This document shows, in pieces, positions 1 through 54,383 of a stretch of DNA of 54,383 nucleotides. Every line of letters begins with the position of its first letter. Within the stretch, counting starts at the first letter, position 1. Under the pieces are notes generated by a model. It saw nothing but the letters and a program-made list of their open reading frames with translations. It made no database searches and was not told the DNA's origin. The position numbers and the translations under genes are program-made. The stretch is from an uncultured Bacilli bacterium. GTDB lineage: Bacteria; Bacillota_I; Bacilli_A; RF39; UBA660. Location of the stretch: positions 1 to 54,383 of the forward strand of contig CALVYF010000001.1 of assembly GCA_944372055.1 (NCBI GenBank). The letters run 5' to 3'.

Positions 1-29
1 GCAATAATCGCAACATTTCTCTTATTCAT
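1..29 (-). CDS. 5' end of an unidentified gene, cut by the window edge
   Basis: The minus strand has an ATG at 29-27 preceded by a good ribosome binding site (AGAGGTG, about 7 bases upstream) and reads MNKRNVAII before the window ends. An extended -10 promoter lies just upstream. Nine residues do not identify the product; a gene starting here is likely because start, ribosome binding site and promoter line up. Confidence 0.5.
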
Positions 30-58
30 ACTTCACACCTCTTCTTACGTCGCTCCCA

Positions 59-67
59 ATTATAGCA
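59..67 (-). promoter_or_regulatory. Extended -10 promoter for the gene leaving the window at its left edge
   Basis: On the minus strand the sequence reads TGCTATAAT, a perfect -10 box with the TG extension. No good -35 is visible at the usual distance, as expected for an extended -10 promoter. It sits about 30 bases upstream of the ATG at 29. Confidence 0.45.
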
Positions 68-144
68 TAAAACAAAATAAAATACTAGACATTTCTAATA
101 TTTTTATCAACAACAAAAACCACCCTAATCTTACATAATATAAC

Positions 145-750
145 TTAATTCTTTTTCTCTAACAAAATATTTCTAATTTTTTTATACAAATACCAAACAG
201 CCAATATAAAAAACAATATTTTAATAGGCGTCTTTAACCAAGTAATTTTAGCACTAACATATATCCAACCATTTCCTAAAGTATAACCTAAATAAACGAA
301 TAAAAATGTCCAAGGAATAGATCCAATAATTGTAAAAATTAAAAACTTAAAAAAAGGCATTCGCATAATACCAATAGGAAGAGAAATTAATGTACGAACA
401 ATCGGAAAATTACGTCCAATTAAAGCTCCAAGCATACCATACTTAGAAAACCAAGAATCACTTCTTTCCAAGTCTTCCTCTTTCATAAAAAAATATTTTC
501 CAAACTTTCGAATAAAAGACCTTCCTCCAAAATATCCCATAAAATAGATAACAATTGCGCAAAAAACACTGCCGATAAGTCCAATAAAAAAAGCCCCCCA
601 AAAAGAAAATATTCCTCTACTCGCTAAAATACCCCCTGTTGCTAAGATAGCTTCACTCGGAATAATAATGATAACTGCCTCTAATACCATTCCTAAAAAC
701 ATGCCAAAATAACCAAAGTTTTCTATCAAAGAAAAAACAAAATCTCCCAC
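145..750 (-). CDS. DedA family membrane protein
   Basis: A polytopic membrane protein of about 201 residues in the DedA/SNARE-associated family. DedA proteins are linked to lipid flippase activity and membrane homeostasis. Visible features are the N-terminal hydrophobic segment with P-S-E-A, a Gly-rich second segment (YFMGYFGGR), and the family signature around IGRNFPIVRT followed by GIMRM, then two further hydrophobic segments. The longest frame begins with TTG at 762, but a GTG at 750 has GGGTGA just upstream and is the more likely start. It lies about 30 bases downstream of the HAD phosphatase on the same strand and may share its transcript. Confidence 0.85.
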   Translation of the reverse strand: MGDFVFSLIENFGYFGMFLGMVLEAVIIIIPSEAILATGGILASRGIFSFWGAFFIGLIGSVFCAIVIYFMGYFGGRSFIRKFGKYFFMKEEDLERSDSWFSKYGMLGALIGRNFPIVRTLISLPIGIMRMPFFKFLIFTIIGSIPWTFLFVYLGYTLGNGWIYVSAKITWLKTPIKILFFILAVWYLYKKIRNILLEKKN

Positions 751-782
751 GAAATCACCCAATAAAGTATATGAAAAAAGAA

Positions 783-1469
783 TTAGTTTTTTTCTAATTC
801 TTCTATATATTCAAATAAAGTATTATAGCTCTTCTTATTTAGTTTATCCAACTCTTTACTATGATCTTTCATAATTGCACCCTGAAAAGAAGAAAGCATC
901 TCAAAATCATTCACACTATCCCCTATGACATATAAATCTTCTTTACAACAATCTGCATGAACTAAAACTTTTTCTAAGGCGTCTTTTTTATTAACAGAAT
1001 GATTCATAATATTAATATGTTCCATACTAAGATAAGTATAAAAACCCTCCATAGATAATTGATTAACTACTTTTTCAGCCTCTTTTCGTCTTTCACCAAT
1101 AATCCCAACAACTTTAACACAATCATCCATATTTCCCGTTGCATTATATCCATCATCCAAATAATAATCAAAATGATTCTCCTCTAAAATAGGCACAATT
1201 CTAACGATATCCTCTCTTGACAAAGGAACTGTTGAAAAACAATAATCCATAGAATCAAATATTTTAGCTCCATCTTGGCATATTAAATAATGATAAGGAA
1301 TATTAAACTGATTAAGCAATACTTTAATATCTGAATAATTTCTACCAGTAACAATACCAAATAAATTTCCCTGTTTCATAAATCGGCGAATGGCATCTAC
1401 ATTTTTCTTTACAACTTCTAAATCATCAACATACAAAGTTAAGTCAAAGTCGCTTGCAAGTATTTTCAT
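783..1469 (-). CDS. HAD-superfamily phosphatase, Cof type
   Basis: Cytosolic HAD hydrolase of about 228 residues, probably acting on phosphosugars or nucleotides. Motif I is DFDLTLY near the N-terminus (nucleophile Asp and acid Asp), motif II lies in GIVTGRN, and the C-terminal Mg-binding motif is GDSVNDFEML. The middle part fits a C2-type cap as in the Cof subfamily. An upstream in-frame ATG adds 11 residues, but the ATG at 1469 has GGATGTGAT at good spacing and starts directly with the family sequence, so I prefer it. The precise substrate cannot be read from sequence. It diverges from the tRNA-Gly gene. Confidence 0.85.
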   Translation of the reverse strand: MKILASDFDLTLYVDDLEVVKKNVDAIRRFMKQGNLFGIVTGRNYSDIKVLLNQFNIPYHYLICQDGAKIFDSMDYCFSTVPLSREDIVRIVPILEENHFDYYLDDGYNATGNMDDCVKVVGIIGERRKEAEKVVNQLSMEGFYTYLSMEHINIMNHSVNKKDALEKVLVHADCCKEDLYVIGDSVNDFEMLSSFQGAIMKDHSKELDKLNKKSYNTLFEYIEELEKN

Positions 1470-1520
1470 ACTATCACATCCTATAAATATTATATAAAAC
1501 AAAAAAAGAGAAAAAAAGTA

Positions 1521-1548
1521 TTGACAATGTTTCTATATCTGATATAAT
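1521..1548 (+). promoter_or_regulatory. Sigma-A type promoter of tRNA-Gly
   Basis: TTGACA at 1521-1526 and TATAAT at 1543-1548, both perfect consensus boxes with a 16-base spacer, 68 bases upstream of the tRNA. This is the strongest promoter match in the window, as expected for a stable RNA gene. Confidence 0.85.
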
Positions 1549-1616
1549 TGTAAATGTCTACTGATTAAGCGGACTGAACTTTAGTACTTACAGCTGAGGT
1601 TCAATAAACAATTTAT

Positions 1617-1690
1617 GCGGATGTAGTTTAATGGTAGAACCTCAGCCTTCCAAGCTGACTACGGGAGTTCGATTCTCCTCATCCGCTCCA
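1617..1690 (+). tRNA. tRNA-Gly (anticodon TCC)
   Basis: The acceptor arms GCGGATG and CATCCGC pair perfectly. The anticodon stem TCAGC/GCTGA encloses the loop CTTCCAA, giving anticodon TCC. The T arm is GGAGTTCGATTCTCC, and CCA is encoded at 1688-1690. It stands alone, with promoter upstream and terminator downstream. Confidence 0.96.
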
Positions 1691-1732
1691 GTGACGTTTC
1701 TGTTCGAACTTTTATGTTTGAACTTAACATAT

Positions 1733-1759
1733 AATCAATCCGTTTGGATTGATTTTTTT
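1733..1759 (+). terminator. Rho-independent terminator after tRNA-Gly
   Basis: A perfect 9-bp stem AATCAATCC / GGATTGATT with loop GTTT, followed by a run of T, lies 43 bases after the tRNA 3' end. Confidence 0.85.
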
Positions 1760-1879
1760 GTGTTCCGAACTACCGTAGAGCTTGGAAGTACATAGAAGTC
1801 ATTCTAAAGAAAGGATAACTATTAAAAGTCAATAGTAGTTTTACAAATTTTAATAGTTTGTTAAAAATTGGAAATTATC

Positions 1880-1913
1880 CCATACCAAAAAAATTTCACA
1901 CAAGTGAAATTTT
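1880..1913 (-). terminator. Terminator downstream of the phosphotransferase and IS110 remnant
   Basis: A 10-bp perfect stem (AAAATTTCAC / GTGAAATTTT, 1890-1913) with a 4-base loop is followed on the minus strand by a run of T. It lies just downstream of the transposase remnant and would end minus-strand transcripts coming from 3082. Confidence 0.7.
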
Positions 1914-1931
1914 GAAATCATCAAGGCTTGA

Positions 1932-2051
1932 TTATTTAAATAAAGACGAATCAAAAGCACTGCCGATTTTTTTTAAAGAATAAATAATTCTAATGAGTTT
2001 TTTACAAGCATGAGATAGAGCGACTCTATGGCATTTACCTTCAGAACGTTT
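1932..2051 (-). pseudogene. IS110-family transposase, C-terminal remnant
   Basis: About 39 codons on the minus strand read KRSEGKCHRVAL, then HACKKLIRIIYSLKK, then a stop at 1932. This is the pattern of the extreme C-terminus of IS110/IS116/IS902 transposases (E-G-K, then A-x-K-K-L-x-R-I-I-Y). There is no start and a stop lies directly upstream, so only the tail survives. The adjacent phosphotransferase gene occupies the space where the rest of the transposase should be. A matching N-terminal remnant lies at 4531 on the opposite strand. Confidence 0.7.
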
Positions 2052-2056
2052 TTAGA

Positions 2057-3082
2057 CTAATTATCCCACATTTCAACATTATCATTGTTACCAATAACAC
2101 TATTCCAAAAATCAGGGGTACTAAAACTTAATCCCTTTTCACTTTCAGCTAACCAAAAAGCATCCTCCTCTGACATTTCACAAAGACTAGCTAAATAACT
2201 TACTTGTAATATTCCCATTGCATTAGCAAGATCATAAAATAAAGGAAAACACTTCAATTCATAATCTGTTAATTTATTATATTTCCGATATTCATCTAAT
2301 ATCATCTTTGTACTTTCTATTGTTTTATCTTTATTATCAGGATTTAAACATAAATTACAAGATGTTACTGCTAAATCTACAATTCTAGGTAAATAATTAG
2401 AAACCGCAAAATCAATTATCCATAATTTACCATTATTATCCTTCATTACATTTGAACTAATAATATCTCCATGAACAAAACTTGATGGTAATTTATCTAA
2501 CTTAACATCGTTAAATCTCTGATATATTTTATCAAAAATTTCTTTATATTTATTATCCAAATACTTTCCTTTCTCATAATACGCTTTAGAAAAATTAATT
2601 ATTGCCCATTTATCATAAATAAAATCTGATTCTAATTTAGCTTCATGTATTTTTACCATCTGAGAAATAATATTTCTTATCTCTTCTTCTGTAGGTATTT
2701 CATTTAAATCGTAAAAACTTTTACCATCAACGTATTCAAATACACATAATCTAAAAGTAACATTGTCTAAACTAATCTCACATAATATATCATTATTACA
2801 TTTATATACCTTTGGAGTATTAATATCTAATGTATTTGCTAGTTCTATCCTATCAATATACAATTTTACATCTGAAGAAGTTCTTTCTTTATTAAATATT
2901 TTTATACACCACTTTCCATTTTCAGTTGCTAATATAAAATTAAAATCTTCATATCCAACTAAAATAACTTCATCAGATATGTATTTACCAAGATTATATT
3001 TTTTACATATTAATTTTGACAATTCAGACAAATCCGATTTTAAATCTATTCTACCATAAAATTCTTCAATATTAGTTTCCAT
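2057..3082 (-). CDS. Aminoglycoside phosphotransferase-family (APH/choline kinase fold) protein
   Basis: A kinase-fold small-molecule phosphotransferase of about 341 residues. The catalytic loop is FVHGDIISSNVM (H-G-D-x4-N) and the metal-binding Asp is in LWIIDFAVSN; the N-lobe Lys is probably the one in GKWCIKIF. The family phosphorylates choline, homoserine, sugars or antibiotics; the substrate cannot be read here, and resistance should not be assumed. A TTG-initiated frame adds 7 residues, but the ATG at 3082 has AAGGTAAGG at suitable spacing. It starts 27 bases after the end of the broken DUF1016 gene, so the two were probably co-transcribed. Confidence 0.75.
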   Translation of the reverse strand: METNIEEFYGRIDLKSDLSELSKLICKKYNLGKYISDEVILVGYEDFNFILATENGKWCIKIFNKERTSSDVKLYIDRIELANTLDINTPKVYKCNNDILCEISLDNVTFRLCVFEYVDGKSFYDLNEIPTEEEIRNIISQMVKIHEAKLESDFIYDKWAIINFSKAYYEKGKYLDNKYKEIFDKIYQRFNDVKLDKLPSSFVHGDIISSNVMKDNNGKLWIIDFAVSNYLPRIVDLAVTSCNLCLNPDNKDKTIESTKMILDEYRKYNKLTDYELKCFPLFYDLANAMGILQVSYLASLCEMSEEDAFWLAESEKGLSFSTPDFWNSVIGNNDNVEMWDN

Positions 3083-3109
3083 TATGATTACCTTACCTTT
3101 CAAGAAAAT

Positions 3110-4104
3110 TTATTCATTATTTTCAATTAATGATTTCATTTCTTTTAATTTCATTTCTAATAATTTCTTATCAATCAATTTTAATTTATATTCAGAAATT
3201 AAAGTTTGAGACATATTTTTACTTAATGAATATTCCACAACATCTTTATCTTTTGAACTACATAAAATAATACCAACACTAGGATTTTCTTGTTCTTTTT
3301 TAACATCTCTATCTAATGCTTCTAAATATAAATTCATTTTTCCTAAATATTCCGCCTTAAATTCCCCTAGTTTTAATTCAAATGCCACTAAACAAGATAA
3401 CTCTCTATTGTAAAAAAGCAAGTCAATGAAAAAATCGTGGTTTCCAACCTGAACTCTATACTCATCTCCAATAAAAGTAAAATCTTTACCAACTTCTAAT
3501 ATAAAATCTTTTAAATTTTTAATAATAGCATTTTTTAAATCTTTTTCCGAAAATTCGTTAGGTAAATCTAAAAATTCTAAACTATAAGTATCTAAAATTC
3601 TTGTATTAGGATAATCATCTTCATCAATAGTCTTCGTCACTGTTGGCAGTTGCTTACCATCAGAAAGCATGTATCTTTCATAATATAATGAAGTAATTTG
3701 TCTATCTAATTCGCGTTTAGAATAATTATTTCTAATAGATAATTGTAAATAAAAATGTCTTTTTTCTTTGGTTTTAGCACCGCTTAAAATAAGTAAATTA
3801 TTTGTCCATGACAATTGCGTCACCAGTGGTGTCGCAATCTCATCATCTTTATAAGTACTATAAAATTGTACCATTCTTTCTATATTTCTTTTGGTAAAAC
3901 CTTTAATAGCAGGATAATTATTTTTCATAAAATCTGCTGCTTTAGTTGTAATTTTATCACCATATCCACTTTTTTCTTTTAATTCATATAAAATTTACCA
4001 ACTTCTAAATAAAGTAAAACCATTTCTTCATTTACTTTTTTATAAGCATTATTTTTCCTTTTTTCAATCATTTCAATAATTTGATTAAAATTAATGTCTA
4101 ACAT
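3110..4104 (-). pseudogene. DUF1016/YhcG-family PD-(D/E)XK nuclease, frameshifted
   Basis: Two frames together give one DUF1016 protein of about 331 residues. The 5' part starts at ATG 4104 (AAAGGA upstream) and reads DUF1016_N sequence (AYKKVNEEMVLLYLEVGKF) until a stop at 3979. The other frame supplies YELKEKSGYGDK, then the intact remainder with NNYPAIKGFTKRN and the nuclease core (GNHDFFIDLLFYN, then CLVAFELKLGEF). A one-base deletion near 3990, next to TTTTA, explains the break. The 272-codon C-terminal frame could still be translated from an internal ATG at 3928. YhcG proteins are associated with defence and restriction loci. It may be a true pseudogene or a sequence error. Confidence 0.85.
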
Positions 4105-4152
4105 ATAAAAAGTTCCTTTCTTGTTTTAGCATTATTTGTTTGATATACCAAC

Positions 4153-4407
4153 TTAATCGTTATCTATAATTACGTATATTTTGTCTCTAGCAATACAAAT
4201 GTTATCTTTTACAATGTAACACTCAACATAATGTGGACCATAAAAATTCGTCGTTTCGTTTTTTTTCGATGTTCCTTTGATTATTTGGCTTCTTATACAA
4301 TTTCTCTTAATTGCTTCTGCACCTACATTTCTAACTTTCCAATAAATGGAATAGGGCTTGTTAATATTTATATTATCGATAAAAAATTTTAATTTTCTAT
4401 TTTCATA
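4153..4407 (-). pseudogene. Remnant of an AGS-C sensor domain (CBASS-associated)
   Basis: Eighty-four codons without a start read PYSIYWKVRNVG, then AIKRNCIR, then NFYGPHYVECYIVKDN, then CIARDKIYVII, ending at a stop at 4153. The order W-K-V-R-N-x-G, R-N, H-Y-V-E-C-Y and A-R-D-x-I matches the adenylyl/guanylyl and SMODS C-terminal sensor domain that I know from CD-NTase (CBASS) loci. A stop precedes the fragment, and neither a nucleotidyltransferase nor an effector survives nearby. Domain recognition is from memory of the motif pattern. Confidence 0.6.
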
Positions 4408-4530
4408 TTAATTCATAACATCCAAATTCCTAATAGAAAATATGTATTCTAATAACGAGGTTGTTGTAAGCTAGAGTTGTCGTTGCCAATTATATTTCAC
4501 AAAAATTTAATCAGAAAGGTAGTGCCATCT

Positions 4531-4650
4531 ATGACGAATTCTTTGTTTATCGGTATTGATGTTTCTCTTCAATCTAATCAAATTCGTGTTTGAATTTTGA
4601 TCAACACAAGTTCTTGAATTAATATATTTTCTAATAATGCTTCCCATATT
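4531..4650 (+). pseudogene. IS110-family transposase, N-terminal remnant
   Basis: An ATG at 4531 with AAAGGT upstream reads MTNSLFIGIDVSLQSNQIRV before a stop. FIGIDVS is the first catalytic-Asp motif of the DEDD (RuvC-like) domain that opens IS110 transposases. The next frame continues with NFDQHKFLN and then the original frame with FSNNASH, which resembles the usual continuation, so at least one frameshift has occurred. No further transposase sequence is visible. It points away from the C-terminal remnant at 1932-2051. Confidence 0.6.
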
Positions 4651-5033
4651 ACATTTATATCCTTTTACTCTATTTATCTAGATTTATATAATAAAATCAT
4701 TAACCCAAATGAATCACGGAACAAATAAAATCTAATAATCCGCCTATAATTATAATAACATATACTTATTATAAACAAAATGAATTTTCAAATTTTTGTG
4801 CTACTACTATTAGTTTTTTGTTCTAGATATAAAACATATAATAATTCTAATGTTAATCCATCAAGAGTAACCAAAAATATATTATCAAGCTCAAATTCTT
4901 TTACTAGTAAAACCGAAATCCTTTTTGTTATACTTAAATCTATTATTTAAATTTCTATTAAGTAATAAATCTTTTTATGTTATGATATAAGTATATAAAT
5001 AATGTATAAAAGAATTTTTAAGGAGAAAACAAA
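4651..5033 (+). other. Gene-poor AT-rich stretch before the YbaK-like gene
   Basis: I see no intact gene here. On the minus strand around 4790-4945 there is a frame of roughly 50 codons without a start (it contains ELDNIFLVTLDGL), probably another gene remnant, which I cannot assign. The last 50 bases contain AT-rich -10-like sequence and AAGGAG for the gene starting at 5034. Confidence 0.4.
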
Positions 5034-5582
5034 ATGAATATAGGAAATTTACAATTTAATCCAATAATTGAAAATCCAAATTTGGTACCTAGTTGCATCT
5101 ATAATTTTGTTAATAAATGGAATAATGAATCTGAAAAAAACAAATTTCTTGTAGCAGAAATTAATCCTGAATTTGCAGATGGTAATAAATTGTGTGATGA
5201 ATACGATATAGATAAAAAAATAGGATTTAATTGTTTAATAGTAGAATGTAAAAGAAATAAAACAATAAAGTATTGTGCCTTAATAGTTCCTATTGGATAT
5301 AAATATAATATGGGAAGCGTTATTAGAAAATATACTAATTCAAGAGTAGTATCAGTTGCTCCACTAGCATATGTTTTAGATAAAACCGAAATGGAATTTG
5401 GCAGTATTACTCCAATAGGATTACCTAGTGAATGGAAAATCTTAGTTGATTCACTTATTAAAGAACGTGAAAACATAATAATTGGAGGAGGATTAGTAAA
5501 ATCTAAAATTTCTTTGCCCACAGAATTATTTTTAAAGCTACCAAATGTTGAAATCGTTGATGGAATTGCTAAACAAATTTAG
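5034..5582 (+). CDS. YbaK/EbsC-type aminoacyl-tRNA deacylase domain protein
   Basis: A 182-residue protein whose second half matches the YbaK/prolyl-tRNA editing fold: VIRKYTNSRVVSVAP, then MEFGSITPIGLPSEW, then a GGG-containing strand and LPNVEIVDGIAKQI. Family members hydrolyse mischarged tRNAs such as Cys-tRNA(Pro) or related substrates. The first 60 residues are less typical, and the preferred substrate is not predictable. The start is supported by AAGGAG seven bases upstream. It is monocistronic and lies between degraded genes on the other strand, yet is itself fully open. Confidence 0.75.
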   Translation: MNIGNLQFNPIIENPNLVPSCIYNFVNKWNNESEKNKFLVAEINPEFADGNKLCDEYDIDKKIGFNCLIVECKRNKTIKYCALIVPIGYKYNMGSVIRKYTNSRVVSVAPLAYVLDKTEMEFGSITPIGLPSEWKILVDSLIKERENIIIGGGLVKSKISLPTELFLKLPNVEIVDGIAKQI

Positions 5583-5622
5583 TATTAATTATAAAATATA
5601 AAGGATGCTGTAGAAAATAAAA

Positions 5623-5880
5623 TCAACAGTGTATTTTTTTAACTTTTTTTCTTATTATTTCATTATCGGAATAGAATTTATATACAGAACTTCCATACAT
5701 TCTTCCAAAACGTTTTCCTGTTACAGTACCGATATTAGTTTCTTGAATTAATTTACAAATATTTTCTAAGTCTTAACTAGACAGAATAAGTTTATCTGAT
5801 TGATAGACAATAATTTAATTTGTTTTGCTACCTGTTAAAGCATCAAAATTAAATACATAAATTTTCATACCATATTCCAT
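5623..5880 (-). pseudogene. Unidentified small gene broken by two in-frame stops
   Basis: A single frame of 86 codons starts at ATG 5880, with GGGGGAG close upstream, and ends at TGA 5623, but it contains two internal TAA codons. It reads MKIYVFNFDALTGSKT, then DLENICKLIQETNIGTVTG, then GRMYGSSVYKFYSDNEI. The steady protein-like composition across both stops argues that this was one gene. I do not recognise the family. Confidence 0.5.
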
Positions 5881-5955
5881 AACTCCCCCATTTTTATCAT
5901 TCTCATATTACTACCACATAAAAACCATGTCATACTTAAGAAAAAAATTCTTTCA

Positions 5956-5984
5956 TTGCTTTTCAAATAAAAAAACAGTATACT
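5956..5984 (+). promoter_or_regulatory. Putative promoter of the serpin gene
   Basis: TTGCTT at 5956-5961 and TATACT at 5979-5984 with a 17-base spacer lie about 70 bases upstream of the serpin start. Confidence 0.5.
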
Positions 5985-6055
5985 ATAACTAAATAGAATA
6001 AGGAGTTATAGCTTGAGGAAAACAATGTTTATTACAAAAAAAGGAGAAAGAAAAA

Positions 6056-7579
6056 ATGAAAAAAAATAAGAAAAAAATCATTATTATAAGTCTAGTAATA
6101 ATTATCATTGCAGTAGCAGGTGCCATATTTTTATGTATAACAATAAATAACAAAGAAGAAAAAGAAATACAAATAAAACCAAAGGAAAAAAAATCAGCAT
6201 ATAGAATATCTGGAAATGAATTACAAGCCTTTGATTTATACTTTTTACAATTAGAAAATGAAAAAGTAAATAAACTATATAGCCCTCTATCAATAAAATA
6301 TGCTTTGGAAATGCTTAAAGAAGGAGCAAAAGAAAATTCAAAAAGCCAAATTGATAGTGTAATCGGAGACTATGAATCCAAAAAATATCCAAATAACGAA
6401 CATATGTCATTTGCAAATGCTATGTTCATTAAAACAGCTTACAAAGATACAATAAAAAAAGAATACACAAACAATTTAAAAAAGAAATACAACGCCGAAA
6501 TTATTTATGACTCTTTTGAAACAACAGATAATTTAAATACCTGGGTTAGTAATAAAACCTTTAACTTAATCAATAATTTATTTGATGACATATCTGGACA
6601 AGATTTTATCTTAGTCAATGCCTTAGCAATCAACATGGAATGGAAAAAACCAATACAAGCAACTGTTGATAATTATAAAGATAGCTATAGTGTAAGTTAT
6701 GCTCATGAAAAATTTAGCACTTACGTTCCCTTAATTGAAGCTGATAATTATAGTTCTGTTGCTTTTGACAATAATACAATAGAAGCAAAAACGGTGGAAA
6801 TAGGTGCAGCTGTTAATAATTATGACATTATTAGTGAACTTGGCGAAGATAATATAAGAACAACAGTTAAAGCAGAATATGAAAAATGGTTAGCAAAAGG
6901 TGGATGTGGAAATGATCCTGATCCTGATACATATATAGATACATATATTGAAGAGTTGGACTCTAATTATAAAAAAGTTGATACATCTACTGATTTCTTA
7001 TTCCATGATAATGAAAATGTAAAAGCTTTCGCTAAAGATTTAAAGGAATATAATGGAACTACTCTACAATATATTGGTATAATGCCTAAAAACGTTAGTT
7101 TAGATAGTTATATAGATGATATTAATGCTTTAAAAGTTAATACTATTATTAATAGTTTAAAAGATATAAAGGCAGAAAACTTTAAAGAAGGTGTAATAAC
7201 CAAAATAACAGGCTTCATTCCCCTATTTAAATTCGATTACGAATTAAAACTAATGGAAGATTTAAAACAATTAGGAATTACAGATGTATTTAATATTAAT
7301 AAGTCAAATTTATCAGGAATCGTAAAAAACGGTCCAATGGCTATTAATAAAGTAACTCATAAAGCAAACATCGAATTTTCAAATGAAGGTATTAAAGCAG
7401 CGGCAGCAACACAAATGGGTGGACTAGGATCAACAAGTTGTGGATTTGAATACCTATACGATGTACCTGTAGAAACCATAGACTTAACTTTTGATAAGCC
7501 ATACTTATTCCTAATTCGAGATAAAGATACTGGAGAAATTTGGTTTATAGGTACTGTTTATAATCCTACAACAAAGTAA
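6056..7579 (+). CDS. Serpin-family serine protease inhibitor, membrane-anchored
   Basis: Extracytoplasmic serpin of 507 residues. A Lys-rich N-terminus is followed by one hydrophobic segment (about residues 8-29); there is no lipobox, so it is probably an uncleaved anchor. Serpin landmarks are LYSPLSIKYALEML (helix B), FILVNALAINMEWKKP, and the C-terminal FDKPYLFLIRDKDTGEIWFIGTVYNP. The reactive-loop hinge near residues 443-453 is NEGIKAAAATQ, with the run of Ala expected of inhibitory serpins, although P14 is Ile rather than Thr or Ser. Counting from the hinge puts P1 near Ser459. It is about 100 residues longer than a minimal serpin, mostly through an anchor and a poorly conserved stretch around 255-325. 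AAGGAG precedes the start. Host or microbial protease inhibition is inference. Confidence 0.9.
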   Translation: MKKNKKKIIIISLVIIIIAVAGAIFLCITINNKEEKEIQIKPKEKKSAYRISGNELQAFDLYFLQLENEKVNKLYSPLSIKYALEMLKEGAKENSKSQIDSVIGDYESKKYPNNEHMSFANAMFIKTAYKDTIKKEYTNNLKKKYNAEIIYDSFETTDNLNTWVSNKTFNLINNLFDDISGQDFILVNALAINMEWKKPIQATVDNYKDSYSVSYAHEKFSTYVPLIEADNYSSVAFDNNTIEAKTVEIGAAVNNYDIISELGEDNIRTTVKAEYEKWLAKGGCGNDPDPDTYIDTYIEELDSNYKKVDTSTDFLFHDNENVKAFAKDLKEYNGTTLQYIGIMPKNVSLDSYIDDINALKVNTIINSLKDIKAENFKEGVITKITGFIPLFKFDYELKLMEDLKQLGITDVFNINKSNLSGIVKNGPMAINKVTHKANIEFSNEGIKAAAATQMGGLGSTSCGFEYLYDVPVETIDLTFDKPYLFLIRDKDTGEIWFIGTVYNPTTK

Positions 7580-7583
7580 TCAA

Positions 7584-7620
7584 AAAAGAATTTAGTATAA
7601 AAAGCTAAATTCTTTTATTT
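7584..7620 (+). terminator. Rho-independent terminator after the serpin gene
   Basis: A 12-bp stem AAAAGAATTTAG / CTAAATTCTTTT with a 9-base loop and a T-rich tail begins 5 bases after the stop codon. A second palindrome, ACAGACTCAGAGTCTGT at 7702-7718 followed by T, could act as a back-up. Confidence 0.8.
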
Positions 7621-7668
7621 TAAAAATCTGCCCGTAATAAAATAAAAAGAAATAAAGAGATTTTTATT

Positions 7669-7860
7669 ATGGAAAAAAATACCAATGGGAAAAATTTATT
7701 TACAGACTCAGAGTCTGTTTTTTATTTTCTCAAACAATTTAAAGATTGAACAACAAGAGAACGATTTCTTTCTTTTAGACAAATACTGATAACTAAACAC
7801 AGAAAAGCTAACACACTAAAAACCATTCTACAACACCTATCCTCTAAACTACATTATTAA
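7669..7860 (+). pseudogene. Possible short broken ORF
   Basis: A 64-codon frame from ATG 7669 to TAA 7858 is interrupted by one TGA at 7747. It reads NLFTDSESVFYFLKQFKD before and RERFLSFRQILITKHRKA after the stop. No family is recognised, there is no convincing ribosome binding site, and a terminator-like palindrome lies inside it. It may be a remnant of a mobile element or chance. Confidence 0.25.
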
Positions 7861-7892
7861 TATATATCGCTGAAATTTATACCAAAATACCG

Positions 7893-8438
7893 TTATTTTT
7901 TTAAATGTTCTTTTACTCCTTGTTCTTTTAATCCTAACTTTTTATGATTCCAATAACTAACTTTCTCCTCTGTTAAACTCATAGAAAAAATAAAAGTTTT
8001 TAGGCCATCAGGCTCATAAGGATCCTTATCATCAGAATTATCATATATTTCAGAAATCATTCCCTTTTTCTTATATAACTGGTGAGCTTCTCTAAAAGTT
8101 TCATCAGAATAAAGTCGCAACGTTTGATACCCTTTGTTCTTTGCTAATAAAACAGTCCAATCAAAAATAAAACTACCGTATCCTTGACTTCGAAAATTTG
8201 GTAAAACGCCAAACCAAGCAAGCCAAGCATCATTAGGATATTCATGATAAGAATAAATTCCAGTAACCCCCATAGGAACATCTCCAACATAAACAAGATA
8301 ATAGTCCATTTCCTTTCGATAAGGATTATTAGAGGTACACTCAATAAAATTCTCTGTTCCGTCTTCCATAGGAAATATTTCATTTTGAATTTTAATAGCA
8401 ATAGCTAAATTATCTTTAGTAATTTTTCTAAATTCCAT
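7893..8438 (-). CDS. GNAT-family N-acetyltransferase
   Basis: A 181-residue acetyltransferase with the GNAT fold. The acetyl-CoA binding motif A is LPNFRSQGYGSFIFDW (R-x-x-G-x-G), preceded by the strand DAWLAWFGV, and followed by the motif B region HQLYKKKGM. The acceptor (amino acid, peptide, small amine) cannot be predicted. The start at 8438 is accepted, although the ribosome binding site is weak. It follows 9 bases after the broken GNAT gene at 8448-8797, so this is a tandem pair of which one copy is intact. Confidence 0.8.
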   Translation of the reverse strand: MEFRKITKDNLAIAIKIQNEIFPMEDGTENFIECTSNNPYRKEMDYYLVYVGDVPMGVTGIYSYHEYPNDAWLAWFGVLPNFRSQGYGSFIFDWTVLLAKNKGYQTLRLYSDETFREAHQLYKKKGMISEIYDNSDDKDPYEPDGLKTFIFSMSLTEEKVSYWNHKKLGLKEQGVKEHLKK

Positions 8439-8447
8439 ATACTTGCT

Positions 8448-8797
8448 CTACTTTCTAATTTTTCTATAATAAGTAATCATATCAGAAAAGATAAATCCCA
8501 ACTTACCTAAAGCTTGCATCATAACTTTATTTTCCTTACCTACAAAATCCATGATAAAACTACATCCTTTTTCTCTAACCGCTAGTTCTTCAAGCATCAA
8601 TCTTAATTTTTTTCCTGAAATTAATCTTTTACATACGCATGCAATAAATACCACGACCAAAATCTACAAAACATAAATAAGAATACAAAAGAAAAACAAT
8701 CCGTTCCCCTTCTAATTCTGCAACAATGACTTTACATATTTTATCTTGAAATAAATTCTTTACCATTAACGCAAGCATCTCGAAATAAATTATTCAT
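8448..8797 (-). pseudogene. Second GNAT acetyltransferase, degraded by frameshifts
   Basis: GNAT-like sequence runs across more than one frame. From ATG 8797 it reads MNNLFRDACVNGKEF; the next frame continues CKVIVAELEGERIVFLLYSY and LCFVDFGRGIY; the last frame gives KKLRLMLEELAVREKGCSF, then ALGKLGFIFSDMITYYRK, ending at 8448. The order strand, motif A and C-terminal LGF follows a GNAT acetyltransferase of about 115-150 residues. The 70-codon frame ending at 8448 is only the C-terminal third. Confidence 0.6.
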
Positions 8798-8805
8798 ACT
8801 CACCC

Positions 8806-9702
8806 TTACTGCAAATCATTAATAACTCCATTAATTAAATTCAAATCTGATGGGATAATCCATTTTACATTTGCTATTTTAAATAATACTAAAGGTATAA
8901 TGGCACCACTTCTAGCACCATCCATCCATTTAGGATTATTAGGCATTAATTTATATAATTCTTCAAGGGAAATATCATAAAAAACCTTTTCAGTACCTTG
9001 AATATAATCATCTAAACTTAACATATATTTGTGAACATTATCGTTAAATAAAATATTATCTACCAAATGAAATCCAGTTAACAATTCAAATCTTTCTTCT
9101 CCACCAGTAAAAATTGCACAATCGTAGTCCTTATCCAATTCAAGATTAGATAATTTCTCACTAACAAACTTTTCCATTTCTTCTACAGTATTACCACTAT
9201 ATTTTTCATTTACTTTATCAAAATGATTCAATAAGTCAGCAACACCAATAGTTAAATTTTTTGTACCAGTTATTTTATCACCCACAAAAGTTACTAATTC
9301 AGTAGTTTTACCACCCATATTAATAATTAGAACTTTCTTATTATTATAATCATTTTCCATAGCTTTAGCCAAATAATAATTTTCAATACCATGACTAATA
9401 ATATTAAAATGTAAATCAAATTTTTCGTTAAATAACTTAACCAAATCTCGTTTTCTTTCCTGTGTTAAATTTCTAAATATACCAGTAACAAAAATATTTG
9501 TATTGTAATATTCTAAATCATATTTAGTTTTTATTTTTTCAAAGTAATCACATAATTCCTTTAAATTTTTCTCACTAATACCTTTTTCTCTATCAAAGTC
9601 ATTTTTAAAATAAATAGAATGTTCTTCTATAAGCTTCAATTCGTCCTCAAAACAATAAACTTTTATAGTAGATGAACCAAGATCAATATAATAATTTTTC
9701 AT
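8806..9702 (-). CDS. Ppx/GppA-family phosphatase-like protein (ASKHA fold)
   Basis: A 298-residue protein with the actin-like ATPase fold of exopolyphosphatase / pppGpp phosphohydrolase. The phosphate-1 loop is YYIDLGSSTIKVY; the catalytic-Glu region is ISHGIENYYLAKA; phosphate-2 is LIINMGGKTTELV; and GARSGAIIPLVLF matches the C-terminal family motif. The length fits the short, two-domain form that lacks the HD extension. The substrate could be polyphosphate, (p)ppGpp or another nucleotide. A strong AGGAGG precedes the start. The neighbouring upstream gene encodes a CYTH phosphohydrolase, which makes a polyphosphate or triphosphate theme possible. Confidence 0.75.
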   Translation of the reverse strand: MKNYYIDLGSSTIKVYCFEDELKLIEEHSIYFKNDFDREKGISEKNLKELCDYFEKIKTKYDLEYYNTNIFVTGIFRNLTQERKRDLVKLFNEKFDLHFNIISHGIENYYLAKAMENDYNNKKVLIINMGGKTTELVTFVGDKITGTKNLTIGVADLLNHFDKVNEKYSGNTVEEMEKFVSEKLSNLELDKDYDCAIFTGGEERFELLTGFHLVDNILFNDNVHKYMLSLDDYIQGTEKVFYDISLEELYKLMPNNPKWMDGARSGAIIPLVLFKIANVKWIIPSDLNLINGVINDLQ

Positions 9703-9837
9703 AACAACCTCCTAAATAACATTATAACAGAAATAACTATTTTTTTTAAATGTTTACCTAATTCCCAATAACTTTAAATCTTTAGCTGATATGATATAAT
9801 ATAGAAACGAAACCAACTATCGATTTCATTTTTTATC

Positions 9838-10626
9838 TTAAAATTTTAACTCTCTAGAACAAAACATGCTCTTCCCATACATTTGATAAACTTCATCAGC
9901 TGTACAAGAAACGCTATCATCAATAGAATATCCTAACTGATTTAATACCTTTGCTAAATCGTCACGAGAATTACCTTCAACTTCAAAATAAGTAGGAATT
10001 CCTGGCCACGAGTCGATATCTATTTCATATCCACGGAAAGAATAAGTAACCCTTTCTTTTTCCTGATAACTCTTATAAGAGAATCCTAAAGCTTCTAATA
10101 ATTTATTAGCTTCTTCAATACTAGGCACTTCAATTTCTGTTTCTAACATTTGTTGTAATCCAGAACTATCATCAGCTAGAATATGTTTAACAGCAATAGT
10201 AGTAACAGAATTAGTTTGTCTTAAACGAATCCACTTTTTAGGATTATTATGAAACTTTTTAATAAAAGAACTAACTTCTTCTTTTTGCAAATAATCTAAT
10301 AAATTCTCTTTATCACAAAGACAAGAAAAATTATCATATTTAATTATCTTTTTCAATTCCATTTTTTCAGTATCATTCAACAAATTATCCAACTCAAAAA
10401 ACAATAATTTTAATTTGGAAATTGCCGTATCATATTTAATTTCACTTTCTGGCTCTTGTAACTGTAATAAAATATCTATATATCTGCTATAAATCGTCGC
10501 CAAATCATAAGTATACAAAATCTGTTTCGTTTTCTCTTTTAACGTAGCTCCTTTTCTTTCTAATTTATCAATAAATTTTTCTTTATCGATATCTAATATT
10601 TTTACTTCTAATTCCATCTTTGCCAT
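9838..10626 (-). CDS. CYTH-domain phosphohydrolase (triphosphate tunnel fold)
   Basis: A 262-residue CYTH protein. The E-x-E-x-K signature is in MELEVKIL at the N-terminus, and other tunnel residues fit KWIRLRQT, TIAVKH, ETEIEVPS, EKERVTYSFRGYEIDIDSWPG and TYFEVEG. CYTH enzymes hydrolyse thiamine triphosphate, inorganic triphosphate or make cAMP. A helical insert of about 60 residues separates the first two strands. The start at 10626 (MAKMEL) is preferred over the longer frame from 10662 because AGGAGGTG precedes it. It lies upstream of the Ppx/GppA-like gene with a gap of 135 bases that contains no clear terminator. Confidence 0.8.
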   Translation of the reverse strand: MAKMELEVKILDIDKEKFIDKLERKGATLKEKTKQILYTYDLATIYSRYIDILLQLQEPESEIKYDTAISKLKLLFFELDNLLNDTEKMELKKIIKYDNFSCLCDKENLLDYLQKEEVSSFIKKFHNNPKKWIRLRQTNSVTTIAVKHILADDSSGLQQMLETEIEVPSIEEANKLLEALGFSYKSYQEKERVTYSFRGYEIDIDSWPGIPTYFEVEGNSRDDLAKVLNQLGYSIDDSVSCTADEVYQMYGKSMFCSRELKF

Positions 10627-10655
10627 CAAAACACCTCCTATAATAAAATCACCTA

Positions 10656-10784
10656 TTAACAACTACAAATTGCAGGATATCCAGTACGATAAAATTCAAA
10701 AACAGCATTAACTAATTTAATATAGATCATATTTTGTTGATTTATCTTAGCATAATAAAACTTTTTATAGTCCTTCTTATCCAT
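10656..10784 (-). CDS. Small ORF of 42 residues between two genes
   Basis: ATG at 10784 overlaps the stop codon of the upstream gene and the frame runs to TAA 10656, ending YRTGYPAICSC with two cysteines near the C-terminus. The tight overlap suggests translational coupling, but the ribosome binding site is poor and no family is recognised. The same frame opens 60 bases earlier at another ATG inside the upstream gene. It could also be chance. Confidence 0.35.
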   Translation of the reverse strand: MDKKDYKKFYYAKINQQNMIYIKLVNAVFEFYRTGYPAICSC

Positions 10785-11997
10785 TTTCAAAAAAATCATT
10801 ACTTTGATTCTTTCTCTGTCCAACCACTGCTTTTGCAACTTCAATTTGAGGAATCATCGAAGGAACCAAACGATTTCGATTGCTTTCTGCAGTATTTAAA
10901 ACAGCTAAATTACTTTGAACATCAGTTAAATGGTCTTTACTTTCTCTAAAATATTGATTAGAAAACATATACGTATTAGCAGCAGGTATCACAGAAATTC
11001 TAAATTCTTCCGGTTTTATAGTCTGAAAATAAACATTACCATTATGTTCAGTATATTGTTTAGCACCATCTTTTAAAACATAAGATATTGTACTTAATAA
11101 ATCCATATTCGAAGGAACAGCTTTTGATATATCAGATTTTCCAACGACTCTCTTAGGAATAAAAGCAACATTTAATTTAGGAGAACTAAATTTTCTATAT
11201 TGTTCCTGAAAAAAATCTAAAACTTTTTTTGATTCATAAAAATTTAAACCAGCATTCCTACATAAATCTTCAACATTGACTCTACAATTTTCCTCACTTC
11301 TTAAAATATAAGGTGATACTTCAATATCCTTATGATAAGTAGTAGTATGATTAGAAGAAGTAAACCAATTAAACCATTCAGGAGAATCAATCGCATGTTG
11401 AAATACTCTAGTAAAATCATGCTCATAATATATTCCAAAGCCACCATAATATGGATACCCACCCATAGGAGAAACAACGCCTTTACTCATAAATAAACCT
11501 TGAATTTCTTGTATGGCTTTAGGCTTTTCTAATCTGCCATCAATAGATGCCACCAAACCATTCTTAACTATAGAATCATAATAGGCATCAGGAAAAGCAT
11601 GCGTTACATACCCATGAGCTACATATTCCTGTAAAAAATAATTTTGAATCTTAGACAAATTAGCATTACTATAAGCATCAATTCCTAATTTGTTTGCTAT
11701 AGTACTAGCAATCAACTTAGATTTCTGCAATTCGAATTGTTCTGGAGATAACTCTCTATCTTTATATTTCGAATAAAGCGTATCAAATTGTTTCATATAG
11801 GATTCAAAATGATAACCATCCTTATGAATAATATGGTGTATATATAACTCACCTACTAAATCACCTATATAATGAACATTATGATATTTTTCATAATTTT
11901 TCTTTAATATATTCAAAAAAAATTCTGAATTAATATTTTTATCAATATTCGTAAACATTGATTCTTCTATAGTATCAAAAACATAAATATCATTCAT
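10777..11997 (-). CDS. Uncharacterised protein, ADP-ribosyltransferase-like around one motif; paralogue of the 50303-51439 gene
   Basis: A protein of about 406 residues with no family I can name firmly. Near residue 133 it has YVTHAF followed by IVKNGL, then a segment GIYYEHDFTRVFQHA...SPEWF. The 378-residue protein at 50303-51439 has the same order: YLYHGV, IKQNGF, then YVSFTDDFVMACYYA...SPIYF. H-G/A plus a downstream I-x-x-N-G-[LF] is reminiscent of ADP-ribosyltransferase and Tpt1 folds, where His binds NAD; this is inference. Both also end in a similar strand (FRISVIP / IEFVVIP). Two ATGs are adjacent (12000 and 11997); GGTGAT spacing favours the second. Confidence 0.6.
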   Translation of the reverse strand: MNDIYVFDTIEESMFTNIDKNINSEFFLNILKKNYEKYHNVHYIGDLVGELYIHHIIHKDGYHFESYMKQFDTLYSKYKDRELSPEQFELQKSKLIASTIANKLGIDAYSNANLSKIQNYFLQEYVAHGYVTHAFPDAYYDSIVKNGLVASIDGRLEKPKAIQEIQGLFMSKGVVSPMGGYPYYGGFGIYYEHDFTRVFQHAIDSPEWFNWFTSSNHTTTYHKDIEVSPYILRSEENCRVNVEDLCRNAGLNFYESKKVLDFFQEQYRKFSSPKLNVAFIPKRVVGKSDISKAVPSNMDLLSTISYVLKDGAKQYTEHNGNVYFQTIKPEEFRISVIPAANTYMFSNQYFRESKDHLTDVQSNLAVLNTAESNRNRLVPSMIPQIEVAKAVVGQRKNQSNDFFENG

Positions 11998-12000
11998 CAT

Positions 12001-12206
12001 ATCACCACTTTATTCAATGAAAGTCTTCATACAATTCAATTATAACAAACTTCTAGATTATTTTCGATAAAGATTAACATGATAATACATAAAATAAAAA
12101 ACAGACACACTGTCTTAATATCTAAAAACAGTAAAACTTTTCTTCTTTGAGACGTTTTTTATATCCTTGTTTTATACTTTATTTTTCAAATAAGAATAAA
12201 AAAGAC
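12001..12206 (-). terminator. Intergenic stretch with the terminator of the RsiV-like gene (hairpin 12200-12222)
   Basis: The minus-strand stem AAAAGAC / GTCTTTT (12200-12222) with a 9-base loop and T tail straddles the end of the RsiV-like gene: its TAG stop lies in the loop. A second small palindrome at 12103-12115 followed by T on the minus strand may act as a back-up. I see no gene in the rest. Confidence 0.6.
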
Positions 12207-12752
12207 CTATATAGAGTCTTTTAAAATAGAAGTATATGGAATTACTACTTTAAATGCTCCCGAGGAATAAGGAGCAACTTGATACTCCGGAAAGAAAATC
12301 ATAATACCTGTAGGTGCAAAAACAAAATGAGAAAAATTAGAAATAGTAGGCATCGTTCCATCTATCATCATAGAAATATTTTGAATATTAGAGTTAGCAG
12401 CTAATATTCTTCTACTCTCTTTAGATAACAACTCAAGTAAATCTGGCCTCTCCTCAATTAAATCCGACATATGAACAATTTTATCTTGTGAAACATCATA
12501 AACAATACAAGAAACAATATGTTCAGGATGAGCTCCACCAGTATAAGAAGAAATATAAAAAACAAACGACAAATACTCCTTGTAAGAATATTCATCATGG
12601 GATATATCTAAAGTATAAATAATACCCTCTTGAATTGCTTCTTTAGCAAGATTCATAAATGTATCTATATGTTTTTTGATCAAAGAAAATATTTCTTGAT
12701 TAAGAACACTATATTTAGTTCTAGGATAAATAACTTGAATTCCATTATTCAT
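12207..12752 (-). CDS. RsiV/DUF3298-type protein
   Basis: A 181-residue protein with the C-terminal half of the RsiV-like DUF3298 fold: FYISSYTGGAHPEH, then a strand with KIVHMSDLIEERPDLLELL, then NFSHFVFAPTGIMIFFPEYQVAPYSSGAFKVVIPY. In Bacillus RsiV this domain is extracellular, binds lysozyme and controls SigV. Here no signal peptide or membrane segment is present, so the protein appears cytosolic or lacks its anchor. GGTGAT precedes the start. The gene ends inside its own terminator. Confidence 0.75.
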   Translation of the reverse strand: MNNGIQVIYPRTKYSVLNQEIFSLIKKHIDTFMNLAKEAIQEGIIYTLDISHDEYSYKEYLSFVFYISSYTGGAHPEHIVSCIVYDVSQDKIVHMSDLIEERPDLLELLSKESRRILAANSNIQNISMMIDGTMPTISNFSHFVFAPTGIMIFFPEYQVAPYSSGAFKVVIPYTSILKDSI

Positions 12753-12787
12753 ATAATATCACCATTAAATTATATGAACATTATCTC

Positions 12788-12816
12788 TTGCACATAACTA
12801 AAAGATATTTTATAGT
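12788..12816 (+). promoter_or_regulatory. Promoter of the DNA glycosylase gene
   Basis: TTGCAC at 12788-12793 and TATAGT at 12811-12816, with a 17-base spacer, lie 17 bases upstream of the start codon at 12833. Confidence 0.6.
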
Positions 12817-12832
12817 AACATTAGGTGATAAA

Positions 12833-13327
12833 ATGAACGTAAAACATACACTAAAACCAATTTATGATAAAAATTCTAAAGTATTAATACTAGGAAGTCT
12901 CCCCTCAGTAAAATCACGAGAAGTTGGTTTCTATTATGGACATCCCCAAAATAGATTTTGGAAAACTTTAGAAAAAGTATTTAACGAACAAATTGGAAAT
13001 AGCAAAGAAGAAAAAGAAGAGTTTTTACTAATACATCATATCGCTTTATTTGACGTAATTAAAGAATGTGAAATTTCATCATCCAGTGACTCATCAATAA
13101 AGAATGTAACCCCAAACAATTTAAATCCAATACTAAAAAAATCACAAATCAAAACAATATTTACAACTGGAACAAAAGCTCACCAACTATATAAAAAGTA
13201 TATTTATCCTAAAACAAAAATAGAAGATATACCCTTACCAAGTACATCTCCTGCAAATTGCAAAAAAGGAATAGAAGAACTACTAATAAAAGAATACAAA
13301 AATATAAAGGAAAAATTAGATATCTAA
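12833..13327 (+). CDS. DNA-deoxyinosine glycosylase (uracil-DNA glycosylase superfamily)
   Basis: A 164-residue enzyme of base-excision repair in the UDG superfamily, closest in pattern to the deoxyinosine/hypoxanthine glycosylase group. Motif 1 is VLILGSLPSVKSRE, followed by YYGHPQNRFWKTL, and the C-terminal motif is PSTSPAN. FDVI in the middle is the conserved strand. The frame is open further upstream, but AGGTGA seven bases before ATG 12833 sets the start, and the promoter lies inside the longer frame. It ends at the shared bidirectional terminator at 13355-13386. Confidence 0.85.
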   Translation: MNVKHTLKPIYDKNSKVLILGSLPSVKSREVGFYYGHPQNRFWKTLEKVFNEQIGNSKEEKEEFLLIHHIALFDVIKECEISSSSDSSIKNVTPNNLNPILKKSQIKTIFTTGTKAHQLYKKYIYPKTKIEDIPLPSTSPANCKKGIEELLIKEYKNIKEKLDI

Positions 13328-13354
13328 TTTCTATCTATTTTTTATTTCTTATAT

Positions 13355-13386
13355 AAAAAAAGAATATAGCTCAATATTCTTTTTTT
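13355..13386. terminator. Bidirectional terminator between convergent genes
   Basis: A perfect 13-bp stem with arms 13355-13367 and 13374-13386 (AAAAAAAGAATAT / ATATTCTTTTTTT) encloses loop AGCTCA. The outer A/T runs serve as U tracts for both strands. It ends the glycosylase gene on plus; on minus the last codons of the Ham1-like gene form one arm and its TGA stop lies in the loop. Confidence 0.85.
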
Positions 13387-14006
13387 ACTAATTCTTTTCT
13401 ATCCAATTTTTCATAATCTAACTTATGATGTCGATACCAATCAAAAAAATAAACAGTAGCGCTATTTTTTCGTTTATCTTCGTTATATTGTAACATCTCT
13501 TCATCAGATAAACCAGCAATTGTAGAATGATATCCTTCTGGAATAAATACTTTCCATAATTCAGATTTAGCACCATTCATATTTTCACCACAAACTTCTG
13601 TTGCAAGTTCTCCTCGACTCTCACCAAAGAATTGCTGAAAAGTCTCTCCATCATAATACGTAATACAATCAATAAAACTACACTTTCTATTTTCTACATC
13701 TTTCATAACATCAAGTAATTTTTCCACATTAGAACTAATTCCACTTCTTTTTACAAAAGCCCCAGGATATCTAGGCAGATTAGGATAACCTTCAATATAA
13801 AAGCCACTATCAGCTACAAAACAAGGATGTCCCAATTTATGATAAGCATATTCTGCTTTCTTTTTAGAAATATAAGAAACATCATTAACCATTGGTTCTA
13901 AAAACTCTAAAGAATAAATAGAAACTGGAATGCCATATGCTTGAGAATAATTTTTAACAGAACTTATTTTACCAGAATTAGAAGAGACAAAAGCCAACTT
14001 TTCCAT
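13371..14006 (-). CDS. Ham1/RdgB-like non-canonical purine NTP pyrophosphatase
   Basis: A 211-residue member of the Ham1 family, which hydrolyses ITP, dITP and XTP to monophosphates. The N-terminal LAFVSSNSGKISSVKNY matches the T/S-x-N-x-x-K nucleotide-binding motif, CFVADSGFYIEGYPNLPRYPGAF matches the central D-S-G-L motif, and the C-terminal part has AGLSDEEMLQYNEDKRKNS. Several positions differ from house-keeping RdgB, so the substrate could be another nucleotide. The upstream SIS gene stops 1 base before this start, and AAAGGAG precedes it, so the two are one operon. Confidence 0.8.
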   Translation of the reverse strand: MEKLAFVSSNSGKISSVKNYSQAYGIPVSIYSLEFLEPMVNDVSYISKKKAEYAYHKLGHPCFVADSGFYIEGYPNLPRYPGAFVKRSGISSNVEKLLDVMKDVENRKCSFIDCITYYDGETFQQFFGESRGELATEVCGENMNGAKSELWKVFIPEGYHSTIAGLSDEEMLQYNEDKRKNSATVYFFDWYRHHKLDYEKLDRKELVKKEY

Positions 14007-14007
14007 A

Positions 14008-15081
14008 TTACATTTCTCCTTTATATTTATACAATTTTTTTACTACCCTAGGATTATACTCAGGCATAGTAAGATCGATTTTTTTATCATCAGCTATTTT
14101 TTTAGACAAATAATACATCTGTAAAGATAAATAAAATTCTTTCCAAAAAATATTTTGCTCTTCATCTAAAGTATGAAATAAAAATACATTAGGGTATTCT
14201 TTCATAAGTAAATGCAATAGTTCATAATCAAAAGATTTCATCTGATGTGTCAAATATATCATTGGACTATCAGGATTTTGAAATAATAAATTACTTCTAC
14301 CATGGCAATAAGACCCTTTATCATGAACACAAACCCCCATGGTTCCAGTCTCAGTCATATTAGACTCTAAAACACAAGACGAAGCTTTTGTATCATAACC
14401 ACTAGCAACCTGCACAAGATTAGTATCTTTAAAATCAAAATTAAGTCGGTCTACTCTTTCTCTACTTTTAGATATCAAATTCTTTAATTTCTCATTAATC
14501 TTTATATAGTCTTCTTTCATTAATTCTTCCTTATTCTCTTCTAATAACTGATCTAACTCTAAAAACATCAAATTAGGTCCAAGTGTAGGAACAATAGATA
14601 GAAAACTCTTCTCTTTATTGTCAAGATAAAAACCATTACTCCAATAAATAGTTTCAAAAAGTGGAACTTTCCTATCTCCTTCCCAGGTATAGTCTTCGTC
14701 TTGCATAACATATTCACTAGTAATCAAAGTAGCTTTTCCCGGAAATGTTCTTAAACTATCCAACATTCCATTAGACTTCCCACTATTAGACAAAACGATT
14801 AATCTTTGATAAGAAGAAATATTTTGTTTATAAAAATAATCTCTTGGCTCAATTACTTCACACAATATATCTTTGCTTTCTAAAAACATTTTTAAATACA
14901 TAGCCGATGAAACAGAACCTCCGGTTGCCATAATTAAGGTTGGCATCTGTCTTAACAAACTAGGAAGTCGTCTACTAAACTGAAAATTTGTTCTTGCGAT
15001 AACATCATTAACTTGTAATAACCTCTCTTCTAACTTAGAAAAGTTAATTTCCGCAGGTTCTGTATAAACATGCATCATCAT
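14008..15081 (-). CDS. SIS-domain (sugar isomerase-like) protein
   Basis: A 357-residue protein with two SIS-like halves, as in the isomerase part of GlmS or AgaS. The first half has LIMATGGSVSSAMYLKMF and LIVLSNSGKSNGML, the classical phosphosugar-binding loops. The second half includes LVQVASGYDTKASSC, an E-x-N-x-T-E-T segment and DKGSYCHGRSNLLF, matching the second SIS repeat with its H-G-R. No glutaminase domain is present, so it is not an amidotransferase. The substrate is unknown. It is sandwiched between a WYL regulator upstream and a Ham1-like pyrophosphatase 1 base downstream. Confidence 0.75.
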   Translation of the reverse strand: MMMHVYTEPAEINFSKLEERLLQVNDVIARTNFQFSRRLPSLLRQMPTLIMATGGSVSSAMYLKMFLESKDILCEVIEPRDYFYKQNISSYQRLIVLSNSGKSNGMLDSLRTFPGKATLITSEYVMQDEDYTWEGDRKVPLFETIYWSNGFYLDNKEKSFLSIVPTLGPNLMFLELDQLLEENKEELMKEDYIKINEKLKNLISKSRERVDRLNFDFKDTNLVQVASGYDTKASSCVLESNMTETGTMGVCVHDKGSYCHGRSNLLFQNPDSPMIYLTHQMKSFDYELLHLLMKEYPNVFLFHTLDEEQNIFWKEFYLSLQMYYLSKKIADDKKIDLTMPEYNPRVVKKLYKYKGEM

Positions 15082-15089
15082 AATAAAAA

Positions 15090-15124
15090 CCTCTCTTTCG
15101 ATATCAATATATCAAAAGAAGAGG
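15090..15124 (-). promoter_or_regulatory. Inverted repeat covering the SIS gene's ribosome binding site
   Basis: On the minus strand CCTCTTCTTTTGATAT and ATATCGAAAGAGAGG can pair over nearly their whole length (one bulge, one mismatch). The right arm contains GAGAGG, the ribosome binding site of the SIS gene, and is followed by TTTTT. It could hide the ribosome binding site, act as an attenuator between WYL and SIS genes, or be an operator of the WYL protein. Confidence 0.45.
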
Positions 15125-15140
15125 TAATATATATGTCAGT

Positions 15141-15614
15141 TTAAATTTTTTCTAATAATTCAATACTTTGAATCCGATTAAGATAAAAATGTCTAATTTC
15201 ATTTTTTAATTCACAATAAGCAGCAACTCCCCATTCATTCCCAAATAAAATTAATTCATAGGGACAAATTACTCTTTTAGAAAGACTTTTCCTATCCTTA
15301 GAATAGTATTCAATAAAACATTTACTTTTATTTTTAATAGCTCGATTAATACAATTATAAATTTTCTTATCAGAAACATCAATAATATCAGGAGTAATAA
15401 ATCTTCGAGGAACATACACATTTTGTCTTAAAACATACCCTCCATAAGGACCTTTCACAGTATCGATATAAATACCAGCTTTTTCACATTCATCTTTATA
15501 AACACGAATCATTCTAGGACTAACTTCTAACTTTTCAGCAAGCTCTGAAATCTGATACTTACGACCATTACTAAGTAAATCTAACATTTCTAAAACATTA
15601 CTAACTTTAGACAC
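15141..15614 (-). CDS. HTH-WYL domain transcriptional regulator
   Basis: A compact 157-residue regulator. Residues 1-55 form a winged helix of the HTH_11 type (YQISELAEKLEVSPRMIRVY), followed by KGPYGGYVLR. The C-terminal half is a reduced WYL domain, with PYELILFGNEWGVAAYC and FYLNRIQSIELL; the usual W-Y-L triplet is altered. WYL proteins sense ligands, often nucleic acids or nucleotides, and control defence or repair loci. Translation starts at GTG 15614, with GGAAGTGAT upstream. It lies 19 bases after the NUDIX gene and upstream of SIS and Ham1. Confidence 0.8.
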   Translation of the reverse strand: MSKVSNVLEMLDLLSNGRKYQISELAEKLEVSPRMIRVYKDECEKAGIYIDTVKGPYGGYVLRQNVYVPRRFITPDIIDVSDKKIYNCINRAIKNKSKCFIEYYSKDRKSLSKRVICPYELILFGNEWGVAAYCELKNEIRHFYLNRIQSIELLEKI

Positions 15615-15633
15615 ACTATCACTTCCTAAAAAA

Positions 15634-16095
15634 CTATAAAAATTCTTGATAATATTTTTGAATTTTATCCCAATATTTCTTAGTCATAGGTGATAAATTT
15701 TCTGGCATTTCTTTTAGAGAAACCCATCGTAATTCCCTAGATTCATTATCTCCTATTTTTAGTTTTCCATGATAGCATCGGACCTCAAAAACAGCAGTAA
15801 TATCATATAATTTATCTCCATTAGGATATTCACGATAAGTATCTTTTCCAGATAAAATCCCAACTAACTTCATATCATCAATAACAAGTCCAGTCTCTTC
15901 TTTCAATTCCCTCTTTGCAGTCTCTTCAAAGCTTTCACCAAGTTCCATAGCGCCACCAGGAAATCCCCAAGAATTAAAATCTGTACGTAATTCCATTAAC
16001 ACCTCATTTTTATCATTAAAAACTAATAAACCAGTACCTGCTGTTAAAATAGGATTATGCCCTACATACTGTCTCAAATATTGAATATATCCCAT
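15634..16095 (-). CDS. NUDIX hydrolase
   Basis: A 153-residue NUDIX protein. The NUDIX box (G-x5-E-x7-R-E-U-x-E-E-x-G-x-[LIV]) spans GAMELGESFEETAKRELKEE followed by TG, with all catalytic Glu present. The N-terminal YIQYLRQYVGHNPILTAGTG is typical of a Firmicute subgroup that hydrolyses nucleoside diphosphate derivatives. An upstream ATG at 16107 exists, but GGAGGATGTT sits inside that extension, so the start at 16095 is preferred. It is the first gene of the NUDIX-WYL-SIS-Ham1 cassette. Confidence 0.88.
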   Translation of the reverse strand: MGYIQYLRQYVGHNPILTAGTGLLVFNDKNEVLMELRTDFNSWGFPGGAMELGESFEETAKRELKEETGLVIDDMKLVGILSGKDTYREYPNGDKLYDITAVFEVRCYHGKLKIGDNESRELRWVSLKEMPENLSPMTKKYWDKIQKYYQEFL

Positions 16096-16194
16096 AACAT
16101 CCTCCATTTATAATTTTAAAAATACACTTCCCAAAACAAACAACATAGACGGATATGATTACTATACAAAATACATATTTCTTTATATATTATA

Positions 16195-18216
16195 TCACAC
16201 ATCTCGATAGTTTTGTAACACACTAGATTTTTGTAAAGTCTTGATAGCTTTTTCTTTTTCACGATAAACTTTTTTAGAAGAAATACCAAGAACAGAAGAA
16301 ATTTCCTTAGCGCCCATAGAATGAATACCATTCTCATCAAACCAGAGGTTTAAAATATCCTTTTGAATTGGATTTAACTCATCCAATGCATGTTGATAAT
16401 CTTCTAAAAACAAATCAACTTCTGCTTGCTCTTCAACAGACAAATGTCCTTTTCTTCTTCTTTCCGCAGAACAATCAAAAATAGATTTATCATCACTATA
16501 TAAAATAGAAATATCTTTTTCTATTTCTAAAATATCTTGCATTCTATATTTTCTACGATAAGATTTACCAAGATACTTTTTATCCTCTAATTTTTCTTTA
16601 TTAAAAGCATAAATTGGTTCGTTTTTCTCTTTTACCATTTCCAATACATGTCTTTTCCTAGAAGCGAGTTCTTCTTTTACTGCATCATCTAGTATTTTCT
16701 CTTGTTCTTCGGTTAAATAATCATCATCAAATCCAAGCTCCTCCATTTTTTCTTCCCGTATTTTTTCTATCTCTTCTCCCCGAGAAATTCCTATATCAAA
16801 AATCTCATTATACAAAAAATTAACGCCATACTGATCAAAATACTCATCAAAATAAGTAGTTCCATATCTTAAAAAAACATCGTCTACTTTCCTAAGTCTA
16901 TAAACATTAGAATTAAATTCATGTATTTTTTGATTAAATCTTTTTAACATTTCATCATAAAATAACTCTAAAGAAACATCACGTTTTTCTAATTCTTGAA
17001 AAATAGAAAGATAAGTCTCAATATTCTCAAGACGCCTCTTATAAGTTTTTAAATATTCTAATACTATCCAAGGCTCTAAAGCACTGGAAGGAACTTTGCG
17101 ATAAGAAGATAGTTCAGAAATCAATCTTCGATCATCATCACTAAGTAACAATTGTAATTTTCCATTAGAAAGCATGCTAGAAATTCTATCAACTAAAATC
17201 TCATATTGTTCACTCTCAGATTTATGTCGATTTCCAACCAAAAAAATTTTAGATGTCTCATTTGCATTTAGCATATCTTTATTATGTTTAGCAATTATAT
17301 TTTTAAATTTCCGCAAAAAACCAACAGTAGTATAGCCATGAAACCTTGCTCTTTGAAGTTGTAAATTCAAAAACATTTCAACATAAGACATATTATATTG
17401 TTCTTGTTCAAAAAAATTTTTAGTTTTCTTACGTCTTTTTGGAAAAAGTTCTTTATGTAAACGATTACGAATACAACAACTAGCATAAGTAAAAAAATTA
17501 GCATTGCCATTAGGCACATAATAATGACAAGCAGAAAGTAAAGCCTCACTTGCTATCTGAAACAAATCATCATAAGTAAATTTTCCCTTTGCTTGACTTT
17601 GATATTTTCTAGCATAAAATTGAGCTAATCTAATAGTCCCAGAAAACACTCTATTTCTCAATTCTTTGGAAGGATACTCCCTTTCTTTTATTCTTTTGCC
17701 AATACCAACAGAAAACACCTTTTCTTCAGGATGAGTAAGCCTTTTTACTATCTTATCTCGTTTATCAAGCAACTTATTTTTTAACTTTTGATACCTTTCT
17801 TGATCAACTCTATCAATTTCATCTTGCTCTTGATAAATTAAATATTCTTGTTGTAATTCCTGTAAATAATTTCTATATTCTTGCCATTTAGCATACAAAG
17901 ACAAAAAGTAATCATCATCCAAAGAAAAATCTTCTAATTGAGATTCGATATTCTCTAATTTCTGTTCATAAACATTCATTTCATTAATAACAGTTACTTT
18001 TCTATAATCAAACGAAACTAAATCTAGTAATTTAGATTCAGCACTCATACCATATCGATTGGCCAAATTATCAAGTTCTTTTCCAATATCTAAAAGTTGT
18101 TGTTGCAAAGACTTATCTATAATACCTTCGTCTAAATACATCTGATCTATCTCTTCTTTAGATAAAGAAAAATCTTTGATAAGCTTGTCAATTTCCTGAT
18201 AAATTTCATTTTTCAT
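16195..18216 (-). CDS. Oversized divergent sigma-70-like protein
   Basis: A 673-residue protein with sigma-70 regions at unusual spacing. Around residues 190-255, IRLAQFYARKYQ, FTYDDLFQIASEALLSACHYY and ANFFTYASCCIRNRLHKELF follow region 2 (core binding and -10 melting). Near residues 605-660, LNPIQKDILNLWF and AKEISSVLGISSKKVYREKEK fit the region 4 helix-turn-helix. The roughly 340 residues between them and the 190-residue N-terminus are highly charged, mostly helical and not recognisable. ATG 18216 has GGAAGG upstream; a longer frame adds 12 residues. It may be an alternative sigma factor or a related regulator. The TGA stop is followed quickly by other stops. Confidence 0.65.
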   Translation of the reverse strand: MKNEIYQEIDKLIKDFSLSKEEIDQMYLDEGIIDKSLQQQLLDIGKELDNLANRYGMSAESKLLDLVSFDYRKVTVINEMNVYEQKLENIESQLEDFSLDDDYFLSLYAKWQEYRNYLQELQQEYLIYQEQDEIDRVDQERYQKLKNKLLDKRDKIVKRLTHPEEKVFSVGIGKRIKEREYPSKELRNRVFSGTIRLAQFYARKYQSQAKGKFTYDDLFQIASEALLSACHYYVPNGNANFFTYASCCIRNRLHKELFPKRRKKTKNFFEQEQYNMSYVEMFLNLQLQRARFHGYTTVGFLRKFKNIIAKHNKDMLNANETSKIFLVGNRHKSESEQYEILVDRISSMLSNGKLQLLLSDDDRRLISELSSYRKVPSSALEPWIVLEYLKTYKRRLENIETYLSIFQELEKRDVSLELFYDEMLKRFNQKIHEFNSNVYRLRKVDDVFLRYGTTYFDEYFDQYGVNFLYNEIFDIGISRGEEIEKIREEKMEELGFDDDYLTEEQEKILDDAVKEELASRKRHVLEMVKEKNEPIYAFNKEKLEDKKYLGKSYRRKYRMQDILEIEKDISILYSDDKSIFDCSAERRRKGHLSVEEQAEVDLFLEDYQHALDELNPIQKDILNLWFDENGIHSMGAKEISSVLGISSKKVYREKEKAIKTLQKSSVLQNYRDV

Positions 18217-18261
18217 AAAATCAACCTTCCACCCATACTTAAAGCATATCATAAATTAAAA

Positions 18262-18284
18262 AATAAAAAAAGCAATCGCTCTTT
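18262..18284 (-). terminator. Terminator after copZ
   Basis: A stem AAAGAGC / GCTTTTT (one G-U pair) with loop GATT and a long T tail on the minus strand overlaps the end of the copper chaperone gene. Confidence 0.6.
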
Positions 18285-18498
18285 ATGAAATAACTTGAAA
18301 TCCCAAGGACTGAATTTTTTCTTTAATGATAGAATCAGAAATATCTTTTGTTAATATTAATTCTGCTTTTTTCTCTTCTAAACTTACAATACACCTTTTA
18401 ACTTCTGGAATAGAAGATAATACATTTCTAACACGATTAACACATCCTTCACACTTCATTCCTTCAATAAAAATAATCTTATTTATTCTATGAAACAT
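18283..18498 (-). CDS. copZ: Heavy-metal-associated domain protein, CopZ-like copper chaperone
   Basis: A 71-residue ferredoxin-like HMA domain with the metal motif GMKCEGCVNRV (C-x-x-C). CopZ carries Cu(I) in the cytosol and hands it to CopA. AGGAGAAAG precedes the ATG. It is the last gene of the copA operon, 10 bases after the VOC gene, and is followed by a terminator. The identity of the metal (Cu versus another soft metal) is inferred from the copA neighbour. Confidence 0.85.
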   Translation of the reverse strand: MFHRINKIIFIEGMKCEGCVNRVRNVLSSIPEVKRCIVSLEEKKAELILTKDISDSIIKEKIQSLGFQVIS

Positions 18499-18508
18499 AA
18501 ACTTTCTC

Positions 18509-18904
18509 CTAACTTGTAAATCTTAATAAATAACCATCTAAATCTTGAATCAAAAACTGTTTATCAGCATAAATTTTATCATTTACCTGATACTGATCTA
18601 CTTGCATATCTCGAAATATAGGATAATGCTTACTTTTGACAAAATCATAAATCTTATCAATATCCTCTACTTCCATACTAATATTGATTCCTCTACCATA
18701 AGGATATTCTAATTTACCTGTATTCCAATGCTCATTTACTTCTTCAATCATAATCTGATTACCATCTAACTCTAAAAAACAAAATTTATCTTCTACTCTC
18801 TCATATAAAACAGAAAAACCTAATGATAAATAAAATTCTTTACTTTTATGAATATTAGAAACACTAAGTTCTGGAATTAATTTATTAAATACTAGTTCCC
18901 TCAT
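18509..18904 (-). CDS. VOC-family (glyoxalase/bleomycin-resistance fold) protein
   Basis: A 131-residue protein with two beta-alpha-beta-beta-beta units of the vicinal-oxygen-chelate fold: IPELSVSNIHKSKEFYLSLG, then FLELDGNQIMIEE, then GINISMEVEDIDKIYDFV and FLIQDLDGYLLRF. The His/Glu pattern is that of binding-type (bleomycin-resistance-like) members rather than glyoxalase I. Its ATG overlaps the copA stop (ATGA), which implies translational coupling; a longer frame from 18916 lies inside copA. Its role in a copper operon is unexplained. Confidence 0.8.
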   Translation of the reverse strand: MRELVFNKLIPELSVSNIHKSKEFYLSLGFSVLYERVEDKFCFLELDGNQIMIEEVNEHWNTGKLEYPYGRGINISMEVEDIDKIYDFVKSKHYPIFRDMQVDQYQVNDKIYADKQFLIQDLDGYLLRFTS

Positions 18905-21072
18905 TTTACTATCCATCTCAATCTTAAAGAATTAAAAACTACTGTTAAACTACTTAATGTCATACATAAGCTTGCAATCATAGGGTTTAAAACTATTCCA
19001 AAATTTTCAAATAAGCCAACAGCTATTGGTATCATTATCAAATTATAAAAAAATGCCCAAAATAAATTCTCTACAATAATTGTTTTTGCTTTACGACCAA
19101 TATCAATTAAATCGATTAAATTATTTAAATCATGATTCATAAGTATCACATCACTTGCATCACTCGCAACATCAGTTCCACTAGAAACACTTATTCCAAC
19201 ACTTGCTTCAACTAAAGCAATCGCATCATTTACACCATCACCTATCATTAAAGTAGAACCCTGTTTTTCATACTCTTTAACAATATTTGCTTTTTCATCT
19301 GGTAATACATTAGCTTTTATCTCTGTAATGCCAAGTTCTTTACCCACTTTTTTAGCTACTTCCATATTATCTCCTGTAAGCATAACAGGAGTAATATTTC
19401 TTTCTCTAAGTTTATCAATAACTACCTTCATATCATCACGAACAATATCTTTTAAACCAATTAATCCTACAACTTTCTTATTATGAACAACAAATATTAT
19501 ACTACATCCATCTTTAAGTAATTCTTCATAATCTTTTTTATGATAATTACGAACACCAAACTTTTTAAGCATTCCTAAATTACCCAAACTATATTCTTCA
19601 TTATCAACAGTACCTATTACACCAAAACCAGTTAATTCTTGATAAGAAGTAACTGGTAGTAAATTTTCTTTCGAAAAAGCACTAGCTACTGGATGTGTAG
19701 AATTAGCTTCAATACTAGATACTATCTTTAACAAAGAATATTTATCAACAGAATAAGTAAATACTTTACTAATCGCTAATTTACCATAAGTAAGTGTTCC
19801 AGTCTTATCAAATATAGCATATAACACATCTTTTACCTTTTCTAAAGCTTCCCCCTCTTTAACAACAATTCCCCTTTTAGCACATAACCCATAACTAACA
19901 CTAATAACTAAAGGAACTGCTAATCCCAGTGCACAAGGACATGCTACTACCAAAACAGTTACAAATGTTGTAAATAAAGAAGAAAAACTATAACCCATTC
20001 CCCCTTTAACAACAACAGAAATTACTGCTATTAAAAAGATAATAGGTACAAAATAACCACTAACTTTATCAGCAATTCTCTCTATACGATTTTTTTTACC
20101 TAAAGAAGAAACAACCATACTAACTATATTAGAAACAGTAGACTCTTTTCCAATTTTTACTGCTTTATATGTTATAATCCCATCATAATTTAAAGAACCA
20201 GCGAGAACATCATCATTCTTTTTCTTTAACAAAGCCTTACTTTCACCTGTAATAAAAGCCTCATCTACATGAGATTCTCCTTCAACAACAACTCCATCAA
20301 CTGCAAACTTTTCATTAGGACGAACAACCAATAAATCTCCTTCTTTTACTTCATCAATCGTCACATCAACTAAAACATCACCTTTTTTAATTCTTGCCAC
20401 CCTTGGCGTAATTGTAACTAAATTCTTAATAGCAGAAGTTGTATTACTTTTACTTACATTTTCAATATATCTTCCAACTTTAACAAAATAAATAACCATA
20501 CAAACTGATTCAAAATATAGTTGATGTATAAAACTTAAGTCACCTAAATAAATATGAACAACTCCATAAATACTATATATAAAACTAAAGAAAACACTAA
20601 AAGTAACTAAAGTATCCATATTAGGCATAAAATGCATAAGATTTTTTATTCCACTTTTTAAAATATCAAACCCATAAATAATAAATAAAAATGTTATTAA
20701 AATCAAAATAGTAGTATAAATAAAAGGATATTCATAATAAGAAAACAAACTTGGAAGACCTAGCATTTGTCCCATTGATAAATACATAAAGAAAATAAGT
20801 AATAAACCAAAAAACAAAAGATTTCTTTTTCTTCTTTTATATAATAAACTATCATCAGTAAATTGATATTCTCCTAAACTTGTAAAACCTGCTTCACTAA
20901 TATATTTTTCAATATCTAAAACACGTAAATTTTCATACTCTACTGTAACCATACCCAATATTAAATTAACATTACAAGCTAAAACACCATTTTGTTTTAA
21001 CAAATACTTTTCTAACCCATTAGAACAAGCACTACAAGTCATTCCTTCTACTTTTAATTCAACTTTTTTCAA
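18901..21072 (-). CDS. copA: Cu(I)-exporting P1B-type ATPase
   Basis: A 723-residue copper-transporting ATPase in the cytoplasmic membrane. One N-terminal HMA domain carries MTCSACSNG; the transmembrane metal site is VACPCALGLA (CPC); the phosphorylation motif is DKTGTLTYG; the nucleotide domain has STHPVASAF (His-Pro); and the hinge is MIGDGVNDAIAL. Eight transmembrane segments are visible, including the two before the actuator domain (GESHVDEAFITGES). Translation seems to start at TTG 21072. It heads the operon copA, VOC, copZ, which confers copper export. No CsoR or CopY regulator is adjacent. Confidence 0.93.
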   Translation of the reverse strand: MKKVELKVEGMTCSACSNGLEKYLLKQNGVLACNVNLILGMVTVEYENLRVLDIEKYISEAGFTSLGEYQFTDDSLLYKRRKRNLLFFGLLLIFFMYLSMGQMLGLPSLFSYYEYPFIYTTILILITFLFIIYGFDILKSGIKNLMHFMPNMDTLVTFSVFFSFIYSIYGVVHIYLGDLSFIHQLYFESVCMVIYFVKVGRYIENVSKSNTTSAIKNLVTITPRVARIKKGDVLVDVTIDEVKEGDLLVVRPNEKFAVDGVVVEGESHVDEAFITGESKALLKKKNDDVLAGSLNYDGIITYKAVKIGKESTVSNIVSMVVSSLGKKNRIERIADKVSGYFVPIIFLIAVISVVVKGGMGYSFSSLFTTFVTVLVVACPCALGLAVPLVISVSYGLCAKRGIVVKEGEALEKVKDVLYAIFDKTGTLTYGKLAISKVFTYSVDKYSLLKIVSSIEANSTHPVASAFSKENLLPVTSYQELTGFGVIGTVDNEEYSLGNLGMLKKFGVRNYHKKDYEELLKDGCSIIFVVHNKKVVGLIGLKDIVRDDMKVVIDKLRERNITPVMLTGDNMEVAKKVGKELGITEIKANVLPDEKANIVKEYEKQGSTLMIGDGVNDAIALVEASVGISVSSGTDVASDASDVILMNHDLNNLIDLIDIGRKAKTIIVENLFWAFFYNLIMIPIAVGLFENFGIVLNPMIASLCMTLSSLTVVFNSLRLRWIVK

Positions 21073-21103
21073 AAAACATCACTACCCTTAAAAAGAAAAA
21101 GTA

Positions 21104-21589
21104 TTAATACCCTAATACTCCCTCCAAAGTTTCATCATTTTCAACAAATTCAGAAACATCAATAATTGTATATTCATCCTTCGTATCTCGAACAACTACC
21201 TGCTTAATACCAGCATTAATAATCATTCGCTTACACAAAGCACAAGGTCTTGCACCTTCTACATAACTACCATCATTATGATTAATACCAACTAAATATA
21301 ATGTCGCACCTATCATATCTTTTCTTCTAGCACTAATAATAGCATTTTGTTCAGCATGAACACTACGACATAACTCATAACGTTCTCCTCTTGGAACTTT
21401 CAATTTTTCACGAGTACAATACTTTAAATCACAACAATTTTTTCTACCTCTAGGAGCCCCTACATAACCAGTAGAAACAATTTCATCATTATTAACAATA
21501 ATAGCTCCAAAATTTCTTCTTAAACAAGTACCACGCTCTAATACTTGCTCACAAATATCTAAATAATAATTAATTTTATCTCTTCTCAT
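21104..21589 (-). CDS. comEB: dCMP deaminase family protein
   Basis: A 161-residue zinc-dependent deoxycytidylate deaminase. The zinc and catalytic residues are in RSVHAEQNAI (H-A-E) and ARPCALCKRMII (P-C-x-x-C). A Cys-rich insert around GRKNCCDLKYCTRE is the second zinc site typical of dCMP deaminases. The enzyme provides dUMP for thymidylate synthesis. AGGTGATGTT precedes the ATG. It lies between copA and an XRE regulator on the same strand; gaps are about 30-40 bases. Confidence 0.88.
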   Translation of the reverse strand: MRRDKINYYLDICEQVLERGTCLRRNFGAIIVNNDEIVSTGYVGAPRGRKNCCDLKYCTREKLKVPRGERYELCRSVHAEQNAIISARRKDMIGATLYLVGINHNDGSYVEGARPCALCKRMIINAGIKQVVVRDTKDEYTIIDVSEFVENDETLEGVLGY

Positions 21590-21627
21590 AACATCACCTA
21601 AAATAACTATATCATAAAATTAAAAAT

Positions 21628-22077
21628 TTATTTATACTTTTTCCACTCTTGTGCTAAAATATCTTTCAAAACTAACATAGAATCTAATTTACTATAATGA
21701 TAAGTATGTTCAATATCTTCAAACATTTCGCGAATTACTTTACCATATTTTTCTACATCAACAACCTCTTGATATATCCCAAGTACAGGATATTTTTTAC
21801 TCCACACTTTAGTCCAATTAACTTGTTCTACATTATCTTCAGTAGTATTTCTCATAACTGCTTTAATTTCATTCATAACCTGATCATCATCTACTAAGGT
21901 AACTAAATCAACATCATACAAAAAAGAAAGATTTTTCACTTGTTCTATATTAGGAAGAGCAAGATCAAGTTCCCATTTAGAAACAGTTTGTCTAGACACA
22001 TTTAGTTTTAAAGCAACCATCTCTTGAGACAAATTATTTTTTTTACGAAATTTACTTAAATTACTACCCAAACTCAT
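21628..22077 (-). CDS. XRE-family HTH transcriptional regulator
   Basis: A 149-residue regulator with an N-terminal Cro/CI helix-turn-helix (LSKFRKKNNLSQEMVALKLN, then VSRQTVSKWEL). The remaining 85 residues have no recognised sensor domain. AGGTGATATT precedes the ATG. Its targets are unknown; it follows the ABC exporter gene, from which it is separated by a terminator at 22117-22137, and precedes the dCMP deaminase gene. Confidence 0.85.
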   Translation of the reverse strand: MSLGSNLSKFRKKNNLSQEMVALKLNVSRQTVSKWELDLALPNIEQVKNLSFLYDVDLVTLVDDDQVMNEIKAVMRNTTEDNVEQVNWTKVWSKKYPVLGIYQEVVDVEKYGKVIREMFEDIEHTYHYSKLDSMLVLKDILAQEWKKYK

Positions 22078-22104
22078 AATATCACCTCAAAAAAATTATA
22101 CACT

Positions 22105-22137
22105 AAAGAAAAAAGAAAAACTACCAATAGTAGTTTT
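22105..22137 (-). terminator. Terminator after the ABC exporter gene
   Basis: A perfect 8-bp stem AAAACTAC / GTAGTTTT (22117-22137) with a 5-base loop and a T-rich tail on the minus strand lies 27 bases after the ABC gene's stop. Confidence 0.75.
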
Positions 22138-22163
22138 CAAAATGCTAATATAATTAACAATAT

Positions 22164-23900
22164 TTATTCTTGATTTTTTAATTCAGCTTCATATAATTCC
22201 CTATACCCTTTACTTTTTCTTAAAAGCTCTTGATGACTTCCCTCTGCAGTAATATGTCCATTTTCAATAAATAAAATTCTATCACTATTAATAATCGTAC
22301 TAAGTCTATGCGCAATAATTAAAATAGTATAATTTTTCTTTAAATTATTAATTGCTTTTTGAATTTCTTTTTGTGTTTCATTATCAAGTGCACTCGTTGC
22401 TTCATCAAACAAAATAATTTCTGTTTTTTGTAAAAATGCTCTAGCAATAGCAAGTCTTTGCCTTTGTCCACCACTAAGATTTACTCCACCTTCACCAACA
22501 ATAGTATCATATCCATCTGGAAGACTCATAATAAATTCATGAATACAAGCTAACTTACAAGCCTTTATCATTTCACGTTCTGTCATCTTTGGAGCAACCA
22601 ACCTTAAATTATCTCGAATACTAAGATGAAAAATATATGGACTTTGACTAATAATGGTAATATTTCCACGAATACTTTCTTGATCTAATTCTTGAATATC
22701 GATACCATCAATGGTAATCTTACCATGATTAATATCATACATCTTGCATAAAAGATTAAATATCGTAGTCTTTCCAGCACCACTCTTTCCAACAAAAGCA
22801 ACAGTTTCATTAGCATGAACCTGAAAGCTCAAATCATTTAAAACTTTTTTTTCATCAGAACCATAATAAAAATCAACATGAGAAAAACAAAAATCCCCAT
22901 TTACTTTATTCAAATGTACAGAACCAAAATTTTCTTTAGAGAACTTATCATTATGCATAATAGAAAAAACTCGATCACAAGATAAATTAAAATCTTTTAA
23001 ACTCTGTAATAAAATACCTAAAACATCAATAATTGACGTTACTCTTCCTTGATAATTGTGAACAACCAAAGCATTCGCAACCGTCAAGTTACCTTCTATA
23101 ATCAAAAATGCCAGCAAAAAGATTAAACCTGTATCCAGTATATCTTGTAAACAAAATCGAACACAATTATACTTATTATTAACATGCATCATCTGATATC
23201 TAGTTTGATTTAATTCTTCTACTTGACTATGTAATTCAGAGGAAAAACTATCTTCAGAATGTAACATTTTAATATCGCGAATACCACGTACAATTTCCCC
23301 AACAAAACCAGTAACACGTTCTGTTTCTTTACGAAATGCTTTATCACGAAGATTATATATATGAACTCGTCTTTTCTCAATAAAATAAAGAATTAACACC
23401 ATAACAACCATATATATAAATACCCAAAAATTAACAATAAATATAGCAATAAAAATACCAATATTAATCAATATTCTACTAAGATATAAATTTAAAACAT
23501 TAAAAATATCTGCAAGTCTACTAGTATCACTAGTAAGTCGTTGAATAAAAACACCAGAACTATTAGAATCAATAACTTTATTTTCTAACTTCAAAATATT
23601 TTTTCCCAGTTCTGTTTGAATTTTGATAAAAGATTCACGAAATATAATAGTAGAATAAGATCTAGAAAAATAATTAACAACGTTTCTCAACAATTCAAGA
23701 AAACATAAAACAACAGTCATAAAAAGTAATTGATAAAACATACTATCGGTTAAATATATGATGATTTTAGCACTAATAATTGGCGCAACTACACTTACAA
23801 TAACTGCAATCAAGTTACAAAAAGTATATTTAACTAATTTACTTTTTTCTTCTTTTACGTATTTCCAAACCAATTTAATATTCTTAATAAACTCCCTCAT
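22164..23900 (-). CDS. ABC exporter (fused permease and ATPase)
   Basis: A 578-residue type IV ABC exporter half-transporter. Six transmembrane helices occupy about residues 20-300; the ATPase domain has Walker A FVGKSGAGKTTIFN, Q-loop ISQSP, signature LSGGQRQRLAI, Walker B EIILFDEATSALD and the switch His in IIAHRLS. Substrates of such half-transporters include lipids, peptides and drugs and cannot be assigned here. It likely acts as a homodimer. The start at 23900 has GAAGGAG; the longer frame from 23933 overlaps the exonuclease gene. Confidence 0.9.
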   Translation of the reverse strand: MREFIKNIKLVWKYVKEEKSKLVKYTFCNLIAVIVSVVAPIISAKIIIYLTDSMFYQLLFMTVVLCFLELLRNVVNYFSRSYSTIIFRESFIKIQTELGKNILKLENKVIDSNSSGVFIQRLTSDTSRLADIFNVLNLYLSRILINIGIFIAIFIVNFWVFIYMVVMVLILYFIEKRRVHIYNLRDKAFRKETERVTGFVGEIVRGIRDIKMLHSEDSFSSELHSQVEELNQTRYQMMHVNNKYNCVRFCLQDILDTGLIFLLAFLIIEGNLTVANALVVHNYQGRVTSIIDVLGILLQSLKDFNLSCDRVFSIMHNDKFSKENFGSVHLNKVNGDFCFSHVDFYYGSDEKKVLNDLSFQVHANETVAFVGKSGAGKTTIFNLLCKMYDINHGKITIDGIDIQELDQESIRGNITIISQSPYIFHLSIRDNLRLVAPKMTEREMIKACKLACIHEFIMSLPDGYDTIVGEGGVNLSGGQRQRLAIARAFLQKTEIILFDEATSALDNETQKEIQKAINNLKKNYTILIIAHRLSTIINSDRILFIENGHITAEGSHQELLRKSKGYRELYEAELKNQE

Positions 23901-23902
23901 AA

Positions 23903-24658
23903 TTACTCCTTCACAATAAGTCCAATAGGACAATGATCACTACCTAAAATATCTTTATAAATAAGACTATCTTCAACTTTAGAAATAAAAGATTTAGATA
24001 CTGCAAAATAGTCAATTCTCCACCCAATATTGCGCTCTCGAACACCCTTCATATAGCTCCACCAAGTATAACTATCGCCTTTATCAGGATATAGATAACG
24101 AAATGTATCAATAAATCCAGAAGCTAATAGTTCACTAAATTTAGCACGTTCTTCATAAGTAAATCCCGCATTACCTATATTACTTTTAGCATTCTTTATA
24201 TCAATCTCTTCATGGGCAACATTCATATCTCCACAAAAGACAACTGGTTTCTTTCTTTCTAATTCTTTGATATAACTTAAAAACAATTCTTCATAACGCA
24301 TACGAGATTCCATTCTAGATAAATCTCGTTTAACGTTAGGTACATAACAATTAACTAAGTAAAAAGAATCAAATTCTAAAGTAATATTACGACCTTCATC
24401 ATCATATTCACTATCTCCTATTCCATAAGTAACAGAAATAGGTTTTACTCGACTAAAAACAACGGTACCAGAATATCCTTTTCTAACAGCTGGATATAAA
24501 TACATTTGATAACCTTCAGGTCTAAAATCAAATTGATCTTCTGTTGCCTTCACTTCTTGTATACAAAAAACATCAGCATCCACATTCTGAAAAAAATCTG
24601 CTAACCCTTTCTTTAAACAAGCCCTAATTCCCGCAACATTCCATGATACTATTTTCAT
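23903..24658 (-). CDS. xth: Exodeoxyribonuclease III (AP endonuclease)
   Basis: A 251-residue ExoIII/APE-type endonuclease that cuts at abasic sites in base-excision repair. Motifs run MKIVSWNVAGIRA, FCIQEVKAT (catalytic Glu), YSGTVVFSR, VNCYVPN, VFCGDMNVAHEEID, RIDYFAVS and LGSDHCPIGL (catalytic Asp-His). Its ATG overlaps the mutY stop (ATGA), with GAAGGAGGAG upstream. MutY removes adenine opposite oxidised guanine and leaves an abasic site, which this enzyme can process, so the coupling makes functional sense. Confidence 0.94.
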   Translation of the reverse strand: MKIVSWNVAGIRACLKKGLADFFQNVDADVFCIQEVKATEDQFDFRPEGYQMYLYPAVRKGYSGTVVFSRVKPISVTYGIGDSEYDDEGRNITLEFDSFYLVNCYVPNVKRDLSRMESRMRYEELFLSYIKELERKKPVVFCGDMNVAHEEIDIKNAKSNIGNAGFTYEERAKFSELLASGFIDTFRYLYPDKGDSYTWWSYMKGVRERNIGWRIDYFAVSKSFISKVEDSLIYKDILGSDHCPIGLIVKE

Positions 24659-25689
24659 TTTAACTCCTCCTTCAATTGATATAAAAATGGACTAAAAGCT
24701 GTAGGCAAAGCAAAACTATTTTCAATATCAGATATACTATAAAATAAACTTCGACAATCTACACTTTCCAAAAATACAAAATATGCCTGCATCTTCCACT
24801 TTTTATGCGTAAATACATGAGTATAACAAATACTTTTCTTTATCCTCTCAACTTTACCAAACTCTTTTGAAACATCTTTAACGTCCTTCATAGTAATATT
24901 ACCAACAACATTATAAAATTCATAGAGATTGTGTAAAAGTCCTGGTTTCTTTCTTTTTCTAACAAATGTTTTATCATTCCAAACAGGAATAATTACAGTC
25001 ATTTCTACTTCCTCTTTTATTCTTTTCTCATCTTTAACAGGAAACATAAAGTAATTACAATTTTTATTAGACTGACATCCCTCTCTTAAAGGACAAATAG
25101 AACACTTAGGTATTCCATTAGGAATACAAACTACTTCGCCCAATTCCATAAGTGCTTCATTAAAGCGACCAGGATTACCGCCCATAACCGAAAGTAATTT
25201 ATCATGAATCATTACTCTAGTTCTATCCTTAGAAATATTAGAAAAGTCATTATAAAATCTAGTAAATACTCTCATCACATTTCCATCAACAGTAACTTGC
25301 CTTTCACCAAAACAAATAGAAGATATCGCACTAGCTGTATATTCACCAATTCCAGGTAATTGAATAATTTCTGAATATCTAGTCGGAAATACTCCTCCAT
25401 ATTCTTCCATAATCATAACAGCGGCACGCTTCAAATTACGTGCACGATTATAATAACCAAGACCTTGCCATAACTTTAATAATTTATCTTCTGAAACATC
25501 AGCCAAGGAAGAAATAGTAGGAAGTTCTTTCATAAAACGTTCATAATAAGAAAGGACAGCTTCAATTCTAGTCTGCTGCAACATAATTTCAGATATCCAT
25601 ACATGATAAGGATTTTTATCCATCCGCCAGGGAAGTTCTCTTCTATTTTTTATAAACCAACTTTCTAAATTACTGACATAATCATCCAT
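24655..25689 (-). CDS. mutY: A/G-specific adenine DNA glycosylase
   Basis: A 344-residue HhH-GPD DNA glycosylase. The N-terminal WFIKNRRELPWR and VWISEIMLQQTR (catalytic Glu) are classical; the HhH motif is LPGIGEYTASAI followed by the catalytic Asp region VDGNVMRV; the 4Fe-4S ligands are in CIPNGIPKCSICPLREGC (C-x6-C-x2-C-x5-C). The C-terminal domain is NUDIX-like and recognises 8-oxoG. ATG 25689 has GGGTGA upstream, so it is preferred over the GTG at 25698. It heads a repair operon with xth. Confidence 0.94.
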   Translation of the reverse strand: MDDYVSNLESWFIKNRRELPWRMDKNPYHVWISEIMLQQTRIEAVLSYYERFMKELPTISSLADVSEDKLLKLWQGLGYYNRARNLKRAAVMIMEEYGGVFPTRYSEIIQLPGIGEYTASAISSICFGERQVTVDGNVMRVFTRFYNDFSNISKDRTRVMIHDKLLSVMGGNPGRFNEALMELGEVVCIPNGIPKCSICPLREGCQSNKNCNYFMFPVKDEKRIKEEVEMTVIIPVWNDKTFVRKRKKPGLLHNLYEFYNVVGNITMKDVKDVSKEFGKVERIKKSICYTHVFTHKKWKMQAYFVFLESVDCRSLFYSISDIENSFALPTAFSPFLYQLKEELK

Positions 25690-25710
25690 AAATCTCACCC
25701 TTATTTTACT

Positions 25711-25719
25711 ATTATATCA
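25711..25719 (-). promoter_or_regulatory. Extended -10 promoter of mutY-xth
   Basis: On the minus strand TGATATAAT provides a perfect -10 with TG extension, 22 bases upstream of the mutY start. A weaker promoter-like pair for the opposite strand, TTTACT (25735-25740) and TATACT (25757-25762), lies next to it. Confidence 0.5.
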
Positions 25720-25784
25720 TACTTTTTTTCTTCTTTTACTCTTTCTAAAAATATGTTATACTAAGCAAGAAAAAAGGAGAAGCA

Positions 25785-26390
25785 ATGGAAATATCAAAAG
25801 AATTATTAATTCAAGCTTACAAAGAACATAAAATAGCCCCCTACGAAGAAAAACTAATATAAAACTTAAGGCAACATACTTTTGAAGGATTACCACTTAC
25901 AATATCCTTATTTACAAATTTCTTATGTAAGAAAGAATGTTATGTATGTTCTGTAAATTTATCAAGAGGAATGAACCATTTTCATATAGTACATGGAGAT
26001 ATTAATTGCATTGAAAAAAATGATGAATATCCAAATCATTCCTGGGTAGAAAAAGATGGATTTGTCTATGATACAACAGATGGATTCAAATGGGAAAAAA
26101 AACTATATTATGAATTATTCCAACCAATAGTATATGAAGTATATGATGAATCATCAGTACAAAACTACCCATTTTATCAAGAAGTAATAAAAAAGACAGG
26201 AAAAGAAATTCCTATAGAAAATCTAGCTCTAGTAACGCAATATATAGAAGAATTAGAGGAGGAAAAACCTGGATTTAATCACCATTATCTCCAACGAGAA
26301 CTAAAATTATGGAGAGAAAAAAATAATATTCAACCATTTTCTAATGAAATAATGACAAAATATAGAAAACTAATGGAAAATAAGCAATAA
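25785..26390 (+). pseudogene. Uncharacterised gene interrupted by one in-frame TAA
   Basis: One frame runs from ATG 25785 (AGGAG upstream) to TAA 26388, 201 codons plus stop, but TAA occurs at codon 26 (25860). Sequence on both sides is protein-like: MEISKELLIQAYKEHK before, and LRQHTFEGLPLTISLFTNF after. Residues Cys (in CKKECYVC), His and Asp (in NHSWVEKDGFVYDTTDG) are arranged as in transglutaminase-like or papain-like cysteine hydrolases, which is a tentative reading. The 139-codon frame starting at 25971 lacks the Cys and a good ribosome binding site. Either a recent nonsense mutation or an error. Confidence 0.55.
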
Positions 26391-26404
26391 TAAAAGGTGA
26401 TATC

Positions 26405-27085
26405 ATGTACACTGTAGAAAAAAATCTAAATAAACTAAATCATAATCAACCAACTTTTTTCTTAGACCCTAAAGAACAACAAGAATTAAAAAAGAAATTA
26501 AAAAAAGATACATATAAAGTTTATAAACCATATATAGACAGTGAAAAAAACATATTTTATAAAAAAGAAAAACCTAAAGTAATATTATATGAAATAAAAT
26601 CAAAAACACCTCTAGAGCATCGAGAAATATTAGGAACACTCTTTTCGTTAAATATAACAAGTGAATTATTTGGAGATATTATAATTACGAATAACCATTA
26701 CTACATCTATATATTAGAAAACATTGCTCCCTACATTAAAAATAACTTATTAATGATTAAAAACTCACACATAGAATTAATAGAAAGACCACTAGAAACA
26801 TTAAAAAGCTATAAAAAAGAATTCGAACAGATAGAACTTATTGCCTCTAGTAATAGAATTGATACTGTTATCGCAAGACTAATACAAACAAGTAGACCAA
26901 ATGTTTTAGAAAAAATAAAAAATAAAGAAATTATGTTAAACTACGATATTTTAAAAAACAACTCTTACCTATTAAAAGAAAATGATATTTTTAGTATTAG
27001 GCGATACGGTAAATTTCAATATATTGGAATAAAAAAAGAAACCAAAAATAAAAACTATATAATTGAATGTAAAAAGTACAAATAA
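26405..27085 (+). CDS. ylmH: YlmH-like S4-domain RNA-binding protein
   Basis: A 226-residue protein of the YlmH family. The C-terminal S4 domain (about 145-215) reads IASSNRIDTVIARLIQTSR, then IKNKEIMLNYD and ENDIFSIRRYGKFQYIG. The N-terminal part has FFLDPKEQQELKK as in Bacillus YlmH, where the gene lies near divIVA. YlmH binds peptidyl-tRNA-carrying large ribosomal subunits in ribosome quality control. AAAGGTGATATC precedes the ATG. It follows 14 bases after the interrupted gene, away from its usual cell-division neighbours, and ends in a strong terminator. Confidence 0.85.
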   Translation: MYTVEKNLNKLNHNQPTFFLDPKEQQELKKKLKKDTYKVYKPYIDSEKNIFYKKEKPKVILYEIKSKTPLEHREILGTLFSLNITSELFGDIIITNNHYYIYILENIAPYIKNNLLMIKNSHIELIERPLETLKSYKKEFEQIELIASSNRIDTVIARLIQTSRPNVLEKIKNKEIMLNYDILKNNSYLLKENDIFSIRRYGKFQYIGIKKETKNKNYIIECKKYK

Positions 27086-27104
27086 CCTATTTGTACTTTT
27101 TTTG
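27071..27104 (+). terminator. Terminator after ylmH
   Basis: A perfect 14-bp stem AAAAAGTACAAATA / TATTTGTACTTTTT with a 3-base loop starts inside the last codons of ylmH; the TAA stop is in the stem. A T run follows. Confidence 0.85.
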
Positions 27105-27140
27105 TATATAACATAACTCCATTTTACTTATTTTGAAAAA

Positions 27141-27165
27141 CAAAAAAAAGCACCCATAGTGCTTT
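27141..27165 (-). terminator. Terminator after the 27174-27627 gene
   Basis: On the minus strand AAAGCAC-TATGG-GTGCTTT followed by a T run lies 9 bases downstream of the stop codon at 27174. It faces the ylmH terminator, so the two converging units are each closed. Confidence 0.8.
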
Positions 27166-27173
27166 CACAAATT

Positions 27174-27627
27174 TTATTTATCCACACTTTGAAATAATTT
27201 TAATAAAGATTCCTTTTTCATAGTATCAGTAACAATATCTAATTCAATTTCATTATTAACAAAACTCTCTTTTGCGATATCATCACTCATCGTAGAAATA
27301 TTTACACTTTTTCCTGTCTTTTTACAACCTATTCTTCTCTTTTCTTGATGTTCATTAACATATCGAGAAACCACTTCTTTTAATTCTACTAAGCTAACAT
27401 ATTCTCCAGTAGTAAGAGAAATTCTTTTTTTATTATGACCTAACATAATATTACCAGTTCTCATACTATTACCATTAGGATCAGTAACATAAACACTCTT
27501 ATCTTGCCTTCAAGGCCCCAAAAACCAATTTACTAATAGGTCCTAAAACAACTTCTATTTGTTCTTCTGTATATCCTAATTTCTTTAATCTTTCATATTC
27601 ATATTCATATTCATTTGCATCATTCAT
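27174..27627 (-). pseudogene. Small unknown gene split by a frameshift
   Basis: A 42-codon frame starts at ATG 27627 (GGATG upstream), reads NEYEYEYERLKKLGYTEEQI and ends at TAA 27499. The following frame continues directly with QDKSVYVTDPNGNSMRTG, then NKKRISLTTGEYVSLVELKE, to the stop at 27174. No start codon with a ribosome binding site opens the second part until ATG 27464. A one-base shift near 27505 would join both into about 150 residues. The fold is not recognised; a UBA-like short helix pair at the N-terminus is possible. Disruption, sequencing error or programmed frameshift are all possible. Confidence 0.5.
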
Positions 27628-27646
27628 AATCAACATCCACAATTTT

Positions 27647-28873
27647 CTACTTTCTTATCTTATGAATAAATTTCATTAAATAATAGTGCCAGGTAATAGG
27701 AAGTTCAAACTCACCAATTAACTCCTCAACAATACCATTAAAACCACGTTTAAATTCATAGATTCCATAATCTTTTGGATGTTCATTAATATTCGCTGGA
27801 ATCCCATAAAAGTTATGCTTTTTAAATTCATGTTCTATACCATACTGTATCATCATCCACTGCAATAAATACTGAGAATTAAACTTCATAAACTCTTCAT
27901 AATTACCACTAGATAAATATATTATTTCTGGTTGAATAATCATAAACATAGAACCAGATAATGTAATAACATCCGTATTTTTCTCTATCCTAATATCCTC
28001 TGCTTCTTTAATTCTCTTCTCATAAGAAGCAATTTCATTTTCTAAGTTTTTCTTTTGACCTTCATTATATTTCGCATCACTAAGCTTAGACAACTTATCT
28101 TCTGCCAACTTTTTATCTTCTTCTAATTTCTTCTGATACTTTACTAAATCTAACTCTGTAACATAATACTTAACTTCACCTTTATTATGAAAAAGCTCAT
28201 ACATCTTTTGATAGTAATCTACACTACGAATAGAAAAATTTTTTCTCTCTCCTGTCTCCACCATAATATTTTGAAATCGATCCAATTCATCATATCCTAA
28301 TTCTTTCACAGTAATACCAATTTTTTCAGTCTTACGAATCGTATTTCTAGTATTTGGTTTCATCTCTTTTAATATTTGTTCACAACTTTTTCCTTCCAAT
28401 GGTAAAGAAAACATCCAACCAACTTGTTCCATATCTGGAATACTTACTTTTTTAAATCCTAAACTTTCTAAATGAGAAACAACCGTACTATGATTTATAC
28501 CATTTTCTACTATATTACCATCAATATCTCTTTCTTTATAAATAACATAAGGATCCATTCTAAAAATATATCCACGATGTTTTTTTACAAAACATGTAAT
28601 CTGCTTTAAAAAATATTCTAATACTTCTTTATCCTCAAAATCTGCAAGTACACCTCTAGGAGAATAAAATTCATATTTACCAAAATGACGTTTATGAGAA
28701 ACAAGCATCGCTGCAGCAATTAATTTCTTTTTATCTTCTACTCCAACAAAGTAAACATCCCAACCATTACTTTTTCGTAAACTACCAATTTCTGGTGCAG
28801 ATAAAAATGTTTTTAATGGATGATTTTCCCAAAAAGTGCGATATTTTTCTTCTGTAATTTCTATAAATTGCAT
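27647..28873 (-). CDS. FemAB-family peptidoglycan bridge aminoacyltransferase
   Basis: A 408-residue protein of the FemA/FemB/MurM family, which adds amino acids from aminoacyl-tRNA to the lipid II side chain. Two GNAT-like halves are recognisable: WDVYFVGVEDKKKLIAAAML and YSPRGVLADFED first, then LKEMKPNTRNTIRKTEKIGI and the C-terminal IYEFKRGFNGIVEELIGEFE. A charged helical hairpin (about residues 250-298) is the tRNA-binding coiled-coil arm typical of FemA. AGAAGGTGATTG precedes the ATG. It implies that the organism makes cross-bridged peptidoglycan, in line with the PASTA kinase. Confidence 0.88.
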   Translation of the reverse strand: MQFIEITEEKYRTFWENHPLKTFLSAPEIGSLRKSNGWDVYFVGVEDKKKLIAAAMLVSHKRHFGKYEFYSPRGVLADFEDKEVLEYFLKQITCFVKKHRGYIFRMDPYVIYKERDIDGNIVENGINHSTVVSHLESLGFKKVSIPDMEQVGWMFSLPLEGKSCEQILKEMKPNTRNTIRKTEKIGITVKELGYDELDRFQNIMVETGERKNFSIRSVDYYQKMYELFHNKGEVKYYVTELDLVKYQKKLEEDKKLAEDKLSKLSDAKYNEGQKKNLENEIASYEKRIKEAEDIRIEKNTDVITLSGSMFMIIQPEIIYLSSGNYEEFMKFNSQYLLQWMMIQYGIEHEFKKHNFYGIPANINEHPKDYGIYEFKRGFNGIVEELIGEFELPITWHYYLMKFIHKIRK

Positions 28874-28925
28874 ACAATCACCTTCTCTATTAGTATATAT
28901 GAAAAACTACTAATTATCAAATATC

Positions 28926-29648
28926 CTACTTACGAACAGAAAATAATTTCTTTCGTTTACCATAATAAACGTCTTCTACTTTTCGATAAACCACTTTATC
29001 CTGATCAAGAAGTGTAAGAATAAACATTAAAACAACAATAATAAGAATAACTATGACTAAAAAAAGGGCAAAACTGAATTTTTCTTGTCTCGGAAGTGTA
29101 GTATCTAAATAACTATTTGTTAAATAAGTATTAAAATTATCATTAGTAATAACAACTTCATTTTCTGCAGGTACAAAATTAGTAATATTTTGAATTGCTA
29201 ACTGTTTCAACTCATCATCTATAACAACTGGATAACCATAAACTTTCACTGGTTCAGGAACTTCAGTCGTTCTCTCATAAGTATAATCTATAATATCTTT
29301 ATATTTAGAATAATCATCTTCATCGATAGCTACCAAATAAGTATGCCACTGTCCAGTATCTTCTTCCTCAATAACAAAGTGAATCTCTTTCTTTGAATTT
29401 TCATAATAAGCAAATTTTTCACTCATCTTAGAAATAGTAATATAAGTATAATCCTCTACACTATCTGCTGAACTCCAAGGCAAAATCTTTTCTTTTTCGT
29501 GATACAACTGATAAATACAAACAACTAATATCGTAATAACTATCAAATAAATAAGACAAATAAACGTCTTAAAAATAAGTCTTTTTTCATATAACTTTTC
29601 ATGAATCGGATGATTTGAATTTTTCTTAACATTAAATATCTTCGTCAT
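28926..29648 (-). CDS. Uncharacterised membrane protein with two transmembrane segments
   Basis: A 240-residue protein. A basic N-terminal tail is followed by a transmembrane segment (IFKTFICLIYLIVITILVVC), an extracytoplasmic domain of about 130 residues, a second segment (FALFLVIVILIIVVLMFIL) and a charged cytoplasmic tail. The ectodomain (YTYITISKMSEKFAYYE, HFVIEEEDTGQWHTYLVAID) resembles no family I can name. ATG 29648 with AGAGGGAAG upstream is preferred over the longer frame. It lies between nrdG and the FemAB gene. Confidence 0.75.
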   Translation of the reverse strand: MTKIFNVKKNSNHPIHEKLYEKRLIFKTFICLIYLIVITILVVCIYQLYHEKEKILPWSSADSVEDYTYITISKMSEKFAYYENSKKEIHFVIEEEDTGQWHTYLVAIDEDDYSKYKDIIDYTYERTTEVPEPVKVYGYPVVIDDELKQLAIQNITNFVPAENEVVITNDNFNTYLTNSYLDTTLPRQEKFSFALFLVIVILIIVVLMFILTLLDQDKVVYRKVEDVYYGKRKKLFSVRK

Positions 29649-29689
29649 ATACTTCCCTCTATTATATAATAACATAAAAAAATAAAATT

Positions 29690-29727
29690 AAATAATAAAA
29701 AAGACTATTTAAATAAATAAATAGTCT
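29690..29727 (-). terminator. Terminator of the first nrdD-nrdG operon
   Basis: A perfect 10-bp stem AGACTATTTA / TAAATAGTCT (29702-29727) with a T tail on the minus strand contains the end of nrdG, whose TAA lies in the stem-loop. Confidence 0.8.
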
Positions 29728-30260
29728 GGCTTTTGATAAGTCTCATTATAATCCTTATCTTTCATATACTTATCTACAAGAACAACTTGTTCTGCTTCTA
29801 AACTTTTAGGAACATCAATAATACGTTGATTTCTAGATCCTCTAAAATAAATATCATAGCTTTTCTCTTCTTGAAGAAATTTTCCATCTACCAAAACATC
29901 CACTTGATCAAGTAAACGTCTCATCTTTGGATTAAGTAACATTTGTTCATAGGTAAATCCCGTATAACACCACACATTAAGTCCCATCTCATGTGCGGCT
30001 TTACTAATTTCATAGCAAGCATCACTCTGACATACAGGATCTCCTCCAGAAAGAGTAATACCGTCCTGATTTTTAAGTTTTTTCAACTCATTGATGACAT
30101 CTTCTACTTCAATCAAAGCGCCACCATCAAAATCCCAAGTACTAGCATTATGACAACCAGGGCAATGATGTGGACATCCTTGTGTCCAAACAACAGTTCT
30201 TACTCCTTCTCCATCCACAATAGAGTCGGGCTGCAAATAAGCAGCCAACCTAATTTTCAT
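29709..30260 (-). CDS. nrdG: Anaerobic ribonucleotide reductase activating enzyme (first copy)
   Basis: A 183-residue radical-SAM activase. The 4Fe-4S motif is QGCPHHCPGCHNAS (C-x3-C-x2-C), and SAM-binding elements are in ITLSGGDPVCQ and VWCYTGFTYEQ. It generates the glycyl radical on the C-terminal domain of class III NrdD. It begins 4 bases after the separate glycyl-radical ORF, so activase, radical domain and catalytic subunit are co-transcribed in the order nrdD, radical domain, nrdG. A second nrdG lies at 33575-34117; the two are diverged, so this is not a recent duplication. Confidence 0.93.
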   Translation of the reverse strand: MKIRLAAYLQPDSIVDGEGVRTVVWTQGCPHHCPGCHNASTWDFDGGALIEVEDVINELKKLKNQDGITLSGGDPVCQSDACYEISKAAHEMGLNVWCYTGFTYEQMLLNPKMRRLLDQVDVLVDGKFLQEEKSYDIYFRGSRNQRIIDVPKSLEAEQVVLVDKYMKDKDYNETYQKPDYLFI

Positions 30261-30264
30261 TTTT

Positions 30265-30426
30265 TTACTTATCCTCTTTCATAATTTCTTTTAATCCAGT
30301 ATGTTTTACACGATCTCTTTCTTCAGCACGTTTACCATTATTAAATCTAGAAACGTCCCCTGCTAAATAACCTGTAACTCGTCTAATTCTTTCAAATTTT
30401 TGTCCTTCACCAATAATTTTTTCCAT
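30265..30426 (-). CDS. Stand-alone glycyl radical domain of anaerobic ribonucleotide reductase
   Basis: A 53-residue ORF reading FERIRRVTGYLAGDVSRF then NNGKRAEERDRVKH. This is the C-terminal glycyl-radical module of class III NrdD; the radical Gly is in V-T-G-Y-L. The large nrdD frame stops at TAG 39 bases upstream and lacks this module. The two frames are in phase, separated by TAG and 13 further codons, so one substitution would join them. However, AGGAG lies 8 bases before ATG 30426, a proper start. Either the domain works as a separate subunit, as YfiD/GrcA does for pyruvate formate-lyase, or TAG is read through, or nrdD is a recent nonsense mutant. Confidence 0.8.
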   Translation of the reverse strand: MEKIIGEGQKFERIRRVTGYLAGDVSRFNNGKRAEERDRVKHTGLKEIMKEDK

Positions 30427-30465
30427 AATAACACTCCTCTTTTCTTTATTTATTATATATATAAA

Positions 30466-32787
30466 CTATTCACAACAACCTGTATCGATAGATGTAATCT
30501 TTTCCATTGGAACCCCCTCAAATTCATGACGTCCACATTTAGGGCATACATCATTAATAACTCCAACATAACCGCATACTGGATCACGATCTACTGGATG
30601 ATTAACTGCACCATAGCCAAGTCCTGCTTCTTTCATAGCACGTACAACACTTTCAAATGCTTCAACATTAGAAGCAGTATCTCCATCTAATTCAACATAA
30701 GAAATATGTCCACCGTTAGTTAATTCATGATATGGAGCTTCTTTTGCTAATTTATCATGAATACTAATATGATAATAAACTGGAACATGGAAGGAATTTG
30801 TATAGTATTCTCTATCAGTAACACCTTTAATCTTTCCATAAATAGCTCTATCAATAGAAGTAAATCTACCAGCCAAACCTTCTGCAGGAGTAGCAAGGCA
30901 AGTAAAGTTCAAGTTATATTTCTTAGAGTTTTCATTACAACGTTTACGCATAAACTCAATAATTTCTAACCCCAATTTTTGACTTTCTTCACTTTCACCA
31001 TGATGTTTTCCAGTAAGCGCTTTCAAACATTCAGCAAGACCAATAAATCCAGTTGATAAAGTTCCATGTTTCCAAACTTTTCTAAGTCTATCAGTAGGTT
31101 TCAATTTTTCACCATTTGTCCAAACCCCTTGTCCAAGTAAGAATGGAAAATTATAATTATGTTTACTGCATTGAACTTCAAAACGTTCAAGTAATTGATC
31201 TCTTACCAGATCCATAATTTCACCAAGTTCTTGATAAAAGCCTTTCATATCAGCTTTTTCTCTCTCTTTTAAAGAAATACCATATTTAATTCCAAGTCTT
31301 GGTAAATTAATCGTTGTAAATGATAAGTTTCCACGTCCTGTAACAACCTCATTATCTGGAGAAGTAACATCTCCAATAACTCTAGTACGACATCCCATAT
31401 AAGCAATTTCTGTATTAAAGTCCCCTTCTTTATAATATTTCTTATTAAAAGGAGCATCAACAAATGCAAAGTTAGGGAAAAGTCTTTTAGCAGAAACTTT
31501 ACATGCTAACTTAAACAAATCATAATTAGGATCTTCTTTATTATAGTTAACTCCTTCTTTTACTTTGAAAATAGATACTGGAAAAATTGGTGTTTCACCT
31601 TTTCCAAGTCCACGGTCTTCAGAAAGTAAAAAGTTCCTAATTACCATTCTTCCTTCTGGAGTAGTGTCAGTTCCAAAATTAACAGATGAAAATGGAACTT
31701 GTGCACCAGCTCTAGAATGCATTGTATTTAAATTATGAATAAATGCTTCCATTGCTTGTTGTGTTGCACGTTCAGTCTTTTGTAAAGCCTTCTCATAACT
31801 TTTTTCGAAAATTTCATGAATCCTACTGGATCCTTTTTGATAGTCACTAAAATCTTCTACGTTAAGTTCAATAGATTCAACTTTGTCTATTTCACGTATA
31901 ATACGATCAATATTAATCACAGGAATGAATCCTTCTAAATCTAGAAAATCATAGATTGTTTGTTTAAATTGTTTCTTAAATGTCTTTAAGACCCCTGGTG
32001 CTAAATAATAATCAAGCGCCGGAATTGCTTGGCCTCCATGTTGATCATTTTGATTAGCTTGGACTGCGATACAAGCTAAAGATGCATAAGTTGAAATATC
32101 TTGAGGTGGTCGAATATATCCGTGACCAGTATCAAATCCATTTTTAAATAATTTTGATAAATCGATTTGACAACAAGTAGTAGTTCCCATAGCTAAGAAA
32201 TCCATATCATGAATATGAATAGTTCCATTATCATGTGCTTCTGCATATTCTTTTTTCATTAAATAAGCTTTCGCAAATTCCTTAGAAACAGTACCACCAT
32301 ACTGTAACATTGTTCCCATTGGGCTATTTCCATCGATATTAGCATTTTCTCTTTTAGCATCTTCATCATTAGCAGATTTTAATCCTAAATTTTCTAATGA
32401 TTTTAAAAACTTATGTGTTTTATTATCTCCAAAGAAACTTTCTCTTGACTGATTTCTTCTTTCTCTATATTCAGAAAAAGATTTATAAACATCATCATAA
32501 CCCTTACTAGAAAGTTCTCCTTCGATATAATCTTGAATTTCTTCTATTTTAAATTTTTTATTTTTTTCTTCTGCGTCTTTTTCAATTTTCTTTAAAACTG
32601 CTTGATAAACTTTTTGAATATCTTGAGAAGTATACTTTCTTTCCTTCTCATCTTCTTCAGTATCTACTTCAACACTATCAAACCCCTTTTTGATAGCCAA
32701 AGCAATTTTTGCTCCATCAAAAGGAACTTTTTTGCCATTTCTCTTTACTACAATTAGTTCCTCTAAAACATCAGTTACCTCTGCCAT
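30466..32787 (-). CDS. nrdD: Class III anaerobic ribonucleotide reductase catalytic subunit without its glycyl radical domain
   Basis: A 773-residue NrdD. An ATP-cone occupies about residues 10-105 (VVKRNGKKVPFDGAKIALAI); the barrel has GTIHIHDMDFLAMGTTTCCQ, SLACIAVQANQNDQHGGQA, HSRAGAQVPFSSVNFGTDTT and GCRTRVIG; the C-terminus has the zinc-type CGYVGVINDVCPKCGRHEF. It ends SIDTGCCE at TAG 30466, right where family members continue into the F-E-R-I-R-R-x-T-G-Y-L radical domain. That domain is found 39 bases downstream as a separate ORF. Without it this protein cannot be active on its own. AGGTAAAAA-type ribosome binding site GGGAGG precedes the ATG. Confidence 0.92.
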   Translation of the reverse strand: MAEVTDVLEELIVVKRNGKKVPFDGAKIALAIKKGFDSVEVDTEEDEKERKYTSQDIQKVYQAVLKKIEKDAEEKNKKFKIEEIQDYIEGELSSKGYDDVYKSFSEYRERRNQSRESFFGDNKTHKFLKSLENLGLKSANDEDAKRENANIDGNSPMGTMLQYGGTVSKEFAKAYLMKKEYAEAHDNGTIHIHDMDFLAMGTTTCCQIDLSKLFKNGFDTGHGYIRPPQDISTYASLACIAVQANQNDQHGGQAIPALDYYLAPGVLKTFKKQFKQTIYDFLDLEGFIPVINIDRIIREIDKVESIELNVEDFSDYQKGSSRIHEIFEKSYEKALQKTERATQQAMEAFIHNLNTMHSRAGAQVPFSSVNFGTDTTPEGRMVIRNFLLSEDRGLGKGETPIFPVSIFKVKEGVNYNKEDPNYDLFKLACKVSAKRLFPNFAFVDAPFNKKYYKEGDFNTEIAYMGCRTRVIGDVTSPDNEVVTGRGNLSFTTINLPRLGIKYGISLKEREKADMKGFYQELGEIMDLVRDQLLERFEVQCSKHNYNFPFLLGQGVWTNGEKLKPTDRLRKVWKHGTLSTGFIGLAECLKALTGKHHGESEESQKLGLEIIEFMRKRCNENSKKYNLNFTCLATPAEGLAGRFTSIDRAIYGKIKGVTDREYYTNSFHVPVYYHISIHDKLAKEAPYHELTNGGHISYVELDGDTASNVEAFESVVRAMKEAGLGYGAVNHPVDRDPVCGYVGVINDVCPKCGRHEFEGVPMEKITSIDTGCCE

Positions 32788-32820
32788 TTTTTACCTCCCA
32801 CATCTTTCTTTCATAAGTCC

Positions 32821-32849
32821 ATTGTAAGTAACAAAAATTCAAAAATCAA
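32821..32849 (-). promoter_or_regulatory. Likely promoter of the first nrdD operon
   Basis: On the minus strand TTGATT (32849-32844) and TACAAT (32826-32821) with a 17-base spacer lie about 34 bases upstream of the nrdD start. Confidence 0.5.
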
Positions 32850-33119
32850 TAGACAAAAATTAGAAATTTTACCCTCTTTTTCTAAAACTATTGATATATA
32901 TAGATTTCCTCAAAAAACTTTTTTTGTTCGATTTACGACAATTTACAAAATATAGACATTTTTTTAAATAAAGAAAAATCGTTTTTTATTTTTTTGGATT
33001 TTTTTCTACATTTATATTTATATTTTGTTGATTTTTCAACAAATATTAAGTTTATAAAAAAATCTTTTTACATTTTTTGAAAAAATCATTTTTATTATTT
33101 CTTTGATTTTTTGCAATTT
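32850..33119 (-). other. Very AT-rich upstream region of the first nrdD operon
   Basis: No gene is visible. The region holds the palindrome at 33024-33043 and a second promoter-like pair on the minus strand overlapping it: TTGAAA (33039-33034) and TATAAA (33016-33011), spacer 17. It otherwise consists of A and T runs. If the distal promoter is used, the nrdD mRNA has a leader of about 215 bases. Confidence 0.45.
33024..33043. promoter_or_regulatory. Palindromic operator upstream of the first nrdD operon
   Basis: A perfect 20-bp palindrome, TTTGTTGA-TTTT-TCAACAAA. It shares the core TTGTTG-N8-CAACAA with the palindrome at 36309-36328, which lies between the second nrdD and a Crp/Fnr-type gene. 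It overlaps the -35 of a possible distal promoter. A binding site for the Crp/Fnr-type protein at 36371 is the simplest inference. Confidence 0.6.
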
Positions 33120-33572
33120 TTAATCAGTAGATCCAAAGCCGCCAAGACGTTCCCCAGTGGCATTATCATCATCAGTAATTAAAAACTTTTGGAAAATAAG
33201 TTGGCCAATAACATCACCCTTTTTTACTTCAATATCATGATCACTGCAATTAAAATAAGCAAAGTAAAAATGACCATCATTATCAGGATTACCATAATAA
33301 TCAGAATCAATTAATCCAATACCATTAGCCATCAAAAAGCCTTTTTTAGGTCCACTACTACGATTAAGTAATAAATAACATTCATCTTCTCCACAATAAG
33401 CTTTTAATCCAGTAGGAATTAAAGTTGGCTTGATACCTGGATAATATTTTGGAATAACAACATCTTCAGCAGCCTCAATATCATATCCTGCTGAATGTTG
33501 TGTTTTTCTCACTGGAATATGTATATCCTTATCTTCATAACCTTTTACAATTTCAAAACCTCTTTGTCTCAT
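33120..33572 (-). CDS. dut: dUTP diphosphatase
   Basis: A 150-residue trimeric dUTPase. Motifs are SAGYDIEAAED (motif 1), LLNRSSGPKKGF (motif 2), GLIDSDYYGNPDNDG (motif 3), GDVIGQLIFQKF (motif 4) and the C-terminal GERLGGFGSTD (motif 5). It removes dUTP and supplies dUMP. It begins 2 bases after nrdG2, completing a dNTP-supply operon nrdD2-nrdG2-dut. AAGGAGAAG precedes the ATG. Confidence 0.95.
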   Translation of the reverse strand: MRQRGFEIVKGYEDKDIHIPVRKTQHSAGYDIEAAEDVVIPKYYPGIKPTLIPTGLKAYCGEDECYLLLNRSSGPKKGFLMANGIGLIDSDYYGNPDNDGHFYFAYFNCSDHDIEVKKGDVIGQLIFQKFLITDDDNATGERLGGFGSTD

Positions 33573-33574
33573 AA

Positions 33575-34117
33575 TTAAACTTCTCCTTCTATCATTTTAC
33601 TATTATCAATATATAACACCTTTTTATCTTCTTTTAAACTTCTAGGAACATCAATAATTTCCTGATTACTACTTCCTACATAATGAATTTTCTCACTTGC
33701 TAGCTTTAAGACGAATTTACCATCAAGTAATACATCAATATGATGAAGTATCATATTTAAATCTTTATCATTTTCTTTTTCTCTTAGTAATTCATCATAA
33801 CGATACCCAGTATACAACCATATTGTTTTATTAGGAAATTTATCTTTAATCTCACTAACAAATTCAGCAACCTCTCTACGATTACCCAAAAACAACGGGT
33901 CTCCACCTGATAAAGTAATTCCACTACACCAATCATGTTCTAACTCATCAAAGATTTCTTCTTTCGCAGCATCATCAAACACTAACCCATCATCAGGATT
34001 CCAAGTAATTGCATTCTGACAGCCAGGACATTGGTGAGAACAACCACTTACCCATAAAACTACGCGAAGTCCTTCTCCATTAAGCATATCTGCCTTAGTA
34101 ATATTATGATATCTCAT
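33575..34117 (-). CDS. nrdG: Anaerobic ribonucleotide reductase activating enzyme (second copy)
   Basis: A 180-residue radical-SAM activase with SGCSHQCPGCQNAI (C-x3-C-x2-C), GITLSGGDPLF and IWLYTGYRYDEL. It starts immediately after the nrdD2 stop (TAGATG) and ends 2 bases before dut. By position it activates the 710-residue NrdD; whether it also serves the split reductase is unknown. Confidence 0.93.
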   Translation of the reverse strand: MRYHNITKADMLNGEGLRVVLWVSGCSHQCPGCQNAITWNPDDGLVFDDAAKEEIFDELEHDWCSGITLSGGDPLFLGNRREVAEFVSEIKDKFPNKTIWLYTGYRYDELLREKENDKDLNMILHHIDVLLDGKFVLKLASEKIHYVGSSNQEIIDVPRSLKEDKKVLYIDNSKMIEGEV

Positions 34118-36250
34118 CTACATAGACTTCCTTTCAGAAATTTCAGCCATCTTAGCATTATTAAGCATCGTATCGCCATGAACCCTAGAATAAGACAAAT
34201 ACCCGTTCATACGCTCTATCTTAGTAAGATCTGTACTACCACACTTTGGACAAACATCCATATCTAGTTCTTCATGACCACAATGATTACAATAAGATAG
34301 TGATAAATTAACTCCTTCATAAAATCCTTTAGCCATAGCACGTTCAATATAAGTAACCATGGCTTTTGTATTATAGCTCAAATTATAACGAACATACTGA
34401 ATTCTTCCACCTCTAAATAAATCCCAGAATCTATCTTCTAAATCCTGTTTTTCTATTCCAGTAATATCTTCCCATACTCCACAGTGAAAACTATTAGAAA
34501 CATATTCACGAGAACTAACACCCGGTATTACACCATACTTTTTACGGAATTGTTTAACTTGCAATCCACACAAATTCTCAGCTGGCGTTCCATAAATTGC
34601 ATATAAAATGTGATCTTCTTTTTTAAATTCCGTAGTCTTTTGATTAATATATTTCATAACATCAAGAGCAAACTGTCCATCCTCAACAATACTCTTACCA
34701 TTATATAATACTTGCAATTCATTTAAAGCAGTAATTCCAAAAGATGCCGTAGCTGCCTTCATGACAGGCTCAATTGCATCATCTGGTTTTAAATTACCCC
34801 CGTAAAATCCTCCTTGACAATAAGCAAGCGGATTAGTAGAAGCTTTTCGTTTCGCAAGATAACGATAAGTTCTAATATGAATCTTACGAATCATTTCTAA
34901 ATAATAATCTAAAACTTCATAAAAATCTTTTTGTTCTTCACGAGCTTTCGCCAAAATCATTGGTAAATTTAAAGATACAACACCTATATTAAATCTACCA
35001 ATAAATACTGGTTTATCATTTTTATCAGCTGGCTTTATCCCACCTTTTTCATACCAAGGTGATAAAAATGCTCGACACCCCATAGGTGAAACAATTCTAC
35101 CATATTTTTTATACATCTCTGGGACATAACCTTCTCCACTTAAAGATAAGTAATCTGGATACATCGTTTTTTCACTACATCGAATAGCTGTAAGAAAACT
35201 ATCACGAAGAATCCCTCCTTCTCCATGAACTTTCTTATCATATAAAAATACAAGTTTTGGAAACAAAGTCGGTCTCTTAAAACCTTTTTTTCCTTGACCT
35301 TCACGATGTACATTCAAGATTGTTTTCGCAATCATTACTGCAAACTCATTAGTATCAACACCAAAACTAAAGGTAACAAAAGGATAATCACCCCGACTAG
35401 AGCTAACAGTATTTAATTTATATTCAATACCCTGATAACCCTGTTCACATTCTCGAATAGTTTTTTTCCATGCATACTTATCTGCTTCATCCCTAAACTT
35501 ACTTCCTTTAATATCTAGATATTCTTGATAATACATATCATAACTCATCTTCGCATATTTCTTTAACACAGTATCTACTTCAGGTACAGTAAATCCACCA
35601 TACTGCATAGCAGTAGTATTAATGATAACATCCCCCATAACATTAAAAGCAGTTTGTAATGTTTTAGGTTCTGTATACCAAATATTACTCATTTCAAATC
35701 CATCTTTTAAGACATTAGCCATATCAAATAAACAACAATTCATCGTATCTCTTCGATAAGCCATATCATGAATATAAATATAACCATCTTTACAAGCTTC
35801 TATTTCATTAGCCGTTAAAAAGAATTTTTTATAAAGTTCCTTGTTTAAACTATTATAAATTAAACACCTTTGTGTTGTTACCAATGCACTATCCATATTA
35901 GAACATTCTTTATCCCCAATATAAGTAATTGCTTGTGCTCTCTTATAAACCTTATCTAAAATATGAACAATTTCTTTCTTATAGTCACGATACTCCCGAT
36001 AGCTTTTAGCAACCAAAGGATTAATATCTTCTAGTGCAATTTCACAACAACTATGTAATTGTTCTACAGTAGGGTTACTAGTCTGCGTATTTAGTAACTC
36101 TAATACTCTAGAAACAATTTTTTCCAATGCCTCATCAGTTAAATCAACCATAACTCGCTCGGCACTTGCGATAACAGCCTTTTTAACTCTTCCTGAATCA
36201 AATTTCTCTAAATTCCCATTTTTTTTAATTACCATAATCTCTTTCGCCAT
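34118..36250 (-). CDS. nrdD: Class III anaerobic ribonucleotide reductase, complete
   Basis: A 710-residue NrdD with all parts. The ATP-cone is at 1-95 (IMVIKKNGNLEKFDSGRVKK); the barrel has YIYIHDMAYRRDTMNCCLFD, MGCRAFLSP and FNIGVVSLNLP; a zinc ribbon reads CNHCGHEELDMDVCPKCG (two C-x2-C); the glycyl radical module is KIERMNGYLSYSRVHGDTML followed by NNAKMAEISERKS. Class III enzymes make dNTPs only without oxygen. It belongs to a different NrdD subgroup from the split copy. GAGGAGAGG precedes the ATG. The upstream region carries a palindrome and a divergent Crp/Fnr gene. Confidence 0.95.
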   Translation of the reverse strand: MAKEIMVIKKNGNLEKFDSGRVKKAVIASAERVMVDLTDEALEKIVSRVLELLNTQTSNPTVEQLHSCCEIALEDINPLVAKSYREYRDYKKEIVHILDKVYKRAQAITYIGDKECSNMDSALVTTQRCLIYNSLNKELYKKFFLTANEIEACKDGYIYIHDMAYRRDTMNCCLFDMANVLKDGFEMSNIWYTEPKTLQTAFNVMGDVIINTTAMQYGGFTVPEVDTVLKKYAKMSYDMYYQEYLDIKGSKFRDEADKYAWKKTIRECEQGYQGIEYKLNTVSSSRGDYPFVTFSFGVDTNEFAVMIAKTILNVHREGQGKKGFKRPTLFPKLVFLYDKKVHGEGGILRDSFLTAIRCSEKTMYPDYLSLSGEGYVPEMYKKYGRIVSPMGCRAFLSPWYEKGGIKPADKNDKPVFIGRFNIGVVSLNLPMILAKAREEQKDFYEVLDYYLEMIRKIHIRTYRYLAKRKASTNPLAYCQGGFYGGNLKPDDAIEPVMKAATASFGITALNELQVLYNGKSIVEDGQFALDVMKYINQKTTEFKKEDHILYAIYGTPAENLCGLQVKQFRKKYGVIPGVSSREYVSNSFHCGVWEDITGIEKQDLEDRFWDLFRGGRIQYVRYNLSYNTKAMVTYIERAMAKGFYEGVNLSLSYCNHCGHEELDMDVCPKCGSTDLTKIERMNGYLSYSRVHGDTMLNNAKMAEISERKSM

Positions 36251-36308
36251 ACTTACCTCTCCTCTCTTATCCTATAGATTCCATTCTACTCTACAAAAGA
36301 GAAAAACT

Positions 36309-36328
36309 ATTGTTGCATTTGCAACAAT
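36309..36328. promoter_or_regulatory. Palindromic operator between nrdD2 and the Crp/Fnr gene
   Basis: A perfect 20-bp palindrome, ATTGTTGC-ATTT-GCAACAAT. Its right half overlaps the -35 of the Crp/Fnr gene, fitting autoregulation, and it lies about 60 bases upstream of nrdD2. Core and symmetry match the site at 33024-33043. Confidence 0.7.
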
Positions 36329-36347
36329 AAGAAAAATTTGTTAAAAT
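36319..36347 (+). promoter_or_regulatory. Promoter of the Crp/Fnr-family gene
   Basis: TTGCAA at 36319-36324 and TAAAAT at 36342-36347 with a 17-base spacer, 24 bases upstream of the start. The -35 lies inside the palindrome, so a bound protein would block it. Confidence 0.6.
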
Positions 36348-36370
36348 AGACAAGAAGGAAGGGATAAAAA

Positions 36371-36997
36371 ATGGCTAAAACTCTTGATGAAACAAGACTT
36401 TTACAATTCAAAAAAAATTTGTCAAACTGTGTCAATGTCAAACGTAAAACATTTTACAACAAAGATTTAATTTTAAGTTATTCCCCGATAAAAAAGAAAA
36501 TAGGCTTCATTACCTATGGAAAAGCAAATATAGTAAAGACAGACAGTAACGGAAACACTACAATTATGAGAGATTTAAAAGAAAACGATATCTTTTCTAA
36601 CTTATTCTTTCAAGAAACAGAAGATGAAATATATATTATTAGTAATGAAGAAACAGAAGTAATATTTATTGACTACTACACGATTTTAAAAAACTGCAAT
36701 CAAGGATGCCCTTTTCATCATAAGTTAGTTCTAGCATTATTCGACTTATTAATACTAGATAATAAACAACAAAATGAGAAAATAGAGCTATTATCAAAAC
36801 GTACAGTAGAAGAAAAAATATTATTTTTCTTAAAGCAAAGAATGAATGAAAACAATATTTTTAAAGTAACTACATCTTATAAAGCTATCGCAGAATATTT
36901 ATTTGTAGATAGAGCTAACCTAATGAGAGAACTAAAAAAAATGGAAAAAAAAGGATTAATAGAAAAAAAAGAAAAGATGATTAAAATTAATGTTTAA
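36371..36997 (+). CDS. Crp/Fnr-family transcriptional regulator
   Basis: A 208-residue regulator with an N-terminal cupin (cNMP-binding-like) domain, a dimer helix (FDLLILDNKQQNEKIELL) and a C-terminal winged helix: SKRTVEEKILFFLKQRM, then TSYKAIAEYLFVDRANLMRE and KKGLIEKK. Cysteines are at NCVNV near residue 18 and in KNCNQGCPFHH near 111-115; the grouping could bind a cofactor or sense redox, as in Fnr relatives, but the four-Cys Fnr pattern is absent. It diverges from nrdD2 and probably controls the anaerobic reductases through the shared palindromes. AGGAAGGG precedes the ATG. Confidence 0.85.
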   Translation: MAKTLDETRLLQFKKNLSNCVNVKRKTFYNKDLILSYSPIKKKIGFITYGKANIVKTDSNGNTTIMRDLKENDIFSNLFFQETEDEIYIISNEETEVIFIDYYTILKNCNQGCPFHHKLVLALFDLLILDNKQQNEKIELLSKRTVEEKILFFLKQRMNENNIFKVTTSYKAIAEYLFVDRANLMRELKKMEKKGLIEKKEKMIKINV

Positions 36998-38089
36998 TTA
37001 TCTTTTCTTTTACTACTTTAGAAGAAGCATATTTTAAATGTTCTTGATATAGCATTTCATAATAATAAGAATTGGAAGTTCGAAATATATGATATAAATC
37101 AGGGTCTTGGTAAACTTCATCTTCTAAAAACAAATGATTTAAATCAACAACGACACACTCCCCTTTAGATAATACAGTTTCGTTACATCCATGTAAACCA
37201 CGACTTTCCATAGAAAGAGCCAAGGGCTGATAATAATAAAGATTATTATCCTTTAATAATCGACCAATATTCCTCTCTTTAGCATCCAGTCAAATAATAC
37301 CATACTGACGAAGTTTTTCATATAAAGAATAAACTTCTGATGTAGAAATATTCAAATCCATATCTACTTTCTCTTCTACTTCAATAGTACCACGAATAGA
37401 TGAAATATCTTCTAAATTAACACGAATAAGCGGCTGCAAAAGATAAGGACAGTTAGGAACATGATAACAAAACCTTTTACCACCAACTTTAATAACTTTA
37501 CTTCCTATCTCTATAACATCAGAATAAGCTCCCTGTGGAAGACGTTTAATATCGGTATAACTTAACCCCTCTTCATTTAAAATATCGTCTGTTAAAAGAC
37601 TGATAACAGAAAACAACTCCTTCAACTGTTCTTTTGTATAAATATAACTTAATTGTTTGCCTAATAAATAAAAAATATATTCCTCTTTATTTGTTTCTAA
37701 AAAACTATCCAATTCTGGTTTATGACTATAATCAACAAAACTAGGCAAAGAAGCAAGAGTAAAAACACTTTCCCTAGGATATTTTTTTATTATTTCCATA
37801 AAATGTTCATTTATATACTTCTTTCTTTGAAATTTTTCAGGAAGATAATAAAAATTATGTCCTAAGTTAGATAATAAAAGAATACATATTATCATGTAAA
37901 GATAACTCTTCTAAAACAGGAACAATCATAAAACTATTACATTTGGATAAAACTGTAGAAAAATTATTCTGAATAACTTTACTTACTAGCTCAGTAGGAC
38001 TTTGTTCATATAAAGAATGAAAAAAAAGAAGGAGTAATATTATAATGTGAAAAAGCATCTTCAAGCTGACTAGAAACAGTATGATACAT
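36987..38089 (-). pseudogene. Kinase-like protein gene broken by a frameshift and a TGA at a Trp position
   Basis: Three open pieces form one product of about 367 residues. From ATG 38089 (TAGGAGG upstream) the frame reads SSQLEDAFSHYNITPSFFH and ends at 37867. The next frame continues NLGHNFYYLPEKFQRKKYI to QGAYSDVIEIGSKVIKVGG and KLRQYGII, then TGA at 37290, then LDAKERNIGRLLKDNN in the same frame to 36987. D-x-K-x-x-N-I-G resembles the catalytic loop of protein-kinase-like folds, and the TGA stands where Trp would be expected before L-D. The 3' end overlaps the convergent Crp/Fnr gene by 11 bases. Confidence 0.65.
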
Positions 38090-38153
38090 AAAACTCCTCC
38101 TAAAATTAATTTTTATCATACCATATTAAGCCTACGAAAACAATAAAAAAAGA

Positions 38154-40310
38154 TTAGCGAGGAAGTAAACTCAAACTAACCTTTCCTTTTTCTAAAGAAA
38201 TATCATCAACATAACAATCTACAATATCGCCAACACTAACAACTTCACTTGGATGTTTAATATATTTATCTGTAAGTTTAGAAATATGAGCAAGCCCATC
38301 ATTATGAAGACCAATATCAATAAACACTCCAAAATCAACCACATTACGAACAGTACCTTGTAATTTCATACCAATAGTTAAATCTTTGATATCTAAAATA
38401 TCACTACGAAGCAATGGTTGAGGCATTTCATCTCTAGGATCTAAATTAGGTTTCTTTAAAGACAAGATAACATCTTCCAAGGTATATTGATCAGTATTTA
38501 ACTTTTCTTGGTAACTATCAACATCAATGTTATTTAATCTATCAATCAACTCACTACTACCAATATCATTAATAGTAAACCCTAAGTCTTGAAGTAATGA
38601 AACTGCAATATTATAACTTTCTGGGTGAATTGCAGTTTTATCTAACGGATTTTCCCCATCAGGAATACGTAAGAAACCGATCGCTTGCTCATATGCTTTA
38701 TCTGTAAGTAACTTTTGATCATGAATTTCTTTGCGAGATAAAATTTTACCAACCTTCTCACGATATTCAATAATTTTTTGACATGCCTTCTTAGTTAGCC
38801 CAGATACATAACTAAGTAAAGAACTAGATGCAGTATTAACATTAACTCCTACACTATTAACACACTTTTCTACAACAAAATCTAGGGAACTTGAAAGTTT
38901 CTTTTCACTAACGTCGTGTTGATAAAGTCCTACACCTATTCCCTCTGGTGGAATCTTTACAAGTTCAGCAAGAGGATCTTGTAATCTTCTTCCAATACTT
39001 ACTGCACTACGTTTTTCGATAGCCAAATCAGGAAATTCCTCTGCTGCAATAGGAGAAGCACTATAAATAGATGCTCCAGCTTCTGACACAATTACATATT
39101 TACAATCTAAACTGTATTCTTTAATCATCTCTGCACAAAACTTTTCAGATTCACGTGAAGCAGTACCATTACCAATCGCAATAATATCCACGTGATAACG
39201 TTTAATAAGTTGTACAACAACTTCTTTTGACAAACGAATTCTATCTTCACTATTACTATTTAAAAATGGCTTAATAACCGTAGAATCCAAATATTTACCA
39301 TTCTTATCAACAACAGCTAGTTTACAACCATTAACAAACCCTGGATCAAAAGCAAGGACAATTTGCTCTTTCATAGGTGGTGTTAAAAGCAATGCCTCTA
39401 AATTTTTACCAAAATTATCAATCGCAGCCTCTTCTCCCTTTTCAGATAATTCTGCACGTATTTCTCTTTCAATAGAAGGAGCAATCAATCTCTTATAGGA
39501 ATCATCAATGGCTTCCCTAATGCTATCAACAACAAATGATTTTTTATTTTTAATTATTTTTTTCTCTAAAAAGTCAAGAATTCCCTCTTTATCTACATCA
39601 ATAGAAACTGTTAATACTTTTTCTTTTTCACCTCGATTTAATGCCAAAATACGATGAGGTTTAATCCATTTTACAGGTTCATTATAATCGTAATACATTT
39701 CATATATTTTATTCTCATCTAAAGCATTTTTCTTTATCCGAGACACAATAATACCATTCTTATAAAAATAACTACGAATCCATTTACGATAACTAGCATT
39801 ATCACTAATCCATTCAGCAATAATATACTTAGCTCCAGTAACAGCATCTTCAACAGACTTTACTTTATCATTGACAAACTTACTAGCCATATCGCTAAAA
39901 CTTCCATTCATAGGAAAACTCATCAACATTTTAGCCAGTGGTTCTAAGCCTAATGCTATAGCTTCTGTTGCTTTTGTTTTTTTCTTTTCCTTATAAGGAC
40001 GATACAAATCTTCTACTTCAACTAATTTAGTACAATTCATAATAGAATTTTTTAATTCCTCAGTAAGCATACCTTTTTCATCAATTAAACGAATAACATC
40101 TTCTTTTCGTTTTAATAAATTAACTTGATATAAATAAACTTCATTAATAGAACGTATTGTCTCCTCATCCAATGCTCCAGTTGCTTCTTTTCGATATCTA
40201 GCAATAAAAGGAACAGTATTTCCTTCATCCAACATTAATAAAACAACTTCTACTTGTTTATCTGTAATATTTAAATTATTAGCAATCTCTTTAATAATAA
40301 ATTCATTCAT
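38154..40310 (-). CDS. tex: Tex family RNA-binding transcription accessory protein
   Basis: A 718-residue Tex protein. The N-terminal helical part reads TVPFIARYRKEATGALDEE, followed by DLYRPYKEKKKTKA; the YqgF-like nuclease-fold domain has VLAFDPGFVNGCKLAVVD; then helix-hairpin-helix repeats (VNVNTASSSLLSYVSGLTKK); and a C-terminal S1 domain (GMKLQGTVRNVVDFGVFIDI). Tex binds nucleic acid and affects transcription elongation and termination. TGGAGGAAG precedes the ATG. Full length for the family. It is not clearly coupled to its neighbours. Confidence 0.96.
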   Translation of the reverse strand: MNEFIIKEIANNLNITDKQVEVVLLMLDEGNTVPFIARYRKEATGALDEETIRSINEVYLYQVNLLKRKEDVIRLIDEKGMLTEELKNSIMNCTKLVEVEDLYRPYKEKKKTKATEAIALGLEPLAKMLMSFPMNGSFSDMASKFVNDKVKSVEDAVTGAKYIIAEWISDNASYRKWIRSYFYKNGIIVSRIKKNALDENKIYEMYYDYNEPVKWIKPHRILALNRGEKEKVLTVSIDVDKEGILDFLEKKIIKNKKSFVVDSIREAIDDSYKRLIAPSIEREIRAELSEKGEEAAIDNFGKNLEALLLTPPMKEQIVLAFDPGFVNGCKLAVVDKNGKYLDSTVIKPFLNSNSEDRIRLSKEVVVQLIKRYHVDIIAIGNGTASRESEKFCAEMIKEYSLDCKYVIVSEAGASIYSASPIAAEEFPDLAIEKRSAVSIGRRLQDPLAELVKIPPEGIGVGLYQHDVSEKKLSSSLDFVVEKCVNSVGVNVNTASSSLLSYVSGLTKKACQKIIEYREKVGKILSRKEIHDQKLLTDKAYEQAIGFLRIPDGENPLDKTAIHPESYNIAVSLLQDLGFTINDIGSSELIDRLNNIDVDSYQEKLNTDQYTLEDVILSLKKPNLDPRDEMPQPLLRSDILDIKDLTIGMKLQGTVRNVVDFGVFIDIGLHNDGLAHISKLTDKYIKHPSEVVSVGDIVDCYVDDISLEKGKVSLSLLPR

Positions 40311-40354
40311 CTAACTTCCTCCATCTAGCATAGCAAAATTATTTTATCACAAAA

Positions 40355-40383
40355 CAAAAGAAAAAGGAATAAAAACTATTCCT
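40355..40383 (-). terminator. Terminator after the 3D-domain gene
   Basis: On the minus strand AGGAATA-GTTTT-TATTCCT followed by TTTTTCTTTT spans the TAG stop of the 3D-domain gene, which lies in the stem. Confidence 0.75.
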
Positions 40384-41035
40384 AATACCCATACCTTAAG
40401 ATTTCAAATGTAGTATTATAAGAAACTTCATCTAAAGAAGCTTCAGACTCGCTAGCATAAAGCAAATCAAATAAATGACTTTTTCCAAATCCAACTGCTC
40501 CACCACGATCTAAGACAATACCAATAAATTCAGATAATCTAGAGTTCTTAACTCTCACAATAGTACCATACGGATAAGACCTATCTCCTGCTAAAATACG
40601 AACCTTTCCATATACTGAATCAGAATAATAAATATTCCCATTTCTAACATCCATCCCACTAGCCAGTAATCCACTACATCCCACACAGTCAGGACCATAT
40701 CCACTAAGACTTCCCACTTGAGTCTCTAACACATCACTCGTTACTTTCTGTGGACTAGAAGATACTTCTTCAGTAATAATATTCTTCTCGTCATTGATTA
40801 CTAAATCTTTCTTATCAGCATCCTCTTCAACAATATCTATCTTACGATTTTCATCCTTATTATCTTCATCACTAATCTTTTCATCACAAGAAAAAATATC
40901 CGAACTTTTAAGCTTTTTAATATCTAAATCAGTTGAAACAAATACAGGACTCATACTTTGTATACCAACAATAGTAATATAACCAATGATTCCGATAATT
41001 AAAATAAAATTAAGAACATAACTGAAAATTTTCAT
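40382..41035 (-). CDS. Membrane-anchored 3D-domain protein
   Basis: A 217-residue protein. An N-terminal transmembrane segment (FILIIGIIGYITIVGIQ) is followed by an acidic linker (about 50-100) and a C-terminal 3D domain: YPYGTIVRV, FIGIVLDRGGAVGF and SHLFDLLY, the Asp-rich double-psi barrel of MltA/resuscitation-factor type proteins. Such domains act on peptidoglycan. Two cysteines in DCVGCSG before the domain may form a disulphide. ATG 41035 has CAAGGAG; the longer frame contains the promoter and is rejected. Confidence 0.85.
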   Translation of the reverse strand: MKIFSYVLNFILIIGIIGYITIVGIQSMSPVFVSTDLDIKKLKSSDIFSCDEKISDEDNKDENRKIDIVEEDADKKDLVINDEKNIITEEVSSSPQKVTSDVLETQVGSLSGYGPDCVGCSGLLASGMDVRNGNIYYSDSVYGKVRILAGDRSYPYGTIVRVKNSRLSEFIGIVLDRGGAVGFGKSHLFDLLYASESEASLDEVSYNTTFEILRYGY

Positions 41036-41057
41036 AAAAAAACTCCTTGTGAATATA

Positions 41058-41086
41058 ACTATAACATATTTACAAAGAGTTGACAA
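41058..41086 (-). promoter_or_regulatory. Promoter of the 3D-domain gene
   Basis: On the minus strand TTGTCA (41086-41081) and TATAGT (41063-41058) with a 17-base spacer lie about 22 bases upstream of the start at 41035. Confidence 0.65.
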
Positions 41087-41123
41087 TAGATTGACAAAAA
41101 TTACCAATTGTAAAGAATGTAAA

Positions 41124-42029
41124 CTATTTTATTTCACACTCATAACCACTCATTTCCATTACCCTTTGAACTTTCTTATATCCATCACCCTTTTTAGCAT
41201 TTGGAGAAACTCCTCCGGCCTCAGAAAAAGCAGTAGTAATATTTGTAGAGTCAAACCGCGCTAAACTAAAGAATTGAGTTTCTAGCATTTCTTCATTAGA
41301 CAAATCGCAGTCGACAGTAACTCCAGAAATAGAGCTTGCTGTTTGTTGCAATAGCTGACATTGTGCATTACGTTGATTTAAATAATCTGCTTCCCCTTGA
41401 ATTAAAACCTTATGTTCTAAACTATCAATTTCTCCATGATCAAAGGAATAAGTTTCTGTATATTGATAACTATTCCCCAAATCATCCCCCTCTAGAGTAC
41501 AAACCAAATCACCTACAGTAATTTCATCTATTGCTTCCTCTGTGTCATTAGAAAAAAGCTTATCAAATAAATCTTCAGAATAAGGAAGCACTACAACAGT
41601 CCCTAAGAGAAAAAGAAAAGCAATAACCAACAATATAGGTTTAGAAGATTTTTCATTAGAAGAAGATGAAGTTTCAGAAACAGAGTTATTAGTATCACTT
41701 ACTCCATTTTCATTTTGTGGATGTTTTAATGAAGATTTAGCCACAGAATGCACTTTTGTAGCATGAGAAGAAGCCACAAAAATAGAATCTGGAGAAATTC
41801 TAGGAGAATTAGCAGTCGTACCAACAACATTAGACTTAGAAGCAAATGGTGATACTTGAGTGGGCTCATTAGAGGTATCATTAGGGTGAGATATTTTAGC
41901 CTGACTATCAGTGCCATCTACAGGTCCCATACCACTAGGAACTACAGGAGCATCTACCGCAGAAGTATTTTGCACAGGTATAGATTTAGATGGAGTCTCT
42001 AATAATTCAATATCTTCATCTTGATTCAT
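41124..42029 (-). CDS. Single-pass membrane protein with a Ser/Thr-rich cytoplasmic arm; paralogue of the next gene
   Basis: A 301-residue protein. The first 130 residues are polar and rich in Ser, Pro and Thr; one transmembrane segment follows (PILLVIAFLFLLGTVVVLPY), then an ectodomain of about 140 residues with LVCTLEGDDLG, QLLQQTASSISGVTVDCDLS and TTAFSEAGG. The ectodomain aligns in order with that of the 504-residue protein upstream (LTCTMNTSDDK, DLLQQQTASLNGVDVSCSLS, TTAYLEAGG). Paired Cys suggest disulphides. No known family. It starts 11 bases after the upstream gene. Confidence 0.75.
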   Translation of the reverse strand: MNQDEDIELLETPSKSIPVQNTSAVDAPVVPSGMGPVDGTDSQAKISHPNDTSNEPTQVSPFASKSNVVGTTANSPRISPDSIFVASSHATKVHSVAKSSLKHPQNENGVSDTNNSVSETSSSSNEKSSKPILLVIAFLFLLGTVVVLPYSEDLFDKLFSNDTEEAIDEITVGDLVCTLEGDDLGNSYQYTETYSFDHGEIDSLEHKVLIQGEADYLNQRNAQCQLLQQTASSISGVTVDCDLSNEEMLETQFFSLARFDSTNITTAFSEAGGVSPNAKKGDGYKKVQRVMEMSGYECEIK

Positions 42030-42040
42030 AATACATCACC

Positions 42041-43555
42041 TCAACTATGTCTCTCACAAGTATAATTACTTGCTTTCATTTCTTTTTCTATTTCATTAAT
42101 ATCTTGTCCATACTTATAATTAGGATAAGTACCACCGGCTTCTAAATAAGCAGTAGTAACCAAGTTTGATTTTAAGTCTTCATAATCCAATTTTTGAACA
42201 TTCTCATAAACACCATTAGATAAACTACAAGAGACATCTACCCCGTTTAAACTAGCCGTTTGTTGCTGTAATAAATCACAAGAAGACTTCATTTCAGAGA
42301 GTTCAATAGCATCTAAATTTTGATCTCCCTTGGTAGTCGCTGAAAAAGTCAAACGATACATTTTACTATCTTTAAAATTAAAATCTGCCTCATAATAATA
42401 ATCATATTTATCATCGCTGGTATTCATAGTACAAGTAAGAGTACCCGTGGTAATTACTGAATCCCCTTCTTGTTTTTTACTAGCCATATAATTAGAAACA
42501 AAAGAACTAATCTCTGGTAAAAAAGCAACCATCCATATTAATAAAGCAAAGAGTATAAAAGTCATATAATACTTAAAATTACTCTCTTTCTTAGTCTTCT
42601 TATTAGTATCCGTTTTTGCATTATCAACAGTTTTAGTCTTCATATTCTGATTTGTAGAAGATGGCTTCGGAGTAACCACCTGAGAAGGAGGAGATACTTT
42701 TTGTTGTGAAGTAACTACTTTAGGTGTAGAAGAAACAACTGATGATGGAGCCGAAGCTGTTTGGGACACAACTTTCGTCTGAGCAGGTGAAGCAGGCGCA
42801 GAAGACACAGGCTGTGCTACTTTCTTCTGTAAAGCAACATCTTCTTTTACTTCAGGCTTCTTCTTTTTCGTATCAATTCTTGCTTGTGCTTTTGCTTTTT
42901 TTGCATCTTCCTTAGCCTTTTTTGCACTTTCTCGTGCTTCTATCTTTGTTCTTTTAGCAGCTTCTTTTGCTTCTTGTTTTGCTTTCTTTGCATCAATTCT
43001 AGCTTGAATTTTAGCTTTTTTAGCAGCTTCTTTTGCTTCTTGTTTTGCTTTCTTTGCATCAATTCTAGCTTGAATTTTAGCTTTTTTAGCATCTTCTTTT
43101 GCTTTGATAGCAGCTTCTTTTTCTTCTTTTTTACGCGCTAATTCTAATCTTTCTTGTTCCGCTCTTACCCTTGCTTCTTCTTCCAAACGTTTTTTCTCAG
43201 CAATTTGTCTTTGTCGTTCAGCTTCCGCCTCAGCCTTTTTACGTTCCGCTTCTTCTTTAGCATGCAACTCACGTCTTAATGCCTCTTCTTTTCTTCTTTT
43301 TACTTCAGCCATAACTGCTTTTTTCTTTTTTTCTTCTTCTTCCAATTTTTTCTTTGCCTTTTCAGCAGCAATCTCTTGAGCATTATTTTTTTGAGACAAA
43401 GCTGCTTCTTTAGCACGTTCCATTTGTTCAACTAACGCAACTTGATCTCCACTAATAACTGCTAAAACATCTTCAGAAGAAATTAAATCTTTTTCAGGTG
43501 GAGTTGCATTTTCAACATTCGCAACAGTATTTTCTGCCTGCTTTTTATCATTCAT
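42041..43555 (-). CDS. Membrane protein with a long Lys/Ala/Glu-rich helical arm
   Basis: A 504-residue protein. Residues about 50-235 are a highly charged Ala/Lys/Glu/Arg helix with exact 22-residue repeats (KAKIQARIDAKKAKQEAKEA), a Pro/Ser/Thr linker follows (about 240-310), then a transmembrane segment near 330-347 (YYMTFILFALLIWMVAFLP) and a C-terminal ectodomain shared with the 301-residue paralogue. The arm resembles TolA-like or ribosomal-tail single alpha helices. By topology the arm is cytoplasmic. The function is unknown; location downstream of the PASTA kinase cluster makes an envelope or signalling role plausible. GGGGTGAT precedes the ATG. Confidence 0.8.
   Translation of the reverse strand: MNDKKQAENTVANVENATPPEKDLISSEDVLAVISGDQVALVEQMERAKEAALSQKNNAQEIAAEKAKKKLEEEEKKKKAVMAEVKRRKEEALRRELHAKEEAERKKAEAEAERQRQIAEKKRLEEEARVRAEQERLELARKKEEKEAAIKAKEDAKKAKIQARIDAKKAKQEAKEAAKKAKIQARIDAKKAKQEAKEAAKRTKIEARESAKKAKEDAKKAKAQARIDTKKKKPEVKEDVALQKKVAQPVSSAPASPAQTKVVSQTASAPSSVVSSTPKVVTSQQKVSPPSQVVTPKPSSTNQNMKTKTVDNAKTDTNKKTKKESNFKYYMTFILFALLIWMVAFLPEISSFVSNYMASKKQEGDSVITTGTLTCTMNTSDDKYDYYYEADFNFKDSKMYRLTFSATTKGDQNLDAIELSEMKSSCDLLQQQTASLNGVDVSCSLSNGVYENVQKLDYEDLKSNLVTTAYLEAGGTYPNYKYGQDINEIEKEMKASNYTCERHS
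42955..43086. repeat. Two exact 66-bp tandem repeats inside the Lys/Ala-rich gene
   Basis: Units 42955-43020 and 43021-43086 are identical at the nucleotide level and encode 22 residues each; diverged units flank them on both sides. Identity at the DNA level implies a recent duplication or ongoing homogenisation. Confidence 0.85.
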
Positions 43556-43572
43556 AGTATCACCCCTATATT

Positions 43573-44199
43573 CTATCTTAAACTATCTATTTGTACTTGA
43601 AAATCATCAAATCCAATAATATAACTACCAGAAGTAAGAATATCACACTGTTGACACATATTTTTAGTAGTATTATCAACTCCCCCATCAACATTAATAA
43701 CTGCCTTAGAATGATAAGAATCAAGTAAATTTCTAACTTCTGTAATCTTATCTTGTGATTCAAGAATAAATGATTGTCCACCTTTTCCAGGCTCAACACT
43801 CATAACTAAAATCATATCTAATAATGGCAAATAAGGAACCAAATTCTTTACCGGTGTATTCGGTTTAATAGCAAGACCACATTGAATCCCATAACTTTTA
43901 ATAAGTTCTAGATTTTCTTCAATATTATCCATCGTTTCTACATGAAAAGTAATAAATTCCGTATTTAATTCTGCATATAATGGAATATATTTTTTAGGAT
44001 TTTCAACCATCAAATGGACATCTAATCTTTTATTTGTAAACTTATATATATTTTTCATCTCACTAAAAGGCATAGTTTTATTAGGAACAAACTTTCCATC
44101 CATAACATCTACATGAATAAAATCAACATCTGTTTCATTTAATCTTTTTAAATCTCTAGGAATATTAGAACTACTTAAAAACGATGCACTAATTTTCAT
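43573..44199 (-). CDS. rpe: Ribulose-phosphate 3-epimerase
   Basis: A 208-residue TIM-barrel epimerase interconverting ribulose 5-phosphate and xylulose 5-phosphate. Motifs are KISASFLSSNIPRDL, DFIHVDVMDGKFVPNKT, LDVHLMVENP, FITFHVET, MSVEPGKGGQSFI and VINVDGGVDNTTK. The ATG at 44199 has GAGGAGG upstream and overlaps the end of rsgA by 11 bases. The C-terminal loop is slightly short, with DILTSGSYII in place of the usual A-G-S motif. The rsgA-rpe pairing is standard in Bacillota. Confidence 0.93.
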   Translation of the reverse strand: MKISASFLSSSNIPRDLKRLNETDVDFIHVDVMDGKFVPNKTMPFSEMKNIYKFTNKRLDVHLMVENPKKYIPLYAELNTEFITFHVETMDNIEENLELIKSYGIQCGLAIKPNTPVKNLVPYLPLLDMILVMSVEPGKGGQSFILESQDKITEVRNLLDSYHSKAVINVDGGVDNTTKNMCQQCDILTSGSYIIGFDDFQVQIDSLR

Positions 44200-45031
44200 A
44201 ATGAATATCCTCCTCAATAAAATTCAAATAATTAAGATAGCGACTCTTCATTATATTATTATCTTCTACTGCAGCTTTTACCTTACATTCTCCTTCTTTG
44301 GTATGTAAACAATCCTTAAAAGGACAAGGATAACGACTAAATTCTATAAAAGCATCTCGAATATCTTCCTTAGAATAATTATGAAAATCTAAAGCCGAAA
44401 AACCAGGAGTATCCATAACTTTACCACCAAAAAGTTCATATAAAGTAACAACTCTAGTAGTATGTTTACCACGACCTAAAGCAAAAGAAACATCTCCAGT
44501 TTCTAAATTCCAATCAGGCTTTAATTTGTTTAACAAAGTACTTTTTCCAGCACCAGTTTGTCCAGTAAATACACTAGTTTTATCTTTTAATAATTTTTTT
44601 ATTTTATCTAACTCACTATTATAAACAACAATATATCCTATACTTTCATAATAATCTAATGCTTTTTTTATTTCTAAAAACTGATTATCACCAATTAAAT
44701 CTCTTTTGGTAATACAAATAATAGGACGAACAGAATGTAATTCCATAAGAACAAGTAACTTATCAAGTAAATTGAAAGAAAAATCAGGAGAAACCAAACT
44801 AGTAATTAGAAAAGCTTGATCTATATTACTAACTTTAGGTCTTAAAAACTCATTTTTTCTAGGTAAGACTTTTTCTACCAACAATTTATCTTTATCAAAC
44901 TCTACAAAATCGCCAACTAAAGGCAATATTTTTTCTTTCCTAAAAATACCCCTGCATTTACAAGGATATATTTTGTCTCCCTCTTGTACAAAATGTAAAT
45001 CACTATGAACTTTTACAATCTGTCCTCTCAT
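44189..45031 (-). CDS. rsgA: Ribosome small-subunit-dependent GTPase A
   Basis: A 280-residue circularly permuted GTPase that acts in 30S subunit maturation. An N-terminal OB fold (KVHSDLHFVQEGDKIYPCKC) precedes G4 (CITKRDL), then G1 FTGQTGAGKSTLLNKL, G3 MDTPGF and a C-terminal zinc knuckle C-x5-C-x-H...C (YPCPFKDCLHTKEGEC). GGGGGAG precedes the ATG. It begins 9 bases after the PASTA kinase stop. Confidence 0.95.
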   Translation of the reverse strand: MRGQIVKVHSDLHFVQEGDKIYPCKCRGIFRKEKILPLVGDFVEFDKDKLLVEKVLPRKNEFLRPKVSNIDQAFLITSLVSPDFSFNLLDKLLVLMELHSVRPIICITKRDLIGDNQFLEIKKALDYYESIGYIVVYNSELDKIKKLLKDKTSVFTGQTGAGKSTLLNKLKPDWNLETGDVSFALGRGKHTTRVVTLYELFGGKVMDTPGFSALDFHNYSKEDIRDAFIEFSRYPCPFKDCLHTKEGECKVKAAVEDNNIMKSRYLNYLNFIEEDIHYEN

Positions 45032-45040
45032 ATTCTCCCC

Positions 45041-46816
45041 CTATTCTGTATCAGTACTAGGTGTTTTTATATTCTCATCACCTGGAGTTGTAGGTGTTGT
45101 AGGTTTTGGCTGTTCTGCCGGCTTTCTAGCAATAGTAACAGTAAACGTTTGACCTTTTACAATCGGACTACCCTTAGCTCTAGACTGATCAATAATCTTA
45201 CCTTCTTCATAAGCAGTAGTATCTTGATATTCTACTTTAATAGTTAATCCATATTTATCACAGAAAGCTTCCGCATCAGCTAAACTCCAACCTTCTCCTG
45301 CCATATCAGGGAAAGTATCCACAATATTTGGAATATACAAAATGATAGAGTCTCCCTCTTTTACTTCACTTCCTGCCGCTAATGACTGACCAATAATCTC
45401 TTGTTCATCATATTCTCTATCACTAGCATCTACATCTCTTTTTTCAATACTAACATCTAAACCATATTGCGTTTCTAAAATAGTCTGAACCTCAATATAA
45501 TTTTGTCCAGTATAATCTTCAATTTCAAAAGTCTCTTCTCCAGTAGATTTATAAATAGTAATTTTAGTACCTTCTTTTACACTTCTACCTTTGCCAGGAT
45601 CAGTCTTAACAACTCTTCCCTTTTTCACTTTAGAAGAAGCAACATTTTTAATATTAGTTCTAACTTCTAGGTCTAAATCTTGAAGCTTCTTTTCACATTG
45701 ACTAACTTTTAATCCTTGGCAATTTGGAATAGTAACATTTTTTGGTTTAGTAACAGCAGGAATAATAAAAGCTACTGTAATAATACCAAGAACTAAAACA
45801 CCAAAAATAATAGATAAAATAATAATTATTATTTTACGTTTTTTATCACCACTATCTTCAATTTTAGTAGCAATAGGTTCTTCATCTTCATCATCACTAT
45901 TTTTTTCTAAATCTTCTATCTTTTTTAAATTTTTAGTAGAATCATTTTCATGTTCTGGATAAGGATACTTATATGGTGCCTCATTAATACGATCATCATC
46001 AAGCGCAGTAAGCAAATCTTCATGCATACTTCTAGCATCATCATATCGATTTTTAGGATTTTTTGCGGTTGCTTTTAAAATGATGTTCTCTATACTCTGT
46101 GGAATAGAAGGATTATCCTCTTTTACACTAGGAAGTGGATCCCTCATATGTTTTAAAGCAATCTCAACAGCATTATCTCCCTTAAATGGTAAACTTCCAG
46201 TAAGAAGTTCGTAAAAAATAATTCCCATAGAATAAATATCACTTTTAATAGTAGAACCTTTTCCACTAGCCTGCTCTGGAGGCAAATAATGAACAGATCC
46301 CATAACAGAATTAGTTTGTGTCAACTGTGTAGCATTTAATGCCATAGCAATACCAAAATCTGTTATTTTAATTTGTCCATCATCTTTAATCATAATATTC
46401 TGTGGTTTTAAATCACGATGAATAATATAGGAATCATGTGCATGAGCCATACCATCAGTAAGCTGCAACATAATATCAATAGCTTCAGATAAGGTAAGAC
46501 TTCCTCGTTTTTTTAACAATTGTTTTAATGTCTTTCCTTCTACATACTCCATAACAATATAATAAATACCATCATCTTCACCAACATCATACATCTCAAC
46601 AATATTAGGATGTGCAAGACTAGATGCAGATAATGCTTCACGCTGAAAACGTCTAACAAATTTCTCATCACTAGATAAGTCTCCACGTAAAATTTTGATT
46701 GCTACATTACGATCTAGTATTGTATCATAGCCAAGATAAACATTGGCCATACCACCTTCACCAATAGAACGAATAATCTCATAACGATCATTTATCTTTT
46801 GCCCCTTTGTAATCAT
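45041..46816 (-). CDS. prkC: PASTA-domain Ser/Thr protein kinase
   Basis: A 591-residue membrane kinase. The kinase domain (about 10-270) has GEGGMANVYLG, VAIKIL, HRDLKPQNIM and DFGIAM; a transmembrane helix near 330-352 is followed by three extracellular PASTA repeats (begin near IPNCQGL, IEDYTGQ and FPDMAGE) and a Pro/Thr-rich tail. It senses muropeptides or lipid II and controls wall growth and dormancy exit. The start overlaps the phosphatase stop (TAATG), a conserved kinase-phosphatase pair. Confidence 0.96.
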   Translation of the reverse strand: MITKGQKINDRYEIIRSIGEGGMANVYLGYDTILDRNVAIKILRGDLSSDEKFVRRFQREALSASSLAHPNIVEMYDVGEDDGIYYIVMEYVEGKTLKQLLKKRGSLTLSEAIDIMLQLTDGMAHAHDSYIIHRDLKPQNIMIKDDGQIKITDFGIAMALNATQLTQTNSVMGSVHYLPPEQASGKGSTIKSDIYSMGIIFYELLTGSLPFKGDNAVEIALKHMRDPLPSVKEDNPSIPQSIENIILKATAKNPKNRYDDARSMHEDLLTALDDDRINEAPYKYPYPEHENDSTKNLKKIEDLEKNSDDEDEEPIATKIEDSGDKKRKIIIIILSIIFGVLVLGIITVAFIIPAVTKPKNVTIPNCQGLKVSQCEKKLQDLDLEVRTNIKNVASSKVKKGRVVKTDPGKGRSVKEGTKITIYKSTGEETFEIEDYTGQNYIEVQTILETQYGLDVSIEKRDVDASDREYDEQEIIGQSLAAGSEVKEGDSIILYIPNIVDTFPDMAGEGWSLADAEAFCDKYGLTIKVEYQDTTAYEEGKIIDQSRAKGSPIVKGQTFTVTIARKPAEQPKPTTPTTPGDENIKTPSTDTE

Positions 46817-47559
46817 TACTCGTCACCTTCTTCACTACGAACTAAATAAGCAACCGAAATATTATCAGTACCCCCACGATTATTTGCTTTTTGAATTAAT
46901 CGAATCACTTTATCTTCAACATCTAAATCAGTAAGTAACACTTTTTCTATTTGATCTTTATCTAGCATATTAGTAAGTCCATCACTAGAAAGAAGTATTT
47001 CTGTAATATCCATATCACAATCAAAAATATCAACTTCTACATTTGTTGCTGCACCAAGCGCTTTCATTAATACATTCTTTTTAGGATGTACACTTGCTTC
47101 TTCTTTTGTAAGTTCACCCGCACTAACTAATAAATTAACTAACGTATGATCATAAGTTACTTTATGTAGTTTTTCATCTTTCATAACAAAACCACTAGAA
47201 TCTCCTACATTTCCAAATAATAAATAGTCTTTCGTAAGAATGGCAAGTACCAAAGTAGTACCCATACCCTTACTTTCTGGATGTGTTTTTTCATGTTGAA
47301 AAATCAATGTATTGATTTCACTAAACGCATCTCTAATCCAATTAACCGCATCCACCTTACTCATATTCAAAAACGTCTCTTTAAAATATTTACCTAAATA
47401 CCCTATCGCAATAGAACTAGCAACTTCACCTGCAGAGTGTCCACCCATTCCATCAGCAATAGCCATCAAATAATCATCATTTTGATTTTTTACAATAATA
47501 ACGCTATCTTCGTTATGACTACGTACTTTTCCTGCATCTGTTAAATAAAAAGATTTCAT
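46816..47559 (-). CDS. prpC: PP2C-type Ser/Thr phosphatase
   Basis: A 247-residue metal-dependent phosphatase reversing the PASTA kinase. Motifs are VRSHNEDSV, MAIADGMGGHSAGEVAS (metal Asp-Gly), GMGTTLVLA, NVGDSSGFVM, LLSSDGLTNML and RGGTDNISVA. It overlaps both neighbours by a few bases, so rlmN, phosphatase and kinase are translationally linked. AGGAGGAG precedes the ATG. Confidence 0.95.
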   Translation of the reverse strand: MKSFYLTDAGKVRSHNEDSVIIVKNQNDDYLMAIADGMGGHSAGEVASSIAIGYLGKYFKETFLNMSKVDAVNWIRDAFSEINTLIFQHEKTHPESKGMGTTLVLAILTKDYLLFGNVGDSSGFVMKDEKLHKVTYDHTLVNLLVSAGELTKEEASVHPKKNVLMKALGAATNVEVDIFDCDMDITEILLSSDGLTNMLDKDQIEKVLLTDLDVEDKVIRLIQKANNRGGTDNISVAYLVRSEEGDE

Positions 47560-48575
47560 AACTCCTCCTTCTTACTTCTAAGCTGTCCACAAGCAGCACT
47601 AATTTTGCTACCAAATTCTCTTCGGATTGTAACATTAAGTCTATTCTTCTTAAGTATATCATAAAACTTCATAAGTTGAACAGTACTACTTCTCTTAAAT
47701 TCTAAATTATTTGTTTCATTATAAGGAATCAAATTAACATAACAATTAAGATGTCCAACCAAAGAAACAAGTTCTTTAGCACACTTCTCTGTATCATTAA
47801 TACCAGCAAGCATAATATATTCAAAAGTAAGTCGACGATTTGTCTTTCTTAAATATATTTCTAAAGCAGATATCAACTCTTTCAAAGGATATGCTTTATT
47901 AATCGGCATAATTTGATTTCTTAACTCATCAGTAGGAGCATGAAGACTAATTGCCAAATTAATCTGAAGTGGAAAATCACTAAACTCCAATATTTTAGGT
48001 ACAATACCACAAGTAGAAACTGTAATATGACGAGCACCGATAGCTAAACCCTTAGGATGATTAATAATCAAGAAAAAGTCTAACAAATTATCATAATTAT
48101 CAAACGGTTCTCCAATTCCCATCACTACAACATGACTAACTCTAGCTCCCAAATCTTCTTCAATCATCAAAAGTTGAGTAACCATCTCCCAAGTCTCGAG
48201 ATTACGAACCTTTTTTCTTCTACCAGACTCACAAAATCTACATCCCATATTGCAACCAACTTGACTAGAAATACAAACACTATTTCCATAATCATGTCTC
48301 ATTAAAACAGCTTCAATATGTTCATGATCTGAAAGCTCAAATAAATACTTGCAAACATCAACATCTCTCTCTACTTGAACAAGTTCTAGTTTAGAAAAAG
48401 AAAAATCTTTAGATAGTTGTTCCAACATTTCTTTTTTTATATCTGTAACTTCAGAAACTGAAGAAATTCTTTTTTCATACAACCAAGAAAACAACTGATC
48501 CGCATGAAACTTCTTAGAACCGTGATTAACAAAATATTCTTCTAATTTCTCCCTAGTTAAATTATATATATTCAT
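47556..48575 (-). CDS. rlmN: 23S rRNA (adenine2503-C2)-methyltransferase
   Basis: A 339-residue radical-SAM methyltransferase. The cluster motif is GCNMGCRFCESG (C-x3-C-x2-C); also visible are VVVMGIGEPFDN, HITVSTCGIVP, NLAISLHAP and the C-terminal reactive Cys in KISAACGQL. It methylates A2503 of 23S rRNA and some tRNAs. It overlaps the phosphatase gene by 4 bases. GGAGTGATACG precedes the ATG. Confidence 0.96.
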   Translation of the reverse strand: MNIYNLTREKLEEYFVNHGSKKFHADQLFSWLYEKRISSVSEVTDIKKEMLEQLSKDFSFSKLELVQVERDVDVCKYLFELSDHEHIEAVLMRHDYGNSVCISSQVGCNMGCRFCESGRRKKVRNLETWEMVTQLLMIEEDLGARVSHVVVMGIGEPFDNYDNLLDFFLIINHPKGLAIGARHITVSTCGIVPKILEFSDFPLQINLAISLHAPTDELRNQIMPINKAYPLKELISALEIYLRKTNRRLTFEYIMLAGINDTEKCAKELVSLVGHLNCYVNLIPYNETNNLEFKRSSTVQLMKFYDILKKNRLNVTIRREFGSKISAACGQLRSKKEEL

Positions 48576-48625
48576 CGTATCACTCCAATATCTATATTAT
48601 ACAACAAAAAATATGAAAAAACATC

Positions 48626-48652
48626 AGAAAAAAGAAACCTATACTGGTTTCT
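48626..48652 (-). terminator. Terminator after the 48639-49358 gene
   Basis: On the minus strand AGAAACC-AGTATA-GGTTTCT followed by TTTTTC. The TAG stop of the gene lies in the loop. It separates priA/fmt from rlmN and the genes after it, at least partly. Confidence 0.8.
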
Positions 48653-49358
48653 CAAATTCTTTAATATCACCAAAGTTAGAGTAGGATGCCACAAAACGAA
48701 ATTCACTACTAGCAAGTCCTTTATATTTAGCATAACTATCTAAAGTATACTGAATTTCTACTACCTCTCCATTTTCATTTTTCTTTAACTGTATAGAATT
48801 TACAGGATCATCTAAATCTACTTCTACTCCATCTAATATTTTAACCAAAGTAGTAGAAGTTATTTGTAAATTAATGATTTCTTCTCCTGTAGCAAGTTCT
48901 GTTTTAGAAACATAGGTAGAAGAACGAATTAAATTATCAATCGTAGAAACATCCGTAAGAGAAAACAAAGGATAAGGAGCATCACTCTTAATCCAAACAC
49001 CGTTCTGATTTCTCATAAATAAATTATCTTGCTGATAATAACTAATAGTCCCATCACTAAACAAAGCCTTTTTTTCATAATGTTTACCAGAATAAGTAGT
49101 AATGAATTGATCAACAGAAAACTGATAATTAAAGTTATAATTTCCTTCTTCGATAGATGATAAATCATAAGAAAAATTACCAATCTTGAGGTCAGTACTA
49201 CCAAGAACAGGTCCTTGTCCTCCAATACGAGCAATCATAGAAAGTACAATAAAAAATACAAAATAAATACCAAAAAACAAAACAGCCTTACCTTTAGGAG
49301 TGCGAATAAACTCTAAAACTTGTTCTTTATTTATTTTATTCTGATTCTTTTCGTCCAT
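48639..49358 (-). CDS. Uncharacterised membrane-anchored protein between fmt and rlmN
   Basis: A 239-residue protein with one N-terminal transmembrane helix (AVLFFGIYFVFFIVLSMIA) and an extracytoplasmic domain of about 195 residues rich in beta-type sequence (NFNYQFSVDQFITTYSGKHY, TISYYQQDNLFMRNQNGVWI). No known motif. Its start lies inside the 3' end of fmt (23-base overlap) with GGAAGG upstream. Bacillota often have rsmB at this place; this unrelated gene stands there instead. Confidence 0.75.
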   Translation of the reverse strand: MDEKNQNKINKEQVLEFIRTPKGKAVLFFGIYFVFFIVLSMIARIGGQGPVLGSTDLKIGNFSYDLSSIEEGNYNFNYQFSVDQFITTYSGKHYEKKALFSDGTISYYQQDNLFMRNQNGVWIKSDAPYPLFSLTDVSTIDNLIRSSTYVSKTELATGEEIINLQITSTTLVKILDGVEVDLDDPVNSIQLKKNENGEVVEIQYTLDSYAKYKGLASSEFRFVASYSNFGDIKEFEKPV

Positions 49359-50292
49359 AAGCTACCTTCCCAATATAATCATCTTTCTTAATTCCATTAA
49401 CAAAACTACTAGCAAGCATTCTCTTTTTTCCATTTGGCTTAATATCTATCAACACAAGCTCATAATCTTTAGTAGCAATACCAATACCGTCTTTATAAAT
49501 ATGTAAAACCTCTCCAGGTCTAGCATTACTAGTATCAATCTTTTCTATTCTCGCCATATACACCTTAAATTCCTTCTCACAAATAGTACAAGAACTACCA
49601 GGAAAAGGATTAAGTCCACGAATTTGATTGAATAACTCTCTACTAGTTTTTGAAAAGTCAAGATATTCTTCTTCCCTCTTAATATTATAAGCAAACGTTA
49701 CTTCACTAGTATTCTGCTTAACTCTCTTGGCACTTCCATCAAAAATAGAAGGCAAAGTAGAAAGCAATAACTCTTTTCCCATAATTCTTAATCTATCATG
49801 TAACGTTTCCATAGTATCAGAATCTAAAATTTTAGTTTCAGATTGAGAAATAATATCCCCACTATCCATAGCCACGTCCATATACATAATTGTAATACCC
49901 GTTTTATCGTAGCCATCAATAATTGCCTTATGAATTGGAGCACCCCCTCGAAGCTTAGGCAACAAGGAAGCATGGACATTAATGCAACCATACCTTGGAT
50001 AATCTAACATCTCTTTAGGTATAATCTGTCCATAAGCACAAGTAATAATAATATCTGGTTGAAGATTCAAAATATCTTCAAAATTATTACGAATTGTTTC
50101 AGGTTGAAAAACCAAAATATCATGTTCAAGAGCCACTTTTTTAACAGGAGAAAAAGAAATCTCCTGCTTTCTTCCAACTTTACGATCTGGTTGAGTAACA
50201 ACACCTACTACTTGATAATTATCAATTAATCCTTCTAATACTGGAACACTAAAATCCGGAGTTCCCATAAAAACAACTCTTATATCTTTCAT
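49336..50292 (-). CDS. fmt: Methionyl-tRNA formyltransferase
   Basis: A 318-residue enzyme that formylates initiator Met-tRNA. Motifs are IRVVFMGTPDFSVPVL, CAYGQIIP, GCINVHASLLPKLRGGAPIH (catalytic Asn-His-Ser region) and TGITIMYMDVAMDSGDI (catalytic Asp), plus the C-terminal OB-like domain. ATG 50292 has GAGGTGAT upstream; the longer frame overlaps the preceding gene. def and rsmB, common partners, are not adjacent. Confidence 0.95.
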   Translation of the reverse strand: MKDIRVVFMGTPDFSVPVLEGLIDNYQVVGVVTQPDRKVGRKQEISFSPVKKVALEHDILVFQPETIRNNFEDILNLQPDIIITCAYGQIIPKEMLDYPRYGCINVHASLLPKLRGGAPIHKAIIDGYDKTGITIMYMDVAMDSGDIISQSETKILDSDTMETLHDRLRIMGKELLLSTLPSIFDGSAKRVKQNTSEVTFAYNIKREEEYLDFSKTSRELFNQIRGLNPFPGSSCTICEKEFKVYMARIEKIDTSNARPGEVLHIYKDGIGIATKDYELVLIDIKPNGKKRMLASSFVNGIKKDDYIGKVAYGRKESE

Positions 50293-50302
50293 AATATCAC
50301 CT

Positions 50303-51439
50303 CTACTGATATAGCATAATAATACTAGCAAGCACCCCTAATAAAATAAAAAGGGACCCAATGAGTACCAAAAAAGATACTTTTCCATCTTCCGAATGTT
50401 GCTCCGAAAAAACCGTAGGCAAAACGATTTCCACGTCTGTTGTTTCTTTTTCTATAATAAACTCAGAATAGGGAATAACAACAAACTCAATATCCTCTTT
50501 AGGAATCGGCTGATTCCAAGCTAAACTATCTATTTTATAATCCATAATTTGAGAAGCTAACGAACTAATGTCTGTTTCTTTATCAAGAAAAAATTCTTGC
50601 ATTCCCTGTATCTTATCTTTAGAAAAATATTTTCTTTTAACCATCATAATAGTAGGTAAAGAATCATTTTGTCGCAACAACTTCCACTGATCATTACATA
50701 ATTTTTCAATTTGCTTACTATCTTCTTCATCGATTTCTTTTAACTTTAAAGTATGATGCAACTCTTTAAAACAACCAATATAGTCCCTCTTTGCATAACT
50801 ATTAATTTCAGCTTTCTTAGAAGTTGGAGGACATAAAAATGAAGAAAAATAAATAGGACTATAAGTAGCATAATAACAAGCCATAACAAAATCATCGGTA
50901 AAAGAGACATAATCATGTCTAAAATCCATATTCTTTAAAAAAGAAGAATATTTTTCTTGTAATTGTTCAAAACGAGAGTATAAATTACAATATTTTTGTG
51001 GAACAAAACCATTTTGCTTAATATCTTCAACATAAGAACTAGACACACCATGATATAAATACCCTTCTACAATATATTTTTGATAAATATATTCTAAAAT
51101 CTCTTTTCGATATTCTTCAATTTTATTCTTATACCCTAACTTTTTAGCACAAAATTTAACTAATATCTTACAAATACCATCATGAATATCATGAAAGTTA
51201 TCTATTTTATACCATAATAAATCCAAATGATGAACAAAATCCGCTAAACACTCCTCTTCCCCAATAATAATTTGATACTTAATAAGCGCATCAAAAAGTA
51301 AAAAGAATGGTTGCTCTAGCCCAGAAAACTTCTCATAATTAATAGAATCTTTTTTCTTCTTATCATGATACCTAGGATTTTCTGAAACCTTTTTCAACAA
51401 ATCTCTAACTTCTTTTTCTGAAAAAATAGAAGAAAACAT
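50303..51439 (-). CDS. Tail-anchored protein, ADP-ribosyltransferase-like around one motif
   Basis: A 378-residue protein with a C-terminal transmembrane helix (about 353-377, VSFLVLIGSLFILLGVLASI) and a cytoplasmic body. Near residue 130 it has GYLYHGVSSSYVEDIKQNGF, followed at 178-195 by VSFTDDFVMACYYA. The Y-H-G and I-x-x-N-G-F order resembles the NAD-binding His motif of ADP-ribosyltransferases and Tpt1; this is inference. A soluble paralogue lies at 10777-11997 with the same arrangement. It lies between a small membrane protein and fmt. GGGGTG precedes the ATG. Confidence 0.65.
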   Translation of the reverse strand: MFSSIFSEKEVRDLLKKVSENPRYHDKKKKDSINYEKFSGLEQPFFLLFDALIKYQIIIGEEECLADFVHHLDLLWYKIDNFHDIHDGICKILVKFCAKKLGYKNKIEEYRKEILEYIYQKYIVEGYLYHGVSSSYVEDIKQNGFVPQKYCNLYSRFEQLQEKYSSFLKNMDFRHDYVSFTDDFVMACYYATYSPIYFSSFLCPPTSKKAEINSYAKRDYIGCFKELHHTLKLKEIDEEDSKQIEKLCNDQWKLLRQNDSLPTIMMVKRKYFSKDKIQGMQEFFLDKETDISSLASQIMDYKIDSLAWNQPIPKEDIEFVVIPYSEFIIEKETTDVEIVLPTVFSEQHSEDGKVSFLVLIGSLFILLGVLASIIMLYQ

Positions 51440-51456
51440 CTACATCACACCCCTAA

Positions 51457-51684
51457 TTAACGGAACCATATTACAAAATAATACCCAGCTCCTAATACAA
51501 TAATAATAAATAAAACAATTAAAATAATCCGAATTACTGGATTATTAATATCCCAATAATCGTCATAAGTTTTTTTACTATGATCCATCAAATTTTGAAA
51601 TTCTTGACTATTCTTTTGATTAACACTATTCTCATGATTTTCTTGTTGTATTTCATTATCAGTTGGTAAAAATCGATTTGCCAT
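51457..51684 (-). CDS. Small single-pass membrane protein
   Basis: A 75-residue protein: an Asn/Gln-rich polar N-terminus and one C-terminal transmembrane helix (IRIILIVLFIIIVLGAGYYF), so probably tail-anchored like its downstream neighbour. ATG 51684 with GAGGTGATGG upstream is preferred over the longer frame. No family is recognised. It lies between priA and the 378-residue tail-anchored protein, with small gaps. Confidence 0.65.
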   Translation of the reverse strand: MANRFLPTDNEIQQENHENSVNQKNSQEFQNLMDHSKKTYDDYWDINNPVIRIILIVLFIIIVLGAGYYFVIWFR

Positions 51685-51725
51685 AACCATCACCTCTATC
51701 ATTAACATAAGAATAACATATTTTA

Positions 51726-53888
51726 TTAAAAATGACTAGGATTAAAGTCAATATCCACTCTAAGTTTATGATTATTTTTATAATGATTTTGAATCTTCAA
51801 TAAAATATCATACAAAACTTCTTCTTTTTTATATTTTAAAATAATTCCATAGCGATAAACATTATTAACTTTAAATACTGCTAAAGTTGTTGGCCCAAGT
51901 ATGATAGTATGTTCTAAATTGCGTTCTAAAGAACGTTTTATTTTTAAAGACTCTTGAAATAAATAATCGGCTTCTTTTCCACTAATTTTTAAATAACACA
52001 AGAAATAAAATGGTGGATATCCTAGTCTTCTACGAATCTTCATCTCTTCTCTATAAAATCCTAAGTAATCATGTTCTTTTACAAAAGAAATAGCATAATG
52101 ATCTGGGTTAAATGTTTGAATATAAACTTTACCAGTCTTTTGACTTCTACCACTTCTACCAGCAACTTGTGAAAGTAGTGAATAAGTATTTTCACTACTA
52201 CGAAAATCTGGAATATTTAAACTTGTATCAGCATTAATAACGCCTACTAAAGTAACATCACTAAAATCCAAGCCTTTCGCAACAATCTGAGTACCAAGTA
52301 AAATATCATACTCGTGTTCACGAAAAGCATCTATCATTTTCTTATGGGCACCTTTTCTACTAGTAGTATCAACATCCATTCTAAGCACTCTAGCATTAGG
52401 TAATAAACTATGAAGCTCTTCCTCTATTTTTTCTGTACCAACACCTAAATCAGATAGTGCTTCTTCTTTACAATGAGGACACACTTTAGGAAGTGGTGTA
52501 GCATAGCCACAATAATGACATCGTAACATCCGATTACTTTTATGATAAGTCAAGGTAATATCACAATTAGGACACTTTATAGTCTCATTACAATTTTTAC
52601 ACGTAACAAAAGTAGAAAAGCCACGACGATTTAAAAATAGAATAGCTTGCTCCCCACGATCAATACAAGAAGAGACTTCGCTTAATAAACGGTTAGTAAT
52701 ATGAGCTGCTCCACCCTTAGCCTCTTTATTCATATCAATAATTTCAACACTTGGTAAGCTTTTTCCATTGACTCTATCTTTTAATACCAAAAGCTGATAA
52801 ACGCCTTTTTCTGCCCTAGCCATAGATTCTAAAGAAGGAGTAGCACTACCTAATAAAACAGGACAAGAATGATACTTTGCTCTCCAAATAGCAATATCTC
52901 TAGCATGATATCTAGGATTTTTATCCCCCTGCTTATAAGAATCACTATGCTCCTCATCCATAATAATAATCCCTATATTTTTTAGTGGTGCAAAAATAGC
53001 ACTACGAGCACCAATAACAATAGATGCTTCTCCTCTAGCAATTCTTCTCCATTCATCATATTTTTCACCCTCAGATAATGCTGAATGAAGTGCCGCAATC
53101 TGATTCCCAAAACGATTAGAAAATTGTTCTACCATCTGAGGAGTCAAACTAATTTCTGGAACCAACATAATTGCTGTTTCTCCACGCTTTAAAACTTCTT
53201 CTATAATTTGCATATAAACTTCAGTTTTGCCACTACCTGTTACACCAAAAAGTAAAAAAGGAACGTTTTGTTGGTTTTCCAAAACAGAATTAACCACTTT
53301 TTGTTGAGAAGGAGTTAAAACCTTTTTTTTATCTTTATTCACCTCATATTTTATTCGATAATCTTCCCTTTTAATTTCCGACAAAACTTTTTTCTCTATC
53401 AGAGTAGAAAGAGCAGAGCTAGAAATAGCTAACAGTTCTTTACGAGAAATAGTCTTTTTATCAGAAAACAACTTCAAAATCTTCTCTTGGGCAGATGAAC
53501 TGGCCAAATAACTTTTATCTGTTAACTCATAAAATGTCTGATATTTTTTAGAAACTAAAACTCCTGCCTTAGCCTTCAAAGCTTTTGGTAACATCACTTG
53601 ATAAGCACTAATCAATGTAGATAAGGTGGATTTCTGTATCTGTTTTCCTAACAATAACAATTCATCATTTAATACGATGTCACGGTCAAGAATAGAATAA
53701 ATCTCTTTTAAATCTCTATCACTATTATCTTTAATTTCTAATACAAAACCTTCTAAAGTTTGTCTACCAAAAGGTACTAAAACACGAATTCCAACTTTAA
53801 CTGAATTTTCTAAATCTCGAGGAACAATATAATCAAAAACTTTATCTACATTTTGACTAGACAATTGCACTAAAACACCAACAACCAT
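51726..53888 (-). CDS. priA: Primosomal replication restart helicase
   Basis: A 720-residue superfamily 2 helicase restarting collapsed forks. The N-terminal DNA-binding domain reads VDKVFDYIVP; Walker A is LLFGVTGSGKTEVYMQ, DEEH is in IIIMDEEHSDSYKQ, motif III is LLGSATPS; two zinc sites span CKNCNETIKCPNCDITLTYH and CHYCGYATPLPKVCPHC; the C-terminal helicase motifs include QVAGRSGR. AGGAGGTAATATC precedes the ATG. Full length for the family. Confidence 0.96.
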   Translation of the reverse strand: MVVGVLVQLSSQNVDKVFDYIVPRDLENSVKVGIRVLVPFGRQTLEGFVLEIKDNSDRDLKEIYSILDRDIVLNDELLLLGKQIQKSTLSTLISAYQVMLPKALKAKAGVLVSKKYQTFYELTDKSYLASSSAQEKILKLFSDKKTISRKELLAISSSALSTLIEKKVLSEIKREDYRIKYEVNKDKKKVLTPSQQKVVNSVLENQQNVPFLLFGVTGSGKTEVYMQIIEEVLKRGETAIMLVPEISLTPQMVEQFSNRFGNQIAALHSALSEGEKYDEWRRIARGEASIVIGARSAIFAPLKNIGIIIMDEEHSDSYKQGDKNPRYHARDIAIWRAKYHSCPVLLGSATPSLESMARAEKGVYQLLVLKDRVNGKSLPSVEIIDMNKEAKGGAAHITNRLLSEVSSCIDRGEQAILFLNRRGFSTFVTCKNCNETIKCPNCDITLTYHKSNRMLRCHYCGYATPLPKVCPHCKEEALSDLGVGTEKIEEELHSLLPNARVLRMDVDTTSRKGAHKKMIDAFREHEYDILLGTQIVAKGLDFSDVTLVGVINADTSLNIPDFRSSENTYSLLSQVAGRSGRSQKTGKVYIQTFNPDHYAISFVKEHDYLGFYREEMKIRRRLGYPPFYFLCYLKISGKEADYLFQESLKIKRSLERNLEHTIILGPTTLAVFKVNNVYRYGIILKYKKEEVLYDILLKIQNHYKNNHKLRVDIDFNPSHF

Positions 53889-53917
53889 GATATTACCTCC
53901 TTTTCTATATTATAGCA

Positions 53918-53944
53918 CAAAATAAAAGGTCACCATTGTGACCT
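53918..53944 (-). terminator. Terminator between the small membrane gene and priA
   Basis: On the minus strand AGGTCAC-AATG-GTGACCT followed by TTTATTTT. The TAG stop of the 62-residue gene is the first part of the stem. priA therefore probably has its own promoter or depends on read-through. Confidence 0.8.
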
Positions 53945-54131
53945 AAATAATTTCTATATCATCATTTTTCACATCATGGGAAACATCATCAAATAAAACT
54001 TGAGGATCATCTACTAAATCCTTAATTGGACTATTATTATTTTTTACACTCTTTTTCTCTTCAGAATAGGCAATAAAAAACGCAATAAAAGCAATAACCA
54101 ATAAACATATAATAATAATTACTGGATTCAT
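53943..54131 (-). CDS. Small membrane protein of 62 residues
   Basis: One N-terminal transmembrane helix (VIIIICLLVIAFIAFFIAY) with a charged, Asp-rich cytoplasmic or periplasmic tail (LVDDPQVLFDDVSHDVKNDD). AGAGGGGATGCT precedes the ATG. It follows 16 bases after rseP and ends in a strong terminator. It has no known family; the position after rseP suggests an envelope role only by association. Confidence 0.65.
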   Translation of the reverse strand: MNPVIIIICLLVIAFIAFFIAYSEEKKSVKNNNSPIKDLVDDPQVLFDDVSHDVKNDDIEII

Positions 54132-54147
54132 AGCATCCCCTCTTACT

Positions 54148-54383
54148 CTAGAACAATCTTAAAATATCATTAAATGTAATCACAATCATCAATAACATTA
54201 ATAAAAACAAACCTATAGTATGAATCATATTTTCAGTTTCCGGTTTTACTGGAGAACCTTTAATTTTTTCGATAATAATAAACAAAATATGCCCACCATC
54301 AAAAGCTGGTAACGGAAGTAAATTAATAAATCCAACATTGATGCTTAAAAAAGCCACTAAATACAAAATATTCATAAGTCCGC
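54148..54383 (-). CDS. rseP: Site-2 protease RseP, C-terminal part, cut by the window edge
   Basis: Seventy-eight residues at the window end read LYLVAFLSINVGFINLLPLP, then AFDGGHILF (N-x-x-P...D-G-G-H, the C-terminal metal motif of site-2 proteases), then a final transmembrane helix GLFLLMLLMIVITF. The N-terminal HExxH half lies beyond 54383. RseP cleaves anti-sigma factors and signal-peptide remnants within the membrane. The ATG at 54375 is internal and not the real start. Confidence 0.88.
   Translation of the reverse strand, partial: GLMNILYLVAFLSINVGFINLLPLPAFDGGHILFIIIEKIKGSPVKPETENMIHTIGLFLLMLLMIVITFNDILRLF

Follow-up and report, generated by a model that had tools for sequence, protein, structure and literature searches.

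A class III ribonucleotide reductase (RNR) encoded in a 54,383-nt stretch of DNA from an uncultured member of the Bacilli (the whole of this stretch is hereafter the window) is divided over two adjoining genes, one for a catalytic NrdD that ends before its glycyl-radical domain (GRD) and one for a 53-aa protein that corresponds to that domain. On the strength of comparative sequence analysis, we consider it very likely that the two form a working two-subunit enzyme, in which the 53-aa protein would be a separate radical subunit activated by NrdG.

The genes of this locus lie on the minus strand of the window. The nrdD gene (30466..32787) codes for 773 aa, ending in CPKCGRHEFEGVPMEKITSIDTGCCE before its TAG stop, and comprises an ATP-cone (PF03477, 49 bits) and the catalytic barrel without a GRD: it matches positions 1-533 of the 562 of the Pfam NRDD profile (PF13597, 634 bits) and positions 3-715 of the 746 of NF005497, the latter above its curated cutoff. 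After an intergenic gap of 39 nt (30427..30465), across which the phase is kept and no further in-frame stop occurs, an ATG opens the 53-aa ORF (30265..30426; MEKIIGEGQKFERIRRVTGYLAGDVSRFNNGKRAEERDRVKHTG...), with an AGGAG Shine-Dalgarno sequence (30434..30438) 7 nt 5' of this start. The small ORF matches positions 531-562 of PF13597, and as these complement the 1-533 of the longer ORF, it represents exactly the missing end of NrdD; an NCBIfam search agrees with Pfam on this division. Alignment with the NrdDs of Prevotella copri and phage T4 identifies G19, within RRVTGYL, as the predicted radical glycine (codon GGT, 30370..30372). The gene for the radical-SAM activase NrdG (29709..30260; 183 aa; TIGR02491, 157 bits versus a cutoff of 126.1) starts 4 nt past the stop of the 53-aa ORF. 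A first-pass annotation had described this arrangement, namely a 773-codon nrdD ending at TAG 30466 without a radical domain, a small ORF after 39 nt in the same phase with its ATG and AGGAG, and RRVTGYL in that ORF followed by nrdG after 4 nt; all of this was borne out. The 53-aa ORF does not match the pyruvate formate-lyase (PFL)-type radical domain PF01228, PF13597 being its only Pfam match. The idea that PFL is also split in the window genome was rejected, as the sole PF01228 match there is the C-terminus of an ordinary PFL, truncated at the edge of a contig.

By its barrel, ATP-cone and nrdG partner the window protein belongs to the NrdD class, with its own C-terminal GRD absent. The active-site cysteines are present in the TTCCQ and MGCR regions, aligned with the NrdDs of T4 (1h78) and P. 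copri (8p23); C205 and C466 are invariant in our NrdD alignment (A3). As to a four-cysteine zinc site, the DPVCGY...CPKC region offers only three cysteines and an aspartate, both in fused and in split NrdDs. An AlphaFold2 model of the read-through form, based on 18 rows, had a pTM of 0.53 and a low-confidence GRD, which is too poor for a test of docking.

A six-frame search with the fused sequence over 145 genomes of the window organism's family recovered all three types of stop codon between the two parts, or matches ending short of the GRD. With the 53-aa protein as query, the GRD was matched in 78 of these 145 genomes: in about 61 of these 78, which represent sampled genera of the family, it lies in a short frame of 52-76 aa adjoining nrdD, 16 have it fused, with one of these copies truncated where its contig stops, and in one it is phage-borne. 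The addition of 80 further loci from species-representative genomes gave a combined set of 118 distinct split loci and about 18 fused ones within this one bacterial family; L060 and L111 were reclassified by hand. Candidatus Faecimonas, Onthousia and Pelethosoma are among the relatives that bear names; the majority of relatives are uncultured Bacilli of animal guts, and nearly all are metagenome-assembled genomes. Among adjacent split loci 1 to 51 nt separate the nrdD stop from the GRD ORF, and nrdG lies 3' of the latter in nearly all split loci. A search of related genomes for the same arrangement had been proposed in the first pass, where uniformly fused genes in close relatives were named as the outcome that would refute a split enzyme; this outcome did not occur, and most family loci are split.

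Fifteen relatives with a split NrdD, ten of which reach 90% completeness or more, yielded neither a class I/II RNR nor another NrdD; apart from the split enzyme, no RNR of any class was detected in them. The class I/II profile PF02867 had no match in any of 16 genomes, the window's own included, and control genomes responded. Likewise, in all 24 further genomes with an out-of-frame GRD the split NrdD is the sole NrdD, class I/II RNRs having been outside this search. An organism with no other route to dNTPs needs its split RNR, and the two parts should therefore work in trans; deoxynucleoside salvage in the split-only relatives cannot be excluded. In the window, a second, ordinary nrdD2 (34118-36250, read as 36250-34118) is found upstream of the split nrdD, with its own GRD in cis, of a different, E. 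coli-like type, and is clustered with nrdG2 (33575-34117) and a dUTPase gene (33120-33572). The first-pass annotation made no mention of this second nrdD. The window genome accordingly has two class III RNRs, and since the second NrdD has its own GRD, the split copy is not proven to be essential there. This second nrdD-nrdG-dUTPase cluster (33120-36250) is absent from many relatives.

It could be argued that the 53-aa protein is not an obligate subunit but a dispensable spare part in the manner of GrcA, or that it mainly serves the second NrdD of the window, whose own GRD is open to oxygen damage. Free GRDs resembling such spare parts do occur beside intact NrdDs in other Bacilli. Across 395 genomes sampled more widely from the class, NrdD is fused in the other families, several of which also carry a ~95-aa protein, made up of a ~50-aa N-terminal domain and an NrdD-type GRD, which is encoded far from nrdD and whose target NrdD is intact (alignment A2). 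In one genus its gene lies directly behind that for desulfoferrodoxin (superoxide reductase) in all five sampled genomes (L203-L206 and L209; L203:2736-3385), which fits an oxygen-damage spare part and makes the two a candidate oxygen-repair pair. At the split loci, however, NrdD stops before the GRD, and many of these genomes lack both a further RNR and a further NrdD-type GRD, which rules out that the free GRD is nothing more than a spare; moreover, the second NrdD of the window has a GRD of another type. We regard a dispensable role for the 53-aa protein as improbable.

Two other nrdD genes (L214:3087-5333 in genome G353 and L230:907-3162 in G696) end in a decayed radical domain, GLERIPRINLESE*, with TNYL for TGYL. 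G353, a complete genome, has just one GRD of this kind, in a 95-aa protein encoded 1.38 Mb from the GRD-less nrdD. We do not take G353 as proof of a GRD acting in trans: its genus relatives are fused, the case may be one of decay, and it is only suggestive. Plasmid matches to the spare part, in Monoglobus and C. difficile, turned out to be nrdD genes of the ordinary, fused type.

Stand-alone GRDs of the NrdD type are also found in phages. Several genomes of the family (L212, L226, L227, L231) have a second GRD gene in a prophage-like region without nrdD. It is preceded by a conserved phage ORF of ~215 aa, which ends in ...KHEKT...AEYEEK and of which the one copy tested (L231) gave no Pfam match. 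A scan of IMG/VR retrieved 397 contigs with relatives, and among the best 80 of these all 73 with a clear motif are stand-alone short ORFs; as the free query favors free forms in the ranking, this figure cannot be read as a fraction of all. The stand-alone phage GRDs are 45-65 aa long (L234-L313, e.g. L243 and L244; also L317). No NrdD body was present anywhere on the contig in 43 of 46 phage GRD records; the other three encode the GRD apart from an NrdD that lacks it, and in one of them (L317) the GRD gene lies 5' of nrdD. The GRD gene is located 1.8-2 kb 3' of a GRD-less phage nrdD in L316 and L322-L324, and L330 is probably a further split form. In the isolated Eggerthella phage EL753P1 (OP172808) a GRD-less nrdD precedes a GRD by a few hundred nt. 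The EL753P1 GRD (L315:5873-6130) seems to be frame-shifted between RIRRI and TGYL, through sequencing error, decay or recoding. The G+C content of the phage contigs, from 24 to 68%, indicates diverse hosts, and the stand-alone GRDs are candidates for an unrecognized auxiliary gene family. A phage-like locus with a dUTPase (L213, G439:C9, 1216-5598) contains a second nrdD broken by GIY-YIG-like and HNH-like ORFs, which are probably intron or homing-endonuclease insertions.

The first-pass annotation had also entertained read-through of the TAG, by which, or by a bypass of it, a single fused NrdD of 840 residues would be made and the downstream ATG would be incidental. The two ORFs of the window do share a phase, the TAG being the sole stop that separates them, and many relatives too show one in-frame TAG. 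Across the 120 loci counted for this comparison, however, the GRD stands in phase 0, 1 or 2 relative to the nrdD stop at 48, 35 and 37 loci, respectively, and the stop is TAA in 62, TAG in 56 and TGA in 2. At 86 of these loci reading through one stop would not suffice to link the parts, and frameshifting or several read-throughs would be needed. The start of the GRD ORF, on the other hand, is conserved: it is ATG at all 120 loci, and a Shine-Dalgarno sequence of at least 5 nt accompanies 71% of GRD starts as against 1% of 7,594 control ATGs within nrdD. This upholds the earlier interpretation of the well-placed ribosome-binding site as a sign of separate translation and, together with the 118 homologous split loci, makes the small ORF more than a product of chance. 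In phages, moreover, the GRD gene can sit 5' of nrdD or 2 kb off. Read-through is thus highly improbable.

Both parts of the split enzyme have acquired distinctive sequence signatures. The free GRDs begin with GxG-x-x-FERIRR in 118 of 118 split loci and in 70 of 71 phage forms, and the segment is found in none of 17 fused NrdDs. The split NrdDs in turn extend beyond CPxCGR by a tail of ~20 residues, the last of which are usually CC or CxC; this tail contains cysteine in 106 of 118 cases, the corresponding stretch of the 17 fused proteins has none, and in the P. copri NrdD (8p23) the GRD comes directly after the zinc region. The extra tail cysteines could contribute to the zinc site of NrdD; it is only a guess that the GxG segment is a docking strand, or that the cysteine tail acts through metal or redox chemistry. 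A metal handshake between cysteine-bearing tails of NrdD and GRD was rejected as a general feature, both tails having cysteine at only 39 of the 118 loci and the GRD tail of the window having none. As the cysteine-rich tail of NrdD is reminiscent of the redox tails found in class I/II RNRs, one might suppose that the split enzyme dispenses with a glycyl radical and follows some unknown radical route, the small protein having another role; but the radical motif TGYL (RxTGYL) is invariant in 118 of 118 free GRDs and nrdG is the next gene in nearly all loci, which leaves this proposal scarcely tenable.

A comparison of dN/dS over both parts, likewise suggested in the first pass, put the GRD at 0.135 and the NrdD body, taken as its last 120 codons up to the zinc region, at 0.161 (Nei-Gojobori method; 3,580 pairs from 116 loci, the pairs not being independent). 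Judged by these ratios, the free GRD is under purifying selection, as is NrdD. The notion that the split nrdD has been inactivated by a nonsense mutation and is decaying, with nrdD2 (36250-34118) doing the work, can point to the second nrdD/nrdG pair with its own GRD in the window, but is virtually untenable, because the split has been kept over dozens of genera at these ratios and supplies the only RNR found in 15 relatives, and a recent nonsense mutation, the first pass's other alternative, is excluded by the same selection and by the 118 distinct loci that have the split in common. Trees of the NrdD body call for several changes between split and fused forms within the family, at least 3-4 of which are forced by well supported branches, and place the phage split NrdDs outside the family clade; repeated fission, re-fusion and transfer could each account for this pattern.

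The two-subunit enzyme remains the best explanation, and the detachable radical subunit conjectured in the first-pass annotation is supported by conservation, phase, Shine-Dalgarno sequences, selection, the only-RNR relatives and the phage GRD genes 5' of nrdD. What can be read directly from the sequences is the existence of separate conserved ORFs in all phases with start signals, purifying selection and catalytic residues, and of relatives with this RNR alone; docking, radical installation and NTP reduction by the split enzyme are inferred, there being no expression, proteomic or biochemical data. Under the proposed mechanism, the 773-aa NrdD would provide the ATP-cone and catalytic barrel, and the 53-aa protein, made separately from the same operon, would dock in the barrel at the site usually taken by the covalent C-terminal radical domain. 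NrdG would install the glycyl radical on the 53-aa protein, which would hand it to the active-site cysteine of NrdD. A likely benefit, likewise inferred, is that oxygen would cleave a cheap 53-aa subunit and not an enzyme of ~830 aa, and a swap of subunits is inferred to restore RNR activity, as GrcA/YfiD does for PFL. More broadly, we lean slightly towards the view that the NrdD-type GRD is an exchangeable, diffusible subunit in three settings: as an obligate part of the RNR in uncultured Bacilli, as an oxygen spare part associated with superoxide reductase, and as a phage gene that repairs or takes over the host RNR without bringing an nrdD.

If the two-part form is real, radical storage and catalysis are separable in an enzyme essential for DNA synthesis, and activation by NrdG and docking of the domain could be tested with a small synthetic subunit. 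For many gut bacteria, the putative natural two-part class III RNR would be the sole RNR detected, and the phage GRD genes are easily missed because their ORFs are of about 50 codons. We found no report of a free NrdD radical domain in the open-licence literature (5.39 million papers), where all class III RNRs described have the radical on their own chain; subscription papers were outside the search and novelty is provisional. Only YfiD and Y06I have been validated as spare parts, and such parts for other glycyl radical enzymes have been called possible (PMC8683613).

GrcA/YfiD of E. coli and Y06I of phage T4 are likewise small free proteins that duplicate only a radical domain (PMC8683613), the former host-encoded and the latter phage-encoded, and the NrdD-type GRDs too have both host and phage forms. 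They are, however, of the PFL type (PF01228), whereas the present free GRDs correspond to the end of PF13597, and their target PFL keeps its own domain, whereas the NrdD of the window and those of the 118 split loci have none. With fused class III NrdDs (the closest solved being P. copri 8p23 and phage T4 1h78) the split enzyme shares the ATP-cone, barrel, active-site cysteines, nrdG and an alignable GRD; unlike in them, its GRD is a polypeptide in its own right that has gained a GxG segment at the N-terminus, and its NrdD has a new, mostly cysteine-bearing tail of ~20 residues. Coding regions are also interrupted in those phage nrdD genes that contain introns or homing endonucleases (e.g. phiAS4, 949), but these interruptions are sporadic (PMC3653736), whereas the present break recurs exactly between the zinc region and the GRD with no inserted element, and the GRD also occurs alone. 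Finally, in the class II RNR of Pseudomonas aeruginosa two adjacent genes, for NrdJa and NrdJb, also give rise to one enzyme, which differs in class, cofactor and split point: there it is the C-terminal redox part that is separate, and here the radical domain (PMC4520616).
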